From Bryobacteraceae bacterium (GTDB lineage Bacteria > Acidobacteriota > Terriglobia > Bryobacterales > Bryobacteraceae): a stretch of 64,000 nt of DNA. The notes beneath the pieces were generated by a model that was not told where the DNA came from, searched no databases, and was given only the letters and a program-made list of their open reading frames with translations. The stretch lies in assembly GCA_025055455.1 (NCBI GenBank), contig JANWXD010000013.1, positions 1 to 64,000 on the forward strand, written 5' to 3'. Position 1 is the first letter of the stretch, and each line of letters begins with the position of its first letter. The position numbers were made by a program, and so were the translations under genes. Positions 1 through 64,000 of the stretch are shown here, in pieces.

Positions 1-132
1 TGAGCTGTTTCAAGGCGTAGACGGTTTCAATCCCTTCTCTTTCAGGTCTCGCTTCATACGGCAGACGCCTCTGCGCGCGTATGGCGGGCCATCGCCGTTT
101 CAATCCCTTCTCTTTCAGGTCTCGCTTCATAC
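1..132 (-). CRISPR. CRISPR array, leader-proximal end (two repeats, array continues beyond left edge)
   Basis: Two identical 36-base repeats lie at 24-59 and 97-132, separated by a unique 37-base spacer (60-96); bases 1-23 are the end of another spacer, so the array continues to the left. On the minus strand the repeat ends in ATTGAAAC, the typical 8-base 5' crRNA handle of many type I/III systems, so crRNAs are probably read leftward, in the same direction as the cas genes. The repeat at 97-132 would then be the first one after the leader and the spacer at 60-96 the newest. Repeats are directly seen; orientation is inferred from the handle and gene direction. Confidence 0.93.
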
Positions 133-206
133 CGCCTGCCGCCGCAACCCACGCTGCTAGAGCCACTTGCAAGGGTGGTTGCCAAAAAATCTTCGTCCCT
201 GCCATC
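133..206 (-). promoter_or_regulatory. Short leader candidate between csm5 and the CRISPR array
   Basis: Only 74 bases separate the csm5 stop from the first repeat. The stretch holds an 8-bp bulged inverted repeat (144-152 with 175-182) and a run of six A/T pairs at 184-189 on the csm5 side of it. In the direction of csm transcription no U-run follows the hairpin, so I see no intrinsic terminator and readthrough from csm5 into the array is plausible. No convincing separate promoter was found. Confidence 0.4.
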
Positions 207-1322
207 TCATCCCTCCGGCCGCAGCACGATCCAGCCGAACGGCGCCAGGGTCCCCTTGGCGGTGTAACACAGCGTGCGGCTCGAGCCCATGCCCTTGATC
301 GGAGCTTTCCGTTGCGCATTCCAACCCTCCCGATAGTCGTCCACCGAAAGCGACTCGAAGTGACAGTACCGCCCCACCCGCAGGAGAATCTCCCCCTTAT
401 GTAACGGCGGCACTTCACCCACTGCCTCCTTCACCCTCGCGAAAGCCCCCGCCTCCTCCGACCAGCGCGTCATAAAAAAGAAATTGCAAGCTCCTTCCAA
501 GAAGCGCCAATCGAAGAACACGTTGAACAGTCGCCGCACGCGCGGGTCCCGCAGGCGCTCCTCGTCCAGCGCGATCCGCACCGGGAACCGAGCCCCATCT
601 CCGCCGTCGGCCTGCGACCACAGCCGCTCCACGTGCACCTGGATCTTGCTGGCCCGCATCTCCTGACCCTGCCGGTTGACGATCACCGCCCGATCCACCC
701 GGACCGCTGAGGCCGGCACCTCCGCGTCCGCCACGTGCACCATGCGCATGGGATCCGTCTCAGTCCGCTCCCGGTCGTAGCGAAAGCCGGCGCTCTCCAG
801 CTCCTGCCAGGCGCGGTTTCGTCCCTCACGTTTGGCCTCCTCAATGCGCCGCCTCAACTGCGCCTCCGACCCCGCGGGCGGATTGCTCACGCATGCGTTC
901 AGCAGCGCCGTCCGGATCGCCCCTTTAAGGGCCGAGCCCGGAATCACCACCGCCCCCGTGTAGGGATTGCGCAGCAGGGCCAAAAACTCCCCCCTGCGCC
1001 TTTCCGGTGCCTGAACCGCCTCCTTAAGCTCCCCCGCGGATTCCTTGCCGACCGCCACTTCCCAAGCCCAATATTTCCTGTCCACCCCGCGCTTCCTCAA
1101 ACACTCCCAGGCCTTATCGAACGAGCCCTCCAGCAGCCACCGCTCCAATTGCCGCCGCTCGACCTCGGGGAGATCCCCGAGCAGGGCGCTCGTACGCAGC
1201 CGCACGAGCCGGTTCGTCTTGTCGTCCAGCAGGTAATCCTCCGGCGCCAGCCGCTCGCCGCTGCCGATGTGCACCGGCGTCAGCACGGTGGCGCGAAATA
1301 TCCGCTCCGTCAACTTCGCCAT
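207..1322 (-). CDS. csm5: Type III-A effector subunit Csm5 (RAMP/Cas7-like)
   Basis: This 371-residue protein is the RAMP subunit that caps the crRNA 3' end of the Csm interference complex. It has an N-terminal RAMP strand with the glycine-rich LTPVHIGSGERL (about 14-25) and the IPGSALKGAIRTAL signature (about 127-140) shared by Csm5 and Csm3, plus a C-terminal glycine-containing segment (KGMGSSRT). It is the last gene of the operon, 7 bases after csm4 and just before the array. Position, size and motifs fit Csm5; the alternative, a second Csm3-like Cas7, is less likely because the adjacent csm3 is already present. Confidence 0.9.
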   Translation of the reverse strand: MAKLTERIFRATVLTPVHIGSGERLAPEDYLLDDKTNRLVRLRTSALLGDLPEVERRQLERWLLEGSFDKAWECLRKRGVDRKYWAWEVAVGKESAGELKEAVQAPERRRGEFLALLRNPYTGAVVIPGSALKGAIRTALLNACVSNPPAGSEAQLRRRIEEAKREGRNRAWQELESAGFRYDRERTETDPMRMVHVADAEVPASAVRVDRAVIVNRQGQEMRASKIQVHVERLWSQADGGDGARFPVRIALDEERLRDPRVRRLFNVFFDWRFLEGACNFFFMTRWSEEAGAFARVKEAVGEVPPLHKGEILLRVGRYCHFESLSVDDYREGWNAQRKAPIKGMGSSRTLCYTAKGTLAPFGWIVLRPEG

Positions 1323-1329
1323 CTCGCCT

Positions 1330-2262
1330 TCACGCCTCCCGATACCCCACCGTCAGATGCCAGCCGTTGTGCACCACCCCAGGTTTGTCCGGGTGGACTC
1401 CCTCCAGCAGTTCCCCGTACGGGCCCCCGTCCGCCGGCCGGAAGGTGGCCCCCGGCGCGAGCAAGGTCAGGGGGTATTTGAACGGATCCCCGCCCGTGGC
1501 CCACAGCGATCCCAACTTGCCGTAGTGGGTCCGCAGCCGGTAGCGCGCCTCCCGCATGTTCGGCGTGAGCGTGCCGTGCGACAAGCTCATCCGACGCGGC
1601 CAGTCCCCACCGAGCACGTCGCCGGGAGCCGGTTCCACTCCACACTTGAACCGCCCGCGACCCGCCGAGGCATCCCGCCCGTAGCCGAGCACGCTCACTA
1701 TCTGGAAGAGCTCCTCGAGCACCGATCGCTCGAGCGAGCAGCGCATCCAGACCTCCGCCTTGCAGCCTTCCTCCGGCCACAGCTCGTCCAGAAAAAAAAG
1801 TCCGCCTACTTCCGGCGTCCGCCCCGTTAGCCGGTTGATGGTGTTGTGCGGCGCGCGCGCCAGCCGAAACCATCGCGCCCGCGCACCGCCCGCTCTCTCC
1901 TCTTCTTCCTGCTCGGTCAATAGCGCCTCCAACAGGGTGCGCGGGCTGAGCGCCGCGCGCACCTTCAAAAAGGTCTCGCGCCGCATCCAACGCCGCTTCC
2001 AGGCCCTCTTGAACCGCTCCGCTTCTTTGACGGACCGAGGCCGCTCGACGGGCGCCGGCAGCTCCGGCCGCGGCAGCCAGCCGGCCGGCATGCCGTCGGA
2101 AATCAGAAACGGGTCGCGGCGCAAGCCGGCCAGCCACTGCCCGAGCGACTCCTCCCCGTCCTTGTGCCGCCAGGCCCAGCACAGGTGCCCGAACAGCGTG
2201 CCCGAGTGCAGCGGCGTGCCGAAGGCGCTCTGCGGCTCGAGCCGCACCAGATAGTCCGGCAT
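1330..2262 (-). CDS. csm4: Type III-A effector subunit Csm4 (Cas5-like RAMP)
   Basis: This 310-residue RAMP protein should bind the crRNA 5' handle and contact Cas10 at the foot of the Csm complex, the known role of Csm4. The N-terminal SGTLFGHLCWAW segment (20-31) is the characteristic Csm4 strand-helix with LFG, and the C-terminal part carries a glycine-rich loop (FRPADGGPYGELL). It lies between csm3 (3-base gap) and csm5 (7-base gap). The family is degenerate in sequence; the assignment rests on the motif, length and fixed gene order. Confidence 0.9.
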   Translation of the reverse strand: MPDYLVRLEPQSAFGTPLHSGTLFGHLCWAWRHKDGEESLGQWLAGLRRDPFLISDGMPAGWLPRPELPAPVERPRSVKEAERFKRAWKRRWMRRETFLKVRAALSPRTLLEALLTEQEEEERAGGARARWFRLARAPHNTINRLTGRTPEVGGLFFLDELWPEEGCKAEVWMRCSLERSVLEELFQIVSVLGYGRDASAGRGRFKCGVEPAPGDVLGGDWPRRMSLSHGTLTPNMREARYRLRTHYGKLGSLWATGGDPFKYPLTLLAPGATFRPADGGPYGELLEGVHPDKPGVVHNGWHLTVGYREA

Positions 2263-2265
2263 GGC

Positions 2266-3009
2266 TCACCCCTCCAGCGGAAGCCCAAGATTCGGCGGGT
2301 TCTCCCACGAACGAATGGCGTCGAATTTGTCCTGGATCGGCTTGCCGTCGAGCTGCAAGTCCACGAATCGCACTTTGCCGTAGCCGCGGGAACCGGAGCC
2401 GCCCAGCGCGTCCTGCTCGAGCAGCTTCATGGTTTGCACCAGCAGCTCGAGGCATCGGCGATCCAGCTCCCCGTCATCGCCGTTTACGCTGAAAATCTTG
2501 AAGATCATCTCGAAGTGGAATTTCGCGCCCGCCGGCACCCGTTCCATGCGCCGCGGCCCGATGCCGGAGGCCGCCTTGCCCTGGATGCGGTCGATCACCA
2601 CCTCCGTTTTCTCCTCGGTGAGCGGCAGCCCCTCGTCAATCTTTCCTTGCACCCAGCTCGGATCGAGGAATGCATCCCGCACGATGAGCCGACTCGGGCC
2701 GTCCTTCCAGTCGTCATTGGTCACGCCGAAGATCCGCAGGATCTCGTCGCCGGGCCTTACCGTTTTCGCCCCCCAGACGGCACCGTTCGGCTCGATTCGG
2801 TTCATCGCCCACTCCATCAGGGAGCGCAGCTTGCCCTTCAAGCTGGATCCCGGAATGTAGGGATGACCCGTGTGCGGATGTTTGATCACCGGATTGTCCA
2901 GGCCGCCGATCTCGATGGTCTCCTTGCCGGCGCCGATGCGTAGCCCGGTGAGGACTTCGATCGTGCCGGTCAAACAATGACTCTTGCGATATTCGATCGC
3001 TGCGCTCAT
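2266..3009 (-). CDS. csm3: Type III-A backbone and target-RNA nuclease subunit Csm3 (Cas7)
   Basis: This 247-residue protein is the repeated Cas7-type subunit that forms the filament along the crRNA and cuts bound target RNA at 6-base intervals. IPGSSLKGKLRSLME (52-66) is the conserved Cas7/Csm3 helix. Asp38 in the IGGLDNPVI context aligns by eye with the catalytic aspartate of characterised Csm3 (Asp33 in streptococcal enzymes), so target-RNA cleavage should be intact. A C-terminal GGSGSRGYGKVRF glycine-rich loop completes the RAMP pattern. It is tightly spaced with csm2 (6-base gap) and csm4. Confidence 0.95.
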   Translation of the reverse strand: MSAAIEYRKSHCLTGTIEVLTGLRIGAGKETIEIGGLDNPVIKHPHTGHPYIPGSSLKGKLRSLMEWAMNRIEPNGAVWGAKTVRPGDEILRIFGVTNDDWKDGPSRLIVRDAFLDPSWVQGKIDEGLPLTEEKTEVVIDRIQGKAASGIGPRRMERVPAGAKFHFEMIFKIFSVNGDDGELDRRCLELLVQTMKLLEQDALGGSGSRGYGKVRFVDLQLDGKPIQDKFDAIRSWENPPNLGLPLEG

Positions 3010-3015
3010 TTTTCC

Positions 3016-3483
3016 TTAACCCTCCTTCCCGTAAAACCCGTGAAAGGCCACCACCGCCTCGAAGTGCCGCCGGAAGGCTTCGAAGTCCTGAGCGCTCTTG
3101 ACCGCAGTCGTGTGATTGACGATAAATTGCAGCAACGGGAATGGTACCGTCCCTCGCCCGTGCGCGTACACGGCTTTGGCTTTCAGCATCAACAACTGCG
3201 GCCGCAGCCGCGCGAAGGCGGCCCTGGCATCGCCCGTGCTTGCCTCGAGCTTGAGTCTGCGATCGAGGGCCTGCACATGGTCGTAGAACCGCCGCAGCTG
3301 GCTCTTGGCCAAGTCAGAAAGCTCCCTGGCTATCTCCTCCGCTTCCCGGTCGAGCAACTCCGAACGAATCACCTCTTGGCCTGAAGTCTTGTCGAAATAT
3401 GTTACAGGCTTCGCCTGCGGCACAGTTTTCGCTCCGGCTGCTTGGCCCGGCGGCCTGCTTCCCTGTCCTCTCCCGTTCGGCAT
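3016..3483 (-). CDS. csm2: Type III-A small subunit Csm2
   Basis: This 155-residue protein starts at the ATG 8 bases after the cas10 stop. After a low-complexity Pro/Gln/Gly-rich first 25 residues it is predicted to be almost wholly helical, with FDKTSGQEVIRSELLDREAE followed by a long helix containing DLAKSQLRRFYDHVQALDRR and a C-terminal FEAFRRHFEAVVAFHGFYG. The SQLRRFYD segment is the conserved Csm2 motif. Csm2 forms the second filament (belly) of the Csm complex. A longer reading of the same frame upstream overlaps cas10 and is spurious. Confidence 0.9.
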   Translation of the reverse strand: MPNGRGQGSRPPGQAAGAKTVPQAKPVTYFDKTSGQEVIRSELLDREAEEIARELSDLAKSQLRRFYDHVQALDRRLKLEASTGDARAAFARLRPQLLMLKAKAVYAHGRGTVPFPLLQFIVNHTTAVKSAQDFEAFRRHFEAVVAFHGFYGKEG

Positions 3484-3491
3484 GGTTCCTC

Positions 3492-6047
3492 TTACCTCCT
3501 CGAGACTCTTTCCGGAACGCTGTTCCGGTAAATGGCGATGCTGAGGGCGATCCGCGCCGAGGGCGCCTTTTGGGCCGTGCGCAGATCGGCCTGCAAACCT
3601 AGCAATTGATTCAACCCGTGCGCCAGCTGGTCCCGTTCGGCCTCGCTGGGGATGCGCTGTTTGTTGTGCAACACGTTGCGCGCCAGCTGATAGGCCCACC
3701 GCGCCCGCCAGGACGCCGCCCGCAAATTCAGGCGGGCGGCGCCGTCGCGCTCCACTTGGCAGCGCTCGTCGTCGAAGGCGAGCACGCGGTAGGCGAAGGC
3801 CAGGCTCAGCCACTGCCGGCGCAGCCAGTCGTTGAGCTTCTCCGCCCGCTCGAGCTGCCGGCGGTACTCGGCCCACTCGACCGGCGCCGGACTGAAGGCG
3901 CAGATGCGGGACCGCCCGGCGTCCTTGGCCCGCTCCAGGCGCTCCTCGGCCGCCGCCGCAGCGCGGTTCAGGGGCCGGTCCGGTTTGATCAGCTCCAGGG
4001 CGGCCGAGATCGTGATGTGCGGATTGTTCCCCGTCCAGCGGCGAAACTCGCTTTCGAGCGTGTCGGCCAGCGCCGTCATTTGCCGCCACGGTCCGATCAG
4101 CAGCAGGTCGTCGCCCCCCGCGTAGACCGTGTAGGTGGACGGGTAGTTTTGCCGCAGCACTCTCATCAAGCGCGCCGTGAAGAAGAAATCCAGCATGCGC
4201 GACAAGGCGGCCAAACGCCCCAAACTCGGCGTCTGGCTCCCCATCGAGAAGATCATTCCCAGCCGGTCCACGTCGGCTTTGAGGACGGCCAGCATCGCCT
4301 CGCCGAGCAACTGGCCGTCGACCGCCTCGAGGGCGTCCAGCGCCAAATGCTCGAAGGTCTTGACGTCGCCAGGCTCAGTCTGGCGGCCTTCTTCGCTCAA
4401 CAGTCGGTACGCGGCTTTGTCGGTCTCCCCTGCCGCCAGCCGCGGCACATAGTTGGCCACATGCCGGAGCGCGTATGGCTGGCCGCGGGCCTCGAAACGA
4501 CATGCGGAGACGAAGGGGCGGGCATGGGAGGGCGCCTCCTCGTAAAGGACCAGCCAGAGTTTGTGGTACAGCCGGATCGGTTGGAAGGGGCTCGGTGGCG
4601 GATCCGGCTGATCGCTCCAGGCCATGGCCTGGGCGCGCGGCAGCACGCTGCCGAGCTGGCGTTCCTCCTCGCAGACCTCGCAGCGCCAGACCGAGCTTGC
4701 GTCTTCGCGTTGCTCTTCGTGCGCCGCCGGGCGCACGCCGCAGGCTTTGCAGACTCCCGCAGGGTAGCGAGCATCCCGGTGCACGGCGCGCAAGCAGGTG
4801 GAGAAGGCCCGCAGCTTGGCCTCCTCGCGGGCGCGGCTGATGCGCTCCTGCAGAGCCATAAACTGCTCCCGCATCAAGGCTTCGCCCGCAAAGGGCTCCG
4901 TCAGAGACAGATTGAGCGCCAGCTCGCCCCGGTAGCGCTGGAACAGCCAGTCTTCGATGTGCTTGCGCACGGCTTCGACGCGTTCCTCCAAACCGGGGAC
5001 GTCCGCCACCAGCATCAGGAACTGGCCTCCCGCGGTCGCCAGGATAGAAAACGGCGGCAGGTCCAACGCGCGCCGGCACAGCAGGGCCGCGCCCTCCACG
5101 AGCATTCCCAGCACAAAGCTCCGCGCGCGGAGAATCCGGTTGACTCCCGCCACCTGCTCGCTGGCCAAACGAAACAGACTGGACTGAATCCCGGACAGGT
5201 CGCCGCTCAGGAAGCGAAACTTCGGCCGGCGACGGTCGCGAATGGCCGCCGCCTCGTCCAGGCTTCCCTCGCGCTCGTGGAAGCGGTACAGCGCCGCCGC
5301 CACCGCCGCCGCGGCGCGGGAGTGATCGTGCAGCGAGATGTCCGGTTGGTCCTTGACCGAGGACGGCACCGCGTGCAGGTATCGCTCCGACAGCGAATGC
5401 AGCGCCTCGGCGAAGACGTCGAAAGCCGCGCCGGGCAACGCCAGCAGCGCCTCGAACTCTTCTCGGAACCTCTCGGCCAGCCTCCGGTAGCGGACCGGGT
5501 AATCCGACGTGTCCAACTTCGGCCGCGGTACGGCGGCCTCCTCTGCCGACAACTCCTCGAGCGGCACGAAGGAATCCGGCGCTGTGCCGAGCGTCGCCTC
5601 CAGCTGCACACCCTGAAACGGGCTCACCAGCGGCGTGCGCGCGTAGTCCGGCCGGCTGCGCTTCTGTTCTTCTTCCTCGTCTCGCGGCTTGCGGTCCATG
5701 CCGGCCGAGAGCCGGTCCGCTTCGGCCGCAATCCAGGCTACCGCGCCGATTTCGGCCTTGCCGTTGTCCGGGGCATGGTGGAAGACGGCCACGTGGCGCA
5801 CCTGCCGCCAGCGCACCCCCGGTGGAGCCTCCCGGTCCCAGCCGAGTTCGTCGAAGAAGAAGTCCGTCCACAGCACGTGCTGGTGCGTGTAGCGACCGCT
5901 CTGCGGATCCTTGGGCAGAATCGTGGAGTCCAGCTCCCGCACGTGCGCCGGCAGCGCGAAATCCGCTCGTTGAAAAAACTTCCCGATGTCGTGCAGGAAC
6001 ACGCCGAGAACCGTCTCCTCGCAGGTGGGCATCTGCTTGTCGTTCAC
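3492..6047 (-). CDS. cas10: Cas10/Csm1, cyclase-nuclease large subunit of the type III-A complex
   Basis: This 851-residue protein is the signature subunit of type III systems. An N-terminal HD domain (FLHDIGKFF, His19-Asp20) would cut single-stranded DNA. A four-cysteine zinc finger (CKAC...CEVC, about 431-457) lies in the middle, and the second palm domain carries an intact GGDD (644-647, YAGGDDLLLIG) for cyclic oligoadenylate synthesis. Both activities therefore look intact. Translation starts at GTG in a GTGA overlap with the upstream CARF gene stop, indicating translational coupling. csm2 follows after 8 bases. Length is within the normal Csm1 range (about 750-900). Confidence 0.97.
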   Translation of the reverse strand: MNDKQMPTCEETVLGVFLHDIGKFFQRADFALPAHVRELDSTILPKDPQSGRYTHQHVLWTDFFFDELGWDREAPPGVRWRQVRHVAVFHHAPDNGKAEIGAVAWIAAEADRLSAGMDRKPRDEEEEQKRSRPDYARTPLVSPFQGVQLEATLGTAPDSFVPLEELSAEEAAVPRPKLDTSDYPVRYRRLAERFREEFEALLALPGAAFDVFAEALHSLSERYLHAVPSSVKDQPDISLHDHSRAAAAVAAALYRFHEREGSLDEAAAIRDRRRPKFRFLSGDLSGIQSSLFRLASEQVAGVNRILRARSFVLGMLVEGAALLCRRALDLPPFSILATAGGQFLMLVADVPGLEERVEAVRKHIEDWLFQRYRGELALNLSLTEPFAGEALMREQFMALQERISRAREEAKLRAFSTCLRAVHRDARYPAGVCKACGVRPAAHEEQREDASSVWRCEVCEEERQLGSVLPRAQAMAWSDQPDPPPSPFQPIRLYHKLWLVLYEEAPSHARPFVSACRFEARGQPYALRHVANYVPRLAAGETDKAAYRLLSEEGRQTEPGDVKTFEHLALDALEAVDGQLLGEAMLAVLKADVDRLGMIFSMGSQTPSLGRLAALSRMLDFFFTARLMRVLRQNYPSTYTVYAGGDDLLLIGPWRQMTALADTLESEFRRWTGNNPHITISAALELIKPDRPLNRAAAAAEERLERAKDAGRSRICAFSPAPVEWAEYRRQLERAEKLNDWLRRQWLSLAFAYRVLAFDDERCQVERDGAARLNLRAASWRARWAYQLARNVLHNKQRIPSEAERDQLAHGLNQLLGLQADLRTAQKAPSARIALSIAIYRNSVPERVSRR

Positions 6048-7189
6048 CGCTGCTCCTCCTCGTCGGGGTCGGCGTACCGGATCTGGCCAGGCTCGAGCGC
6101 CAGCCCGAACCGCGTCTCCGGCCGCTTGCCAAAACCCTGAACCTTGTACGGCCAGGCTCCGGGGCCCAAGGCCTCCTCCAGCGCCCGATTCACCCGTGAC
6201 TTTCTCTCAAGGAAGTAGCTTTTCTCCATCCCGCCTCTCAGCGCCGCCCGTGCGCGTTCTTCGGCGGCCGCCCCCGGCTCCGTTCGCCGGTACTCGGCCA
6301 GAAATTCCTCCGCATGAGCTCGCTCCGGCGCCCCGTCGCTCGGGCACGGCACCGGCTCGCGGCCGCTCAAGCGGCGCCGCGCCATCCAGCTATAGAACGC
6401 CAGCTCGGCCGGACGCAGTCGCACCGCTTGTCCACCTGCGCGGACTCTTCCCCGCCCCATCTCGAAGACCAGCTCCGGTCCGCCGAGCGTCTCCTCGGTT
6501 GCCTTGACGAGCTCTGCATACGATAGGCCCCCTGCCAGCAGGCGGGGCGGCAGCAGTTTCCGCAACCGTACGAACGGGATTTCCGCCAGCGTCACCTCCG
6601 CGGTCCGCGTGTCCAGGGGCCGGCTGTCGGGCGGGGGCGTGTAAATGATGCGGCTCTGTCGCGTGGGGAAGTAGAACTCCGGGTGGGACTCGAACGGCGC
6701 CGACACCAGCACGTGCGACATGCGGTCCTGCGGACGCCCGAACAAGCTCAGAGCGTAGCCAGCATAAAAGCCCGTGGTCTTGCGCCCGCCAGCGATCGAG
6801 ACGTGCAGCGCCGTCCGCTCATCCGAGGTGAACTGCCGCACCAGCTCGGCGATCTGATCCGCGGCCTTTTCGTTGTCTTCGCGGGTCCGGATGTCGGCCA
6901 GCCGCGCGCCCCCCTCTCCGGCCAGCACGTGGATCTGCTCTTCGCCGAAGCGGATGGGGCCAAGGCGATACTCTTTGCACAGCTTGTGGAACCAGCCCGG
7001 CGAGCGACCGAGCAGAGTGAGGCGCGCCCGCCGTGCGCCCTCCTCGGTCGTGGCCAGATGAATCTCGGTGGGAAGGAACGGCGGCCGGCGCTTGACCGCC
7101 AAAGCGTATACGGTCTCGGTCAATACTTGAGGCGACAACCCACAGACTGCCAGCAGCACCCGGCGAGGAAACTCCGCCCCGTCGCGCAT
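6044..7189 (-). CDS. CARF-domain CRISPR accessory protein of the NE0113/TIGR02584 ring-nuclease family
   Basis: This 381-residue protein has an N-terminal CARF (Rossmann-like) domain with CGLSPQVLTETVYAL (16-30) and the hallmark SIAGGRKTTG (131-140), matching what I know as family TIGR02584/PF09623, currently annotated as a type III ring nuclease (often under the name Csm6). The C-terminal 140 residues contain a winged-helix-like stretch (VRLRPAELAFYSWMARRR) and an Arg-rich tail domain. I find no R-x4-6-H HEPN motif, so it is unlikely to be a classical HEPN Csm6 RNase. It probably binds or degrades the cyclic oligoadenylate made by Cas10, or acts as a ligand-responsive regulator. It is the first gene of the csm transcription unit, overlaps cas10 and has a strong promoter close to its start. 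Confidence 0.85.
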   Translation of the reverse strand: MRDGAEFPRRVLLAVCGLSPQVLTETVYALAVKRRPPFLPTEIHLATTEEGARRARLTLLGRSPGWFHKLCKEYRLGPIRFGEEQIHVLAGEGGARLADIRTREDNEKAADQIAELVRQFTSDERTALHVSIAGGRKTTGFYAGYALSLFGRPQDRMSHVLVSAPFESHPEFYFPTRQSRIIYTPPPDSRPLDTRTAEVTLAEIPFVRLRKLLPPRLLAGGLSYAELVKATEETLGGPELVFEMGRGRVRAGGQAVRLRPAELAFYSWMARRRLSGREPVPCPSDGAPERAHAEEFLAEYRRTEPGAAAEERARAALRGGMEKSYFLERKSRVNRALEEALGPGAWPYKVQGFGKRPETRFGLALEPGQIRYADPDEEEQR

Positions 7190-7199
7190 CTTTAGTCGA

Positions 7200-7227
7200 A
7201 TTATATGCGCCCCGCCGGTTTTGGCAA
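7200..7227 (-). promoter_or_regulatory. Sigma70-type promoter of the CARF-csm operon
   Basis: On the minus strand TTGCCA (7227-7222) and TATAAT (7205-7200) are 16 bases apart, one mismatch from the full consensus. The -10 box ends 10 bases before the ATG at 7189, so the mRNA would have a 5' untranslated region of at most a few bases and no Shine-Dalgarno sequence. The csm genes can thus be expressed independently of the upstream cas6. Confidence 0.65.
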
Positions 7228-7243
7228 GGCCCCGGCAAGCTTG

Positions 7244-8191
7244 TTAGAGCGTGTCGATCTCGTACCGACCCAAGCCCATGCTCGTGCCCTTCCCGGCGTG
7301 AGTCCACTGGCCCAGCCACAGATAGGGCCAGAACTCCTCCCGGCCCTCGAGCGAGACTTCGAAGCTTCCCGTGAGGCCGCCCAGCTGCATCTTTGTCCGC
7401 TGCCGCGAGGAGTAGCGCGTCCAGTCCTTCCAGGCCAGCACCGCCGATTCGGCTGGGACCTGGCGCGCCCGTCCGGCGATTCCCCGAAAGTCGGTCTCTA
7501 ACGGCTGCTCGGTGTGAAAGTACGTCAGCAATGAGATGCGGCGTAACAAACTGACAAAGAAAAAGTGGAACTGGAAGCTTTCCGGCGTGACCAAATCATC
7601 GTGCAGCCGCAGGCGCAAGGGTGTCACCAACCTAATGCGGACCCAGCGAGGACAGGGAGGGAACGGCGGCGCCGGGGTGGCCACAGGCGACAGAATCTCG
7701 CCCTGCAGAATCGATTGCCATTGTCCGGAGCCCGGCGCCGCCTCCTGCTCGACGCCCTCCAGCGTCATGGGTCCGGTACGCCCCTTCAGTCCACGCGCGG
7801 CGGCCTGCCGGAGCGCGTGAACGAGATAGGCCAAATATCGATTGCCCCAGCCGAACAACGTCACGCCAAGGACGCAGTGGCCCTCATCGTCCGGCACATG
7901 GGGAACCAGAACGAAGGGATGCGGCGCGGCGGAATAGTTTTTTAGCTTGTGGGACTCCGGTGGCGGGGGTGTAACGAAAAAGTACGGGTAGACGCAGGAA
8001 CGGTATAACAGGCAGGGTTCGCAGGCCTCGAGCTGGGTCACACAGACTAACCGCTTCAGCGCGTGCCCCAGCACCCCGCGCCAGGCCGAGCCCCAGAAGC
8101 CTTCCCGCTTCTCGATCGTCTCGGCGCGAAAAATCAGCCGGTAGCGGCCCACCGGCAGACGCGGTTCCTTCGTCGCCGACCTCGGCGTCAT
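7244..8191 (-). CDS. cas6: CRISPR pre-crRNA processing endoribonuclease Cas6
   Basis: This 315-residue RAMP-fold protein matches the Cas6 type of PF10040: a long N-terminal half with a cysteine cluster (CEPCLLYRSCVYP, about 57-69) and the C-terminal glycine-rich loop GKGTSMGLGRYEI that ends this family. Cas6 cuts the repeat to leave the 8-base ATTGAAAC-type handle seen in the array. The catalytic histidine cannot be assigned by eye. It is the most upstream cas gene, 54 bases from the CARF gene with a promoter between them, and is divergent from uppS. The sequence before its ATG has no Shine-Dalgarno but an A-rich stretch and a weak TAGCAT at 8200-8205. Confidence 0.9.
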   Translation of the reverse strand: MTPRSATKEPRLPVGRYRLIFRAETIEKREGFWGSAWRGVLGHALKRLVCVTQLEACEPCLLYRSCVYPYFFVTPPPPESHKLKNYSAAPHPFVLVPHVPDDEGHCVLGVTLFGWGNRYLAYLVHALRQAAARGLKGRTGPMTLEGVEQEAAPGSGQWQSILQGEILSPVATPAPPFPPCPRWVRIRLVTPLRLRLHDDLVTPESFQFHFFFVSLLRRISLLTYFHTEQPLETDFRGIAGRARQVPAESAVLAWKDWTRYSSRQRTKMQLGGLTGSFEVSLEGREEFWPYLWLGQWTHAGKGTSMGLGRYEIDTL

Positions 8192-8382
8192 TTTTCTGTA
8201 TGCTAATCCACGGGGGCGGGGGAAGGCGCTACCGACCGCCCGGTTCTGCGCTGGCGGGCTTTCTCTGGGCGGCCCACCCGCAACACGTTTCCAGCTCTGG
8301 GAGGGGAGCGCGATGGCACGACCTCCACGAGCCTTACGCCGTATGCTGCAGGCCGCAATCGGGCGATAATAGTGAGGATCGA

Positions 8383-9216
8383 ATGAAGGCCCTCTTCGAG
8401 GTTCTCAAGCCCGGGGAAAAAGACTGGGAGCTGGCTCGCGCCCTTGACCCGGACCGCCTTCCGGCCCACATCGCCATCATCATGGATGGCAACGGGCGGT
8501 GGGCCCGCCAGCGCAACCTGCCCCGCGTGCGCGGCCATCAGGCCGGCATCAAACCCGTGCGCATGACGGTAGAAACGTGCGCGCGCCTGGGAATTTCCAC
8601 CCTGACGCTTTACGCCTTCTCGGTGGAAAACTGGAAACGGCCGCGCGAAGAAGTGGAAACCCTCTGGCGGCTGCTGCGCATCTACCTCCGCCGCGAGCTG
8701 CCCAACCTGTTGAAGCACCGCATCCGGCTCACGGCCATCGGTCGCCTCGACGCGCTGCCCGCGGCGGCCCGCACCGAGCTGGAAGAGGTCGTCGCAGCCA
8801 CTGCCCGCAACCGCGGCCTGCGGGTGAATCTGGCCATCAACTACGGCGGCCGAAGCGAAATCGTGGATGCTGTCAACGCCCTCATCGAGGAAGCCCGCCA
8901 GAGGGGGCGCTTGTCCAGCCTGCGCGTCACCGAGCAGAGCCTCGCGCAGCACTTGTACACCGCGGGGCAGCCCGATCCGGACCTGCTCATCCGCACCTCG
9001 GGGGAGATGCGCGTCAGCAATTTCCTGCTGTGGCAGATCGCCTATGCGGAGCTTTACGTGACCGAAACGCTCTGGCCGGATTTCACCCGCACCGAGCTGT
9101 TAGAGGCGATTGTGGAGTTCCAGCAGCGGGAACGCCGTTTCGGCGGATTGGGCGAGCCGGCTCGTGTCTCGATCCCGGAGCGCTGGTGGGAACGGGTGAG
9201 CGCTTCGGCCCGATGA
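8383..9216 (+). CDS. uppS: Undecaprenyl diphosphate synthase (isoprenyl transferase)
   Basis: This 277-residue cis-prenyltransferase condenses isopentenyl units to make the C55 lipid carrier for peptidoglycan and other wall polymers. IIMDGNGRWARQR holds the catalytic Asp and pyrophosphate-binding Asn-Gly-Arg; GHQAGIKPVRMTVE, LYAFSVENWKRP, NYGGRSEIVDA and the C-terminal PDLLIRTSGEMRVSNFLLWQ are all conserved. I chose the ATG at 8383 because GTGAGG lies just upstream and the family starts about here; the frame is open to 8200 but codes an unrelated Arg/Gly-rich stretch. It overlaps cdsA by ATGA, the usual uppS-cdsA arrangement. Confidence 0.96.
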   Translation: MKALFEVLKPGEKDWELARALDPDRLPAHIAIIMDGNGRWARQRNLPRVRGHQAGIKPVRMTVETCARLGISTLTLYAFSVENWKRPREEVETLWRLLRIYLRRELPNLLKHRIRLTAIGRLDALPAAARTELEEVVAATARNRGLRVNLAINYGGRSEIVDAVNALIEEARQRGRLSSLRVTEQSLAQHLYTAGQPDPDLLIRTSGEMRVSNFLLWQIAYAELYVTETLWPDFTRTELLEAIVEFQQRERRFGGLGEPARVSIPERWWERVSASAR

Positions 9217-9977
9217 CGCGGGTCTGGACGGCGCTCCTGCTCGCCCCCGCGGTGTTGGCCATCGCGTTGTGGGGGCCCGGCTGGCTGTTTCTGGTGCTGG
9301 TGGCGGCGGTCGCGCTCCTCTGCTTCTACGAATACGCCGGCATCGTCGCCGCGCATGGCATCCCGCCGCCCGGACCTGCGGCCTATGCCGCAGGCTTGGC
9401 GCTGTTGGTGGTGCACGGCGAGGAGCTGCTCCTGCTCACGCTGCTCGCGCTGGTGGCGCTGATTCTGGCGGCGCGGCAGAGCGGACTCGAGGACGTGCTG
9501 CCGGCCGCGGCCGCCACATCCCTCGGCGTCCTCTACGTCTTCGGCTCGCTCCGCTTCGCACTGGAACTTCGCGCCGAAAGTCCGTACTGGCTCGTGTTCG
9601 CATTGGGTTTGAACTGGGCCGGCGATACCACCGCCTACTATGCCGGCCGTGCCTTCGGACGGCACAAGCTGGCGCCGCGCTTGAGTCCCGCCAAATCCTG
9701 GGAAGGCTCTCTGGCCGGGCTCGCCGCTTCGCTCCTGTTCGGCGTGTTGTTCCTGGGACGCTTCGTGCCGCAGGTCTCCTGGACGGAGCGGGTGGTGCTC
9801 TCAGCGGCGGGGAATTTGGCCGGCCAGCTGGGGGACTTGTGCGAGTCCGCGCTCAAGCGGGGCGCCCATCTTAAAGACAGCGGGCGGCTCCTGCCAGGAC
9901 ATGGAGGTTGGCTCGATCGTCTGGATAGCTCGCTGTTTGCGCTGCCGATGGTCTATCTGCTGTTGCGACTGCTGTGA
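9213..9977 (+). CDS. cdsA: Phosphatidate cytidylyltransferase (CDP-diacylglycerol synthase)
   Basis: This 254-residue multi-spanning membrane protein converts phosphatidic acid and CTP to CDP-diacylglycerol, the precursor of bacterial phospholipids. The C-terminal signature SALKRGAHLKDSGRLLPGHG continuing into GWLDRLDS is complete, and about seven hydrophobic helices precede it. The start ATG overlaps the uppS stop (ATGA), so translation is probably coupled. It is followed by a perfect 9-bp hairpin at 9978-10000 and then by a convergent gene. Confidence 0.95.
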   Translation: MTRVWTALLLAPAVLAIALWGPGWLFLVLVAAVALLCFYEYAGIVAAHGIPPPGPAAYAAGLALLVVHGEELLLLTLLALVALILAARQSGLEDVLPAAAATSLGVLYVFGSLRFALELRAESPYWLVFALGLNWAGDTTAYYAGRAFGRHKLAPRLSPAKSWEGSLAGLAASLLFGVLFLGRFVPQVSWTERVVLSAAGNLAGQLGDLCESALKRGAHLKDSGRLLPGHGGWLDRLDSSLFALPMVYLLLRLL

Positions 9978-10000
9978 GCGGGGGCACAACCTGCCCCCGC
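9978..10000. terminator. Perfect hairpin between convergent cdsA and RRM gene
   Basis: A perfect 9-bp inverted repeat (9978-9986 with 9992-10000, 5-base loop) sits directly after the cdsA stop and before the end of the convergent RRM gene. It is GC-rich and lacks a T-run on either side, so it may work as a bidirectional pause or RNA-end stabiliser rather than a classical terminator. Confidence 0.5.
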
Positions 10001-10010
10001 GAGGAACGTT

Positions 10011-10337
10011 CTACCAGCGCGGCGTACGGCGGCCGCCCTTGCGGCTGCCTCCGCCACTGCCGCGCCGCTCGCCGCCGCTGCGGCCCAAAGGCGTCATCGG
10101 CCGAGCCTCGTTCACCACGACGGTCCGGCCCATGAACGTTTTGCCGTTACAGGTTGCCAGCGCCGCGACAGCCGCGTCGTGATTGTGGATTTCGACGAAC
10201 CCGAACCCGCGCGGTTCGCCGGAAAAGCGGTCGCGGATCAGCGCGACGCTGTCGACCGTAACACCCGCCTGAGAAAACCAGTTCTCAAGATCCGCCTCAC
10301 TGGCCTGATAGGGGAGGTTGCCCACGTACAACTTCAT
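10011..10337 (-). CDS. RNA-binding protein with one RRM domain
   Basis: This 108-residue protein is one RNA recognition motif plus a Gly/Arg-rich tail. RNP2 is KLYVGNLPY (2-10) and RNP1 is RGFGFVEI (about 43-50), both complete. The tail (GGERRGSGGGSRKGGRR) resembles that of small cold-inducible RNA-binding proteins. It probably binds single-stranded RNA in the cytoplasm as a chaperone; the targets are unknown. AGGAGA lies upstream of the ATG. A TTGACA promoter at 10466-10495 implies a 5' untranslated region of about 120 bases, long enough for autoregulation or a temperature-responsive structure. Confidence 0.92.
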   Translation of the reverse strand: MKLYVGNLPYQASEADLENWFSQAGVTVDSVALIRDRFSGEPRGFGFVEIHNHDAAVAALATCNGKTFMGRTVVVNEARPMTPLGRSGGERRGSGGGSRKGGRRTPRW

Positions 10338-10465
10338 CTCTTTCTAATCTCCTGGGCGCCCCTGGGGACGCCTGATGTCACTGAAGAGGCAGACAGGAAG
10401 CCGCCGGCGGCTCAGGATGGGAACGAATCGCCGAGGGAGACTCCGACGCTCACAGTGCAGCCCCT

Positions 10466-10495
10466 ATCATCCCACATCATCCGCCGCCCTGTCAA
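10466..10495 (-). promoter_or_regulatory. Promoter candidate of the RRM gene
   Basis: On the minus strand a perfect TTGACA (10495-10490) is followed after 18 bases by GATGAT (10471-10466). It would start transcription about 120 bases ahead of the RRM gene. The -10 box is only 4 of 6 to consensus. Confidence 0.4.
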
Positions 10496-10525
10496 AGAGA
10501 ATCGGAACGCGGCGCCGCGTCCGGC

Positions 10526-10548
10526 TATACTCGTTAATTAATAAGGAG
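10526..10548 (+). promoter_or_regulatory. -10 box and detached Shine-Dalgarno ahead of hemH
   Basis: TATACT at 10526-10531 (within GGCTATACT) lacks a recognisable -35 box. AAGGAG follows at 10543-10548 but is about 25 bases before the first plausible in-frame start (GTG 10573), leaving the real hemH start uncertain. Confidence 0.35.
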
Positions 10549-10572
10549 AGACATCGAGCCCGCCCTTCCGTC

Positions 10573-11493
10573 GTGGTGAACGAGAAACAGGGTAGCCTGC
10601 GTCAAGCCGTTCTCCTTCTGGCTCACGGCGCTCCGGAACGCCTCGAAGACATCGAGGCATACCTCCGCTATATTCGCAACGGCCGTCCTGTTCCGCCCGC
10701 CATGGTCGAAGAGATCCGCCAACGCTACGCCGCGATCGGCGGCAGCTCGCCGCTGCTCGACCGCACGCGGCGGCAGGCGGAGGCGCTCGAGCGGGAGCTG
10801 GCCTCCTGCGGTTGGCCCGTCAAGGTCTACTTCGCCATGCGCAACTGGCATCCGTTCATTCGCGAGGTCATGGAGAAGATCCGCGACGACGGAGTGGAAC
10901 GGCTCGTGGCGATCTGCCTGGCGCCGCAGTATTCCAAGATGAGCGTCGGACTCTATTTCCGCCGCACCCAGGAGGCGAAAGTTGCCACGGGCGCCCGTGT
11001 CGAGATCGTGTGGACGAAGAGTTTCCACGCCCACCCGCTGCTCGTCGAGGCCTTCGCCCAAAAGCTCGCGCCGCTTGCGAATCGGGGACGCGTGCTCTTT
11101 ACCGCCCACAGTCTTCCGGAGCGCATTCTGGAAAGCGGCGAGCCGTACGACGCGGAAGTGAAGACCACGGCGCGGCTGGTGGCGGAACGCTGCGGGCTGG
11201 AGGCATGGGATTTTGCCTACCAGAGCCAGGGGATGACGGACGAACCGTGGCTGGGGCCCACCGTGGAATCCGTGCTGGACCGCTACGCCGAGGCGGGCAT
11301 CCGCAGCGTGGTCCTGGCGCCGATCGGGTTCGTCTCGGACCACATCGAGATCCTCTACGACGTGGACGTGTCGTTCCGGGACTACGCCCAACGCCGGGGC
11401 ATCGAGCTCGTCCGCACCGAATCTCTCAATGACTCCCCAACCTTCATTGCCGCGCTGGCGGCCGTGGCCCGCGAGAAGCTCCGAACCGTCTAG
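10573..11493 (+). CDS. hemH: Ferrochelatase
   Basis: This protein of about 306 residues inserts Fe2+ into a porphyrin in late heme synthesis. The conserved FTAHSLPE contains the catalytic histidine, and FVSDHIEILYDVD the acidic metal-binding residue. The start is uncertain: GTG at 10573 or 10576 begins just before the conserved QAVLLLAHGAPE strand, while the open frame extends further upstream through an Arg-rich, unlikely sequence. It overlaps the next gene, the porphyrinogen oxidase, by 65 bases, so the two are co-transcribed. Whether the substrate is protoporphyrin IX or coproporphyrin III cannot be told here. Confidence 0.94.
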   Translation: MVNEKQGSLRQAVLLLAHGAPERLEDIEAYLRYIRNGRPVPPAMVEEIRQRYAAIGGSSPLLDRTRRQAEALERELASCGWPVKVYFAMRNWHPFIREVMEKIRDDGVERLVAICLAPQYSKMSVGLYFRRTQEAKVATGARVEIVWTKSFHAHPLLVEAFAQKLAPLANRGRVLFTAHSLPERILESGEPYDAEVKTTARLVAERCGLEAWDFAYQSQGMTDEPWLGPTVESVLDRYAEAGIRSVVLAPIGFVSDHIEILYDVDVSFRDYAQRRGIELVRTESLNDSPTFIAALAAVAREKLRTV

Positions 11494-12865
11494 AACACCC
11501 TCCGTCGTCATTGTCGGCGGCGGGATCTCGGGACTGTCGGCTGCTTACTACCTCGGTAAAGCGGGCATCGCCTGCACGATCATCGAGCAGCAGCCGAGGC
11601 TGGGTGGCGTGATTCGAACCGAAGTCGTAGACGGCTGCTTGCTCGATGACGGTCCGGATAGCTTTCTCTCCGTCAAGCCCTGGGCGATGGAACTGGTGCG
11701 CGAACTCGGCCTGGAGAAGGAGGTGATTGGCTCGAACGATCACCTGCGCGTGACTTATGTCCTCAAGCGCGGCCGGCTGGTGCCGTTGCCGGACGGGCTG
11801 ATGCTGATGGTTCCGACACGAGTTCTTCCGCTCCTGGCAAGCCCGCTGCTCGGTTGGAAAACCAAGCTGCACATGGCGCGCGAGTTTTTCCGCAGGCCAG
11901 GCGGGATTCGCCCCTGCGACGTTTCGGTCGCCCAGTTCGTCCGCGAACACTTTGGCCAAGAGGCCGTCGACTATCTGGCCGAGCCGCTGCTGGCGGGAGT
12001 CTACGGCGGCGACGCCGAACAGTTGAGCGCGGCGAGCGTTCTCAGCCGTTTTTTCGAGCTCGAGCAGCGCTACGGCAGTCTGACCCGCGGCGTCCTGGCT
12101 GAGCGCCGCCGCCTTGGTCGCCCACGCGCGTCCGAGCCGCTGTTCCAGACCTTGCGTGGGGGCTTGGGGCGTCTGGTCGAAGCCCTGGCAGAGGCCGCCG
12201 GCCCGCGTATGCGGACCGTCCACGCGCGGGCCGTCGCGGTCGAACGGCAAGAGCCACACTACCGGATCCGAACCGAAGAGGATACCTTCCTGGCCGACTG
12301 CGTGATCCTGGCCTGCCCGGCCTGGCAGAGCGCCGCGCTCGTTGGCACGCTGGATGCCGAGTTGGCGGCGCTGCTCCGACGCATTCCGTACCATTCCTGC
12401 GTCACGCTGGCGCTCGGCTACGGCCGACACGAATTCTGCGTCCCGCTCAACGGCTTCGGATTTCTGGCGCCCCGGCGCGAGCGGGGCAAGGTCATTGCTT
12501 GCACCTGGGTGGGAACGAAATTCGAGCACCGCGTCCCCGAGGACAAGATCGTGCTGCGGTGCTTTCTGGGAGGCGGCGACGAGAGCATTCTGGACCTGAG
12601 CGATCCAGAGATCGAAGGCCTTGTCCGCGGCGAGCTGCGCCGGATCATGGGCGTGGAGGCCGAGCCGCGGTTCGTGCACATCGCTCGCTGGCCGCGCTCC
12701 ATGGCGCAGTACGCGGTCGGGCACCAACGCAAACTGGAAGCGATCGAGCACCGGCTGGAGCGCTGGCCCGGGCTGTACCTGGTCGGCAACGCCTATTACG
12801 GAATCGGCATTCCCGACTGCATCCGCCTAGCGCGCCATGCGGCCCGGTGCGTCGCCGGCCAGTAG
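11429..12865 (+). CDS. hemG: FAD-dependent protoporphyrinogen/coproporphyrinogen III oxidase (HemY/HemG type)
   Basis: This 478-residue flavoprotein carries out the oxygen-dependent six-electron oxidation of the porphyrinogen. The N-terminal dinucleotide-binding motif GGGISGLSAAYYLG is followed by GGVIRTEVVDGCLLDDGPDS (the FAD-contacting region of PPOX), and the C-terminus has YLVGNAYYGIGIPDCI, the second FAD signature. The ATG at 11429 is used because no other in-frame start precedes the FAD motif; it lies within the end of hemH. The pair hemH-hemG forms a small heme operon. No hemQ-like gene is in the window, so the route (classical or coproporphyrin-dependent) is open. Confidence 0.94.
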   Translation: MTPQPSLPRWRPWPARSSEPSRTPSVVIVGGGISGLSAAYYLGKAGIACTIIEQQPRLGGVIRTEVVDGCLLDDGPDSFLSVKPWAMELVRELGLEKEVIGSNDHLRVTYVLKRGRLVPLPDGLMLMVPTRVLPLLASPLLGWKTKLHMAREFFRRPGGIRPCDVSVAQFVREHFGQEAVDYLAEPLLAGVYGGDAEQLSAASVLSRFFELEQRYGSLTRGVLAERRRLGRPRASEPLFQTLRGGLGRLVEALAEAAGPRMRTVHARAVAVERQEPHYRIRTEEDTFLADCVILACPAWQSAALVGTLDAELAALLRRIPYHSCVTLALGYGRHEFCVPLNGFGFLAPRRERGKVIACTWVGTKFEHRVPEDKIVLRCFLGGGDESILDLSDPEIEGLVRGELRRIMGVEAEPRFVHIARWPRSMAQYAVGHQRKLEAIEHRLERWPGLYLVGNAYYGIGIPDCIRLARHAARCVAGQ

Positions 12866-12873
12866 CGCCTCGC

Positions 12874-12904
12874 CAAAAAAGTTGGGCGGGCCGCGGCGCC
12901 CGCC
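12874..12904 (-). terminator. Intrinsic terminator of the TonB-type gene
   Basis: On the minus strand an 8-bp GC-rich stem (12904-12897 with 12890-12883, 6-base loop) is followed after three bases by six T (12879-12874). It lies 33 bases after the stop of the large minus-strand gene and has no T-run in the plus direction, so it serves the minus-strand gene rather than hemG. Confidence 0.65.
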
Positions 12905-12936
12905 CGAAGTGGAGGTGAAAGCCGCTAGGCGGAAGC

Positions 12937-15900
12937 CTAGAAGATGAGTTTCAAGGCGAACTGAATGTTGCGGCGCCCCGTCTTGAGCGCCGGCACGAAT
13001 TCCACCGACGCCACATCGGTCTCGCCGCCGTCAATGATCAGGTTGGGGTGGTTGGGCATGTTGTAGAACTCCGCGCGGAACTGAACGGTGTAACGCTCAT
13101 TGACGCGCGTGTTCTTGTACACGCCCAAGTCCAGGTTCCAGGCGCCCGGCGAGCGGAAGGCGTTGCGTCCCGTCATGTTCTTCGGCCACGGACCGAACTC
13201 CGCGGTGCCGGTGATCGGATGCACATAGCTCGAATTGATGGGCGCGCCGGTGAGGTCCAGAAACTTGAACCGGTTCGGCTGGGCCGCCGCGGGCGGGTTC
13301 TTCGTGGGACTCCTCTTGACGGGCCCGTCGAACATCGCCCTCGGGATGACCCAATAGTAGGCATTGGTGGTGTCCCAGAGGGTGTACGGGTTTCCGGTGC
13401 GGGCCGTGAAGATCGGCGCCAGCACCCAGCCATCCAGCATCCGGTTCACCGGACCGCGCGTGTTGCGCGCGAACGGGATATTCCAGTGCGCGCCCAGACC
13501 GATGCGGTGCCGCAGGTCAAAGTCGGCGTCGCCGCGGTCCAGCTTCGGGTCGAACGGATCCATCAAACCGAGGTTGAAATTGTTGGACCGTTCGCTGAAG
13601 GTGGAACTGAGGTTGTCAATGGCGTGCGACCAGGTGTAGTTCGCGGTCAGACTCAGCCCGGTGTTGCCCAGGTCGCGGATGGTGGTCCGAAGATTCAGTC
13701 CGTGATAGTCCGAGAAGCCCTGACCGCCGCGGCGGTTGATGTTGGTGTACTGGGTCAGCCGGAGCCGGTTCGTGCAGACGAAGGGATCGCCAGGCGACGG
13801 GCACGGGTCGCCCAAGTAAACATGGCCGGCGCCCACCAGGTTGGGATTCTCCAGCGAGTACAGCTTCTGCCCCTTCGATCCGGAGTAATCCAGGCCGACG
13901 ACCAGACCCCGGCTCACCTCGCGCTCCACAGAGGCGCTCCAGAAGTGGGCATAGGCCGTGCGAATGTCGGCGTCCACGTTACGCAGGCTCACGCGCGGCA
14001 GAGCCTTAGTGCCGGTGGAGCCCGCAAGCGGGCCAGCGTTGTCCACCGTGATAGGGATCATGGGTAGATCCACCCCGGCGGTTAGTGCGATCACGGCGTA
14101 GGCCGGCGGGTTCTGGATCACGTTGAACGTGACGTTGCCGAAGTTACGTTCGTAGCCGATGCCGTACCCGGCGCGGAAGCTCGTCCGGCCGTCGCCCGTG
14201 ATGTCCCAGGCGAAGCCGATGCGTGGAGCGAAATTGTCCCAGTCTTTTCTCCAGAGTCCTCTGATCGGGCTGTGGGGGACGATCGCCACATCGCCGTTGC
14301 GAATCCGCTGGAAGATGTTGCCCCCGCCGCCGTCATAGTAATTGGAATCCAGTTTCGGGTCCTTGTGGTGCTGGACGCCGAAATACTCCCACCGCAGACC
14401 GAGGTTGAGCATCATGCGGGGCCGGATGCGCCAGGAATCCTGGAAGTAAATGGCGAACTCGTGGTAGCGGTTGCTGCGGCTGAAGCTGGGCGGCCCGACG
14501 GGAAGCTGCACCGTGCACTGTGGCGTCACCGTGGCGCCGCACGGGTACTTGCCCTGGGGATCGATCGCGGCCTGGAACCGCAGCAACTGGCCGGTCAAAA
14601 AGTTGTCCATCGCCGTGCCAAAGCGGGTGCTCAAGGTCTCCGCCGCCTGCTGATAGGCGCCGAAGGTGCGGTTGTCGCGCAAGTAAACGTAGGAGCCGCC
14701 GAACCGGAACTGATGGGCGCCCTTCGTGTAGCTCAGGTCTTCATATGCTTGCAAGAAGTTCTGCGGGCCTCCGAAGGGGATTCCCGTGCCTGGAGCGTAG
14801 GGAAGATAACCCGGCAAAGCCACGCTCGTGCCTAAGAACACCGCTCGGCGGTCCAACATGTACAGCGTCGGGACCACGCCCGCCGGACCCAGGGGTTGCA
14901 AGCCGTTCAGGCGATTGAAGACCAGCTTGGACTGCGCCACAAAACGCGGCGTAGGCGTGTGAATGAGCGAGACCAAGTAGCTTTGGTTACGGACCTTCTC
15001 ACCCGTGTTGAAGCCGTCGTACGGGCTGTCGGAAACCGTGCCCTCGAAAATATTCCGGTCCTCGAGGGCATAACGGCCGTAAAACTGAGTCCTCTCGCTG
15101 ACGTTATAGTCCAGCCGCCCCACGAGCAGGAGGGCATTCTGCGGATCCCCGCCGCCGGCATCCCGCGGGACGTTGTAGGTCACTTTTTCGAACAGGGGCA
15201 TGTTGGGATCCAGCCTCTGGCAGGGTCCCCCGGCCGCGGCGCCGGCGCAAGGGTCGAATCCTTGCGCGATCAATTGGTTGCGACTAAAGATCCCGAGGCT
15301 CTGCAAGTCGCTGCGCCGCTTTCCCAGCTTGGCGAAAAAGTCGCGGGTGTTCGGGGCGGCGGCGCCGATGAACTGCGGCGTCGGGATCCAGGCATACTGC
15401 GCCGCCGCGCTGCGGATGCGGATCCACTCGGTGTTCTGGAAGAAGAACGCTTTGTCGCGCTTGATGGGCCCGCCGATCGAGTAACCAAACTGATTGCGCG
15501 TGAACACGGACCGGGGAACTCCGTTGGCGTTGTTCTCCGGGGTGTTGGAGGTCAGCCGTGAAACACGGTTGAACTCGTAGGCGGTGCCGTGAAATTCATT
15601 GGTGCCGGACTTGGTGGCCACGTTGACGATGCCCCCACTGGCCCGCCCGAACTCCGCCGTGAAGTTGTTGGTCAGAATGCTGAACTCCTGAACGGAATCC
15701 AACGGCACGGTCTGGCCTACCGTCGCTGTGAACTCGTCGTTATTGGCCGCGCCATCCAGCAGGATGTTCGTGGAAGCGGCCCGCTGCCCATTGATCGCGA
15801 CACCCACGCCGCGACCCGACGGGTCCGCCTCGGACACATTCCCTGCCGTCACGACGAAGTCGTACGGGTTGCGGGTAAGGCTGGGCAACTCCACCACGTC

Positions 15901-16320
15901 CTGGCGGTCAATGACCACGCCCAGTGTCTGCGTGGCGGTGTTGACTTGGACCGCGCTCGCCGCCACCTCGACCACGGTCTCGGTCCGACCCACTTCCATT
16001 CGGAAATCGGCGGTGACGCGGGCGCCAACCGCCAGAGTCACGGAACGCCTCAGGGTGTTAAACCCGGAGGCCTCGACCGTGATTTCATAAACCCCGGGAA
16101 GCAGGTTCGCGAAGGTGTACAGTCCCGCCTCGTTGGTTGTGGAGCTTCGGCTGACTTGCGTCGCCTCCGCCCGCACGGTGACTTTGGCGTTGGGAATGAC
16201 GGCTCCAGTCGGATCCGTCACCGTGCCAACGATCTGACCTGTCTCGACTTGGCCGGTCAGTGGCAGAGCCGCCAGCAACACAGCCAGCACACACGTCAAC
16301 CGTGGCTCACCGTTTCGCAT
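12937..16320 (-). CDS. TonB-dependent-receptor-like outer membrane protein with carboxypeptidase regulatory domain
   Basis: This 1127-residue exported protein has a signal peptide (about 1-24, ending LLAALPLTGQ), an Ig-like carboxypeptidase regulatory domain (about 25-110, GTVTDPTGAVIPNAKVTV), a TonB plug domain (about 130-240, with QDVVELPSLTRNPYDFV and GIVNVATKSGTNEFHG) and a long beta-barrel ending in FALKLIF with the terminal Phe typical of outer membrane barrels. Such Oar/CarboxypepD_reg-TonB proteins are heavily expanded in Acidobacteriota and presumably take up large substrates, but the ligand is unknown. No TonB or partner gene is adjacent. A GAGGGGAG Shine-Dalgarno-like element is 13-20 bases upstream. 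A good terminator follows. Confidence 0.93.
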   Translation of the reverse strand: MRNGEPRLTCVLAVLLAALPLTGQVETGQIVGTVTDPTGAVIPNAKVTVRAEATQVSRSSTTNEAGLYTFANLLPGVYEITVEASGFNTLRRSVTLAVGARVTADFRMEVGRTETVVEVAASAVQVNTATQTLGVVIDRQDVVELPSLTRNPYDFVVTAGNVSEADPSGRGVGVAINGQRAASTNILLDGAANNDEFTATVGQTVPLDSVQEFSILTNNFTAEFGRASGGIVNVATKSGTNEFHGTAYEFNRVSRLTSNTPENNANGVPRSVFTRNQFGYSIGGPIKRDKAFFFQNTEWIRIRSAAAQYAWIPTPQFIGAAAPNTRDFFAKLGKRRSDLQSLGIFSRNQLIAQGFDPCAGAAAGGPCQRLDPNMPLFEKVTYNVPRDAGGGDPQNALLLVGRLDYNVSERTQFYGRYALEDRNIFEGTVSDSPYDGFNTGEKVRNQSYLVSLIHTPTPRFVAQSKLVFNRLNGLQPLGPAGVVPTLYMLDRRAVFLGTSVALPGYLPYAPGTGIPFGGPQNFLQAYEDLSYTKGAHQFRFGGSYVYLRDNRTFGAYQQAAETLSTRFGTAMDNFLTGQLLRFQAAIDPQGKYPCGATVTPQCTVQLPVGPPSFSRSNRYHEFAIYFQDSWRIRPRMMLNLGLRWEYFGVQHHKDPKLDSNYYDGGGGNIFQRIRNGDVAIVPHSPIRGLWRKDWDNFAPRIGFAWDITGDGRTSFRAGYGIGYERNFGNVTFNVIQNPPAYAVIALTAGVDLPMIPITVDNAGPLAGSTGTKALPRVSLRNVDADIRTAYAHFWSASVEREVSRGLVVGLDYSGSKGQKLYSLENPNLVGAGHVYLGDPCPSPGDPFVCTNRLRLTQYTNINRRGGQGFSDYHGLNLRTTIRDLGNTGLSLTANYTWSHAIDNLSSTFSERSNNFNLGLMDPFDPKLDRGDADFDLRHRIGLGAHWNIPFARNTRGPVNRMLDGWVLAPIFTARTGNPYTLWDTTNAYYWVIPRAMFDGPVKRSPTKNPPAAAQPNRFKFLDLTGAPINSSYVHPITGTAEFGPWPKNMTGRNAFRSPGAWNLDLGVYKNTRVNERYTVQFRAEFYNMPNHPNLIIDGGETDVASVEFVPALKTGRRNIQFALKLIF

Positions 16321-16630
16321 AGGCGCTCAATTCTCCCCTCAAGAAATATCAAACCGCTCTTGGTGCCATGCACGCCGCGGTCCAGACCGTCCTGGGAAGA
16401 ACAACCCTCTTGTCTTTCAGCGGGTTGACAAATCCGATGGGTAACCACCACGGACCGCTTGTTCCCGTTTCCAGTAAGTGTGATGCGGAATTTGGAAGCC
16501 AGAGACACGGAACGCCTCGGATGCGTTACAACGGTCATGACACCGGCGGTCTATGCTGTGTCTGAAGAGCGAGCACCGGAACGTCAGGCCGTGTATCGCC
16601 AGAGTTGTCAATTTCTTGCGCCGCTGCGTC
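16321..16630. other. Intergenic region between the TonB-type gene and the aro promoter
   Basis: About 310 bases without a credible gene. A TTGACA occurs at 16425-16430 but has no matching -10 box. Short open frames here have no codon bias or Shine-Dalgarno. The promoter of the TonB-type gene must lie in the left part; GATATT on the minus strand near 16345-16350 is the only weak -10 candidate. Confidence 0.5.
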
Positions 16631-16660
16631 TTGTCTTTCGACCAAGACTGGGTGTATACT
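16631..16660 (+). promoter_or_regulatory. Promoter of the aromatic-biosynthesis leader-aroF transcript
   Basis: TTGTCT (16631-16636) and TATACT (16655-16660) are 18 bases apart. The -10 box ends 10 bases before the ATG of the leader peptide at 16671, so transcription should start at about 16667-16670 and the peptide would be translated from a nearly leaderless mRNA. Confidence 0.65.
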
Positions 16661-16670
16661 AGGCTTTCAC

Positions 16671-16727
16671 ATGCTCTACAACGACGCCAGCTTTAGCTTT
16701 TGGTACTGGGGCTTCGCCCAGGCCTAA
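16671..16727 (+). CDS. Attenuation leader peptide rich in Phe, Trp and Tyr
   Basis: This 18-codon open frame reads MLYNDASFSFWYWGFAQA and stops at TAA (16725-16727). Seven of the 18 residues are aromatic, and codons 8-15 contain three Phe, two Trp and one Tyr. It lies between a promoter and an intrinsic terminator upstream of a DAHP synthase gene. Ribosome stalling at these codons when any aromatic aminoacyl-tRNA is scarce would favour the antiterminator, as in classical trp and phe operons. The peptide itself needs no function. There is no Shine-Dalgarno sequence, consistent with the short 5' end. Confidence 0.85.
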   Translation: MLYNDASFSFWYWGFAQA

Positions 16728-16773
16728 GCGGGTGGCGTTGGCGTAGGGCAGCAAGAAGGCGAAACCAACCCAC
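16715..16773 (+). promoter_or_regulatory. Pause hairpin and antiterminator of the aroF attenuator
   Basis: Three mutually exclusive pairings can be drawn. Region 1 (CGCCC 16715-16719, last codons of the peptide) pairs with region 2 (GGGTG 16730-16734). Region 2 (16732-16741, GTGG-C-GTTGG with one bulged C) pairs with region 3 (CCAACCCAC, 16765-16773) over 9 bp to make the antiterminator. Region 3 also forms the terminator with region 4 (16780-16788). A ribosome stalled on the aromatic codons covers region 1 and permits the 2:3 pairing. Confidence 0.8.
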
Positions 16774-16796
16774 TCGCAAGAGTGGGTTTTTTATTT
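16767..16796 (+). terminator. Intrinsic terminator of the aroF attenuator
   Basis: A perfect 9-bp stem (AACCCACTC 16767-16775 with GAGTGGGTT 16780-16788) closed by a GCAA tetraloop is followed by a T-rich tract (16787-16796). It lies 30 bases before the aroF start codon, so it can only be a conditional terminator. Confidence 0.92.
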
Positions 16797-16826
16797 CGCG
16801 CGGAAATTGGACGGAGGACACCGCAC

Positions 16827-17867
16827 ATGATCGTTTCCATGCGACCCAAGGCCACGCGGGAGCAGATCCAAGCCGTCTGCGAGCGCATTCGTGAATTCGG
16901 TTATCGGCCCCACCCCATTCAGGGGGAAGAGCGCGTGGTCATCGGGGCGATCGGACTCGGGGACGAGATCCCATGTCTGGCGTCGCTCGAAGCCATGCCC
17001 GGCGTGGAGAAAGCCGTGCCCATTTCATCACCCTACAAATTGGTCAGCCGGGAGTTTCGAGCCAACAAGACACAGATTCGGATCAATGGCCATGAGATCG
17101 GCGGAGAACAGTTCCTCGTGATCGCGGGTCCTTGCTCGGTAGAAAACGAAAAACAGATCATGGAGACCGCCGAAGCGGTGGCCCAGGCCGGCGCCCATGT
17201 GCTGCGGGGCGGAGCCTTCAAACCACGCACATCCCCATATGAGTTTCAAGGCCTGGAAGTGGAAGGCCTCAGGTTGCTGCGCAAGGCCAAGGAGGCAACG
17301 GGCCTGTCCATCGTCACGGAGGTGATGCGCGACGGCGATGTGGAGCTGGTGGCCGAATACGCCGATATTCTTCAAATCGGAGCCCGCAACATGCAGAACT
17401 TCTCGCTGTTGAAGGCGCTGGGCCGCGCCCCGAAGCCGGTGCTGCTCAAGCGGGGGATGAGTTCCACCATCCGAGAACTGCTGATGTCGGCCGAATACGT
17501 TGTGGCGCACGGCAACCCGAACGTCATCTTGTGTGAGCGCGGCATCCGGACGTTCGAAACGGAAACCCGCAACACCTGTGACATCGTGGCCGTGGCCGTG
17601 TTGCAGGAACTGACGCACCTTCCCGTGATCGTCGACCCGAGCCACGCTACCGGCAAGCGCCACCTGGTGCCGCCCTTGGCCCGGGCCGCTGTGGCCATCG
17701 GAGCCGACGGGCTCATGGTGGAAGTGCACCCCTGTCCGGAAAAGGCGTTCAGCGACGGGGCGCAGTCGCTGACCATCCCCATGTTTCAGACCATGATGCG
17801 CGAGCTCGATCCGTACCTCGGTTTGTGGCGCCAATCGCGCATGGCGCAGATGGTGGCGGCGGTGTAA
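16827..17867 (+). CDS. aroF: 3-deoxy-7-phosphoheptulonate (DAHP) synthase, type I-beta
   Basis: This 346-residue enzyme joins phosphoenolpyruvate and erythrose-4-phosphate in the first step of the shikimate pathway. An N-terminal ferredoxin-like regulatory domain (about 1-70, [20 protein letters not shown]) precedes the barrel, marking the Thermotoga-type I-beta class in which this domain gates the active site in response to aromatic amino acids. Conserved motifs are [30 protein letters not shown] and [18 protein letters not shown] at 16813-16817 fits the ATG at 16827. Control is therefore probably double: attenuation of transcription through the upstream leader and allostery through the N-terminal domain. 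Confidence 0.96.
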
Positions 17868-17877
17868 GCTGATTGCC

Positions 17878-18804
17878 GTGCGTCCGCGGCTTCACCCCCT
17901 GGTGCTCCTGGCCCTGGTGGCGGCGTTGTGCGCCGCGGTCGTCGGGGCGCTGGCATGGTATCGCAGTCGCAAGCTGGCCACAGTCGCCGATCTCGTGCGC
18001 CGGCTTCCCGAGGGAAGCAAAGCCGTGTTGTTCGTGGATCTCCGGCCGCTGCGGGACACGGGGACTCTGGCGCGAGCGTTGCATGCCGTCAAGATTACGG
18101 AGGAGCCGGAATACCAGGCTTTCGTCGTGGAAACGGGCTTCGACGCCGAACGGGACCTGGACGCGGTGCTGGTTGGCTTCCATGAGGACCATACCTACGT
18201 GCTCGTGTTGGGTCGCTTCCAGTGGGGACGCTTGCGCCAGTACGCCGCGGCGCAGGGCGGTTCCTGCCGCAACGCGTTCTGTCAGGTGCCGGGCAGCGCG
18301 CCGGAGCGTCTCGTCTCCTTTTTCCCGCTGCGGCGGGACGTGCTGGCGCTGGCGGTGGGCCGCGATCCGTGGGGAGCCCTGGAGCTGATGCAGCCGCATT
18401 CCGGTATGGCGCCGGCCGGGCCGCGAGGGGTGGTCTGGCTGTCCGCCTCCGCCGCCTGGCTGCGCGACCGGCTGCCCTCACCGTCCGTCCGAAGCGCGCT
18501 CTCGAGCGTGTTCGCAGACGCCGACCGCCTCTTTCTGTGGGCCGAGCTCGGAACCGACGGCGTGCAGGTGCGGCTCGAACTGGCGTGCCGCTCCGAAATA
18601 CACGCCGCGGCGCTTGCCGGGCAGCTCCGGGCCGCTGCCGAAAGGCTTCTTTCAGACCCCTCCCCCGGAAGAGCCGACCAGAGTGCCAGCACCTTGGCGG
18701 GCGTATTGAGTCGTGGAGCTTTTGATCACTCCGGTTCCCGCCTGTTCGGCCGTTGGCAAGTGGAATATAGTACGCTGGCCGCCCTAGCCGCGGAGTCCTT
18801 CTAG
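17878..18804 (+). CDS. Membrane-anchored protein of unknown function
   Basis: This 308-residue protein starts at GTG, 10 bases after aroF. It has one N-terminal membrane segment (about 7-26, LVLLALVAALCAAVVGALAW) and a soluble region with no motif I recognise: AVLFVDLRPLRDTGTLARAL, then two alternating strand-helix halves. The pattern (a 'VFVDLRPL' opening strand and a repeated measure of residual values) is reminiscent of acidobacterial hypothetical proteins with a DUF-like fold, but I cannot name it. It is probably exported or anchored facing the periplasm. Co-transcription with aroF is likely from spacing; a functional link is not shown. The gene ends 16 bases from the convergent mqnC. Confidence 0.75.
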   Translation: MRPRLHPLVLLALVAALCAAVVGALAWYRSRKLATVADLVRRLPEGSKAVLFVDLRPLRDTGTLARALHAVKITEEPEYQAFVVETGFDAERDLDAVLVGFHEDHTYVLVLGRFQWGRLRQYAAAQGGSCRNAFCQVPGSAPERLVSFFPLRRDVLALAVGRDPWGALELMQPHSGMAPAGPRGVVWLSASAAWLRDRLPSPSVRSALSSVFADADRLFLWAELGTDGVQVRLELACRSEIHAAALAGQLRAAAERLLSDPSPGRADQSASTLAGVLSRGAFDHSGSRLFGRWQVEYSTLAALAAESF

Positions 18805-18820
18805 CCCGAGGCGGCAGCGT

Positions 18821-19855
18821 TCAATTCAGAAACAGCGTCCGGTAAAGCGTGTCCCGCTGCCGGGGCACGAAACCGGCGTCGCGGATGATCCGCCGCAACT
18901 CCTCTTCCGTCGAGCGGTGGTGCGCGCCCGCTGCGGACACCACGTTTTCCTCGATCATCACGCTGCCCACGTCGTTGGCCCCGAAGCGCAAGCCGAGCTG
19001 GCAGGTCTTCAAGCCCTGCGTGACCCAGGAGGACTGGATGTTCGGGATGGTTTCCAGATACAGCCGTGAAACCGCGAGCGTCTTCAAATACTCGACCGCT
19101 GTGGCTTCCTCCTTAATGAAGCGCCCCAGCGATGTATTCTCCCGCTGGAACGTCCAGGGGATAAAGGCGGTGAATCCGCCCGTTTCCTCCTGGAGGCGAC
19201 GGATGACTTCAAGGTGATTCACCCGCTGCTCCAGCGTCTCGCCGCAACCGAACATCATGGTGGCGGTGGTGCGCAGGCCGAGGCGGTGCGCGGTGCGGTG
19301 CACCTCGAGCCATTCCGCGGTGCTACATTTCAGACGGCTGATGCGGTAGCGCACGGCGTCGTCGAGAATCTCGGCGCCGCCGCCCGGAATCGAATCCAGT
19401 CCCGCATCCCGGAGCCGCGCGATCGTATCGCGGATGGTGAGCCCGCTGACTTCAGCGATGTGGAGAATCTCGGGCGCGGAAAAGCAGTGCAGGTGGAGTC
19501 GCGGAAAACGCGTCTTGATGGAAGAAAGCAGGTCCGCGTACCAGTCGATTTTCAGTTCCGCATGCAGCCCGCCTTGCATCAGGATTCCGGTGCCGCCCAA
19601 ATCGAGGGTCTCCTGGATCTTGTGGAAGATCACTTCCTTGGGAAGCACGTATCCTTCCGGATGACCCATCGGGCGGTAGAAGGCGCAGAAGCTGCAATAC
19701 TCGGTGCAGAAGTTCGTGTAGTTGATATTACGGTCGACAATATAGGTCACGACGCCTTCTGGATGCAGCTTTTTGCGCACGGCGTCGGCGGCCATGCCGA
19801 CTCCAATCAGATCTGGGCTCGCCAGCAACTCTACTGCTTCTCGGTGCGAAATCAC
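18821..19855 (-). CDS. mqnC: Cyclic dehypoxanthinyl futalosine synthase (radical SAM)
   Basis: This 344-residue radical SAM enzyme cyclises dehypoxanthine futalosine in the futalosine route to menaquinone. The cluster motif is Cys50-x3-Cys54-x2-Cys57 (CTEYCSFC), followed by QGGLHAELKIDWY, SIPGGGAEIL and TATMMFGCGET, which are the MqnC/MqnE-type motifs; IPWTFQREN and IQSSWVTQGLK favour MqnC over MqnE. It starts at GTG overlapping the mqnA stop (GTGA). The two genes form an operon; other mqn genes are not in the window. Confidence 0.93.
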   Translation of the reverse strand: MISHREAVELLASPDLIGVGMAADAVRKKLHPEGVVTYIVDRNINYTNFCTEYCSFCAFYRPMGHPEGYVLPKEVIFHKIQETLDLGGTGILMQGGLHAELKIDWYADLLSSIKTRFPRLHLHCFSAPEILHIAEVSGLTIRDTIARLRDAGLDSIPGGGAEILDDAVRYRISRLKCSTAEWLEVHRTAHRLGLRTTATMMFGCGETLEQRVNHLEVIRRLQEETGGFTAFIPWTFQRENTSLGRFIKEEATAVEYLKTLAVSRLYLETIPNIQSSWVTQGLKTCQLGLRFGANDVGSVMIEENVVSAAGAHHRSTEEELRRIIRDAGFVPRQRDTLYRTLFLN

Positions 19856-20664
19856 GCGAAGACTCTCCCAGAGGCTTCCACGTTAGCAAACTCCCGGGCG
19901 GCTTGGAGGAACCGCTCCAAGCCTTCATACTCGCGCGGGCCGAGCTCATGGACGATGTGCCGCGATAGATAGGCGCGGGCCAGCTCCTCCGGGATGCCAC
20001 GCGGCGCCGCTTCGCGGCGAACGATTTCTTCGAGCCGGGCCCGGCCGAAGCGGCACGACTCCAGAAACGGCGTCGCCAGCTCGGGGGTTACGCATTCCGG
20101 CCGTCCGGCCCAGACGGCGAACACCATGGGCAGGCCCGTCCAATCGAGCCAGGCTTGCCCCAGGTCCAGCACGCGGTATGGCAGCGCTTCGGCGGGGAGG
20201 CACAAGGCCGGATCCCCGATCAGGAGGGCGGCGTCGGCCTCCTCCAGCATGCGGTTCAGGTCGGCAGCCGTCGGCCGCACTTCCAGACGGGCGCCGTAGC
20301 GGTGCCACAGGACCATGCGTGCCAGCGTCACCGAGGTCCGCGAGGCGCTATCGGCCGCCAGCGTGCGGATCCGAGCGAACGGCTGTTTCGACACGAGCAG
20401 AATGCTGCGCACCGGGCCGCGGCAGGCGATCCCTACCCCGGGGATCACCTTCAGCTCCTGACGCAACAGCTCGACGACGGGCAGGAGGCCGACGTCGGCC
20501 CGTCCCTCGGCTAGGCGGTCGGCGCACTCGGCAGGCGAAGCGAATTCCACGTCGAAGAGACCCCTCTGGCCGCCGTGAAGCATCCCCCAAACCAACGGCA
20601 TGGTATTGAGGTAATGGACGGCGCAGACGCGCAGGCGGCAAGCTGGAAGTGTCCGAGGGTTCAA
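19852..20664 (-). CDS. mqnA: Chorismate dehydratase
   Basis: This protein of about 270 residues dehydrates chorismate to 3-enolpyruvyl-benzoate, the first committed step of the futalosine menaquinone pathway, and thus consumes the product of the shikimate pathway that the nearby aroF opens. The N-terminal LRVCAVHYLNTMPLVWGML and the ADVGLLPVVEL segment are typical of this periplasmic-binding-protein-like fold. The start is uncertain: TTG at 20664 gives a normal family length; CTG a few codons later is another option; the frame is open much further upstream but codes unrelated sequence. TACAAT on the minus strand at 20675-20670 is a possible -10 box, implying a very short leader. Confidence 0.9.
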   Translation of the reverse strand: MNPRTLPACRLRVCAVHYLNTMPLVWGMLHGGQRGLFDVEFASPAECADRLAEGRADVGLLPVVELLRQELKVIPGVGIACRGPVRSILLVSKQPFARIRTLAADSASRTSVTLARMVLWHRYGARLEVRPTAADLNRMLEEADAALLIGDPALCLPAEALPYRVLDLGQAWLDWTGLPMVFAVWAGRPECVTPELATPFLESCRFGRARLEEIVRREAAPRGIPEELARAYLSRHIVHELGPREYEGLERFLQAAREFANVEASGRVFA

Positions 20665-20746
20665 GATCCATTGTAGCTTGCCGGGGGTGTTCGACCCGCC
20701 CGGCGGGGCATCCGATTTAGAATTGTTCAGGAGGGGTGCTGCGCAC

Positions 20747-23700
20747 GTGCGTTCCAACCGCCGAATAGTTTTCATGATGCGAGTCGCACGATGGCTCCCG
20801 CTTGCGTTGGCAATGGTCGGCGCCACCGCAAGCCGGGCCCAACCCGTCATCAACCCCTACCCGTCTCGGGTACTCGGCCATCCGCAGATGACGCTCGTTA
20901 CAGCGAACCCCAATTTTGTGGAGGGACGGGAGTTGTACGGGCCCCGCGGCGTGGCCGTGGACACTTCAGTTTCGCCGCCGATCCTTTATGTGGCCGACAC
21001 GCTGAACAATCGCGTGCTGGGTTGGCGCAACGCCTCCCAGTTCGGCAACGGCGCGCCGGCGGACATCGTCATTGGCCAGCCGGACTTCTATTCGACCAAC
21101 CCACTTGGTCCCGGGACGCCACGGAGCACAGGCTTAGCGGCGCCGACCGGGCTGGCGGTGGACCGCAACGGCAACCTCTATGTGGTGGATTCGGGCAACA
21201 ATCGCATCTTGCGGTTTCCGCGACCGTTCGACGATCCCAATCCGGTGAAAACCCCGGACTTCGTCATCGGGCAAAGCTCGCTGACCTCGAATGCGGCCAA
21301 CGCCGGGGGAAGGTCGGCGCGCACCATCGCCACGTTCGCCGGCGGCTTGCTCGCCACCGGCTCGCTGCTGTTCGACCCGCAAGGAAATCTCTATTTCACC
21401 GACCCTCTGAACAACCGGGTACTGCGCTACAGCAGTGCATCGCTCGCACCAGGGTCTCCGAACGGTCCGGAGGCAGACTTGGTGTTGGGGCAGTTTGACT
21501 TTGTGACCGCGGCGAACCCCACCAGCCCGACCGACTTGCGCTCGCTGCGGATTCCCTCCGGCATCGCCATGGATTCGGCGGGTCGCTTGTACGTAACCGA
21601 CTCGATTCACCGGGTCCTGGTCTACGAGCCGCCCTTCAGCATCGGCAAGTCGGCGCAACGCTACATCGGAGCGCGGCTGACGCCGCAAGGGGGGCCGATT
21701 CAGCCGCCGGATAATGCGAGCCTCAACGCTCCGAGTGGGGTCTTCTTTGTGGGTTCCACGCTGTACGTGGTGGACACGGGCAACAATCGGATTCTGCGGT
21801 TCCCCCCGTACGAAAGCTGGCCCGCCGCGACGCCGCCCGCCGCCACGGATGTACTGGGTCAGCCCGACTTGATTTCCTTCCGCCCGAATCTGGGATCTCC
21901 TCAAGCCTCCGAGCGCTCGCTTTCCCAACCCGAGACGGCCGTCTTTGTCGCCGGCGAGCTGTTCGTGGTGGATTCCGGGAACCACCGCCTGCTGGTGTTT
22001 CCCAATCCGTCCTCGGCCTCGTCGCTCGCGTCGCTCGAGGCGCGGCGCGTGCTGGGGCAGCCGACGCTGGACACCCACGTGGCCAATTGGCTGGACGGAC
22101 GCGGTTTTTCGCTGCGCGCTTCGGCGGTGATCGCCAACCAAACCTTCGGCTTCGGGGGGGGCATGGCGGTGGATCGGACCTCCAATCCCCCGCGGCTCTA
22201 CGTCGCCGACACCGCAAACAACCGCGTGCTGGGCTACCGGGATGCGCGTTCGTTTCAGATGGGCATGCCCGCCGACCTCGTCATCGGCCAGCCGGAGCTG
22301 CTGCGGGCCATTGTCAACTACCCGACGGGGGACCCGTTGCAGCCCCGGGACAACACGCTCTACGCTCCTACAGGCGTGGCCGTGGATGCCAACGGGGACC
22401 TCTGGGTAGCCGACACGGGCAACGGCCGCGTGCTGCGATTTCCGAGGCCGTTCGAGTCAGGGACCCACATGCCCCGCGCCAACCTCGTGATCGGCAAACC
22501 GAGTTTCACCGCACGGACCGACGCCTTTCCCGATCCCACGCCCTCCAACCTCAGCGCTCCTTACGGAATCGCCTTCAGCGTCGGCGGCCACCTGCTGGTG
22601 TCGGACTGGGTTCACAATCGGGTGCTATTTTTCCGCAAACCAGAGGGCGGGGACTTCACCAACGGCATGGCCGCTGAGAAGGTCTTCGGCCAACCGGACT
22701 TTTTCTCCCGGGGCAGCGGCGGGGCCGACAACCGTATGAATCGCCCACGGCACATCGCCGTCGACAGCTTCGACCGCCTCTATGTCTGCGACGAAGGCAA
22801 CAACCGTGTCCAGATTTTCGACAGTGTGGGGACGGCAGGACCCGATCCCCGACCGGCCGTGATCTTGACCAGCGGGGGAACATTCGGCGGGCTGCGCAAT
22901 CCGAACGGCATTGCCATCGGCCCCGGGGATGAAATCTGGGTGGCCAACACGAATGGCCCCCACACGCTCCGATATCCGCGGTTTTTGGATTTGCTCGCCA
23001 GCGGCTTTGCTCCCGACGGAGGTTTTGGTTCCGCGGCGGCCGGTGAAACACCCGTGGCCCTGACGGTGGACGGATTCGGGAATCTGTTGGTGGCCTACAA
23101 CACGAACCGGATCGCGGTGCACTATCCCGCCATGGCGGCCGTAAATGGCGCCAGTTACATGCCCCGGGTCGCCCCGAACACGATCGTAAGTCTGTTCCCT
23201 CTGGGCGGTCAGTTCGGCAACCAGACGCAGCGGTTCACGGATCTGCCCAATCCGCTGCCGCTGCCAACGGAACTGGCCGGGCTCGAGGTGTTGGTCAACG
23301 ACCAACGCGCCCGCGTGTATTTTGTTTCTCCGGGACAGATCAATTTTCTGATGCCGATGAGCAGTCCCACCTCCGGCGTGTTGGACGTGCTCGTCGTTGA
23401 GCGAGCCACGGGGCGCATCGTCGCCTCGGGCTGCGATGCTCGTCCCGCCGGCGGAGGGCGTTTCGCCTGCGTCGACCGTTTGCGCGCCGACGTCGCCTCC
23501 CCGGCGCTGTTCGCTGGACCGGGCTTTGCCACGGGGACAGGTCAAATCGCCGCCCTGAACCGGCGGAGCTCCGACGGTTCGTATTACAACCTCGACTCCG
23601 CCGGGCGCCCAATCCCCAACGGCCCCCAAAACGCGGTGTCCCGGGGAGACATCGTGGAGATCTTCGCCACGGGCACAGGCTTTGTCCCCAACGCCCCGCC

Positions 23701-23962
23701 GGACGGTCAGCCCGCCTCCGGTCAGGTTCCTACCCCGGAGAAGCCTCAGGTCATCGTGGGAACCCGTTTTCTGAGCGACTCGGAGATTCTTTATTCGGGC
23801 CTTGCCCCCGGCTTGGTTGGAGTTTGGCAACTCAACCTGCGGATCCCGGACTGGGTGGCGCCGAGCAACACGGTGCCGGTCGTGGTGGTCTACAAGAGCA
23901 TCCCCAGTAACAACCCGCAGAACCCGGGACAGATCGTGACGACGATCGCTGTCAGGCAGTAG
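20747..23962 (+). CDS. Exported NHL-repeat protein with C-terminal TIGR03437 domain
   Basis: This protein of about 1071 residues has an N-terminal signal peptide (RWLPLALAMVGATASRAQ) and a long series of NHL-type repeats, each built around variants of GVAVD-x-G-NLYVVDSGNNRILRF, with LGQPD linkers, which should fold into one or two beta-propellers. The last 270 residues (from NGASYMPRVAPNTIVSLF) match the TIGR03437 domain found almost only in Solibacter-type Acidobacteriota, with the VYFVSPGQINFLMP signature. The GTG at 20747 has AGGAGG 12 bases upstream; ATG at 20774 or 20777 are alternatives. Function is unknown; surface binding or an extracellular lyase-like role is possible. TAGAAT at 20718-20723 is a possible -10 box. 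Confidence 0.88.
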   Translation: MRSNRRIVFMMRVARWLPLALAMVGATASRAQPVINPYPSRVLGHPQMTLVTANPNFVEGRELYGPRGVAVDTSVSPPILYVADTLNNRVLGWRNASQFGNGAPADIVIGQPDFYSTNPLGPGTPRSTGLAAPTGLAVDRNGNLYVVDSGNNRILRFPRPFDDPNPVKTPDFVIGQSSLTSNAANAGGRSARTIATFAGGLLATGSLLFDPQGNLYFTDPLNNRVLRYSSASLAPGSPNGPEADLVLGQFDFVTAANPTSPTDLRSLRIPSGIAMDSAGRLYVTDSIHRVLVYEPPFSIGKSAQRYIGARLTPQGGPIQPPDNASLNAPSGVFFVGSTLYVVDTGNNRILRFPPYESWPAATPPAATDVLGQPDLISFRPNLGSPQASERSLSQPETAVFVAGELFVVDSGNHRLLVFPNPSSASSLASLEARRVLGQPTLDTHVANWLDGRGFSLRASAVIANQTFGFGGGMAVDRTSNPPRLYVADTANNRVLGYRDARSFQMGMPADLVIGQPELLRAIVNYPTGDPLQPRDNTLYAPTGVAVDANGDLWVADTGNGRVLRFPRPFESGTHMPRANLVIGKPSFTARTDAFPDPTPSNLSAPYGIAFSVGGHLLVSDWVHNRVLFFRKPEGGDFTNGMAAEKVFGQPDFFSRGSGGADNRMNRPRHIAVDSFDRLYVCDEGNNRVQIFDSVGTAGPDPRPAVILTSGGTFGGLRNPNGIAIGPGDEIWVANTNGPHTLRYPRFLDLLASGFAPDGGFGSAAAGETPVALTVDGFGNLLVAYNTNRIAVHYPAMAAVNGASYMPRVAPNTIVSLFPLGGQFGNQTQRFTDLPNPLPLPTELAGLEVLVNDQRARVYFVSPGQINFLMPMSSPTSGVLDVLVVERATGRIVASGCDARPAGGGRFACVDRLRADVASPALFAGPGFATGTGQIAALNRRSSDGSYYNLDSAGRPIPNGPQNAVSRGDIVEIFATGTGFVPNAPPDGQPASGQVPTPEKPQVIVGTRFLSDSEILYSGLAPGLVGVWQLNLRIPDWVAPSNTVPVVVVYKSIPSNNPQNPGQIVTTIAVRQ

Positions 23963-24200
23963 AAGCTAGCGGCTGCGGTTGCGGCCTTTCCGCAGGGAGT
24001 CCACAAAGGCACTCAAGGCCGTAAGGGCCCGCCACTTGCGTCGTAGACAAGCGGCCCAGGCGCTTCGGTAGGTTGCTGTGCAGCCGCCAGCCGGTCGAGC
24101 CGACGGTTCCACTCGGGACAGAAAGCGCGTGGGCCACTAGCAACCCCTTGGGAATTGCAGCCGGCCATGATTTTGCGAATCCCCCAAGACGAGGAATGAT

Positions 24201-24602
24201 TCAGCGCTGGCCGTTGCGGCTCTTGCGCAGCGACTCCAGCAAGGACCGCAGCGCCCGATCCGTCTCTCGTTGCGCGGAAGTCAACTGCCGGACCTCCCCA
24301 GAGATGCGCTGGACCTCGGTTGAAAGTTGCCGCACCTCGCCGGAAAGCTGCCGCACCTCGCCGGAGAGCTGCCGTAGTCCTACGGAGAGATCCTTGACTT
24401 GCTCGCCGATCTGCGCGACCGTCTTTTCCAGGCGAAGCAGCATCCGCGCACCCTGCACCATGAATTTTTCCATGGTCTCCATGCGCTTGTTGAAGTGAGC
24501 CTCCATGCGGTCCATGCGCACTTCGGCACGATCCATGCGCGCTTCCGCGCGAGCCTGGGTCTGCAAGATGAACTCGATGGTGCGCTCGATGTCCATCGCC
24601 AT
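24201..24602 (-). CDS. Small coiled-coil protein of unknown function
   Basis: This 133-residue, highly charged protein is predicted to be one long helix. Residues about 75-110 consist of heptads of the type RQLSGEV repeated five times (RQLSGEV, RQLSGEV, RQLSTEV, QRISGEV, RQLTSAQ), and the DNA shows near-perfect 21-base direct repeats there (about 24322-24380). The N-terminal half has MDR/MEA heptads. No transmembrane segment or signal is seen. Similar short coiled-coil proteins are common in Solibacter-type genomes and have no known role. It is divergent from the GWxTD gene and shares the intergenic region with it. Confidence 0.7.
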   Translation of the reverse strand: MAMDIERTIEFILQTQARAEARMDRAEVRMDRMEAHFNKRMETMEKFMVQGARMLLRLEKTVAQIGEQVKDLSVGLRQLSGEVRQLSGEVRQLSTEVQRISGEVRQLTSAQRETDRALRSLLESLRKSRNGQR

Positions 24603-24831
24603 GACTCACAGTGTAGCAGCGGGATCCGTTCCGAGCGAGCCGACCGCCCCTGGGCAGGCCTGTGGAAATAGCGCAGGGAGCCGGACCTCGAGACTTTTAC
24701 TTCATTTCAAATGATGCGGGCAGCCGGCTTGCGCGCCGCGTGGAATGGCCCGGAGCCCAAGGCTGGGTCCTCCGGAGCGGGTCCAGCGGGCGGTCCCGGG
24801 ACGCGACGGTCTTGCTTGAAGCACTCCACCC

Positions 24832-24861
24832 TTGACGCTGGCTCCGGCGCGGGCCTAGAAT
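24832..24861 (+). promoter_or_regulatory. Sigma70-type promoter of the GWxTD gene
   Basis: TTGACG (24832-24837) and TAGAAT (24856-24861) are 18 bases apart and precede the ATG at 24906 by 44 bases. The rest of the region between the divergent genes (24603-24831) shows no gene or other recognisable element; a palindrome-like CATTTCAAATG at 24702-24712 is the only feature. Confidence 0.65.
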
Positions 24862-24905
24862 TGGAGGTAGCCCAAGACCGGAGTACGACTGGGCACGGTG
24901 ACGCC

Positions 24906-26588
24906 ATGAGCATCCGACTTACCGTCGCTCTCGGTTCTTCGATCCTGCTCCTTTCCCCGGCAGCTTTCGACGCGGAGGCCCTCGCTCAGAAAAACAAGGG
25001 TTCCAATGAGGCGCCCCGCGAGACCATCGCCAAACCGCTCAGCGACAAGGAACGCCGCAAGCGCGAGGAGCGGCTCCGTAAGGAGCTGGAAACCCCTTAC
25101 CGGAAGTGGCTGGAGGAGGACGTCGCCTACATTATTACGGACGAGGAGCGGACCGCCTTCAAGCGGCTCTCCACGGACGAAGAGCGTGAGCAGTTCATCG
25201 AGCAGTTCTGGCTCCGCCGCGACCCGACGCCGGACACGGCCGAGAACGAATATAAAGAGGAGCATTACCGGCGCATTGCGTACGCCAACGAGCGGTTTGC
25301 CTCGGGAATCCCGGGCTGGAAAACCGACCGCGGGCGGATTTACATCATGTACGGGCCGCCCGACGAGATCGAGTCCCATCCCTCCGGCGGAACCTATCAG
25401 CGCCCATGGGAAGAGGGCGGAGGCACTACAGCGGTGTTCCCCTTCGAGAAATGGCGCTATCGGTATATCGAGGGCATCGGCACGGATATCATTATTGAAT
25501 TCGTGGATCCGACCATGACAGGCGAGTATCGCATGACCATGGATCCATCGGAAAAGGATGCATTGCTGTACGTGCCGAACGCCGGGTTGACGCTGATCGA
25601 GGAGATGGGACTTGCCTCCAAGGCGGACCGTTTCAGCCGAACCGACGGCACGCGTCTGGGGGTAGGCAACCAACCGCTGCCGGCCCGCATGAATCAGTTT
25701 GAACGCCTGGAGCAGTTCGCCAAGCTGCACAAGCCCCCGGCGATCAAATTCAAGGACCTGGAGGCTGCCGTCACCTCCAAGATCACCTACAACCTGCTTC
25801 CGATGAAGGTGCGGGCGGATTACGTCCGTGTGACCAACTCCTCGATTCTGACCAATATCACCCTTCAGTTCGAGAAACGGGACTTGCAGTTCCAGGAAAA
25901 GGACGGCCTCCAGAAAGCCATCGTAAACATTTACGGCCGGATCACCTCTATGTCCCGTCGCCCGGTGAACGTCTTCGAGGACGTGGTCACCGTCGAGGCG
26001 CCGACGGAACTGTTGCAAGAGGCGGTCAAAGGGTCGGCCGTGTACCAGAAGACCGTGCCCTTGGCTCCCGGCCTGTACCGGCTCAACGTAGTCGCCAAGG
26101 ACGTGGTGGGCGGCAACATGAACAACTACGAAATGGCCCTGCGCGTGCCGCATTACGATGACGAAACGCTTTCGGCGAGTTCCCTGATCTTTGCCGACGT
26201 CATCGAGAAAGTACCGACGCGCAGCATTGGCACGGGGCAGTTCGTGATCGCCAGCACCAAGGTGCGTCCTCGCGTTACCGAGACCTTCAAACGGAACGAA
26301 AAGCTAGGCATCTACATCCAGCTGTACAACTTCGAGCCGGACGAGAAGACGAACAAACCCGACGCAAGCATTCACTACGAAGTGATCAAGAACGGCACCA
26401 ACGAAAAGGTGTTCGAATATAGCGAGGACGTGGCGTCGCTGGAAGGCGCATCGGCGACGCAAGTGACGGTGGAGAAAATTCTGCCCTTGGCCAGCTTGGA
26501 ACCGGGTCAGTATACTCTCAAGATGACCGTGACGGACCGGCGGCGGAACCAGACCATCAGTCCGTCGGGCACGTTTACCGTGATCTGA
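24906..26588 (+). CDS. Exported GWxTD-domain protein
   Basis: This 560-residue protein has a signal peptide (LTVALGSSILLLSPAAFDAEALAQ), a basic/acidic linker, and a GWxTD domain: the motif itself is Gly137-Trp-Lys-Thr-Asp141 followed by RGRIYIMYGPPDEIE, preceded by YIITDEERTAFKRL and REQFIEQFWLRRDPTPDT. These are the three signatures of the family (PF20094). The C-terminal half contains beta-rich domains. The function of GWxTD proteins is not established; they are frequent in Acidobacteriota and Bacteroidota and probably envelope-located. A good promoter lies upstream. The next gene begins 31 bases later and is probably co-transcribed. Confidence 0.9.
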   Translation: MSIRLTVALGSSILLLSPAAFDAEALAQKNKGSNEAPRETIAKPLSDKERRKREERLRKELETPYRKWLEEDVAYIITDEERTAFKRLSTDEEREQFIEQFWLRRDPTPDTAENEYKEEHYRRIAYANERFASGIPGWKTDRGRIYIMYGPPDEIESHPSGGTYQRPWEEGGGTTAVFPFEKWRYRYIEGIGTDIIIEFVDPTMTGEYRMTMDPSEKDALLYVPNAGLTLIEEMGLASKADRFSRTDGTRLGVGNQPLPARMNQFERLEQFAKLHKPPAIKFKDLEAAVTSKITYNLLPMKVRADYVRVTNSSILTNITLQFEKRDLQFQEKDGLQKAIVNIYGRITSMSRRPVNVFEDVVTVEAPTELLQEAVKGSAVYQKTVPLAPGLYRLNVVAKDVVGGNMNNYEMALRVPHYDDETLSASSLIFADVIEKVPTRSIGTGQFVIASTKVRPRVTETFKRNEKLGIYIQLYNFEPDEKTNKPDASIHYEVIKNGTNEKVFEYSEDVASLEGASATQVTVEKILPLASLEPGQYTLKMTVTDRRRNQTISPSGTFTVI

Positions 26589-26619
26589 CCGAAGTCACCG
26601 AGAACGGGAAAGACAGGGA

Positions 26620-28410
26620 ATGACCTTCCGTTGGAAGTGGGCGGTGATCGCCACAGCGGGGTTGTGGGCTCTGTGGCTTCGCGTCCCGGCTTCCGGTGGT
26701 GAGCTTTCGGGCAGCGTCGGAGGGCTGGTCACCGACGCTGTGGGAGTGCCCCAGATGGGAGCGGCCGTGCTCCTGTTCGACAGCCAGGAACGGCTGGTGC
26801 GTCGCGTGGTTACGGACCAAACCGGGGCTTTCTTATTCGATTCGCTCCGACCTGGCACGTACTCGCTGCGGGTGAGCTTGGCTAGTTTCGTCCCCGCCCT
26901 GAAGCGCAACATTGTGGTACAGCCCGGCATGCGAAGTTTGTTGAACGTGAACCTGGCCGGGCTGCTGAGTTCGATCGAGTTGGTCTATTCCGCCCGGACG
27001 GAACGTGCCGTGATGAGCGAGGAGTGGAAATGGGTGTTGCGTTCGGCAGCGGCCACGCGGCCGGTGTTGCGTCTTGCGCCCCGCATCGACGCCCCCGAGT
27101 CGCGACGGAAGACCACCCTGGCGTTTTCGGACACCCGCGGCCTCGTCCGGATCTCGGCGGGCGATGAGGGTCGCATTTCGTCCTATGGCAACGAGCCCGA
27201 CTTGGGAACGGCCTTTGCCTTGGCGACGTCGTTGTTCGGGACGAACCACGTGGCGCTGAGCGGCAATTTCGGCTACTCCACAGCCGCCGGCATCCCGACG
27301 GCCGGGCTCAGTACGCGCTACCGTCGGGACACTGGGGGATTGTTCCGCCCCGAGGTCCACCTGACGATGCGCCAGATGTTCCTTCCCGCGCGTGCGGGCG
27401 CCGCCTGGGTGGCGGGACAAAAGGACGGCACCCCGGCTGTCCGGACCATGTCCGTAGGCTTTTTGGACCGCACCCAGTTGACGGAGTCTCTCCGGCTCGA
27501 GTATGGTTTCTCCCTCGAGTCAGTTTCTTTTCTGGAACGCTTGAATTTCTTCAGCCCCTACGTACGCGCTACGCAGCGGCAAGGGGACTCCGGCGCGCTC
27601 GAGCTTGTCTACAGCTCCGGCTTGCCGCCGGCGGAAGCCTTGGGTTACGGCAAGGAGCCCGGCGCGCAGTTGCACCACGACCTGGCAGCCTTGGCGCTGT
27701 TCCCGCGGGTCTCGCTCCGCGAGGGGCGCGCGCGTGTGCAACGGGTAGAGACAGTCGAGGTCGGTTACCGCAAGTCGGTGGGTTCACGCACCTATAGTGT
27801 CGCCGTGTACCGCGAGAACTTGCGCAACGCAGCCCTGACGATGGTTTCGCCGCCGGGGGCCGTTCCGGCGACCGACCTGCTTCCAGATCTGTTCTCCAAC
27901 AGCGCCGTGTTCAACATGGGAGACCTGCGCGGGTTCGGCTATATGGCGTCCGTCACCCAAGCGTTGGGCGACGCCGTCGAGCTGACCACTGCGTTCGGCA
28001 GCGGTAATGCGCTCGTCGCCTCTACCCGTGAGTTGGCCAGCGGCACACCGGATGAGATCCGTCGGCATATCCGATATGGCCGGCGCTATTGGCTGACTGC
28101 GCGGCTCGCCACGACGCTCCCACCTGCGGGCACGCAAGTGGTGACCAGTTACCGTTGGCCCGACGGGCGCGCCTTGACGCCCGGGCACTATTTCCTGACC
28201 CAAACGCTCCGTCCCGAGACGGGCTGGAACGTCCACGTACGCCAGCCTATGCCTGCCGTTCCCGGGCTTCCGGCGCGTCTGGAAGCATCTGCGGATTTCC
28301 GCAATCTCCTCGCTCAAGGCTACCTGCCCGTCAATTTGGCGCAAGGGAAGCGGCTGTACTTGGTGCAGAACCCGCGGAGCGTCCGGGGTGGCGTGAGTTT
28401 TATTTTCTAA
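26620..28410 (+). CDS. Outer-membrane protein with carboxypeptidase regulatory-like domain
   Basis: This 596-residue protein has an N-terminal hydrophobic export signal (about 8-26), a carboxypeptidase-type Ig domain (about 30-110, GSVGGLVTDAVGVPQMGAAV and SLRPGTYSLRVSLASF) and a region of alternating amphipathic strands that ends in GGVSFIF with a C-terminal Phe, consistent with an outer-membrane barrel. It resembles a shortened relative of the TonB-dependent receptor at 12937-16320 but lacks a recognisable plug domain. Its position 31 bases after the GWxTD gene suggests that both proteins work at the envelope together; the substrate is unknown. Confidence 0.8.
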   Translation: MTFRWKWAVIATAGLWALWLRVPASGGELSGSVGGLVTDAVGVPQMGAAVLLFDSQERLVRRVVTDQTGAFLFDSLRPGTYSLRVSLASFVPALKRNIVVQPGMRSLLNVNLAGLLSSIELVYSARTERAVMSEEWKWVLRSAAATRPVLRLAPRIDAPESRRKTTLAFSDTRGLVRISAGDEGRISSYGNEPDLGTAFALATSLFGTNHVALSGNFGYSTAAGIPTAGLSTRYRRDTGGLFRPEVHLTMRQMFLPARAGAAWVAGQKDGTPAVRTMSVGFLDRTQLTESLRLEYGFSLESVSFLERLNFFSPYVRATQRQGDSGALELVYSSGLPPAEALGYGKEPGAQLHHDLAALALFPRVSLREGRARVQRVETVEVGYRKSVGSRTYSVAVYRENLRNAALTMVSPPGAVPATDLLPDLFSNSAVFNMGDLRGFGYMASVTQALGDAVELTTAFGSGNALVASTRELASGTPDEIRRHIRYGRRYWLTARLATTLPPAGTQVVTSYRWPDGRALTPGHYFLTQTLRPETGWNVHVRQPMPAVPGLPARLEASADFRNLLAQGYLPVNLAQGKRLYLVQNPRSVRGGVSFIF

Positions 28411-28767
28411 GCTCCTGTCTGCATGCGCAACTGCGCAGCGCCCGCGCCGCAGTGTGACTGCGAAGCCGCGTGCCTCCGCGATGTGCTCAAGTTGATTCGG
28501 CGGGAAGGAGGAACAACCAGCCGAGCGGGCCTCCCTCGGCGTGAATCACGACCAAGAGAGCCCCCAGCGTCGGGCGAAACGGTCGGCAGTGACGCGCCCG
28601 CTTGCGCCATCCGAGCGAGCGCGAACCGGACCGCGCTTGGCATTTCGGCGATAACCTCGTCGGACGTTCGGAGCAGCGGCAGCGGTACAACATCCCTACT
28701 TCCGGGACCAACTCCCTTTCTCTATTATCCCTCCCAATGATCCCTCCGAGTACACTCCCAGGGTAGA
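28411..28767. other. Intergenic region without a convincing gene
   Basis: About 357 bases. Short frames on both strands lack Shine-Dalgarno sequences and family features. TATTAT (28723-28728) and TAGAAT (28764-28769) are possible -10 boxes for the following gene; neither has a good -35 box. Confidence 0.4.
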
Positions 28768-29505
28768 ATGGCCGCTATGAGGAAGCTAGCGAGTTGGGTT
28801 CTGCTGGCGACGGCGGCCGCGAGCTCGGTCAAGCGCCCCGTCGAGGAGTTTCCGGCTTCGGGAGGCACCGTGCGGATTACACCGGTCCGGCATGGCAGCT
28901 TGATGATCGAAGCGGGCGGCCAAGTGATCCACGTGGATCCGTGGAGCCAGGGTAACTATGAGGGCCTGCCGCAGGCCGACATCATTCTGATCACGGACAC
29001 CCACGGCGATCACTTGGATCGGGTCATGATCCAGAAGCTGAAAAAGCCCCATACCGTGGTCATTGGCCCCCCGGCGGTCGCCAAGGCGCTCGAAGATGTC
29101 GCCGCCGTCACGGTGTTACGGAACGGCGAGACGACCAAAATCGGCGCCTGGACGATCGAAGCTGTGCCGATGTACAACCTCAAGCGAGGTCCCGCCGAAG
29201 GCAAGTTTTACCATGACAAGGGCCGAGGCAATGGATATGTCGTGACGTGGGGAGGCAAGCGCTTCTACATCTCCGGCGATACGGAGGGGGTGCCGGAGAT
29301 GCGAGCTCTCCAGAACATCGACGTCGCCTTCGTATGTATGAATCTGCCGTTTACGATGCCGCCCGAGGAGGCCGCCGACGCTGTGAAAGCGTTCCGGCCC
29401 AAAATCGTCTATCCCTACCACTATCGCGGCTCGGATCTGTCGGTGTTCGAACACGCATTGAAAGGAACGGGCATCGAGGTGCGCATTCGCGACTGGTATT
29501 ACTGA
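28768..29505 (+). CDS. Exported MBL-fold metal-dependent hydrolase
   Basis: This 245-residue protein has a short signal-like N-terminus (LASWVLLATAAASS) and the UlaG-type metallo-beta-lactamase fold: RHGSLMIEAGGQVIHVDPW, the metal site TDTHGDHLD (H-x-D-H variant with Gly), GRGNGYVVTWGGKRFYISGDTE and YPYHYRGSD. Proteins of this type hydrolyse phosphodiesters or lactones; the substrate cannot be predicted. The start may instead be ATG 28777, which lies 7 bases after a TAGAAT box and would give a leaderless transcript. The last 7 bases overlap the end of the convergent gene. Confidence 0.9.
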   Translation: MAAMRKLASWVLLATAAASSVKRPVEEFPASGGTVRITPVRHGSLMIEAGGQVIHVDPWSQGNYEGLPQADIILITDTHGDHLDRVMIQKLKKPHTVVIGPPAVAKALEDVAAVTVLRNGETTKIGAWTIEAVPMYNLKRGPAEGKFYHDKGRGNGYVVTWGGKRFYISGDTEGVPEMRALQNIDVAFVCMNLPFTMPPEEAADAVKAFRPKIVYPYHYRGSDLSVFEHALKGTGIEVRIRDWYY

Positions 29506-30857
29506 CGGACCGCCGGACGCACCCGAACGGTGAGCGGCGGACGGGGAGTTACGGTGAACTCGAGGATGCCGCCTCGATCCGCCTCGAGCTCGCGCATCTC
29601 TTCGTCGTCGGCTTCGATTTCGTAGCGGCCCCCTGGCGCCAAGCCCACGACAAAGACCAGCTTGGTCTCGGGGTTGTCAAGGGTGAAACGGGCCGCGCCG
29701 GAGGTATATAGCACCGCCGCGTCCTGAATGCAAATCGGCTGGGGCTCGGCTTCCGGCCTCAGGATTTTGCGCTCGCCCTTTTCGAAGAGCTGCAATTCGC
29801 GGTCGAAGTACCCCAGCCAGACAGCGTCCTCCTCCCAGCTTGACCGCAGGAACAGCCTGCCGAACGTGGTGTCGTGCCAGGCCAAGGGCACGTGGTAGTA
29901 GCTGAGACCCGGAAGGTAGGGGTTGGCCCAAAGAAACTCGTAGGGAATCCCAAAGGAGCCGCGCATCAGGAATCGGTCGTGGATCAGCCAACCCTGTAGG
30001 AACTGGTTCTCGAGCAGGTTCGGGTCGTAGGCCACCGTGGCCAGAGCGGCCGCCCGCGTCAAAGCCGCCACCTCGAGGTTGACTTCCCCTTCCCCCTTCC
30101 ATGCCGGGATCCAGTATTCGTTCTCGGCGGCCGGAAACGGCGCGGGGTAAAAGCTGAGCAGCAGGTATTTGGGCAGGTCCCGGAACCACAGTCCCGCGGC
30201 TTCGCGCAGGTCGACGAAGAGATTGTCGCGCACTGCGTGGAGGAGTTCCGCCAAGGGGTACAGCTCGGCTTGTGGAACGCTCGCCCGGCCGGAGCGGAGA
30301 CCGGGAACGACCTGCTCGCGCCACCAAACCTCCACGGCGAAGCGCAACTTTTGCTCCGGCAAGCTGGGTACGTGTCCGGATAGAGCTATGGCAGCCAGCA
30401 CACGATCTCGCACGGCCGAGATGGAAGGATCCTCGCGGCTCGTCCCCTCGAGGACACTGCGAAGGCGGCGCGAAAGCGTGCCGGACTGGGACGGTGTCAG
30501 CGCTGATTGGCACCAGTCGAAGACCAAGGCGGTCTGCCGGGTGTCTCTGACCTGCTGAGTCGCCCACTCCGCGGCTTGGCGGCAGGGCTTAGGGTCGTCG
30601 GTCACCTGGGAGTAGAGGGCCAGCGCAAAGCCGGGCTCCGGGAGAGCACCCCCGGTCTTCATCACCAGCTCGAATTGCTGCCAGCGAAGCGACAGTCGCT
30701 GCCGTTCGCGTTGAAGCAGTCGCAACCGGCGGGGCTCGAGAAACAAGCGTGGGTGTGGCCGTCCGATCCGATAGCTTTCGGCCCTGTCTTGCGCCGCCGC
30801 CTGAGGTCGCGGCGAAGGTAGCACTACCAGGATCGCCAGCAGTAGCTTGCAAACCAT
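29499..30857 (-). CDS. Exported protein resembling heparinase II/III-type polysaccharide lyases
   Basis: This protein of about 452 residues has a signal peptide (CKLLLAILVVLPSPRPQAAAQ) followed by HPRLFLEPRRLRLLQRER, which resembles the opening of alginate/heparinase-type lyases. A helical region (alpha/alpha toroid-like) and a C-terminal beta-rich part with FLRSSWEEDAVWLGYFDR (compare the 'R-S-W-x-x-D-A' strand of the heparinase sandwich domain) follow. The lyase assignment is tentative: I cannot identify catalytic Tyr/His with certainty. ATG at 30875 and a longer start at 30929 are alternatives; GGAGGGG is directly before 30857, too close for normal use. No other polysaccharide-degradation gene is adjacent. 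Confidence 0.7.
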   Translation of the reverse strand: MVCKLLLAILVVLPSPRPQAAAQDRAESYRIGRPHPRLFLEPRRLRLLQRERQRLSLRWQQFELVMKTGGALPEPGFALALYSQVTDDPKPCRQAAEWATQQVRDTRQTALVFDWCQSALTPSQSGTLSRRLRSVLEGTSREDPSISAVRDRVLAAIALSGHVPSLPEQKLRFAVEVWWREQVVPGLRSGRASVPQAELYPLAELLHAVRDNLFVDLREAAGLWFRDLPKYLLLSFYPAPFPAAENEYWIPAWKGEGEVNLEVAALTRAAALATVAYDPNLLENQFLQGWLIHDRFLMRGSFGIPYEFLWANPYLPGLSYYHVPLAWHDTTFGRLFLRSSWEEDAVWLGYFDRELQLFEKGERKILRPEAEPQPICIQDAAVLYTSGAARFTLDNPETKLVFVVGLAPGGRYEIEADDEEMRELEADRGGILEFTVTPRPPLTVRVRPAVRQ

Positions 30858-31012
30858 CCCCTCCGATTGTGTCATACGGACACGGTCCCCCGCCCAAGCC
30901 TCAGCCTTGCCCAGCCAGCCGCGTTGCAACGCAAGAACTTACAGCCAAGCCAGGTTGGGGACTCGATTGCAAAGGGGAGGGGCGAATTGATGTGAGTTGC
31001 TCTTTGAACCTG

Positions 31013-31139
31013 CCCTCTGCGGCAACCAGCAAGCGAGAGGGTGAACCATGCGGCGGAACGCAGGACATGCTCGCGGGACACGAGGTGGAACTCAAGCCGG
31101 TTCACCCGCTCGTTTTGGGGTTGCAACAGAGGGTTTTTT
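31013..31139 (+). ncRNA. Candidate structured RNA with terminator-like end
   Basis: A long interrupted stem closes this segment: CCCTCTG (31013-31019) with CAGAGGG (31127-31133), GCAACC (31022-31027) with GGTTGC (31119-31124), CGAG (31034-31037) with CTCG (31109-31112) and GGGTGAACC (31039-31047) with GGTTCACCC (31099-31107). Two small hairpins fit inside (TGCG/CGCA 31049-31062 and CTCG/CGAG 31070-31084). Six T follow immediately (31134-31139). No protein-coding frame is convincing. The rod-plus-U-run shape is that of a small RNA; I do not recognise a known family (not tmRNA, RNase P, SRP or a known riboswitch). Confidence 0.55.
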
Positions 31140-31310
31140 GGCCTCAAACCTCAGGTTCCCCCCAGGGATCCTCGGTTCCGGCCACAACCGGAAGCTCTGT
31201 GTGGAGGCAAATTTTATTGTGAGGACGCGGGCTTCACCAGGGCCGGAACGGCTAGCGGGTGCAACGTTCTCCGGTTGAGTCGGCGCCGGATCCCGCGCCC
31301 ACCTGGGCGG

Positions 31311-31362
31311 ACCGCATCGGGAGCGACGGACACTCTCCTTCGCTTCCGATGCGGTTTCTTCT
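31311..31362 (+). terminator. Long hairpin with T-rich tail
   Basis: A 20-base arm (31311-31330) pairs with 31336-31355 with one mismatch and one G-T pair around a 5-base loop; TTCTTCTTT follows on the plus strand. It lies 26 bases beyond the stop of the minus-strand gene at 31381 and so may act in both directions, but the T-rich side faces plus-strand transcripts coming from the 31013-31310 region. Confidence 0.6.
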
Positions 31363-31380
31363 TTCCCTCCGTCCCCGAGG

Positions 31381-31674
31381 CTACCAAGCCAAGGTACCGG
31401 AACGGGGTTCCTCCTCCGGGTTCGGCAGGTAAAGCGTCTTGCACCGCTCGCAGCGATAGATCTCGGCCTCTGCCCCGAATTTTTCCTTCACTTCGTCGCC
31501 GAAAAAGTACCACCGCTTGAGGTGGCCGGCGCAAATCTTGCCTTTCTCAGCCTTTTCGTTGCAGGCGCGCTGCCGCAGAATCCGTCGTTTGACCTTGGTG
31601 CCGTCGCTCAGAACGGCGACGACTTCCGACTCCGGAGCGGACTTTCCCGGCAAGGGGAACTTTGCGGTTGCCAT
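31381..31674 (-). CDS. Small protein with a zinc-ribbon-like cysteine pattern
   Basis: This protein of about 97 residues starts at ATG 31674 (MATAKFPLPGKS); an ATG four codons upstream is an alternative. It has a basic N-terminal strand region (VVAVLSDGTKVKRRILRQ), then cysteines in ACNEKAEKGKICAGH and a C-terminal CERCKTLYLP knuckle, which together could bind one zinc ion. I do not recognise a family. A nucleic-acid or protein-binding role is only a guess. TATACT on the minus strand (31695-31690) is a probable -10 box, giving a 5' leader of about 10 bases. Confidence 0.7.
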   Translation of the reverse strand: MATAKFPLPGKSAPESEVVAVLSDGTKVKRRILRQRACNEKAEKGKICAGHLKRWYFFGDEVKEKFGAEAEIYRCERCKTLYLPNPEEEPRSGTLAW

Positions 31675-31755
31675 AGCTCTGAACAAGGGAGTATACCAGT
31701 GGCCGTTGCTGACCGGCGCAGAGCCCGGGCGTTTGGCCGGAACCTGAAGCGTGCC

Positions 31756-31798
31756 GCGGGAGTGTACCGTTCAAGCTCGCCTTGGGCGGAACTCCCGC
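31756..31798. repeat. Nested inverted repeat upstream of the phosphatase-superfamily operon
   Basis: GCGGGAGT (31756-31763) pairs with ACTCCCGC (31791-31798); inside, nine further pairs form (CCGTTCAAG 31767-31775 with CTTGGGCGG 31781-31789, two G-T pairs) around a 5-base loop. It lies between the divergent small zinc protein and the operon at 31865, about 50 bases before the operon's -10 box. No T-run follows in either direction, so an operator or RNA structure is as likely as a terminator. Confidence 0.55.
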
Positions 31799-31864
31799 AC
31801 TAGTACTGCTGTGACTCTACCCGCTCCGAAAACCTGCGCGCCCGGGTGTTACAATCGCGATGAA

Positions 31865-32734
31865 ATGCCAGCGATTCACACCAGGAGACGGCCGCGAGCC
31901 AACCACTACCTGTTGATCGTCTTCGATAGCTGCCGGTGGGACTCTTTCGTCGCGGCGCGGCCGAAAGTGATGCGCAAACTTGGTCCGATCCAACGCCGGT
32001 GGTCGTATGCGTCTTGGACGTCACCATCTCACTACAACTTGCTGATCGGTTTGATGCCGCATACCAGCCCGCGCCACGTGTTCGCCTCCGAGTACTACAA
32101 AAAGGAGTTTCTCAAGTTCAACGAGCGGCTGGGATGCACCAATTTCGAATTCAAATCGTTGGTGCCGCGCCTGTACCTTCCCGTGTTCCTCAAAGAGACC
32201 CTAGGCTACCGCACGCACGCCATGGTCTCGCTTCCGGTGTTGAACCCCAAGACGATCCTCAACCAAGGGTTCGACACTTACAGGCTCATGGACAAGCACA
32301 ACGACATGCGGGCCATGCTGCGGGAGCTCAAATTTTCGGAAGACCGCCCCTCGTTTTACCTGCTAAACGTAGGCGAGACGCATTACCCGTACGCGCTGCC
32401 GGATGAACCTCCCGATCTATGGCCCCGCATCAGCGGAGTTCACGGGGTGTTCAAGCACCTGGACGACCACATCGTGGGCGGCAAACTGCGCAGGCGGCGG
32501 CAGAAATTTTTCGATCAGAAGAAACTGGACCAGTTGCGGCAGAGACAGATCGAGGCGGTGCGGTACTTGGACGGCGTGATGGAGGAGTTGTTCGACTTGG
32601 TACCCAAGAACACCTACATCACAATCACCTCCGACCACGGCGAGTTGTTCGGCGAAGACGGCTATTTTGGCCACGGCCCGGTGCACCATGAAAAGGTTTT
32701 CGAAGTCCCCTTCGTCGAAGGGAAGCTTCGGTGA
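31865..32734 (+). CDS. Sulfatase-like protein of the alkaline phosphatase superfamily
   Basis: This 289-residue protein has the metal-binding start strand YLLIVFDSCRWDSF (FDSxRxD), a WTSPSHYNLLIG segment at the nucleophile position and the C-terminal metal site SDHGELFGEDGYFGHG. In true sulfatases the nucleophile motif is C/S-x-P-S-R; here Thr replaces Cys (TSPSH), so it is unlikely to carry formylglycine and may hydrolyse or transfer a phosphoester instead. It is shorter than typical sulfatases (400-550). TACAAT (31850-31855) ends 9 bases before the ATG and no Shine-Dalgarno is seen. Its stop overlaps the next start by GTGA. Confidence 0.85.
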   Translation: MPAIHTRRRPRANHYLLIVFDSCRWDSFVAARPKVMRKLGPIQRRWSYASWTSPSHYNLLIGLMPHTSPRHVFASEYYKKEFLKFNERLGCTNFEFKSLVPRLYLPVFLKETLGYRTHAMVSLPVLNPKTILNQGFDTYRLMDKHNDMRAMLRELKFSEDRPSFYLLNVGETHYPYALPDEPPDLWPRISGVHGVFKHLDDHIVGGKLRRRRQKFFDQKKLDQLRQRQIEAVRYLDGVMEELFDLVPKNTYITITSDHGELFGEDGYFGHGPVHHEKVFEVPFVEGKLR

Positions 32735-34845
32735 GGGTTGGCTTTCCGCACCAGCAGGTGCTGGCCGCGGTGGCGCTGGCGGCGGGGTGGTGGCTGGCGA
32801 GCCCCGGGCCGGGCTCTGAGGCGCTTCAAACCGCTTATATCGGCCCGGGTGCCGGGTTTGCCTTCCTGGGCTCTTTTCTGGCCATCCTGGGTGGATTTTT
32901 CCTAACCGGGCTGTCGCTGGTGTCCTGGCCCTTTCGCCTGGCTTGGCGGGCAGTGCGTTCCCGCCGAGTCTGGAAGCGGGCGCGCGTCCGGAAGCTGATT
33001 TTCCTCGGACTCGACGGCTTCGACGCCGCGCGTACGGAACGGTTGCTCGCCGAAGGCAAGTTGCCTCATCTGGCGCGGCTCCGGGAGCTCGGCGGCTACC
33101 GCCGGCTGCGTACGACCTTCCCCTCGTTGTCTCCCGTGGCCTGGTCCACCTTCGCTACCGGGGTCAACCCGGCCCGTCACAACATCTTCGACTTCTTGAA
33201 CCGGAATTTAAAGTCCTATTTGCCAGAGCTGTCCTCGGCCAAGGTTGGCCCACCCTCGCGCGTGCTGCGGATCGGGCGGTGGCGCCTTCCGCTGGCGCGC
33301 CCGTATCTGGAGCTGCGCCGCAAAAGCCAACCGTTTTGGAAGATTCTTGGACAGCACCACATCAGCGCCACCATTCTCCGGGTGCCGATTACATTTCCGC
33401 CCGAGAAGTTCCGCGGGCGCCTGCTCTCGGCGATGTGCACGCCGGACCTGAAAGGCACGCAAGGCAGCTTTGCGCAATTCACGACGCGGCTGGAGCAGGC
33501 CAACTTCGAAAGTGGGGCCCGATACCCGTTGCGGCGCCGCGGCTCGGTGCTGGAGGGCGAGTTGGAGGGCCCAGAGGATTTCCACTTGGAAGGCCGCGGC
33601 GCTCTGAAAATACCCTTCCGCCTCGAGCTGGACGGCGCCGGCGCGCGCCTTCAGCTCGGGGGCCGGAGCTACCGCCTCAGACTGGGCGAGTATACGCCCT
33701 GGATCCGGCTGACGTTCCGCAATGCCCTCGGCGCAAAGGTGCGGGGCATCGCCCGCTTTTTGCTCACGGAGCTCGAGCCCCACGTCTCGCTCTATGTTTC
33801 GCCAGTGAACCTCGATCCGGAACGGCCGGCGCTACCCATTGCGCACCCGTCCTTTTACGCGGCCTACCTGGCCAAACTGATCGGCCCGTACGCCACGCTG
33901 GGGATGGCCGAGGACACCTGGGCCCTCAACGAAGGCGTCATTGACGAAGAAGCCTTTCTCGAACAGGCGTATCTGATCTTCGAGGAGCGTAAGGCGATGT
34001 TCTTGAGCGCGCTGGAGCGGACGCGGCGCGGTGTCGTCGCTTGCGTCTTCGACACAAGCGACCGCATCCAGCACATGTTCTACCGCCATCTCGGCGGCAA
34101 CGGCCGCTTTGCGCACGTCATCGATGAAATGTACCAGCGGATGGATCAACTGGTGGGGGAGACGCTCAGGTATGTGGACGACGACACGGTGTTGTTCGTG
34201 CTCTCTGACCACGGGTTCTGCTCGTTCCGCCGTGCCGTCAATCTCAACACGTGGCTGTGGCGACACGGCTACCTCGTCGTGAAACCCGAGGCATCCCTGG
34301 GACCATATTTTCAGGGTGTGGATTGGAGCCGCACGCGCGCCTACTGCCTCGGGCTCGGCGGACTGTATCTGAATCTTCGGGGACGCGAGGCGTGCGGCGT
34401 CGTCTCACCTGGGGAGGAAGCCGAGCGCCTCAAGGCTGAGCTCATCGAAAAGCTTACGGGCCTGCGGGACGACGAGACGGGCCAGCTCGCTATCCGCCAA
34501 GTCTACGCCGCCAGTGATCTTTACACGGGTCCCTACCTGGAGGCGGCGCCGGATTTGATCGTCGGTTACAACGAAGGCTACCGCATCGCTTGGGAGGCTG
34601 CCGTCGGCCACGTCGGCGCAGAGATTTTCACCGACAACCGCAAGGCGTGGAGCGGCGATCACTGTGTGGATCCCCATTTGGTGCCGGGCGTGCTGTTTTC
34701 CAACCGCCCCATTCACGCTCCGAGCCCCGGTATCGAGGACATGGCGCCCACCGCCTTGGAGCTGTTCGGCCTGCAACCTCCCTCGTGGATGGAAGGCAGG
34801 CCTGTGCTGGCTTGCACCTCTTCAGGCCGGAGCACGACTCGATGA
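32731..34845 (+). CDS. Membrane-anchored alkaline-phosphatase-superfamily (type I phosphodiesterase) protein
   Basis: This 704-residue protein has one or two N-terminal hydrophobic segments (about 7-25 and 37-68) and a PF01663-type phosphodiesterase/nucleotide pyrophosphatase domain: LIFLGLDGFDAARTERLL (first metal Asp), TTFPSLSPVAWSTFATG (Ser nucleophile candidate), VFDTSDRIQHMF (metal Asp and His), VLSDHGFCSFRRAV (Asp-His) and WSGDHCVDP (last His). All metal positions look present. It starts at GTG overlapping the upstream stop and ends in an ATGA overlap with its paralogue. The substrate is unknown; lipid- or glycan-linked phosphoesters at the envelope are likely from the anchoring. Confidence 0.88.
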   Translation: MRVGFPHQQVLAAVALAAGWWLASPGPGSEALQTAYIGPGAGFAFLGSFLAILGGFFLTGLSLVSWPFRLAWRAVRSRRVWKRARVRKLIFLGLDGFDAARTERLLAEGKLPHLARLRELGGYRRLRTTFPSLSPVAWSTFATGVNPARHNIFDFLNRNLKSYLPELSSAKVGPPSRVLRIGRWRLPLARPYLELRRKSQPFWKILGQHHISATILRVPITFPPEKFRGRLLSAMCTPDLKGTQGSFAQFTTRLEQANFESGARYPLRRRGSVLEGELEGPEDFHLEGRGALKIPFRLELDGAGARLQLGGRSYRLRLGEYTPWIRLTFRNALGAKVRGIARFLLTELEPHVSLYVSPVNLDPERPALPIAHPSFYAAYLAKLIGPYATLGMAEDTWALNEGVIDEEAFLEQAYLIFEERKAMFLSALERTRRGVVACVFDTSDRIQHMFYRHLGGNGRFAHVIDEMYQRMDQLVGETLRYVDDDTVLFVLSDHGFCSFRRAVNLNTWLWRHGYLVVKPEASLGPYFQGVDWSRTRAYCLGLGGLYLNLRGREACGVVSPGEEAERLKAELIEKLTGLRDDETGQLAIRQVYAASDLYTGPYLEAAPDLIVGYNEGYRIAWEAAVGHVGAEIFTDNRKAWSGDHCVDPHLVPGVLFSNRPIHAPSPGIEDMAPTALELFGLQPPSWMEGRPVLACTSSGRSTTR

Positions 34846-36764
34846 GCCTAAGCGGTCCCCGACGATGGGGCGCCCTGCTGGTGGCCGGGGCGCTGGTCGC
34901 TGTGGTCGGTTGCGGCGGTCGCCCGTCCCGCGGCGCTGGCAAGCGGGTCATCGTGCTGGGCATCGACGGAATGGACCCGCAGTTTCTGGAGAGGCATTGG
35001 GAGGCGCTACCCAATTTGAACCGGTTGCGCCGCAGCGGGAGCTACGCCCGGCTGGCCACGACCATTCCGCCTCAAAGTCCAGTGGCCTGGTCCACCTTCA
35101 TGACCGGCATGGACCCGGGCGGGCACGGCATTTTCGACTTTGTGCACCGCGATCCGGCGACGCGGATGCCCCTGTCGTCGATGGCCGAGATTTTGCCCCC
35201 CAGGCGCATGCTCCAGTTGGGACCGTACGAGATCCCGCTTTCGCGTGGGGAGGTCAAGCGCTTCCGCCGGGGCAAACCGTTCTGGCAACTTCTCGACGAG
35301 CATGGGATACCGGTGACTATTTTGCGCATGCCGAACAATTTTCCGCCGGTGGAGTGCCGGGGGCGCACGCTGGCAGGCATGGGCGTGCCGGACCTGCGGG
35401 GTACCTTCGGCACGTTTACGTTCTTCACAACCCGGCCGGGCGAAAGCACGCGCGACGTCGCCGGAGGGCAGATTGTAGCCGTGGCGATGCGGGACCATCG
35501 CGTTGAGCTCGCCGTCTCCGGTCCCGTCAACACCCTCCGCCGGGACCGCCGCAAGGCGGTCGTCACGGTGGCCGTGGACGTCGATCCGGAGGCACCCGTC
35601 GCCCTGTTCCGCGTGCAAGGACAGGAATTCGTGCTGAGGCAAGGAGAATGGTCCGATTGGGTGCGCGTGCGCTTCGCCCTGGTGCGGGGCGTGGCGGAGG
35701 TCGCCGGGATGTTCCGGATCTACGCGAAACGACTCAAGCCGTACGTGGAAGTTTACATCTCTCCCCTGAATCTGGACCCGGAGGATCCGGCGCTGCCCAT
35801 CTCGACGCCTCCCTCCTACAGCCGCGAGCTTGCCCGCGCGGTGGGCCCCTTCTTCACCCAAGGCATGGCGGAGGACACCGCCGCGCTGCGGCGGGGCATC
35901 TTTACCCTGGAGGAGTATCTCCAACAGAGCCGCTTGGTCTCCCTCGAACACCTCCGGCTGCTCCGCTTCGAACTGAGCCGCTTCCAGGACGGCCTGCTGT
36001 TTTTCCACTTCTTCGGGGTCGATCAGGACTCTCACATCTTGTGGGGCGAGCACGAGCACCGACTGCTCGAAACCTACCGGATGGCGGACGCCGCCTTGGG
36101 CGAGGTCCTTCAGAAGGCGCCCGACGCCACGGTGATCGTCATGTCCGACCACGGCTTTGCCCGGTTCGATCGGGCCGTGCACCTGAATACGTGGCTTTGG
36201 AAGGAGGGCTTCCTCCACTTGGACGATCCTTCGAAGGCGTCCGACCAAGAAGGGTTTCCTCACGTAGATTGGAGCCGCACCCGAGCCTACGCCCTGGGTC
36301 TCAACGCGGTATACTTGAACCTGACCGGACGAGAAACCGGCGGCATCGTCGCCCCAGGGTCGGAAGCCGAAAACCTGTTGCGCGAAATCCGCCGGCGTTT
36401 GCTCGCCTGGCGCGACCCGGCCACGGGCGCGCACGCCGCGGAAGCGGTGTATCTGGGTCGAGACGTCTATCGAGGAGCAGCCGCCCATGAGGCGCCGGAT
36501 TTGATCGTCGGCTGGGCGCCGGGATACCGCGCCTCGTGGCAAACGGCGCTCGGCGCCGTGCCCGGCATCGTGGCGGAGGACAACCGGGACGAATGGCGCG
36601 GAGACCACTGCATCGCGGCGGAGCGCGTCCCCGGCGTGCTCATTGTCAATCGCCCTCTACGGCAGGCCGCTCCCCGCTTGGCGGACCTGACAGTCACGCT
36701 GCTCCGCGAGTTCGGAGTGCCACCGCCGTCTCCGATGCGCGGGAGACCTCTTTTCGGAGACTAA
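34842..36764 (+). CDS. Lipoprotein of the alkaline phosphatase (type I phosphodiesterase) superfamily
   Basis: This 640-residue protein has a lipoprotein signal (LLVAGALVAVVGCGG; lipid attachment at the Cys of VVGC) and the same domain as its upstream neighbour: VIVLGIDGMDPQFLERHW, TTIPPQSPVAWSTFMTG, FHFFGVDQDSHILW, VMSDHGFARFDRAV and WRGDHCIA. Long stretches align with the neighbour (for example FPPVECRGRTLAGMGVPDL against FPPEKFRGRLLSAMCTPDL), so the pair arose by tandem duplication. One is an integral membrane protein and the other a lipoprotein, suggesting action on opposite faces or steps. Start ATG overlaps the preceding stop. Confidence 0.88.
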   Translation: MSLSGPRRWGALLVAGALVAVVGCGGRPSRGAGKRVIVLGIDGMDPQFLERHWEALPNLNRLRRSGSYARLATTIPPQSPVAWSTFMTGMDPGGHGIFDFVHRDPATRMPLSSMAEILPPRRMLQLGPYEIPLSRGEVKRFRRGKPFWQLLDEHGIPVTILRMPNNFPPVECRGRTLAGMGVPDLRGTFGTFTFFTTRPGESTRDVAGGQIVAVAMRDHRVELAVSGPVNTLRRDRRKAVVTVAVDVDPEAPVALFRVQGQEFVLRQGEWSDWVRVRFALVRGVAEVAGMFRIYAKRLKPYVEVYISPLNLDPEDPALPISTPPSYSRELARAVGPFFTQGMAEDTAALRRGIFTLEEYLQQSRLVSLEHLRLLRFELSRFQDGLLFFHFFGVDQDSHILWGEHEHRLLETYRMADAALGEVLQKAPDATVIVMSDHGFARFDRAVHLNTWLWKEGFLHLDDPSKASDQEGFPHVDWSRTRAYALGLNAVYLNLTGRETGGIVAPGSEAENLLREIRRRLLAWRDPATGAHAAEAVYLGRDVYRGAAAHEAPDLIVGWAPGYRASWQTALGAVPGIVAEDNRDEWRGDHCIAAERVPGVLIVNRPLRQAAPRLADLTVTLLREFGVPPPSPMRGRPLFGD

Positions 36765-36772
36765 CAGTGCCC

Positions 36773-36964
36773 ATGTTTCGAACTACCATCAAGCTCAACA
36801 AAGCTCTTTGGCAGCGCGTCAAGCGCTGCGCCGAAAGCCAAGGCTACAGCTCGGTGGACGAATTCGTCCAACACGTTCTCGAAAAAGAAACGACTCGAAT
36901 CGAGGAGGCGGAGTCCGATCAAGAGATCGCCCGCAAACTGAAAGGCCTCGGCTACCTGGACTGA
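36773..36964 (+). CDS. Small ribbon-helix-helix-like protein
   Basis: This 63-residue protein reads MFRTTIKLNKALWQRVKRCA followed by a helix with SSVDEFVQHVLEKE. The strand (TTIKLN), helix, turn and second helix match the ribbon-helix-helix fold of CopG/Arc-type DNA-binding proteins and antitoxins. A GTG two codons upstream (36767) is an alternative start. It is 8 bases after the phosphatase-superfamily lipoprotein and 16 bases before the membrane protein gene, so it is in the operon. No toxin-like partner is next to it; it may regulate this operon. Confidence 0.75.
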   Translation: MFRTTIKLNKALWQRVKRCAESQGYSSVDEFVQHVLEKETTRIEEAESDQEIARKLKGLGYLD

Positions 36965-36980
36965 CAGGCGGGTCGCCGTC

Positions 36981-37790
36981 GTGGAGTTCGTCCTCAGCGT
37001 CCTCGGCGCCGCGGCGAGGGGTCTTTTGCAACGGTTAGACGATTGGCCCCCCATGCTCAGCTTGGCCGGCCTCAGTGTTTTGACAGGGATCGGCATGCTG
37101 TGGGTGTTCGGTCGCCTGTCGGACCAGGAAGCCATCCGGGCGGTCAAGCGGGAGCTGGCGGCGTGTCTGTATGAGATTCGCTTGTTCGCCGACGAGCCCT
37201 CGCTGATCTGGAGGGCGCAGAAGCACCTGCTTACGCGCAATTTGCGGTATCTCGCCCTTATGCTGCGGCCGGCGTTGGCTCTCACGGCGCCGATGGTGCT
37301 GCTGTTGATTCACCTGGATGCGTTCTTTGGACGCGCTCCGATTCCCCCTGGGCAGGCAGCCCTGGTGAAGGTCCAGCTCGAACGCGCAGCCCCTCTGGAA
37401 GCCGCGTTGGAGACCCCGGCGGGCGTTGCCGTGGAAACGCTCCCCGTCCGACTTCCGGAGCAATGGCAGCTGGTCTGGCGGATCCGACCGAGCCGCGAAA
37501 TGGTGGGCACGTTGCGACTGCGAGTGCACGACCGCCTCTACGAAAAACAGTTGGTTGCCGGCGCGCCTCCTCGATATCTAACTTCGCAGCGCGTGCGATC
37601 GTTTTGGAGCTGGGTGGCCCACTCCGGTGAGGCGCGGTTGCCCGAGGGGCCCGTGCGCGCCATCGAGATCGTCTATCCGCCCGCAAAGCTGAGCTGGGGA
37701 CCGCTGCAATTCCATTGGCTGGTCTGGTTCCTGCTGCTTTCGTTGGCCGCGGCCTGGGCGCTTCGCGGTCCGTTCGACGTAACCCTGTAA
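36981..37790 (+). CDS. Membrane protein of three segments, Oxa1/EMC3-like by pattern
   Basis: This 269-residue protein starts at GTG. It has hydrophobic segments at about 25-44, 91-113 and 241-262. Between the first two is a charged cytoplasmic helical hairpin (SDQEAIRAVKRELAACLYEI, LFADEPSLIWRAQKHLL), followed by NLRYLALMLRPALALTAPMVLLLI. That layout (TM, coiled cytoplasmic hairpin, TM pair) recalls the DUF106/EMC3/TMCO1 branch of Oxa1-type insertases. After it comes a beta-rich periplasmic domain of about 110 residues and the last TM. The insertase relation is inferred from topology and not proved. Last gene of the phosphatase-superfamily operon. Confidence 0.75.
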   Translation: MEFVLSVLGAAARGLLQRLDDWPPMLSLAGLSVLTGIGMLWVFGRLSDQEAIRAVKRELAACLYEIRLFADEPSLIWRAQKHLLTRNLRYLALMLRPALALTAPMVLLLIHLDAFFGRAPIPPGQAALVKVQLERAAPLEAALETPAGVAVETLPVRLPEQWQLVWRIRPSREMVGTLRLRVHDRLYEKQLVAGAPPRYLTSQRVRSFWSWVAHSGEARLPEGPVRAIEIVYPPAKLSWGPLQFHWLVWFLLLSLAAAWALRGPFDVTL

Positions 37791-37871
37791 GCGTGAGGCT
37801 TTCCGGCGGGACTCGGGAACACTTTCTGCTAAACTGATCGTTTCGCCGCGATTCGATCCTGGGAGGTAGTC

Positions 37872-40329
<2,458 letters not shown>

Positions 40330-40340
40330 CCGCGCGCTCC

Positions 40341-41600
40341 ATGAGCACCGAGCAGAGCTGCAAGCGCACGCTCCACATCACTGTCCCCGCCGAGGAAGTC
40401 GAAAGAGCCACCGAGAAGGTTGTCCGAGAGCTGGCGGCGCGCGTCCGCGTGCCCGGCTTTCGGCCTGGCAAAGTGCCGCCGACTCTGGTGCGCACCCGGT
40501 TCGCCGCCGACGTCCGGCAGGCCCTCGTCGAAGAGCTGATTCCCAAGTTCCTCCAGAAAAAAGTCGAGGAGGACAACCTGCGCGTCGTGGGCACTCCGGA
40601 CATCACGCGCATTCAACTCGAGCCCGGCCAGCCCATGCAGTTCACGGTCGAGCTGGAAGTCGCCCCAGAGATCGAACTCAAACCATACCGGGATTTGACG
40701 GTCCCCTACCGCGATCCGGTCGTCACCGAGGAAGAAGTGCACGCGCGGCTGGAGGCGATCCGCGAGCGGCGCGCCGAATACGTCACCCTCGAGCCCCGGC
40801 CCGCGCAGGAGGGAGACTACGCCGCGGTGGCCCTGGAGAGCTTCGACACCGCCGGCAAACTGGTGGGGCGGCAGGAAGAAGTCCTCGTCCACATCGGCTC
40901 GGAAGACACCCTGCCGGAGTTCACGGAAAACCTGCGGGGCATGTCGCCGGGCGAGGAAAAGGAGTTCGAGGTCCGCTATCCGGACGACTACGGCGACGAG
41001 AAGCTGGCCGGCAAGACGCTGCGGTTTCACGCGCGCCTCAAAGCCATCCGGCGCAAGGAACTGCCCGAGCTGAACGATGAATTCGCCGCCGAGGTCGGGG
41101 ACTTCCGCAGCCTGGATGAATTGCGGGAGGAGATCCGCCGGTCTCTGCTGCGAGAAAAGGAGTTCCTGGCGCGACAAGAGGCCAAGAACAAACTGGTGGA
41201 GCAGTTGGTCGCGCTCCACGACTTCCCGGTTCCGGAAGCGTTCCTCGACCAGCAGCTCGAGCGTCAGTTGCGGGAGTTTTTCGCGTCCCGCGGGGTGGAT
41301 CCCCGCTCGGTGCGCGTGGATTGGCAGCGGCTGAAGGAATCCCAGCGGGACCGAGCCCTCCTGGAAGTGAAGGCCTCGCTGCTGCTGGACAAGATCGCGG
41401 ACCGGGAAGGCATCGAAGCCACCGTGGAGGAAGTGGATCGCGAGGTGCAGCGTCTGGCCCGGCAGGAGCGCGAGAACGTGGTGGCCATGCGCCGGAAACT
41501 GGAGCAGCAGGGAGCGCTGCGACGGATCGCCTCCCGCATCCGGGCGGAAAAGACGCTGGATTTTCTGTTCGAACACGCGCGCAAAGTGCCGGGCGGGTGA
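40341..41600 (+). CDS. tig: Trigger factor (ribosome-associated chaperone and prolyl isomerase)
   Basis: This 419-residue protein should bind nascent chains at the ribosome exit. The ribosome-binding domain signature is VRVPGFRPGKVPPTLVRTRF (about 36-55), in which the G-F-R-P-x-K loop contacts ribosomal protein L23. The middle FKBP-like PPIase domain (EGDYAAVALESFD, LPEFTENLRGMSPGEEKEFE) is followed by a helical C-terminal chaperone domain. I chose ATG 40341 because the conserved N-terminal strand (CKRTLHITVPAEEVE) begins there. It precedes clpX by a 104-base gap holding a promoter candidate. Confidence 0.95.
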   Translation: MSTEQSCKRTLHITVPAEEVERATEKVVRELAARVRVPGFRPGKVPPTLVRTRFAADVRQALVEELIPKFLQKKVEEDNLRVVGTPDITRIQLEPGQPMQFTVELEVAPEIELKPYRDLTVPYRDPVVTEEEVHARLEAIRERRAEYVTLEPRPAQEGDYAAVALESFDTAGKLVGRQEEVLVHIGSEDTLPEFTENLRGMSPGEEKEFEVRYPDDYGDEKLAGKTLRFHARLKAIRRKELPELNDEFAAEVGDFRSLDELREEIRRSLLREKEFLARQEAKNKLVEQLVALHDFPVPEAFLDQQLERQLREFFASRGVDPRSVRVDWQRLKESQRDRALLEVKASLLLDKIADREGIEATVEEVDREVQRLARQERENVVAMRRKLEQQGALRRIASRIRAEKTLDFLFEHARKVPGG

Positions 41601-41618
41601 AGCGCTTCCCGCGGCGCG

Positions 41619-41648
41619 TTGCCGCCGCGGCGAGCCGTGAGAGATAAT
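41619..41648 (+). promoter_or_regulatory. Promoter candidate of clpX
   Basis: TTGCCG (41619-41624) and GATAAT (41643-41648) are 18 bases apart in the tig-clpX gap. They are 4-5 of 6 matches to consensus. A GC-rich inverted repeat (CGCGGC/GCCGCG) overlaps the -35 side. Confidence 0.35.
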
Positions 41649-41704
41649 AGGGTTGGATTTCGGCCCATGGCGAGGCCTTGCCAATCTCCGGGTGGGGGCG
41701 GCAC

Positions 41705-42967
<1,263 letters not shown>

Positions 42968-43054
42968 CGGTTCTCCGAATCGTCGCACCCGGCGGCAACG
43001 CGCCGGTTGGGTCCTCAGGCGCCATCTCGGAGAGGGCGGGGTCCAAAGATAACG

Positions 43055-45469
43055 ATGCTGACGTCACGAGAACGTTCCGAAACCAAGCGGCTGCCGATGA
43101 TGCCCGTCCGCGACGTGGTCATCTTCCCGCACATGATGACGCCGTTCGTGGTCGGCCGCGAGTCCAGCGTGCGCGCCTTGGAGGACGCTCTGGCCGGCGA
43201 CAAGAAAATCTTCTTGGCCACTCAGCACGACGCCTCCGTGGACGAGCCGCGCCCGGACGAGATCTACAGCGTCGGAACGATCGTCAACATCGTCCAGAGC
43301 CTGAAATTGCCCGACGGCAACATCAAAGTGCTCGTGGAAGGCGTCGAGCGCGGCAAGATCGTCAGCGTCTCCGACGAGGAGGGCTTCTTCCGCGCGGTGG
43401 TGCGGACGTTCCAGTACAAGGTGGAGTCGGGTCCGCAACTGGATGCGCTCATCGGACGCGTCACCACCCTGTTTGAGCAGTACGTCAAGCTCAGTCAAAA
43501 CCTCAACTACGAAACCATGATCGCCGCCATCCGGGTCGACGACCCCGGGCGGCTGGCGGACACGGTGGGGGCCAACCTGCAACTCACGATCGAGGAAAAG
43601 CAGGAGCTGCTCGAGATCTTCGACCCGGTCGAACGCCTCAACCGCGTGGCCGACCTGCTGGACATCGAGATCGAAAAGCTCAACATGGACCGCACCATCC
43701 AGGGCCGCGTCAAGCGACAGATGGAGCGGGCGCAAAAGGAGTATTACCTCAACGAGAAGATCAAGGCCATCCAGAAGGAGCTCGGTCGCGGCGAGAAAAG
43801 CGAGTTCGACGAGCTGCGCAAGAAGATCGAGGCGGCCGGCATGAGCAAAGAGGCTCACGACAAGGCCATGGCCGAGCTCAAGCGCCTGGAAAGCATGCCC
43901 CCGATGTCGGCCGAGTCCACCGTTTCGCGCAACTATCTGGACTGGCTGCTGGCCGTGCCGTGGAAAAAACGGACGCGTGAAATTCGCGACTTGAAGTACG
44001 CCGAACAGGTTCTGGAGTCGGACCACTACGGGCTCGAGAAGGTGAAAGAGCGCATCCTGGAGTTCCTGGCGGTGCGGCGTTTAGTCAAGCACCCGAAGGG
44101 ATCCATCCTGTGCTTCGTCGGTCCTCCCGGAGTGGGTAAGACGTCCCTCGGCATGTCCATTGCACGGGCCACGGGGCGCAAGTTCGTGCGCCTCTCGCTC
44201 GGCGGCGTGCGGGACGAGGCGGAGATTCGCGGACACCGCCGGACCTATATCGGCGCCTTGCCGGGACAGATCATCCAGATGATGCGGAAAGCCGGCACCA
44301 AGAACCCGGTCTTCATGTTGGACGAAGTGGACAAGATGTCCATGGATTTCCGCGGAGACCCGTCGGCGGCCCTGTTGGAAGTCCTCGATCCGGAACAGAA
44401 CTACATGTTCATGGATCATTACCTCGACGTCGAGTACGATCTCAGCCAGGTGTTTTTCATCTGCACGGCGAACGTGCTCCACACCATTCCGCCAGCCCTT
44501 CAGGACCGCATGGAGGTGATCCGCCTGTCGGGCTACACCGAGCCGGAAAAGCTGGAGATCGCCAAGCGATTCCTGGTGAAAAAGCAGATGCAGCAGGCCG
44601 GCTTGACGGACAAAGACATCCGGTTCACCGACGAAGGCTTGCTGACGCTGATTCAGTACTACACCCGCGAGGCGGGCGTACGAAATCTGGAACGCGAGAT
44701 CGGCAACCTGTGCCGCAAGGTGGCCCGCAAGAAGGTTACCTGGGATGGCAAGGATGAGTTTTCGACGGTGGTCATCACGCCGGAAAACATCCCGGAGTTT
44801 TTGGGACCCCAAAAGTTCCGCGATCTGAAGGCCGAAAAGAAAAATGAGGTCGGCGCGGCCATTGGCCTGGCTTGGACGGAGGTGGGCGGGCAGATTCTGA
44901 CGACCGAAGCCACGATCATGGAGGGCAAAGGAAAGCTCACCACCACGGGCAAGCTGGGCGACGTCATGCAAGAGTCGGCCCACGCGGCCATGAGCTATAT
45001 CCGGTCCCGCGCCGCCATGCTGGGACTGCCAAAGGACTTTTACCGGCACTTGGATATTCACGTGCACGTTCCCGAGGGCGCCATCCCCAAGGATGGTCCC
45101 TCGGCAGGAATCACCATCGCGACGGCCATCACGAGCGCCCTGACGAAGATCCCGGTGCGCTGTGACGTGGCCATGACGGGGGAGATCACCCTGCGAGGAA
45201 GAGTGTTGCCGATCGGCGGGGTGAAAGAGAAGCTTTTGGCGGCGCACCGCCACGGCATTCGTCAGGTAATTCTGCCCCGGGAAAACGAAAAGGATCTGCC
45301 CGACATCCCGGAGAATATTCGCAACGAGATGCAGTTGCACTTCGTCGAATCCATGGACGAAGTCTTGAAAATCGCCCTGGAGCGGGAGATCGAGCCGCTG
45401 GCCGTCACGGCCCCGCAGGCCACGGTGGAGGTGGGTGCTCCCGCCGCGCAGGAAGAATTGAGACACTGA
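43055..45469 (+). CDS. lon: ATP-dependent Lon protease
   Basis: This 804-residue LonA-type protease degrades misfolded and regulatory proteins. An N-terminal substrate-binding domain ([20 protein letters not shown]) and helical linker lead into an AAA+ domain with [11 protein letters not shown] (Walker A) and [11 protein letters not shown] (Walker B). The C-terminal protease domain has the catalytic Ser683 in [10 protein letters not shown] and Lys724 in [12 protein letters not shown]. All catalytic residues are present. The ATG at 43055 was chosen as it begins just ahead of the conserved N-terminal strand. It follows clpX by 87 bases. Confidence 0.97.
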
Positions 45470-45638
45470 ACCCCGCCCGGGAGATCGGACGGAGCGGCAA
45501 AGTCGGCGCTCGCCGGATCTGCGGCGGCACCGCCGGTGCCGGAAAGTTCAAACGCAAGCAATCCAAACTCATGGAACATCACCGGCTCCGCCAGTCGCTC
45601 GGGGGCCGACGACTGGAGGAGCCGGAAGCGAGGTTACC

Positions 45639-47015
<1,377 letters not shown>

Positions 47016-47146
47016 AGAGCCATCTCCCGCTCGGCCCGGCAGATACGATTCCACTCAGCTCGGTTCTCGCCATAACCTCTGGGGCGGGAACGACGTCTTT
47101 TCTGTGAGCAGCGTTGAGGAAAGTGCTTGGCCCCGAGGGGGCGAGC

Positions 47147-47152
47147 TATACT
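47147..47152 (+). promoter_or_regulatory. -10 box of the export operon
   Basis: TATACT, in the context AGCTATACT, lies 19 bases before the first adaptor gene. No -35 box better than TGCTTG (47124-47129) is present. The context matches the -10 boxes before hemH and the TPR gene. Confidence 0.4.
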
Positions 47153-47171
47153 TTCCAGGGACGGAAATCGC

Positions 47172-48953
47172 ATGCAGCCGCAGACAACTCCTCTTACGGT
47201 TCCGACGCCACCGTTGCGTCCAGCCGAGGTTCCCCCGCGCCCTGCGGTCCGGCCGCGCCGGCCCCGTAGGGGCTTGTACTTGATCCTCGGGGCCGTGGTC
47301 GTGTTAGCGATCGGGCTCGTGTACTGGCTCGGGCCATCGGTGGTTCCCACGCGACAGGCGGCGCCGGGGCTGGGCGCCGTGCCGCTGTACACCGTAACCC
47401 CCGGCGAGGTGCGCCTCACCATTCGGCTCACCGGGACCACCACGCCAGAGCGCTACGCCCTGTTGACGGCGCCGATCTTGCGGGGCGGCCGCGGCGGCGC
47501 CCTCGGCATGGGAGGCGGAATCTCTACGGGGGCGGGTCGTGGGGGCCGAAGCGGAGCCGGGGGTGGCGGGGGCGAATCCCCCTCGACAACCGCCTCGACG
47601 GCGATTCTCGCCAGCGCCGGTGGGGGTGCCTCGGGCGGCGCCATGGTAGCCAGCACCGCTGGAACGGGCTCATCCACTCTCGGTTCGGGCGGTTCGGGCT
47701 CTGCGGCCTTCCGGGCCGCCACGACGCGGTTTGGCGCGACTTCGCCATCCGCTCGGACGACGCGCTCCTCCGCGGGAAGCTCCAGCGGCTCGAGCGCCAT
47801 GGGTTCGGGGCTCGGCTCCACGGCGGCGAGCTTGCCGGGCGGCCCGAGCGGTCCGCCTTCCGGTGGAGGCGGCGGGGGAGGCAGCGTCATGGTGGTCTCG
47901 GCCGGGCCCGGGGGCGCCCGCGTCGGGTTCGGTTTGACCTTGGTCAGCACGGCCAAGCCAGGCTCCTGGGTCAAGAAGGGCGATATTGTCGCCGAGTTCG
48001 ACCGCGAGGACATGTTGAATCGGCTGGACGACTTCAAGGCTCGAGTGACCCAAGCCGAAGCCACCATCAAAAGCATTCGCGCCCAGCTTGAGGTTCTCAA
48101 GGACGCTCACGATCATTCCATCCGGGTGGCCAAGGCCAATTTGGACAAGGCATTGCTGGACTTGAAAACGACTCCCGTCCGGTCCGCCAACGCCTCGGAG
48201 ATTCTGCGCCTGAATGCCGAAGAAGCCGAGGCGATCCACAAGCAACTCCTGAGCGAAGTCAAGTTCATGGAGCAGTCCCTCAACGCCCAGCTGCGGATCG
48301 CGGAACTGGCCCGGGATGAAGCGAAAGTCGAACTCCAGCGCGTCCAAGCCAACGTGGACCGCATGGTGGTCCGGGCGCCCATCGACGGCATGGTCGTGAT
48401 GCAAACCGTGATCCGCGGCGGCGAACAAGCGCAGATCCAAGCCGGCGACCAAGTAGGTCCGGGCCAGCCGTACATGCGGATCGTGGATCCAAGCTCGATG
48501 CTGGTGGAGGCGGCCGTCAACCAAGTGGATGCCGAGCGGATCCGCGTCGGTGCCCGAGCCACGGTCCGCTTCGACGCTTACCCCGACTTGGAGCTCCCCG
48601 CGCGCGTGGTTGCCATTGGGGCGATGCCCAAGGCGGCAGGATGGCGCTTGGAGTACGTCAAAGAGATCCCGGTGACGTTGAAACTCGAACGTTTGGATGC
48701 CCGTGTGATCCCGGACTTGTCGGTGAGCGCGGACGTAGAAATCAGCCAGGAGCAGGCTGCGGCCGTCGTGCCGTTGGAAGGGATTTTCCGCGATGGGCCC
48801 GGCCGAGCGCCCTACGTCTTCGTCCGGCGCGGCTCTTCTTGGGAGACCCGTCCAGTCGAGCTGGGGCTGGTCAACCACATCACTGCGGCCGTGCGTTCTG
48901 GTTTGCAGCCCGGCGAAGTGATTGCGCTCCGCCGGCCCCCGGCACCGAAGTAG
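47172..48953 (+). CDS. HlyD-type periplasmic adaptor with a large Gly/Ser/Ala insertion
   Basis: This 593-residue membrane-fusion protein has a Pro-rich cytoplasmic start, one membrane segment (about 34-53, GLYLILGAVVVLAIGLVYWL), a split lipoyl domain, a coiled-coil hairpin (about 290-420), and a beta-barrel/membrane-proximal part. A low-complexity segment of about 150 residues (about 103-250), nearly all Gly, Ser, Ala and Thr, interrupts the lipoyl domain, which resumes at TAKPGSWVKKGDIVAEFDRE. ATG 47172 was chosen because the frame before it is not protein-like. It is the first of three adaptors in the same operon and is 7 bases before the second. Confidence 0.9.
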   Translation: MQPQTTPLTVPTPPLRPAEVPPRPAVRPRRPRRGLYLILGAVVVLAIGLVYWLGPSVVPTRQAAPGLGAVPLYTVTPGEVRLTIRLTGTTTPERYALLTAPILRGGRGGALGMGGGISTGAGRGGRSGAGGGGGESPSTTASTAILASAGGGASGGAMVASTAGTGSSTLGSGGSGSAAFRAATTRFGATSPSARTTRSSAGSSSGSSAMGSGLGSTAASLPGGPSGPPSGGGGGGGSVMVVSAGPGGARVGFGLTLVSTAKPGSWVKKGDIVAEFDREDMLNRLDDFKARVTQAEATIKSIRAQLEVLKDAHDHSIRVAKANLDKALLDLKTTPVRSANASEILRLNAEEAEAIHKQLLSEVKFMEQSLNAQLRIAELARDEAKVELQRVQANVDRMVVRAPIDGMVVMQTVIRGGEQAQIQAGDQVGPGQPYMRIVDPSSMLVEAAVNQVDAERIRVGARATVRFDAYPDLELPARVVAIGAMPKAAGWRLEYVKEIPVTLKLERLDARVIPDLSVSADVEISQEQAAAVVPLEGIFRDGPGRAPYVFVRRGSSWETRPVELGLVNHITAAVRSGLQPGEVIALRRPPAPK

Positions 48954-48960
48954 GAAAGGC

Positions 48961-50271
48961 ATGGCGAATTCGAAGGATTTGAAACCGAAACAGCGTCTGG
49001 GCCAGAAACCCGTTTCGCGGGCCCGTAAGGCGGCGGGCTGGTCCCTCGGCGTGGCGCTGCTCGGCGGCGCCGTATACGCGGCCTACCGTTCCACAGCCCC
49101 GACAGTGGTGGAGGTGCCTGTGGCGCGTGTGCAGCGGGGGGAGTTTGTCCTCGCCGTCCGCACGCGGGGGGAAATCCGCAGCACGCGCTCGGTGATCCTG
49201 ACGGCGCCGCAAGTACCGGATCCTCGGATCGTGCGGCTCGCCGAGTCGGGCAAGCCGATCAAGAAAGGCGATGTGGTTGTCGAGTTCGACACCGCCGCGC
49301 AGGAGCAGTACTACCTGGAGCGGGCCACGCGAGTCCGCACGGCCGAAAGCGAGATCGTGCAAACCAAGGCCGCCCACCGGATCGTGAACGAAACGGACGG
49401 CCTGAACCTGATGACCGCAGAGTACAACGTCGAGCGGGCCAAGCTGGAGGCCAGCAAGGCGGAGATTCTCTCGGAGATCGAGGGGGCCAAGAACCGGATC
49501 AACGTCGGCATCTCCGAAGGCGAGCTCAACCAGGTCAAGACCACGATCAAGGCTCACAAGGTCACGCAGGAAGCGGACTTGGAACGGCTCGAGGAGTCCA
49601 AGCAGAAAACCATCCGCGACATGGAACGCGCCAAGGGATACCTCTCCAAGATGGTCATCCGCGCGCCGATTGACGGAATCGTCAACATTCTGCCCAACTT
49701 CCGCTCGGGCGGTTCCTTCGGGCAGATGCCGCCGCCCTTCAAGGAGGGCGACCGCGCCTGGACCGGGGCGGCTATCGCCGAAATTCCGGATCTCTCCGAG
49801 ATGCGCATCGAGCTGAAGCTGGAAGAGGTGGACCGAGGCAAGCTCAAATTGGGCCAGCTGGTTCGAATTCGCGTGGACGCCATCCCCGACAGGGAATTCA
49901 CGGCGGAACTGGATTGGATCAGCCCGATTGCGACTCTTCAGTTTCGCGGTTGGCGCGAAGCCGACCGGCTGTTTCCAGCCTACGCGACGCTCAAAAATCT
50001 GGATCCGCGACTGCGCCCCGGCATGAGCGCCACTGCCGAGATCATCCTCGAAAGTCAGTCCAACGTGCTTCTGATCCCCGTGCGGGCCAGCTTCCTGCGG
50101 GCGGGCAAGCCCACGGTGTGGGTCCAGACGGGAGAGAAGTTTGCCTTGCGCACCATCGAGGTGGGCAAGCGCAACGAGGAGAACGTGGTCGTCTTGAAGG
50201 GGCTGCGCGAAGGAGAAGTGGTGGCCCTGGAGGATCCCGACGAGGCGGCGCGCCGGGCACGGAAATTGTAG
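48961..50271 (+). CDS. HlyD-type periplasmic adaptor
   Basis: This 436-residue adaptor has one N-terminal membrane segment (about 24-41), a lipoyl domain with VRLAESGKPIKKGDVVVEFD, a coiled-coil hairpin (about 110-230), the second lipoyl half (SKMVIRAPIDGIVNIL) and a barrel domain (LRPGMSATAEIILESQ). It has no insertion and is the most canonical of the three adaptors. AGGAAAGG precedes the ATG. It links an inner-membrane transporter to the TolC-type channel encoded downstream. It is 16 bases before the third adaptor. Confidence 0.92.
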   Translation: MANSKDLKPKQRLGQKPVSRARKAAGWSLGVALLGGAVYAAYRSTAPTVVEVPVARVQRGEFVLAVRTRGEIRSTRSVILTAPQVPDPRIVRLAESGKPIKKGDVVVEFDTAAQEQYYLERATRVRTAESEIVQTKAAHRIVNETDGLNLMTAEYNVERAKLEASKAEILSEIEGAKNRINVGISEGELNQVKTTIKAHKVTQEADLERLEESKQKTIRDMERAKGYLSKMVIRAPIDGIVNILPNFRSGGSFGQMPPPFKEGDRAWTGAAIAEIPDLSEMRIELKLEEVDRGKLKLGQLVRIRVDAIPDREFTAELDWISPIATLQFRGWREADRLFPAYATLKNLDPRLRPGMSATAEIILESQSNVLLIPVRASFLRAGKPTVWVQTGEKFALRTIEVGKRNEENVVVLKGLREGEVVALEDPDEAARRARKL

Positions 50272-50287
50272 GAGAGCGGGAACGAGC

Positions 50288-52219
50288 ATGAAGAAATGGA
50301 TCTTTCGAGGCGCGATGGCGGCGCTGGTCGGGCTGGCGGTATGGGCAGCCTACTGGTTCGTCAAGAGAATTCCCCAGCGCCAGGAGCACATTCCCACCAC
50401 CCGCGTGCGGCAAGGGGACTTGGTCATCCGCGCGTTCACGCGCGGCGAGTTACGGGCGGTGCGTTCGGAGACCCTGGTGGCGCCGAACCTGTTCGGTACC
50501 GTGCAGGTCACCAAGCTGGCGCCCCTGGGCGCGTTTGCCCGCGAGAAAGACCTGATTGTCGAGTTCGACGACTCCGAGGTGCGCTCGCGGCTGGAAGAAA
50601 AGCAGCTCGAACTCGAACAGATCGAGGAGCAGATCAAGAAAGCACAGGCGGAACTGGCGATCCGCAACAACCAGGACCAGGTGGACCTGCTCCAGGCCCG
50701 CTACGCGGTGCGTCGCGCCGAGCTGGAGGTCAAGCGCAACGAGCTGCTTTCGGCCATTGACGCCCGCAAGAATCTGCTGAACCTGGAAGAGGCGCGCCGC
50801 CGTCTCAAGCAGCTCGAGGTGGACATCAAATCCCGGCGCGAACAGTCCGAGGCCGAGCTGGCCGTGCTGCGCGAGCAGCGCAACCGGGCCTTGGTCGAGC
50901 TCAACCGGGAGCGGATGCGCCTGAGCCAGACTAAGCTGCTGGCCTCCATGAGCGGTTTGGTGGCGATCCGTCAGAACATTTTCGGCGGCATGCGGATGTT
51001 CGGCGCGCAGGTGCCGGACATCCGCGAAGGCGACCAGGTGCAGCCGGGCATGCCCGTGGCCGACGTGCTCGATCTCTCGGAATTGGAAGTGGTGGCGAAG
51101 GTCGGCGAACTGGATCGGGCCAACCTGCGCGAGGGCCAGGACGTGATCATTCAATTGGATGCCTTGGCCGGAAAGAAGCTCCAGGGCAAGATCAAGAGCC
51201 TGAGCGGAACCGCCAGTGCGAACGTCTTCTCGGGCGATCCGGCGAAGAAATTTGACGTCACCTTTTCCGTAGACATGAAGGAACTGCTCAGCGCGGTGGG
51301 CGCCACGCCGGAACAAATCCGGCGCGTTATGGAAACGGCCGAGCGCAACCGCAAAAAACCGGTCGCCCAGGTGCAGACCGCCAGCTTTGGCTCAGCCGGA
51401 GGCTTTCCGGCTATGGCCGTCATCGGCGGCGCCGGCGGCTTCGGCCCGCCTGCGGGGCTGGGAAGTGGGGCGTCCCAGGGCGGCGAGCAGGGCGAAGGGG
51501 CGCCGGAGGGCCGTCGCCGGGGCGGCTTCGGCGGCGGCTTTTTCGGCCAGCTCTCAGAAGAAGACCGTCGCAAGATCCGCGAGGCCATCGAGAAGGCGCT
51601 CGGCGGGCGCAGCATGCAAGATCTCAGCCCCGAGGAGAGACAGAAGATTTTTGCGGAGCTGCGCCAGAAGTTTCAGCTCCCCGGACCGGGCCAGGGACAA
51701 AGCGGGGCTCCCGGACCGGTCGCGGGGCTGCCGAGCTTCGGGCTGCGTCCGCCGGGCGCCCCGGGAGCGGCACAGGGCGGCCGCGAGGGCGGCGAGGGCA
51801 GGATGTTTGGCTTTGGAGGTCCCACAGGGCCGTTCACGGAAAAAGAACTCGCCGAGGCCAAGCTGCCGCCCCCGCCCGACGAGGACAGTCAGCTCGAAGT
51901 GTTGTTGCGCCCTGGCTTGCTGGCGGACGTGGAGATCATCGTGGAGAAGATCCCTAACGCCATTCATGTCCCCGCGCAGGCGGTTTTCGAGAAAGAAGGC
52001 AAGCCCGTGGTGTACGTCAAGGTCGGCGAGCGTTTCGAGCCCCGATTCGTCAAATTCAGCAAACGCAGCGAGTCGGCAATTGTGGTCGCCGAGGGGTTGA
52101 AGCCTGGAGAAATCATCGCCCTGGCCGACCCGTTCGCCAAGCCCGGGCAAAAGAAAGAAGAAAAACCGGCCGCAGGCCCGAATCCAATGGGCGGCGTGGG
52201 CCCCGGGCCGCGGACCTGA
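50288..52219 (+). CDS. HlyD-type periplasmic adaptor with Gly/Pro-rich insertion in the barrel domain
   Basis: This 643-residue adaptor has a short N-terminal membrane segment (about 7-24), a lipoyl domain (TKLAPLGAFAREKDLIVEFD), a long coiled-coil (about 100-215), second lipoyl half (LASMSGLVAIRQN) and a barrel domain (VVAKVGELDRANLREGQDV). From about residue 345 to 545 the barrel is interrupted by a Gly/Pro-rich region containing a short helical module (LSEEDRRKIREAIEKALGG, LSPEERQKIFAELRQKF), before it resumes with LLRPGLLADVEIIVEKIPN. The function is as for the neighbouring adaptors; the insertion is unusual. Confidence 0.9.
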   Translation: MKKWIFRGAMAALVGLAVWAAYWFVKRIPQRQEHIPTTRVRQGDLVIRAFTRGELRAVRSETLVAPNLFGTVQVTKLAPLGAFAREKDLIVEFDDSEVRSRLEEKQLELEQIEEQIKKAQAELAIRNNQDQVDLLQARYAVRRAELEVKRNELLSAIDARKNLLNLEEARRRLKQLEVDIKSRREQSEAELAVLREQRNRALVELNRERMRLSQTKLLASMSGLVAIRQNIFGGMRMFGAQVPDIREGDQVQPGMPVADVLDLSELEVVAKVGELDRANLREGQDVIIQLDALAGKKLQGKIKSLSGTASANVFSGDPAKKFDVTFSVDMKELLSAVGATPEQIRRVMETAERNRKKPVAQVQTASFGSAGGFPAMAVIGGAGGFGPPAGLGSGASQGGEQGEGAPEGRRRGGFGGGFFGQLSEEDRRKIREAIEKALGGRSMQDLSPEERQKIFAELRQKFQLPGPGQGQSGAPGPVAGLPSFGLRPPGAPGAAQGGREGGEGRMFGFGGPTGPFTEKELAEAKLPPPPDEDSQLEVLLRPGLLADVEIIVEKIPNAIHVPAQAVFEKEGKPVVYVKVGERFEPRFVKFSKRSESAIVVAEGLKPGEIIALADPFAKPGQKKEEKPAAGPNPMGGVGPGPRT

Positions 52220-52258
52220 GGCGCTCCCACTGACATGGCGCAAGGAAGGTGACATCAG

Positions 52259-53515
52259 ATGTCGGGTCTCAGCAGTTACCTGCCCGAAATTTACATGGGC
52301 CTTTCCAGCCTCCTGGTGCACAAGCTCCGCAGCTTGCTCACCATGCTGGGCATGATTTTCGGCGTCGGCGCCGTGGTGGCGATGCTCTCCATCACTGCCG
52401 GGGCCCAGCGGGAGATGATCAGCTTCATTGACCTGCTGGGAGTGAACAACATCATTGTGGAAGCGCGGGAGGCCGTGGACCGCAACGAGCTCCAGGCCCG
52501 GCGCCAGATTTCCCCCGGCCTCACGTTCCGCGATTTCCGCGCCATTGCGGAAAACGTCCAAGGTCTGGAGGCGCTCACGCCGCGGAAGCGTTTCAAACCG
52601 ACCAAGGTGTTGCCCAAGACCACCCAGGAGCCTCCGCTGCTGATCGGGGTGCTGCCCAATTTCATGCAGATCAATAACCTCACGGTCGTGGAGGGGCGCT
52701 TCTTCACGGAGGAGGAGAACCTGCAATCGGCGCCCGTGTGTGTGCTGGGCGAGTCGGCCAAGATCAACCTTCTGGGCTACGACCGCGCCGTGGGCAAGTA
52801 CGTCAAGGTGAACAACGTCTGGCTCCAAGTGATCGGCGTGCTGGCCCATCAGGCCACGGCGGACACCGAGATCGAGGGTCTGGAAGCGGTCAACCGCAAC
52901 AACATGATCATCGCCCCGCTCAACACCGTTATGCGCCGTTTCGAGGATTCCAACAGCTTCCTCAAAGACGAAATCGACGGCATTTACATGCGCGTGCGCC
53001 CGGGGACGGATTCGATCGAAACGGCCAACATCGTCCGCGCCATCCTGACGGCGACGCACAAAGATGCTGGAGACTTCACGGTGGTGGTCCCGGCCGGGCT
53101 CTTAGAAGAGCGGCGACGCACGCAGTTCATCTTCGAAGTGGTGATGATTTGCATTGCGGGCATCTCGCTGTTGGTGGGCGGTATCGGCATCATGAACATC
53201 ATGCTCGCCACGGTGCTGGAACGGACGCGGGAGATCGGCATCCGGCGCGCCATCGGCGCCCGGCAGTCCGACATCGTCCGCCAGTTCCTGACGGAGGCGG
53301 TGATGATCTCGATCCTGGGCGGTTTGATCGGGATTGCGTTTGGGTTCACGTTGTCCCGCGTCATTGCCGCGGCGGCCGGCTGGTCCACGGTCGTCACGGC
53401 GACTTCGATCGCGGTTGCCTTCGGCGTTTCGGTCTTCATTGGCTTGCTGTTCGGGATCTATCCGGCAGTTCAGGCCGCGAAATTGGACCCCATCGAAGCG
53501 ATTCGCTACGAGTAA
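52259..53515 (+). CDS. MacB/FtsX-type ABC transporter permease without an ATPase domain
   Basis: This 418-residue permease has an N-terminal membrane helix (KLRSLLTMLGMIFGVGAVVAM), a large periplasmic MacB-core domain (about 55-285) and three C-terminal helices (IFEVVMICIAGISLLVGGIG, ILGGLIGIAFGF, VAFGVSVFIGLLFGIYPA) with the conserved RTREIGIRRAIGARQSDI loop. MacB itself is fused to its ATPase at the N-terminus; here that part is missing and no ATPase gene is in the operon. AAGGAAGG precedes the ATG. It probably forms a mechanotransmission-type efflux machine with one of the adaptors and the TolC-type protein, using an ATPase from elsewhere. Confidence 0.92.
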   Translation: MSGLSSYLPEIYMGLSSLLVHKLRSLLTMLGMIFGVGAVVAMLSITAGAQREMISFIDLLGVNNIIVEAREAVDRNELQARRQISPGLTFRDFRAIAENVQGLEALTPRKRFKPTKVLPKTTQEPPLLIGVLPNFMQINNLTVVEGRFFTEEENLQSAPVCVLGESAKINLLGYDRAVGKYVKVNNVWLQVIGVLAHQATADTEIEGLEAVNRNNMIIAPLNTVMRRFEDSNSFLKDEIDGIYMRVRPGTDSIETANIVRAILTATHKDAGDFTVVVPAGLLEERRRTQFIFEVVMICIAGISLLVGGIGIMNIMLATVLERTREIGIRRAIGARQSDIVRQFLTEAVMISILGGLIGIAFGFTLSRVIAAAAGWSTVVTATSIAVAFGVSVFIGLLFGIYPAVQAAKLDPIEAIRYE

Positions 53516-53524
53516 CTCACGAAT

Positions 53525-55177
53525 ATGAAACCGAGTTGGATTCTCACAGGATTCCTTTGCGCGGGCGCGGCTTGGGCGCAGGAGGCGCCGGTGTTCCCGC
53601 GTCCCGCGTACTTCCGGCAGCATTTCAGCACGCCATCGATGCGCGTGGAGCTCCAGCCGCCGGCGCGCCTGGCCGACTTCCTCGTGGACGGCAAGCTCGA
53701 ACTCTCGCTGCGCTCCTACCTGGAACTGGTACTGGCCAACAACACGGACATCGCCATCCAGAAATTGTCGGTGGAAGTGCCGAGGAACGCCGTGACACGC
53801 GCGTTCGGCCGCTTCGATCCCACGCTGACCGCCAGCTTCAACAGCACGCGCACGAAATCCCCCGCAAGCGACGTGCTGGCCGGCGCCGCCACGCTCAGCC
53901 AGTTGAACCAGCCCGCCAACTTCAGCTACCAGCAGGTGCTCGAGACCGGCACGCAGTTCAACGTGGGCTTCTTCGCCAGCAAGAACTCCACCAACAGCGC
54001 CTTCCAAACCTTCAATCCGGCGCTCAACGCGCGCCTGACGTTCGGCTTCACTCAACCCTTGCTGCGGGGCCGCGGGGCGTACGTCACGCGGCTGCCCATC
54101 CTGATCGCCCGCAGCCGCCTGCGTAGCGCGGAGCACAATCTGCGCGACCAGCTTCTGCGGCTGCTGACCGTAGCCGAAAACGCGTATTGGGACGTGGTGG
54201 GAGCGCGCGAGAACGTCCTGGTTCAGGAACAAGCCGTCGCGCTTCGCGCCGAGGCTTTGAAGATCGCCCAGCGGGAACTCGAGCTGGGCGCGCTGTCCCC
54301 GCTGGACATCTACCAGCCGCAAGCCGATTACGCCTCGGCCCAGATCCAGCTCTCGCAGGCCAAGTACCGGCTGGCCCAGCTCGAAGATGCGCTGCGGAAG
54401 CAGATCGGCGCGGATCTGGATCCCCAGTTCCGGAACGTCCCCATCGTGCTGACGGAAACCGTTCTCCCGCCGGCCGACACGGCCACGTTCGACCGGGAAG
54501 CGCTGGTCGAGAAAGCGCTGGCCATGCGGCCCGACCTGCTCGCGGCCCGGGAGAACCTGCTCACCGACGACATGAACATTCGCGCCGCCGCCGACGCGCT
54601 GCGGCCCGATCTGTCCCTTACCGCCAGCTACGCCTCGTCCGGTCGCGGGGGACCGTTCTACCGACGCACGAACGTCTTCGGGCCGGAGGGTCCGGTAGGC
54701 ACGGTCGTCACCGTGATCCCGGGCGGTTTCGGGGACGCGCTCAGTCAGCTGTTCAACTTCAACTTTCCCACCTACACCTTCGGCCTGACGCTGCGGCTTC
54801 CGATTCGGGACCGCACGGCCTCCGCCAACCTCGCCGACGCTCTCGTACAGAAGCGCCTGGATGCGCTGCGCGTCCGCAGCCTGGAGCAGAACGTTCGGCT
54901 GGAAGTGCTCAACGCCATCAGTCAGGTGGAGTCCAGCCGGGAGGCCGTCAAGCTGGCTCAGGTAGCGCGAGACCTCGCGCAGAAGAACCTGGAGGCCGAG
55001 CAGAAAAAGTACGAGCTGGGCACGACGGTGCTGTTTTTCGTCCTGGACGCGCAGACCCGTCTGACGACGGCCCAGTCGCGGTTGCTCACCGAGTCCATCA
55101 ACTATCGCCGAAACTTGCTGAACCTGCTGCGCGTCACCGGCGAACTGCTGGAACAGCGAGGCATCGCGGTACAATAG
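53525..55177 (+). CDS. TolC-family outer membrane channel protein
   Basis: This 550-residue exported protein has a signal peptide (SWILTGFLCAGAAWAQ) and two structural repeats of the outer membrane efflux protein family (PF02321), each with long amphipathic helices (for example AVALRAEALKIAQRELELGA and AVKLAQVARDLAQKNLEAEQ) and barrel strands (LRLPIRDRTASANLADALVQ). It should form the outer-membrane duct through which the adaptor-permease complex exports its substrate. The gene starts 9 bases after the permease stop and closes the operon; mutL follows after 45 bases. Confidence 0.93.
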   Translation: MKPSWILTGFLCAGAAWAQEAPVFPRPAYFRQHFSTPSMRVELQPPARLADFLVDGKLELSLRSYLELVLANNTDIAIQKLSVEVPRNAVTRAFGRFDPTLTASFNSTRTKSPASDVLAGAATLSQLNQPANFSYQQVLETGTQFNVGFFASKNSTNSAFQTFNPALNARLTFGFTQPLLRGRGAYVTRLPILIARSRLRSAEHNLRDQLLRLLTVAENAYWDVVGARENVLVQEQAVALRAEALKIAQRELELGALSPLDIYQPQADYASAQIQLSQAKYRLAQLEDALRKQIGADLDPQFRNVPIVLTETVLPPADTATFDREALVEKALAMRPDLLAARENLLTDDMNIRAAADALRPDLSLTASYASSGRGGPFYRRTNVFGPEGPVGTVVTVIPGGFGDALSQLFNFNFPTYTFGLTLRLPIRDRTASANLADALVQKRLDALRVRSLEQNVRLEVLNAISQVESSREAVKLAQVARDLAQKNLEAEQKKYELGTTVLFFVLDAQTRLTTAQSRLLTESINYRRNLLNLLRVTGELLEQRGIAVQ

Positions 55178-55222
55178 GCCCATTGGACTGCGCCCCGTGC
55201 GCGGGGGCGGGGCCCGGGGCTG

Positions 55223-57157
55223 ATGGGTCTCATCCGCATACTTCCGGACCAGGTCGTCAACCAGATCGCCGCTGGCGAAGTGGTCGAACGGCCGGTCTCC
55301 GTGGTCAAGGAGCTGCTGGAGAACGCCTTGGACGCCGGCGCCACCGAGCTGCGCGTGGACATCGAGGCGGGGGGCCGCCGTCTGATCCGTGTCGCCGACA
55401 ACGGCTGCGGCATGATGCACGACGATGCGCTGCTGGCCTTCGAGCGCCATGCCACCAGCAAGTTGCGCGACGTCAAGGACTTGCTTGCCGTCGGGACGCT
55501 GGGGTTCCGCGGCGAAGCGCTTCCCTCGATTGCGGCCGTCTCCCGTGTGGTTCTCGAAACCCGCTGGGCCGAGGAACGCACCGGGACGCGCGTCGAAATC
55601 GCCGGCGGCAAGATGCTCCGCGTCGAAGAGGCCGCCATCCCGGGGGGCACCACTGTCACGGTGCGGGATCTGTTCTTCAACGTGCCGGCGCGCAAGAAGT
55701 TCCTGCGGTCCGAACCGACGGAAACCGCGCACGTGGCGTCCCTGGTGACGCACTACAGCCTGGCTCATCCCGACAAGACGTTTTTCTTCCGCCACGACTC
55801 GCGGGAGCTGCTCCACGTCACCCCCGTCGAGACGCTCCGCGAGCGCGTCTATCAGGTCTTCGGCAGCCAGACGCTCGAGGAACTGGTCGACTTGGGCTGC
55901 CGGGAGCGGGTGCTGGAGGCGGCCTCCGCCGAGAGCCCTCAGTCCGGGCACATGCGCCGTGTCTTCCGCCTGCGCGGCTTTGTGTCGCGGCCCCAAGTGC
56001 AAAAGTCGAATCGCAACTCCATCTTTTTGTTCGTCAATCGCCGGCTGATCCGTGACCGGCTCCTGCTGCACGCGCTTTCGGCCGCCTATCACAACCTCCT
56101 TCCGCCGGGCGCTTTCCCGTTTGCGCTGCTGTTTCTGGAATGCGACCTCGAAGAAGTGGATGTGAACGTGCACCCGTCAAAAACGGAGGTGCGCTTCCGC
56201 CAGGGCACCTTCGTGCACGACTTCGTGCGGGATGCGGTCCGTGAGGCGCTCGTGGAATCCCGGCCGGTATCCAGTTTGTCCCTCCGGCCCGGCCCGCAGC
56301 CCGCGGCACAGCTGCCTTATTCGGAGTTCACGCAGCAGATCGAGAATCAAGCGTGGCTGGGGGCACTTCCGGAAGCGCCTCCCGCGAACCCGGAAGGGCT
56401 GCCGCCCTTCACGCTGCGGCCTACGGCGGCCCCAGCCCTGCGGCTCGATTTCGGCCCGGACGCTTCGCCCGAACCCATACCGGTTGCCCCGCCGGCGGGC
56501 CTCAAGCTTCCGGTTCCCGATACGCACCGCGGATCGCCCGCCGACCTCGACCTCTCTGCCGCCGCGACGTTGGATGCTTTGCGAGACCTCCGCCCCCTTG
56601 GGCAGCTCCACGATAGCTTCATCGTGGCGGCCGGCCGCGACGGCTTGTGGCTGATTGACCAGCACGTGGCCCACGAACGGATTCTCTTCGAGAAGCTGCT
56701 GCGCGAGCAGGCTGCCGGCGAGCTCGAAACGCAGCGCCTGCTGCTTCCCGTGCTCGTGGAGCTGACCCCAGGGCAGTATGCCGAATACGCGCGCATCGCC
56801 AGCGAACTGGAGGCCAGCGGCTTCGAGACCGAGCCGTTCGGCCCGCGCACCATTGCCGTCAAGACGGCTCCGGCGGGCCTGGCGGCCGGCGACGTTGAAC
56901 AGGTCATTTTCGAAATTCTGGAAGTGGCTGAGCGGGAACTGCGGCGCGTTTCTTTAGGTGATCTGCGCCGCGCCATGGCGGCCTCGATCGCCTGCCGCGC
57001 TGCCATCAAGATCAACACGCGGCTGGAGCCGGCAAAGATCCAGTGGCTGCTCGAAGAACTGGCACGGACCGAGTGCCCCATGAGCTGCCCGCACGGTCGG
57101 CCCATCGCCTTGCGCTACTCCACCCGCGAGATCCTGCGCGCGTTCCAGCGAATCTAG
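55223..57157 (+). CDS. mutL: DNA mismatch repair protein MutL
   Basis: This 644-residue protein couples MutS recognition to strand incision. The N-terminal GHKL ATPase has LPDQVVNQIAAGEV, VADNGCGM and TLGFRGEALPSI; the C-terminal domain carries the metal-dependent endonuclease motif starting at Asp479 (DQHVAHERILFE, form DQHA-x2-E-x4-E with Val for Ala) and CPHGRP near the end (zinc-binding partner motif). The protein should therefore nick DNA itself, as in bacteria without MutH. The start ATG at 55223 agrees with the usual MGLIRILP-type N-terminus. Confidence 0.96.
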   Translation: MGLIRILPDQVVNQIAAGEVVERPVSVVKELLENALDAGATELRVDIEAGGRRLIRVADNGCGMMHDDALLAFERHATSKLRDVKDLLAVGTLGFRGEALPSIAAVSRVVLETRWAEERTGTRVEIAGGKMLRVEEAAIPGGTTVTVRDLFFNVPARKKFLRSEPTETAHVASLVTHYSLAHPDKTFFFRHDSRELLHVTPVETLRERVYQVFGSQTLEELVDLGCRERVLEAASAESPQSGHMRRVFRLRGFVSRPQVQKSNRNSIFLFVNRRLIRDRLLLHALSAAYHNLLPPGAFPFALLFLECDLEEVDVNVHPSKTEVRFRQGTFVHDFVRDAVREALVESRPVSSLSLRPGPQPAAQLPYSEFTQQIENQAWLGALPEAPPANPEGLPPFTLRPTAAPALRLDFGPDASPEPIPVAPPAGLKLPVPDTHRGSPADLDLSAAATLDALRDLRPLGQLHDSFIVAAGRDGLWLIDQHVAHERILFEKLLREQAAGELETQRLLLPVLVELTPGQYAEYARIASELEASGFETEPFGPRTIAVKTAPAGLAAGDVEQVIFEILEVAERELRRVSLGDLRRAMAASIACRAAIKINTRLEPAKIQWLLEELARTECPMSCPHGRPIALRYSTREILRAFQRI

Positions 57158-57178
57158 GACGCTTCGGCTCCGGACCGC

Positions 57179-57206
57179 CGCGAGGCTCAGGGGCTCTTGC
57201 CTCGCG
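57179..57206. terminator. Hairpin between convergent mutL and Yip1-like gene
   Basis: CGCGAGGC (57179-57186) pairs perfectly with GCCTCGCG (57199-57206) around a 12-base loop, 22 bases after the mutL stop. No T-run follows on either strand. From 57206 to 57253 the sequence repeats CTGAC/CCGCT-type units imperfectly. Confidence 0.4.
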
Positions 57207-57250
57207 ACTGACCGCTGACTGCCGACCGCTGTTCGCGCACCACTGACTGC

Positions 57251-57985
57251 TCACCCGAACGCTGCCGACCAGCCGGCCTTGATCAGCACGTAAACGGCCC
57301 ACGGTGCCATCACCAGCGCCAGCGCCCGTTGATACGAAACCCGCTTGGCAGCAGTCGAAAGGCCGAGAGCCAGCAGCAAGATCACCCAAATGCTCAGCAG
57401 ATCGAGCGATCCGGCGGCGGTGTAGAAGAATTTCGGTGTGGTGCCGGGATCGAGGTACGCCCCGAGGTTCAAGGGAACCGGATTTTGGAGATCGAAATCC
57501 TCAGGATTCTTGAACCGCATCACGATCATGGCCAGGACCGTTCCGAGGGCACCTGGCAGTGAGGCATAGGTCGCGATACTGAAGACTTGACGGAAGCGCA
57601 GCTCGGCCCCGGCAAGTCCATTGAAGATACCCAGCAGCACGACAGAGCTGATCAGGATCGAGACCACGACGCCCAGGACTGCTGCCGCATAGCCGAAACC
57701 GGCCGCAAACTGGACGGACTGTCCGATAACCTGCTCGCGCTGCTCGGGCGGCATCTGCTGGATCTGCTCGTTGGTTTCCAATTGCCGACGCATAAAGGTC
57801 TCCCAGCCCACCAGCCGGGAAAACATGACGATATAGGCGACCGACAAGGCGGTCATGAGGATCAATGGCGCCCACCAGCGCGGCCGGGCAGCCAGATCGG
57901 CAAACACCGGCTTTGGCTCCCAGAATACGCCCAAGAGCCGCTGCGGTTCGGTCAAGGAACGAGGTGCGGGTTCGGGGCTGGCCAT
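57251..57985 (-). CDS. Yip1-family integral membrane protein
   Basis: This 244-residue protein has five hydrophobic segments (about 41-60, 93-120, 135-155, 187-210, 218-240) after a short cytoplasmic start containing PKPVFADLAARPRWWAPLIL, the opening typical of bacterial Yip1-domain proteins (PF04893). The substrate or partner is unknown; bacterial members are uncharacterised. It is convergent with mutL and divergent from the TPR gene, with nothing else in its transcript. Confidence 0.85.
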   Translation of the reverse strand: MASPEPAPRSLTEPQRLLGVFWEPKPVFADLAARPRWWAPLILMTALSVAYIVMFSRLVGWETFMRRQLETNEQIQQMPPEQREQVIGQSVQFAAGFGYAAAVLGVVVSILISSVVLLGIFNGLAGAELRFRQVFSIATYASLPGALGTVLAMIVMRFKNPEDFDLQNPVPLNLGAYLDPGTTPKFFYTAAGSLDLLSIWVILLLALGLSTAAKRVSYQRALALVMAPWAVYVLIKAGWSAAFG

Positions 57986-58148
57986 GGCCCATTCATTATA
58001 GTCCCGACGCCGTCGCCGGGATCCGGCTTCTCCATTCTGTGCCTGCTCAATCGCCGGCGCGTCCTTTACCTTGGCGAGTGGGCCGTTGAGCCGGCCTTCC
58101 CTCTCACCGCCTTCCCGGGCGGGTCAGTGGAAAGGGCGTTTCCCGCTA

Positions 58149-58154
58149 TACTTG
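58149..58154 (+). promoter_or_regulatory. -10 box ahead of the TPR gene
   Basis: TATACT in the context CGCTATACT lies 55 bases before the ATG at 58209. No good -35 box is present. The rest of the 220-base gap between the divergent genes shows no coding sequence. Confidence 0.35.
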
Positions 58155-58208
58155 GGAAGAGAGGATCGTTGGCCGCGTTCTGGGGTGGCAAGCGACGATA
58201 AGATTCCG

Positions 58209-60251
58209 ATGAAAAAAGCAGTGCAGGTGCTGGTGTGGTTTCTGGCCTTGACGGGCGCGAGCCTTGCCGCCGCTTCGGCGGCCTCCACCGAGCGGCAGCC
58301 CAACCGGGCGGAAGCCTATTATCACTACGCGATGGGCCATTTGTACGCGGAGCTGGGTACGCTGTACGGGAATCGCGGCGAATATTTCTCGCGCGCCATC
58401 GAGCATTACAAGGAGGCCATCAAAGCCGATCCTGGCGCCGGGTTCCTGGCCGAGGAGCTCTCGGAAGTCTACGTCCAGTCGGGGCGTCTCAACGAGGCGG
58501 TCACCGAAGCCGAGGAGCGCCTCCGCCAGAACCCGGATGCTCTCGACGCCCGCCGGCTCCTCGGGCGCCTCTACATGCGCCTCATCGGAGACCCGCAAAA
58601 CAACCGCATCAACGAGACCATGCTCCGCAAGGCCATCGAGCAGTACGAGAAGGTGGCCGAGAAGGATCCCAGGAGCATCGAGACGTGGCTGGTGCTCGGC
58701 CGCCTTTACAAGGTGGCGCAGAACTCGGTCGAGGCGGAAAAGGCCTACAAACGGGCGCTGGAGCTCGACAGCGACAGCGAAGAGGCCATGACCGGCCTGG
58801 CCATGGTCTATTCCGACGTGGGGGACCACCGGCGGGCCGTCGAGATGCTGGAGCGCGTGGTTCAGGCCAATCCCAATCTGCGTACCCTCGCCTCTCTGGC
58901 CGGCGCTTACGAGCAAATGCGGGACTACAAAGGCGCCGCCGGAGTCCTCAAGCGGGCGCTGGAATTGGCGCCCGACAATCCGGAACTCAAGCGGGCGCTC
59001 GCCCAGAATCTGGCTCTGTCTCACCAACTCGATGCCGCCATCGGCCTTTATGAAGATTTGACGCGGTCGAACCCCAAGGACGTTCTCGCTTGGCTGCGGC
59101 TATCGCAAGTCTACCGCCAGAAGCGGGATCTCCCCAAAGCGCGGCATGCGATCGAGCAGGCCAAACAGCTCGCCCCGGACAACCTGGAGATCCGCTACCA
59201 CGAAGTGAGTCTGGTCGAGGCCGAGGGGAAGCATGCGGAGGCGATTCAGCTCGTCCAAGCGATGTTGGACGAGCCGCAGCTCCGTTCCCGCGCCCCGCTG
59301 GAACGGGCTCACCGCGCCGTGCTGCTGGAACGCCTGGGACAGCTGTATCGCAGCAATCTGCAGTATCCGGAGGCCGTGGCCGCCTTCGGCCGGATGGCGG
59401 AGCTCGACCCGGATTTAGGGCCGCGCGCGGCGGCCCAGATCGTCGAGACCTGGCGACAGGCAAAGGAATACGCGAAGGCCGCCGAAGAGGCGGAGGCGGC
59501 CCACAAAAAATACCCCCAAGACCGCATGGTGGCCATGGTCCGGGCGTCGATCCTAGCGGATCTCGGCAAAGCGGATCAGGCGGTGGCGGCGGTCAAGAGG
59601 TTCCTCGACGGCAAAGCGGACCGCGAAATCTGGATCGCACTCGCTCAGGTTTATGAGAGGACGAAGAACTACGCGGAGATGGGCAAGGCCCTGGACGCCG
59701 CAGAGAAGCTCTCCGACTCGGACGACGACCGGCAGACGATTTACTTCCTGCGCGGGGCCATGTTCGAGCGTATGAAGAACTACGACGCCGCTGAGGCGCA
59801 ATTCCGCAAGGTTCTGGAGCTCGATCCGGAGAATGCCTCCGCCCTGAACTATCTGGGCTACATGCTGGCCGACCGCAACGTCCGACTGGCCGAGGCCCAC
59901 GAGCTGATCGCCAAGGCAGTGGAAATCGAACCTCACAACGGCGCCTACCTGGACAGCCTCGGCTGGGTGTACTTCCGCATGGATCGGCTGGAGGAGGCGG
60001 AGAAATACCTACGAAAGGCTCTCGAACGCGTGCCGCGCGATCCCACCGTCAACGACCATCTCGGCGATGTCCTGGCCCGCCAAGGCCGCTGGAAGGAGGC
60101 GATCGCCCAGTGGAGCTTGGCGCTGAAAGAATGGGAAGCCAGCGCCCCGTCCGAATACGACGCCGCGGAGGTAGCGAAAATCCAGAAGAAGTTGGAGGGC
60201 GCCCGCGTGCGTCTGGCCAAGGAAGCGGCAGCTTCTGCGCCCCGGCGGTAG
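58209..60251 (+). CDS. Exported tetratricopeptide-repeat protein
   Basis: This 680-residue protein has a signal peptide (AVQVLVWFLALTGASLAAASA) and about a dozen TPR units covering residues 30-650, for example AEKAYKRALELDSDSEEAMTGLAMVYSD and AEAQFRKVLELDPENASALNYLGYMLADRN. It should be a periplasmic or envelope scaffold. I chose ATG 58209 as it begins the signal peptide; the open frame upstream is not protein-like. It is followed after 56 bases by a small exported protein and then by an orphan permease and hopanoid genes. Confidence 0.9.
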   Translation: MKKAVQVLVWFLALTGASLAAASAASTERQPNRAEAYYHYAMGHLYAELGTLYGNRGEYFSRAIEHYKEAIKADPGAGFLAEELSEVYVQSGRLNEAVTEAEERLRQNPDALDARRLLGRLYMRLIGDPQNNRINETMLRKAIEQYEKVAEKDPRSIETWLVLGRLYKVAQNSVEAEKAYKRALELDSDSEEAMTGLAMVYSDVGDHRRAVEMLERVVQANPNLRTLASLAGAYEQMRDYKGAAGVLKRALELAPDNPELKRALAQNLALSHQLDAAIGLYEDLTRSNPKDVLAWLRLSQVYRQKRDLPKARHAIEQAKQLAPDNLEIRYHEVSLVEAEGKHAEAIQLVQAMLDEPQLRSRAPLERAHRAVLLERLGQLYRSNLQYPEAVAAFGRMAELDPDLGPRAAAQIVETWRQAKEYAKAAEEAEAAHKKYPQDRMVAMVRASILADLGKADQAVAAVKRFLDGKADREIWIALAQVYERTKNYAEMGKALDAAEKLSDSDDDRQTIYFLRGAMFERMKNYDAAEAQFRKVLELDPENASALNYLGYMLADRNVRLAEAHELIAKAVEIEPHNGAYLDSLGWVYFRMDRLEEAEKYLRKALERVPRDPTVNDHLGDVLARQGRWKEAIAQWSLALKEWEASAPSEYDAAEVAKIQKKLEGARVRLAKEAAASAPRR

Positions 60252-60307
60252 AGTTCCGCAGCTTCTCAGGCCATTCCGAGCAGCTCGCCAGCTTCTATCA
60301 TAGAAGT

Positions 60308-60967
60308 GTGAACGGAGGGCTCCCTGCGTCGGGCGGGCTGGTCGCCAGGCTCCTCTCCGTCTGCCTGCTGGGTGCCATGTCGGCCCTGGGGCAGGTGATC
60401 GAATTCGAATCTGGCGGACTTCGCTACCAGACGCTGTCGCGAGAGGGGCTGACCGTAATGTACGCGCCACTGCCCTCCCAGATCCGGGAGTACACCGTCC
60501 TGCAAGTGGCGGTCTCGAACGGTTCCGCCGAGCCTTGTGTCGTGCGTCCCGAGGACTTCACGTTCCGTCACGCCGACGGGTCCGAGATGCGGGCGGCGCC
60601 GGCGCGCACGGTTGTGGAGAATTTCCTGCGGCGGGCAGGCCGCGACGATGTCATCAAACTCGTCTCGACGTACGAGATCAGCCTTTACGGCGTGGGCCGT
60701 ATTCGCTCGACCAACGGCTATGAAAAGCGCCGGCAGGCGGCGCTGGCGGAGGTTTCCTCCACGAGAGTGAAGGCGGCCGCGGCGGCTTCGGCCATCGCTT
60801 TGGTGGAGACGAAGCTCAATCCGGGCGAGTCGACCGACGGCGCACTGTTTTTCCCAGCGCACGGCCGCCCCCTGGCCGGCGGGCGCCTCACGGTCCGCAT
60901 CGCCGACCGGGTCTTCGAATTCGAACCGGAGCTCAGCGCGCGGGAGGGGAATGAATCTCACCCTTAG
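60308..60967 (+). CDS. Exported protein of unknown function
   Basis: This 219-residue protein starts at GTG with a signal peptide (GLVARLLSVCLLGAMSALGQ). The mature part is a beta-rich domain (VIEFESGGLRYQTLSREGL ... EYTVLQVAVSNGSAEPCVV) followed by a basic helix (NGYEKRRQAALAEVSSTRVK) and a C-terminal strand region (GRLTVRIADRVFEFEPELS). The first part resembles Ig-like domains, but I cannot name a family. It lies between the TPR protein and the permease and is probably in the same transcript. Start choice rests on the signal peptide; no Shine-Dalgarno is evident. Confidence 0.75.
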   Translation: MNGGLPASGGLVARLLSVCLLGAMSALGQVIEFESGGLRYQTLSREGLTVMYAPLPSQIREYTVLQVAVSNGSAEPCVVRPEDFTFRHADGSEMRAAPARTVVENFLRRAGRDDVIKLVSTYEISLYGVGRIRSTNGYEKRRQAALAEVSSTRVKAAAAASAIALVETKLNPGESTDGALFFPAHGRPLAGGRLTVRIADRVFEFEPELSAREGNESHP

Positions 60968-61045
60968 AGGGGTGCCTCGAGCTTGCGGCAGCGTCCAACG
61001 GCGCCTAAGGTAGACTGAGAGCAGCCGCTCGCGGCGCGGATCCCT

Positions 61046-62251
61046 ATGTACCTGGCGGAGGCCCTGCGCTTCAGCGTGGATGCGCTGCGCTCCAATCGCA
61101 TCCGCAGCCTGCTCACCGCCCTCGGCCTGGTCATCGGCAACGCCTCGGTCATCCTCGTCGTCACCATCTCGCTGACGAGCCGCGAGTACATCCTCGAGCA
61201 GATCAGCGGCGTCGGCAGTAATTTGATCATGGCCTATTTCGAAACGGGCAGCCGCGAGGCCACCACTGTGGCCGCCGACTTCGTCAACATCGCCGACGTC
61301 GAGGCGGTGCGCGCCCAGCTCGGGCCGCGGATCGTGGCTGCCACAGGCGTCATGTCGGCTTACGACAGCCTCGTGATCGACGGCCGGCCCCGCGACGTGC
61401 TCGTACTGGGCTCGGACGATCAGTACGCCTACGTGCGGAACCTAGTCCAGCTGGCCGGCCGTCCCTTAGACCCGAGCGACGTGCTGCTGCGCCAGCGCGT
61501 GGCTCTGCTCACCGAAGAACTCGCGCAGCGCTTGTACGGCTCGCAACAAGCAGCCGTGGGCCAGGTGCTGAAGATCCGGGGCCTCCAGTTCACCGTGATC
61601 GGAACCTTCAAGGAAAAAACCGCCACATATGGGCTATCGGAACTCGCCCGCGAGAGCATCCTCATCCCCATCACGGTCCTTCGCTATTTCGTCCCGTACG
61701 AGCGCATCGATCCGCTCTATGTCCAGGCCCGCCGGGCCGAAGACGTGCCGGCGCTCACCGAAGAGGTGCGCCGGATCCTCGAAAGCCGCCACCGGCCGGG
61801 CGCTAAGTACTACGTCGGCAATCTGACGGGCATTCTCGAAGCCGCCCGCAAGATTGCGCTCGTGCTGACGATTGTGCTGATCTTGATCTCGACCATTGCT
61901 CTCGTGATTTCCGGAATCGGCATCATGAACATCATGTTGGTGACCGTCACCGAGCGCACGCGGGAGATCGGCATTCGCATGGCCGTAGGCGCATCACGGC
62001 GCGACATCCTTCAGCAGTTTCTCGTGGAGGCGATGTTACTCAGCGTTTCCGGAGGTCTGGCGGGCGTGCTGCTCGGCGTGGCCATCCCGTTGAGCGCACA
62101 GTTTTTCCTCAGCGCCTTGCCGCTCACGGTGTCCTGGGTCTCCATCGTCGTGGCTTTCGGCGTCTCTTTCCTGGTGGGTGTGGTGTTCGGCCTGCTGCCC
62201 GCCAACCGCGCGGCCCGGCTCAATCCCACCGAAGCGCTCCGCTATGAGTAG
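61046..62251 (+). CDS. Second MacB/FtsX-type permease without ATPase domain
   Basis: This 401-residue protein has the same layout as the permease at 52259: N-terminal helix (RIRSLLTALGLVIGNASVIL), periplasmic MacB-core region (about 45-265) and three C-terminal helices with RTREIGIRMAVGASRRDI and GLLPANRAARLNPTEALRYE. No ATPase lies nearby. The last 8 bases overlap the start of the hopanoid glycosyltransferase gene, so the two are translationally coupled. A role in moving a lipid or glycolipid product, or in extrusion of hopanoid derivatives, is conceivable from context only. Confidence 0.9.
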   Translation: MYLAEALRFSVDALRSNRIRSLLTALGLVIGNASVILVVTISLTSREYILEQISGVGSNLIMAYFETGSREATTVAADFVNIADVEAVRAQLGPRIVAATGVMSAYDSLVIDGRPRDVLVLGSDDQYAYVRNLVQLAGRPLDPSDVLLRQRVALLTEELAQRLYGSQQAAVGQVLKIRGLQFTVIGTFKEKTATYGLSELARESILIPITVLRYFVPYERIDPLYVQARRAEDVPALTEEVRRILESRHRPGAKYYVGNLTGILEAARKIALVLTIVLILISTIALVISGIGIMNIMLVTVTERTREIGIRMAVGASRRDILQQFLVEAMLLSVSGGLAGVLLGVAIPLSAQFFLSALPLTVSWVSIVVAFGVSFLVGVVFGLLPANRAARLNPTEALRYE

Positions 62252-63446
62252 CGGACTCACCGCCCTCGAATGGCTCTGCTCGGTTCCGGTCGCCGCCGGC
62301 TCGCTCTTCTGGCTGCTCTCGCTCGGCACGCTGGCGCGATTCCGCCGCCGTCCCATCGCTCCGCTGCCCGCCGAGTGGCCCCCCGTCACGCTGATCAAGC
62401 TGGTGTGCGGCCTTGAGAAAAACTTGCGCGACACCCTGCGTAGCGCCTGCCTCCAGAATTATCCCGTTTACCAAGTCATCTTTTCCGTCCGGAGCCCCGA
62501 GGACCCCGCCCTGCCACTTCTCGAAGAGATCCAAGCCGAGTTCGGAGCCGAACGGGTCACACTCGCCGTCGAGAACCTTCACCTAGGCCCCAACGGCAAG
62601 GTGAACAATCTCGCGGGAGCGTTGCCCCACGCTCGCTACGAAGTGCTCGTGCTGAGTGACAGCGACGTACTGCTACCACCCGACTATCTCAGGGCGATGG
62701 TGGCGCCGCTGCTCGACCCCGGGGTGGGCTATGTTTCGAGCCTGTACCGCGCCGCCAGCGCCGAGACGCTCGCCGAGCGCTGGATGCTGTTGACTCTGAA
62801 CGCCGACTTCCTCCCCAGCGTCGTCTTCGCCTACGAAACCGGGGCTTCGCACTTCTGCCTGGGCGCTTCTGTGGCTGTGCGTCGCACCACGCTCGAGCGC
62901 ATTGGCGGGCCCGCCGCCCTGGCCGACTATTTGGTGGAGGATTACGAGATGGGCCGGCGGATCGTCGCGCTCGGTCTCGGCCATGTGCTGGCCCCGTGCG
63001 TTGTCGACACGGTGCTCGACCTGCCTTCCATGGGCGCTTGGTGGCGCCAGCAAGTGCAATGGGACCAAAAGACCCGAGCGGCCCGGCCTTGGGCATTTTT
63101 CGCAACCGTGGTCATTCGCTCGGTGCCGTTTGCCGTGTTGCTGGTTGTGCTGCGCCGCGCCGACCCCGTGAGCGCCGTGATGCTCGCCATGGCGTTGATC
63201 GTGCGGTGGAGCGTGGCAGCGGCGTGGCTGCAGTGGGGACTCCGCGACCGCGAGGGCTTGCGCGCCCTGCTGTGGCTGCCCCTCAGGGACGTGGCGGCGC
63301 TGGGCTCCTGGGCGGCGGCGCTCCTGCGTCGCAAAACGGTCTGGCGCGGCGAAGAGTTCCTCTTGAAGCGCGGCGGACGTCTGCACGGGGTGCGCACCCG
63401 GCGCCAGAGCGGATGCGATGCGGCGGCTGATCCTCACGGCGGATGA
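62244..63446 (+). CDS. hpnI: Hopanoid glycosyltransferase HpnI (ceramide-glucosyltransferase type)
   Basis: This 400-residue membrane glycosyltransferase adds N-acetylglucosamine to bacteriohopanetetrol in hopanoid biosynthesis. It has an N-terminal membrane segment (about 10-30), a family-21-type catalytic domain with PPVTLIKLVCGLEKNLRDTL, VLSDSDVLLPPDYL (D-x-D), GASHFCLGASVAVRR (donor binding), LVEDYEMGRRI and the Q/R-x-x-R-W-like WWRQQVQWDQKTR, and C-terminal hydrophobic helices. The start overlaps the permease stop by 8 bases and the end overlaps hpnK by 29 bases. Assignment rests on motifs and the adjacent hpnK. Confidence 0.9.
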   Translation: MSSGLTALEWLCSVPVAAGSLFWLLSLGTLARFRRRPIAPLPAEWPPVTLIKLVCGLEKNLRDTLRSACLQNYPVYQVIFSVRSPEDPALPLLEEIQAEFGAERVTLAVENLHLGPNGKVNNLAGALPHARYEVLVLSDSDVLLPPDYLRAMVAPLLDPGVGYVSSLYRAASAETLAERWMLLTLNADFLPSVVFAYETGASHFCLGASVAVRRTTLERIGGPAALADYLVEDYEMGRRIVALGLGHVLAPCVVDTVLDLPSMGAWWRQQVQWDQKTRAARPWAFFATVVIRSVPFAVLLVVLRRADPVSAVMLAMALIVRWSVAAAWLQWGLRDREGLRALLWLPLRDVAALGSWAAALLRRKTVWRGEEFLLKRGGRLHGVRTRRQSGCDAAADPHGG

Positions 63447-64000
63447 CTTTGGCTTGGCCCTGCCGGTCAATGAAGCCATCGAACAGGCGCACCACCGGGG
63501 TGTTCTGACCTGCGCCAGTTTGATGGCTGCCGGCCCCGCAGCCGACGACGCTGTGGCGCGGGCGCGCCGTATGCCCGGGCTCGGCGTGGGGCTGCACGTC
63601 GTGGTGGTGCGCGGCGTGCCGTTATCCGCGGCCGGGCCGGCGCCCGCCCGGCGGACCCGTCCGAGCCGGTTGCCAGACAATCTGGTGGCGGCCGGCGTGC
63701 GCTACTTTTTCTCGCCGCGCGCCCGGACCCAGCTCGAGGACGAGATCCGCGCGCAGTTCGAGTGGTTCGCGGCCACGGGGCTCGAGCTGGATCACGTCAA
63801 CGCCCACTGCCACATGCACGTGCATCCCACGGTGCTGAACCTGATCCTGAAAGTGGGGCGCGAATTCGGCCTCCGCGCCATGCGCGTTCCGGACGACCCC
63901 GCCGGGCCGCGCTGGCTTCGTCCCTGGATCCGACACATGCGCCGGAAGCTGCGTCAGGGCGGCGTGCGCACGAACGATTTTCTCTTGGGTCTGCGTCACT
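63418..64000 (+). CDS. hpnK: Hopanoid-associated deacetylase HpnK (YdjC-like), partial
   Basis: This open frame starts at ATG 63418 and continues past the window end (194 codons visible). It begins with RRLILTADDFGLALPVNEAI, containing the metal-binding ADDFG of the YdjC/carbohydrate-deacetylase family (PF04794), then GVGLHVVVVRG and the second metal site HVNAHCHMHVHP. HpnK removes the acetyl group from N-acetylglucosaminyl-bacteriohopanetetrol made by HpnI. The overlap with hpnI shows an operon. The C-terminal part is missing only because of the window edge. Confidence 0.93.
   Translation, partial: MRRLILTADDFGLALPVNEAIEQAHHRGVLTCASLMAAGPAADDAVARARRMPGLGVGLHVVVVRGVPLSAAGPAPARRTRPSRLPDNLVAAGVRYFFSPRARTQLEDEIRAQFEWFAATGLELDHVNAHCHMHVHPTVLNLILKVGREFGLRAMRVPDDPAGPRWLRPWIRHMRRKLRQGGVRTNDFLLGLRH

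Follow-up and report, generated by a model that had tools for sequence, protein, structure and literature searches.

Most of what is known about the biology of bacterial small RNAs (sRNAs) comes from Proteobacteria and Firmicutes. CrcZ, Qrr and similar sRNAs are made on demand by sigma54 together with an activator. By Rfam scans, the sole comparison made, these RNAs show no relation to the RNA described here, which we call RNA1. Its nearest analogue in terms of control appears to be GlmY, but RNA1 does not seem to be a GlmY itself; the GlmY and GlmZ families are presumably included in the Rfam library that we scanned. As described for Escherichia coli in PMC6075780, GlmY has a sigma54 promoter with upstream sites of the form TGT-N12-ACA and an overlapping weak sigma70 promoter. 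Like GlmY and GlmZ of the Enterobacteriaceae, RNA1 is a structured sRNA candidate with a sigma54-type promoter and a putative upstream activating sequence, in this case TGT-N11-ACA, and the weak sigma70 promoter of GlmY has a possible counterpart in a TTGAC box carried by some RNA1 copies. In contrast to GlmY, RNA1 occurs in another phylum, has one upstream site instead of three, is followed by a second RNA in tandem and has no Rfam match. The kinase-regulator operon of GlmY was not recognised among the commonest gene clusters neighbouring RNA1, which are mostly without annotation.

From the same phylum as RNA1, Table 1 of PMC2864571 lists the structured RNA candidates Acido-1, Acido-Lenti-1 and Solibacter-1. 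The first two have Rfam numbers according to that source and the Rfam scans gave no match between them and RNA1, whereas Solibacter-1 has no Rfam number in that table and so falls outside the comparison. Searches of a library of open-access papers brought up none on RNA1. Based on its sequence, we propose that RNA1 represents a new family of sRNAs, one whose control signals are unusually clear, and that it is quite probably a stand-alone regulatory sRNA, sigma54-dependent and controlled by an activator through enhancer looping, with read-through into the second RNA (RNA2) and action in trans via a partner.

Structure and distribution of RNA1

RNA1 occupies positions 30984..31139 on the forward strand of the window (the whole 64-kb stretch of DNA that was analysed), where we infer its 5′ end at the letters GAATTG and place its 3′ end at a run of T. 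A preliminary description of this sequence had proposed four helices of 7, 6, 4 and 9 bp in register across 120 bases, followed by six T, and all were recovered at the proposed places and sizes in the minimum free energy (MFE) fold and on checking of the letters. The basal helix of 7 bp pairs a 5′ arm CCCUCUG (31013..31019) with a 3′ arm CAGAGGG (31127..31133), and is succeeded by helices of 6 bp (31022-31027 with 31119-31124), 4 bp (31034-31037 with 31109-31112) and 9 bp (31039-31047 with 31099-31107), with U6 at 31134-31139 after the basal 3′ arm. Such a rod had been thought unlikely by chance, and the 129-nt rod indeed folds at -65.0 kcal/mol compared with -44.8 +/- 4.2 for shuffled sequences (z -4.84, none of 200 as stable); for the whole interval initially delimited, 30940-31140, the values are z -3.03 and one shuffle in 200 as stable. 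Two small apical hairpins, also part of that description, are present in the window sequence but are not the common form: five of eight relatives folded alone have a single GCUU/GAGC apical hairpin, from which the apical fold of the other three (L035, L036 and L043) departs. The L043 copy (G036:C94) has a shortened rod with a core of 101 nt. The apical segment of the window copy, GCUCGCGGGA (31069..31078, forward strand), corresponds to the family form GCUUGCGGGA, whose letters are near-invariant across RNA1 copies in the alignments. A simple terminator scan reported no site at the rod, as expected because its loop limit is 8, and the stem and T-run are predicted to be RNA1's own terminator.

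The rod was initially said to match no recognisable family, and this held. At gathering level, Rfam gave no match in the 64-kb window, and when the threshold was relaxed to E 10 for positions 30900-31400 the rod still had none; the seven weak matches in that interval comprise six microRNA models on the terminator-like hairpin downstream and ES173 (E 8.2), which starts at the T-run. Six relatives gave nothing convincing either, with five weak matches to unrelated families and none near a gathering score. No tRNA or tmRNA was found in the window. The further claim that no protein is encoded here is borne out by the relatives: open reading frames (ORFs) cross the rod mechanically, but the RNA1 cores, 101-131 nt long, are spread over all three residues modulo 3 (29, 35 and 37 sequences), and the crossing ORFs are therefore not conserved coding sequence. 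A coding role for RNA1 was rejected on this ground.

An early DNA search covering 61 genomes gave partial and often weak matches, some of which were co-ordered in genomes of the window's family. From 20 of the matched stretches, a common element emerged that consists of a 5′ leader GAAUUGAUGAAGU..CUUUGAACCUG, an arm CCCUCUGCUGCAAC, variable arms, an apical motif CGUGCUUGCGGGAGCC, an arm GGUUGCAACAGAGGG and a T-run. When genome contigs were scanned with a pattern in which the basal stem was fixed together with a portion of the T-run (the subsequent Python extraction required the same words), this element was detected in 97 stretches, and 79 of the 80 that are listed are titled Acidobacteria or one of its sublineages (Bryobacterales, Bryobacteraceae, Solibacter, Terriglobia etc.). 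The remaining one, a contig titled as a Planctomycetota metagenome-assembled genome (MAG; L085), carries RNA1 together with the divergent neighbour gene discussed below, and perhaps belongs to a mislabelled or mixed MAG.

Searches with a covariance model (R1) were free of the word pattern, though the model itself was built from pattern-found loci. R1 detected RNA1 in 109 of 121 Bryobacteraceae genomes and gave no match in the remaining 12; the carriers have one sense match in 103 cases and two in six, and the window copy, at 79.5 bits, is among the weaker ones. Across the order, RNA1 was found in 76 of 100 genomes, namely 75 of 80 in the window's family, one of two in a second family and none of 18 in a third. 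A draw of 297 genomes from the phylum, in which most genomes without a match are not listed by name or family, yielded four matches, three of them in the window's family, while the fourth (25 bits, 59 bases) looks like a chance match. The 101 RNA1 sequences collected are distinct cores and not independent lineages, for which the 62 clusters of spacer sequences are the nearer count.

Pairing is kept in the relatives, which supports the original proposal of a new structured small RNA. Among 95 distinct sequences in an alignment fitted to the structure, standard pairs occupy 88.5% of cells, compared with 80.2% (sd 0.3) when the 3′ letters are re-dealt and 41-50% when the partners are slid. Changes on both sides occur in 28 of the 41 pairs, with 315 double-change cells versus 99 after shuffling, and none of 500 shuffles reached any of the five covariation measures, under a null that ignores kinship. 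The seven basal pairs never vary because the search pattern fixes the basal stem, and are thus constant by construction. When arms were exchanged between copies, native pairing had a mean of -24.1 kcal/mol versus -18.9 for exchanged arms, kinship being ignored; this comparison covered 95 of the 101 sequences, the other six, including the window's own, having no apical match by the rule used. Own-arm pairing beats the mean exchange in 91 of these 95, with the native arm being the single best partner in only nine of 95 rows and two of 95 columns. Seven of the 73 representatives (L043, L045, L071, L090, L096, L101 and L142) were omitted from alignment A2 as divergent. By comparative sequence analysis, pairing in RNA1 is kept by compensatory change.

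We prefer a protein partner, for which RNA1 might serve as a decoy or scaffold, over base-pairing with mRNAs, because both ends and the length of the RNA are conserved while the arms change so long as pairing holds. Base-pairing via the 5′ leader or the apical loop, in the manner of ordinary trans-acting sRNAs and with the rod only as a stabiliser, is a reasonable if less probable alternative. It would fit the conserved 5′ leader, of which about half is left unpaired in predicted ensembles, and the U-tract that closes the RNA, whereas the length of the rod and its apical letters are conserved beyond the apparent need of a mere stabiliser.

RNA2 and the downstream region

Directly downstream of RNA1, on the same strand, lies a second conserved structured RNA, RNA2 (31146..31317), with a score of 104.7 bits against a covariance model (R2) for which the window was one of the 23 source sequences. 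RNA2 is built of nested helices around an apical segment, GGACGCGG (31223..31230, forward strand), a GCCC/GGGC hairpin and a terminator-like hairpin. The apical segment is invariant in the 23 rows of alignment A4, which holds 19 of 35 RNA2 representatives and four other sequences. The terminator-like hairpin and its T-rich tail (31311..31364, forward strand) close RNA2 between convergent genes, and a pattern search found a comparable hairpin behind 71 of the 101 RNA1 copies. With 48 sequences (48 of the 49 chosen sources matched; L140 did not), 85.9% of RNA2 cells are paired compared with 78.8% after shuffling, and 150 double-change cells compare with 48. Part of RNA2 has the look of a signal recognition particle (SRP) RNA; this reading was rejected, the SRP model having no match there.

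R2 gave 91 matches in 84 of the 121 family genomes, and 87 of these lie directly downstream of RNA1, with a median gap between models of 24 nt (range 5-204), as counted against the 115 sense R1 matches and leaving out weak antisense ones. Of the other four, one is truncated at the edge of its contig. The remaining three (L206:425-498, L207:373-520 and L208:470-543) are separate RNA2 copies without RNA1, all in a single genus, and each of them immediately follows a nested inverted repeat (CTAAGAC .. AACGACA .. TGTCGTT .. GTCTTAG, varying slightly between copies), perhaps a mobile element or a site of control. Where the gap is short, it leaves little room for a separate promoter, so that read-through from RNA1 would be the simplest supply of RNA2.

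The gene facing RNA2 on the reverse strand (31381-31686) encodes a protein of 101 amino acids, which matches no Pfam family over its cut-off and belongs to a cluster over 30 loci. No conserved co-oriented gene, such as would follow a riboswitch or a cis-regulatory leader, was found directly downstream of RNA1, where the neighbours are varied and some are co-oriented. This arrangement bears on whether RNA1 acts in cis, as a leader or attenuator that would use its terminator to control how far transcription continues into RNA2 or into a gene behind. With its stem and U-tract located between the promoter and RNA2, and RNA2 close behind it in nearly all matches, RNA1 is suitably placed for such a role, and co-oriented ORFs do follow some RNA1 loci (their clusters reach 15 loci-ORFs in size, and several of these ORFs are perhaps antisense frames). 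However, RNA1 also occurs without RNA2, as its presence in 109 genomes versus 84 indicates, no single co-oriented gene is conserved behind it, and the commonest gene, that of the 101-amino-acid protein, is convergent in 29 of 30 loci. We therefore consider a cis-acting role unlikely, and retain the stand-alone RNA as the preferred reading.

Sigma54-type promoter and upstream palindrome

Upstream of RNA1, on the same strand, the window carries a sigma54-type -24/-12 promoter, TTGGGGACTCGATTGCA (30955..30971), of the form GG-N10-GC with GG at 30957-30958 and GC at 30969-30970. Promoters of this type have to be switched on by a dedicated activator protein. GG-N10-GC ends 11-16 bases upstream of the inferred start in 98 of 99 RNA1 copies compared with 3% of shuffled sequences. 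When the 98 copies are aligned on GAATTG, G is found at -26 in 97% and at -27 in 77%, T at -28 in 71%, and TTGC at -16 to -13, a column pattern that we take to be the sigma54 -24/-12 element by consensus. A reading of this element as an extended -10 was rejected, as the column frequencies put GG and GC at a distance of twelve. Both the U-tract and the conservation of the sigma54-type promoter speak for an RNA1 transcript. A sigma54 gene (PF04552) was detected in all 35 family genomes examined, including that of the window, and in 43 of 57 genomes in all. A GAFTGA-type motif scan found no activator gene in the window, and among 232 locus records an activator-like motif was seen in two, as judged by eye. 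A sigma70 consensus scan found no promoter at 30800-31500. A TTGAC(A/T) box, potentially of use to sigma70, is present in 32 of 100 copies; sigma70 was rejected as the general promoter of RNA1, a fitting -10 being found in only two of 100 copies by the rule used.

Further upstream is a 17-bp palindrome with the consensus TGTGTCAYAGYGACACA (30868..30884), a candidate enhancer or upstream activating site of RNA1. Of 99 copies, 97 have TGTGTC-N5-GACACA upstream of the promoter; 73 of these sites are exact, 19 (as in the window copy) have one mismatch and five have two. At this tolerance of up to two mismatches, the palindrome is missing in L043 and L109. These two loci keep the -24/-12 element without the palindrome, and in L109 the divergent gene is absent from the locus too. 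Among 37 genomes, 13 contain exact TGTGTCANNNNGACACA, at 15 places in total. Twelve of these places lie upstream of RNA1, which suggests that the palindrome is nearly private to RNA1. TGTC halves are also carried by PilR- and NtrC-type sites.

The distance from the palindrome centre to GG is 81-85 bp in 28 copies and 91-95 bp in 63, with none at 86-90 bp, so that the two spacing classes appear to lie one DNA turn apart. The remaining six of the 97 copies have other spacings, two in phase (71 and 72 bp) and four out of phase (97, 98, 98 and 109 bp). The spacer itself is poorly conserved, with an identity between random pairs of only 0.33. Across the 62 spacer clusters, the concentration at a period of 10.5 bp is 0.72 compared with a mean of 0.18 under a null of uniform spread over 81-98 bp that ignores kinship (none of 5000 draws as high), and periods from 10 to 11.5 bp fit about equally. 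A quickly built tree of the neighbour protein, with 57 labelled rows, requires a minimum of four changes from one class to the other. Helical phasing is described as mattering for activation loops in a review of the subject (PMC7408454).

The divergent neighbour of RNA1, on the reverse strand at 29499..30857 (the ORF list starts it at a TTG at 30929, the likely start being 30857), encodes a protein of ~450 amino acids with a signal-peptide-like start and a polysaccharide-lyase-like fold. The window's protein has no Pfam domain; its AlphaFold2 model has a mean pLDDT of 91, and the best PDB matches of that model are alginate lyase (E 1.6e-6) and heparinase II (E 2.2e-6), with a TM-score by query of ~0.48. 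Searches with a query starting three codons inside the likely start found the gene in 114 of 121 family genomes, and it lies upstream of RNA1 in 74 of 81 loci, two of the other seven having less than 120 bases upstream. This proximity is what would favour the palindrome and promoter serving the lyase-like gene, with RNA1 a by-product. We consider this very unlikely, since the -24/-12 element points toward RNA1 and the palindrome stays with RNA1 where the two are apart, i.e. on different contigs with enough sequence on both. In 11 such genomes, the palindrome (up to two mismatches) is found at RNA1 in all 11, but at the lyase-like gene in none of the ten that are testable, with 474-591 bases upstream of the match; the eleventh has 12 bases. 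The same genomes speak against the palindrome as an operator of the divergent gene. Genome G036, without a match to this gene, has an RNA1 copy (L042) with an exact palindrome. Elsewhere in the window, positions 3495-6047 on the reverse strand encode a Cas10/Csm1-type protein by Pfam, and a type III CRISPR locus is therefore likely to be present.

Proposed mechanism and its significance

An identity of RNA1 with the 6S RNA of this lineage, or with a paralogue of it, is highly improbable: RNA1 is a long rod of a length comparable to that of 6S RNA (RF00013), but its promoter is of sigma54 type and its apical motif is a different one, the 6S model has no match to it at E up to 10, and in 18 of 37 genomes that model matches a different locus with E no higher than 0.01 (all 18 in the window's family and including the window's own genome; two of the 37 over the cut-off). 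In the window's genome, the probable 6S RNA is located at G000:C123:92962-93146, with 32.5 of the 46.4 bits required and hence below the Rfam cut-off. SRP RNA was rejected as an identity of RNA1 in the same way, since 6S-like and SRP RNAs were both found at other loci of the genome.

In the mechanism that we favour, RNA1 would be a stand-alone regulatory small RNA of ~155 nt made by sigma54 RNA polymerase. An enhancer-binding activator, presumably of the NtrC class, would bind the palindrome some 8-9 DNA turns upstream and reach the promoter by looping. Transcription would start near GAATTG, the rod would fold, and the basal stem with the U-tract would end the RNA1 transcript, while read-through would extend it into RNA2, which would stop at the second terminator. 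RNA1 would most likely act in trans, its long rod of conserved length presenting the apical GCUUGCGGGA to a partner, and its conserved 5′ leader would stay partly accessible to that partner. Possible, though more doubtful, is a wider extension of this model to a lineage-wide and almost single-target circuit, with one activator, one palindrome per genome and a tandem of two RNAs, in which the apical segments with their shared GCGG core would bind the same partner and the RNA1 terminator would set the ratio of RNA1 to RNA1-RNA2.

The phased spacing of the palindrome over about 100 natural sequences amounts to a test, run by evolution, of whether DNA loops at a sigma54 promoter. RNA1 is a structured RNA that nearly all members of a large family of soil Acidobacteria possess, and since it comes with a phased enhancer-like site and a sigma54-type promoter, both its putative input, the activator, and its putative output, the partner of the loop, are directly searchable.
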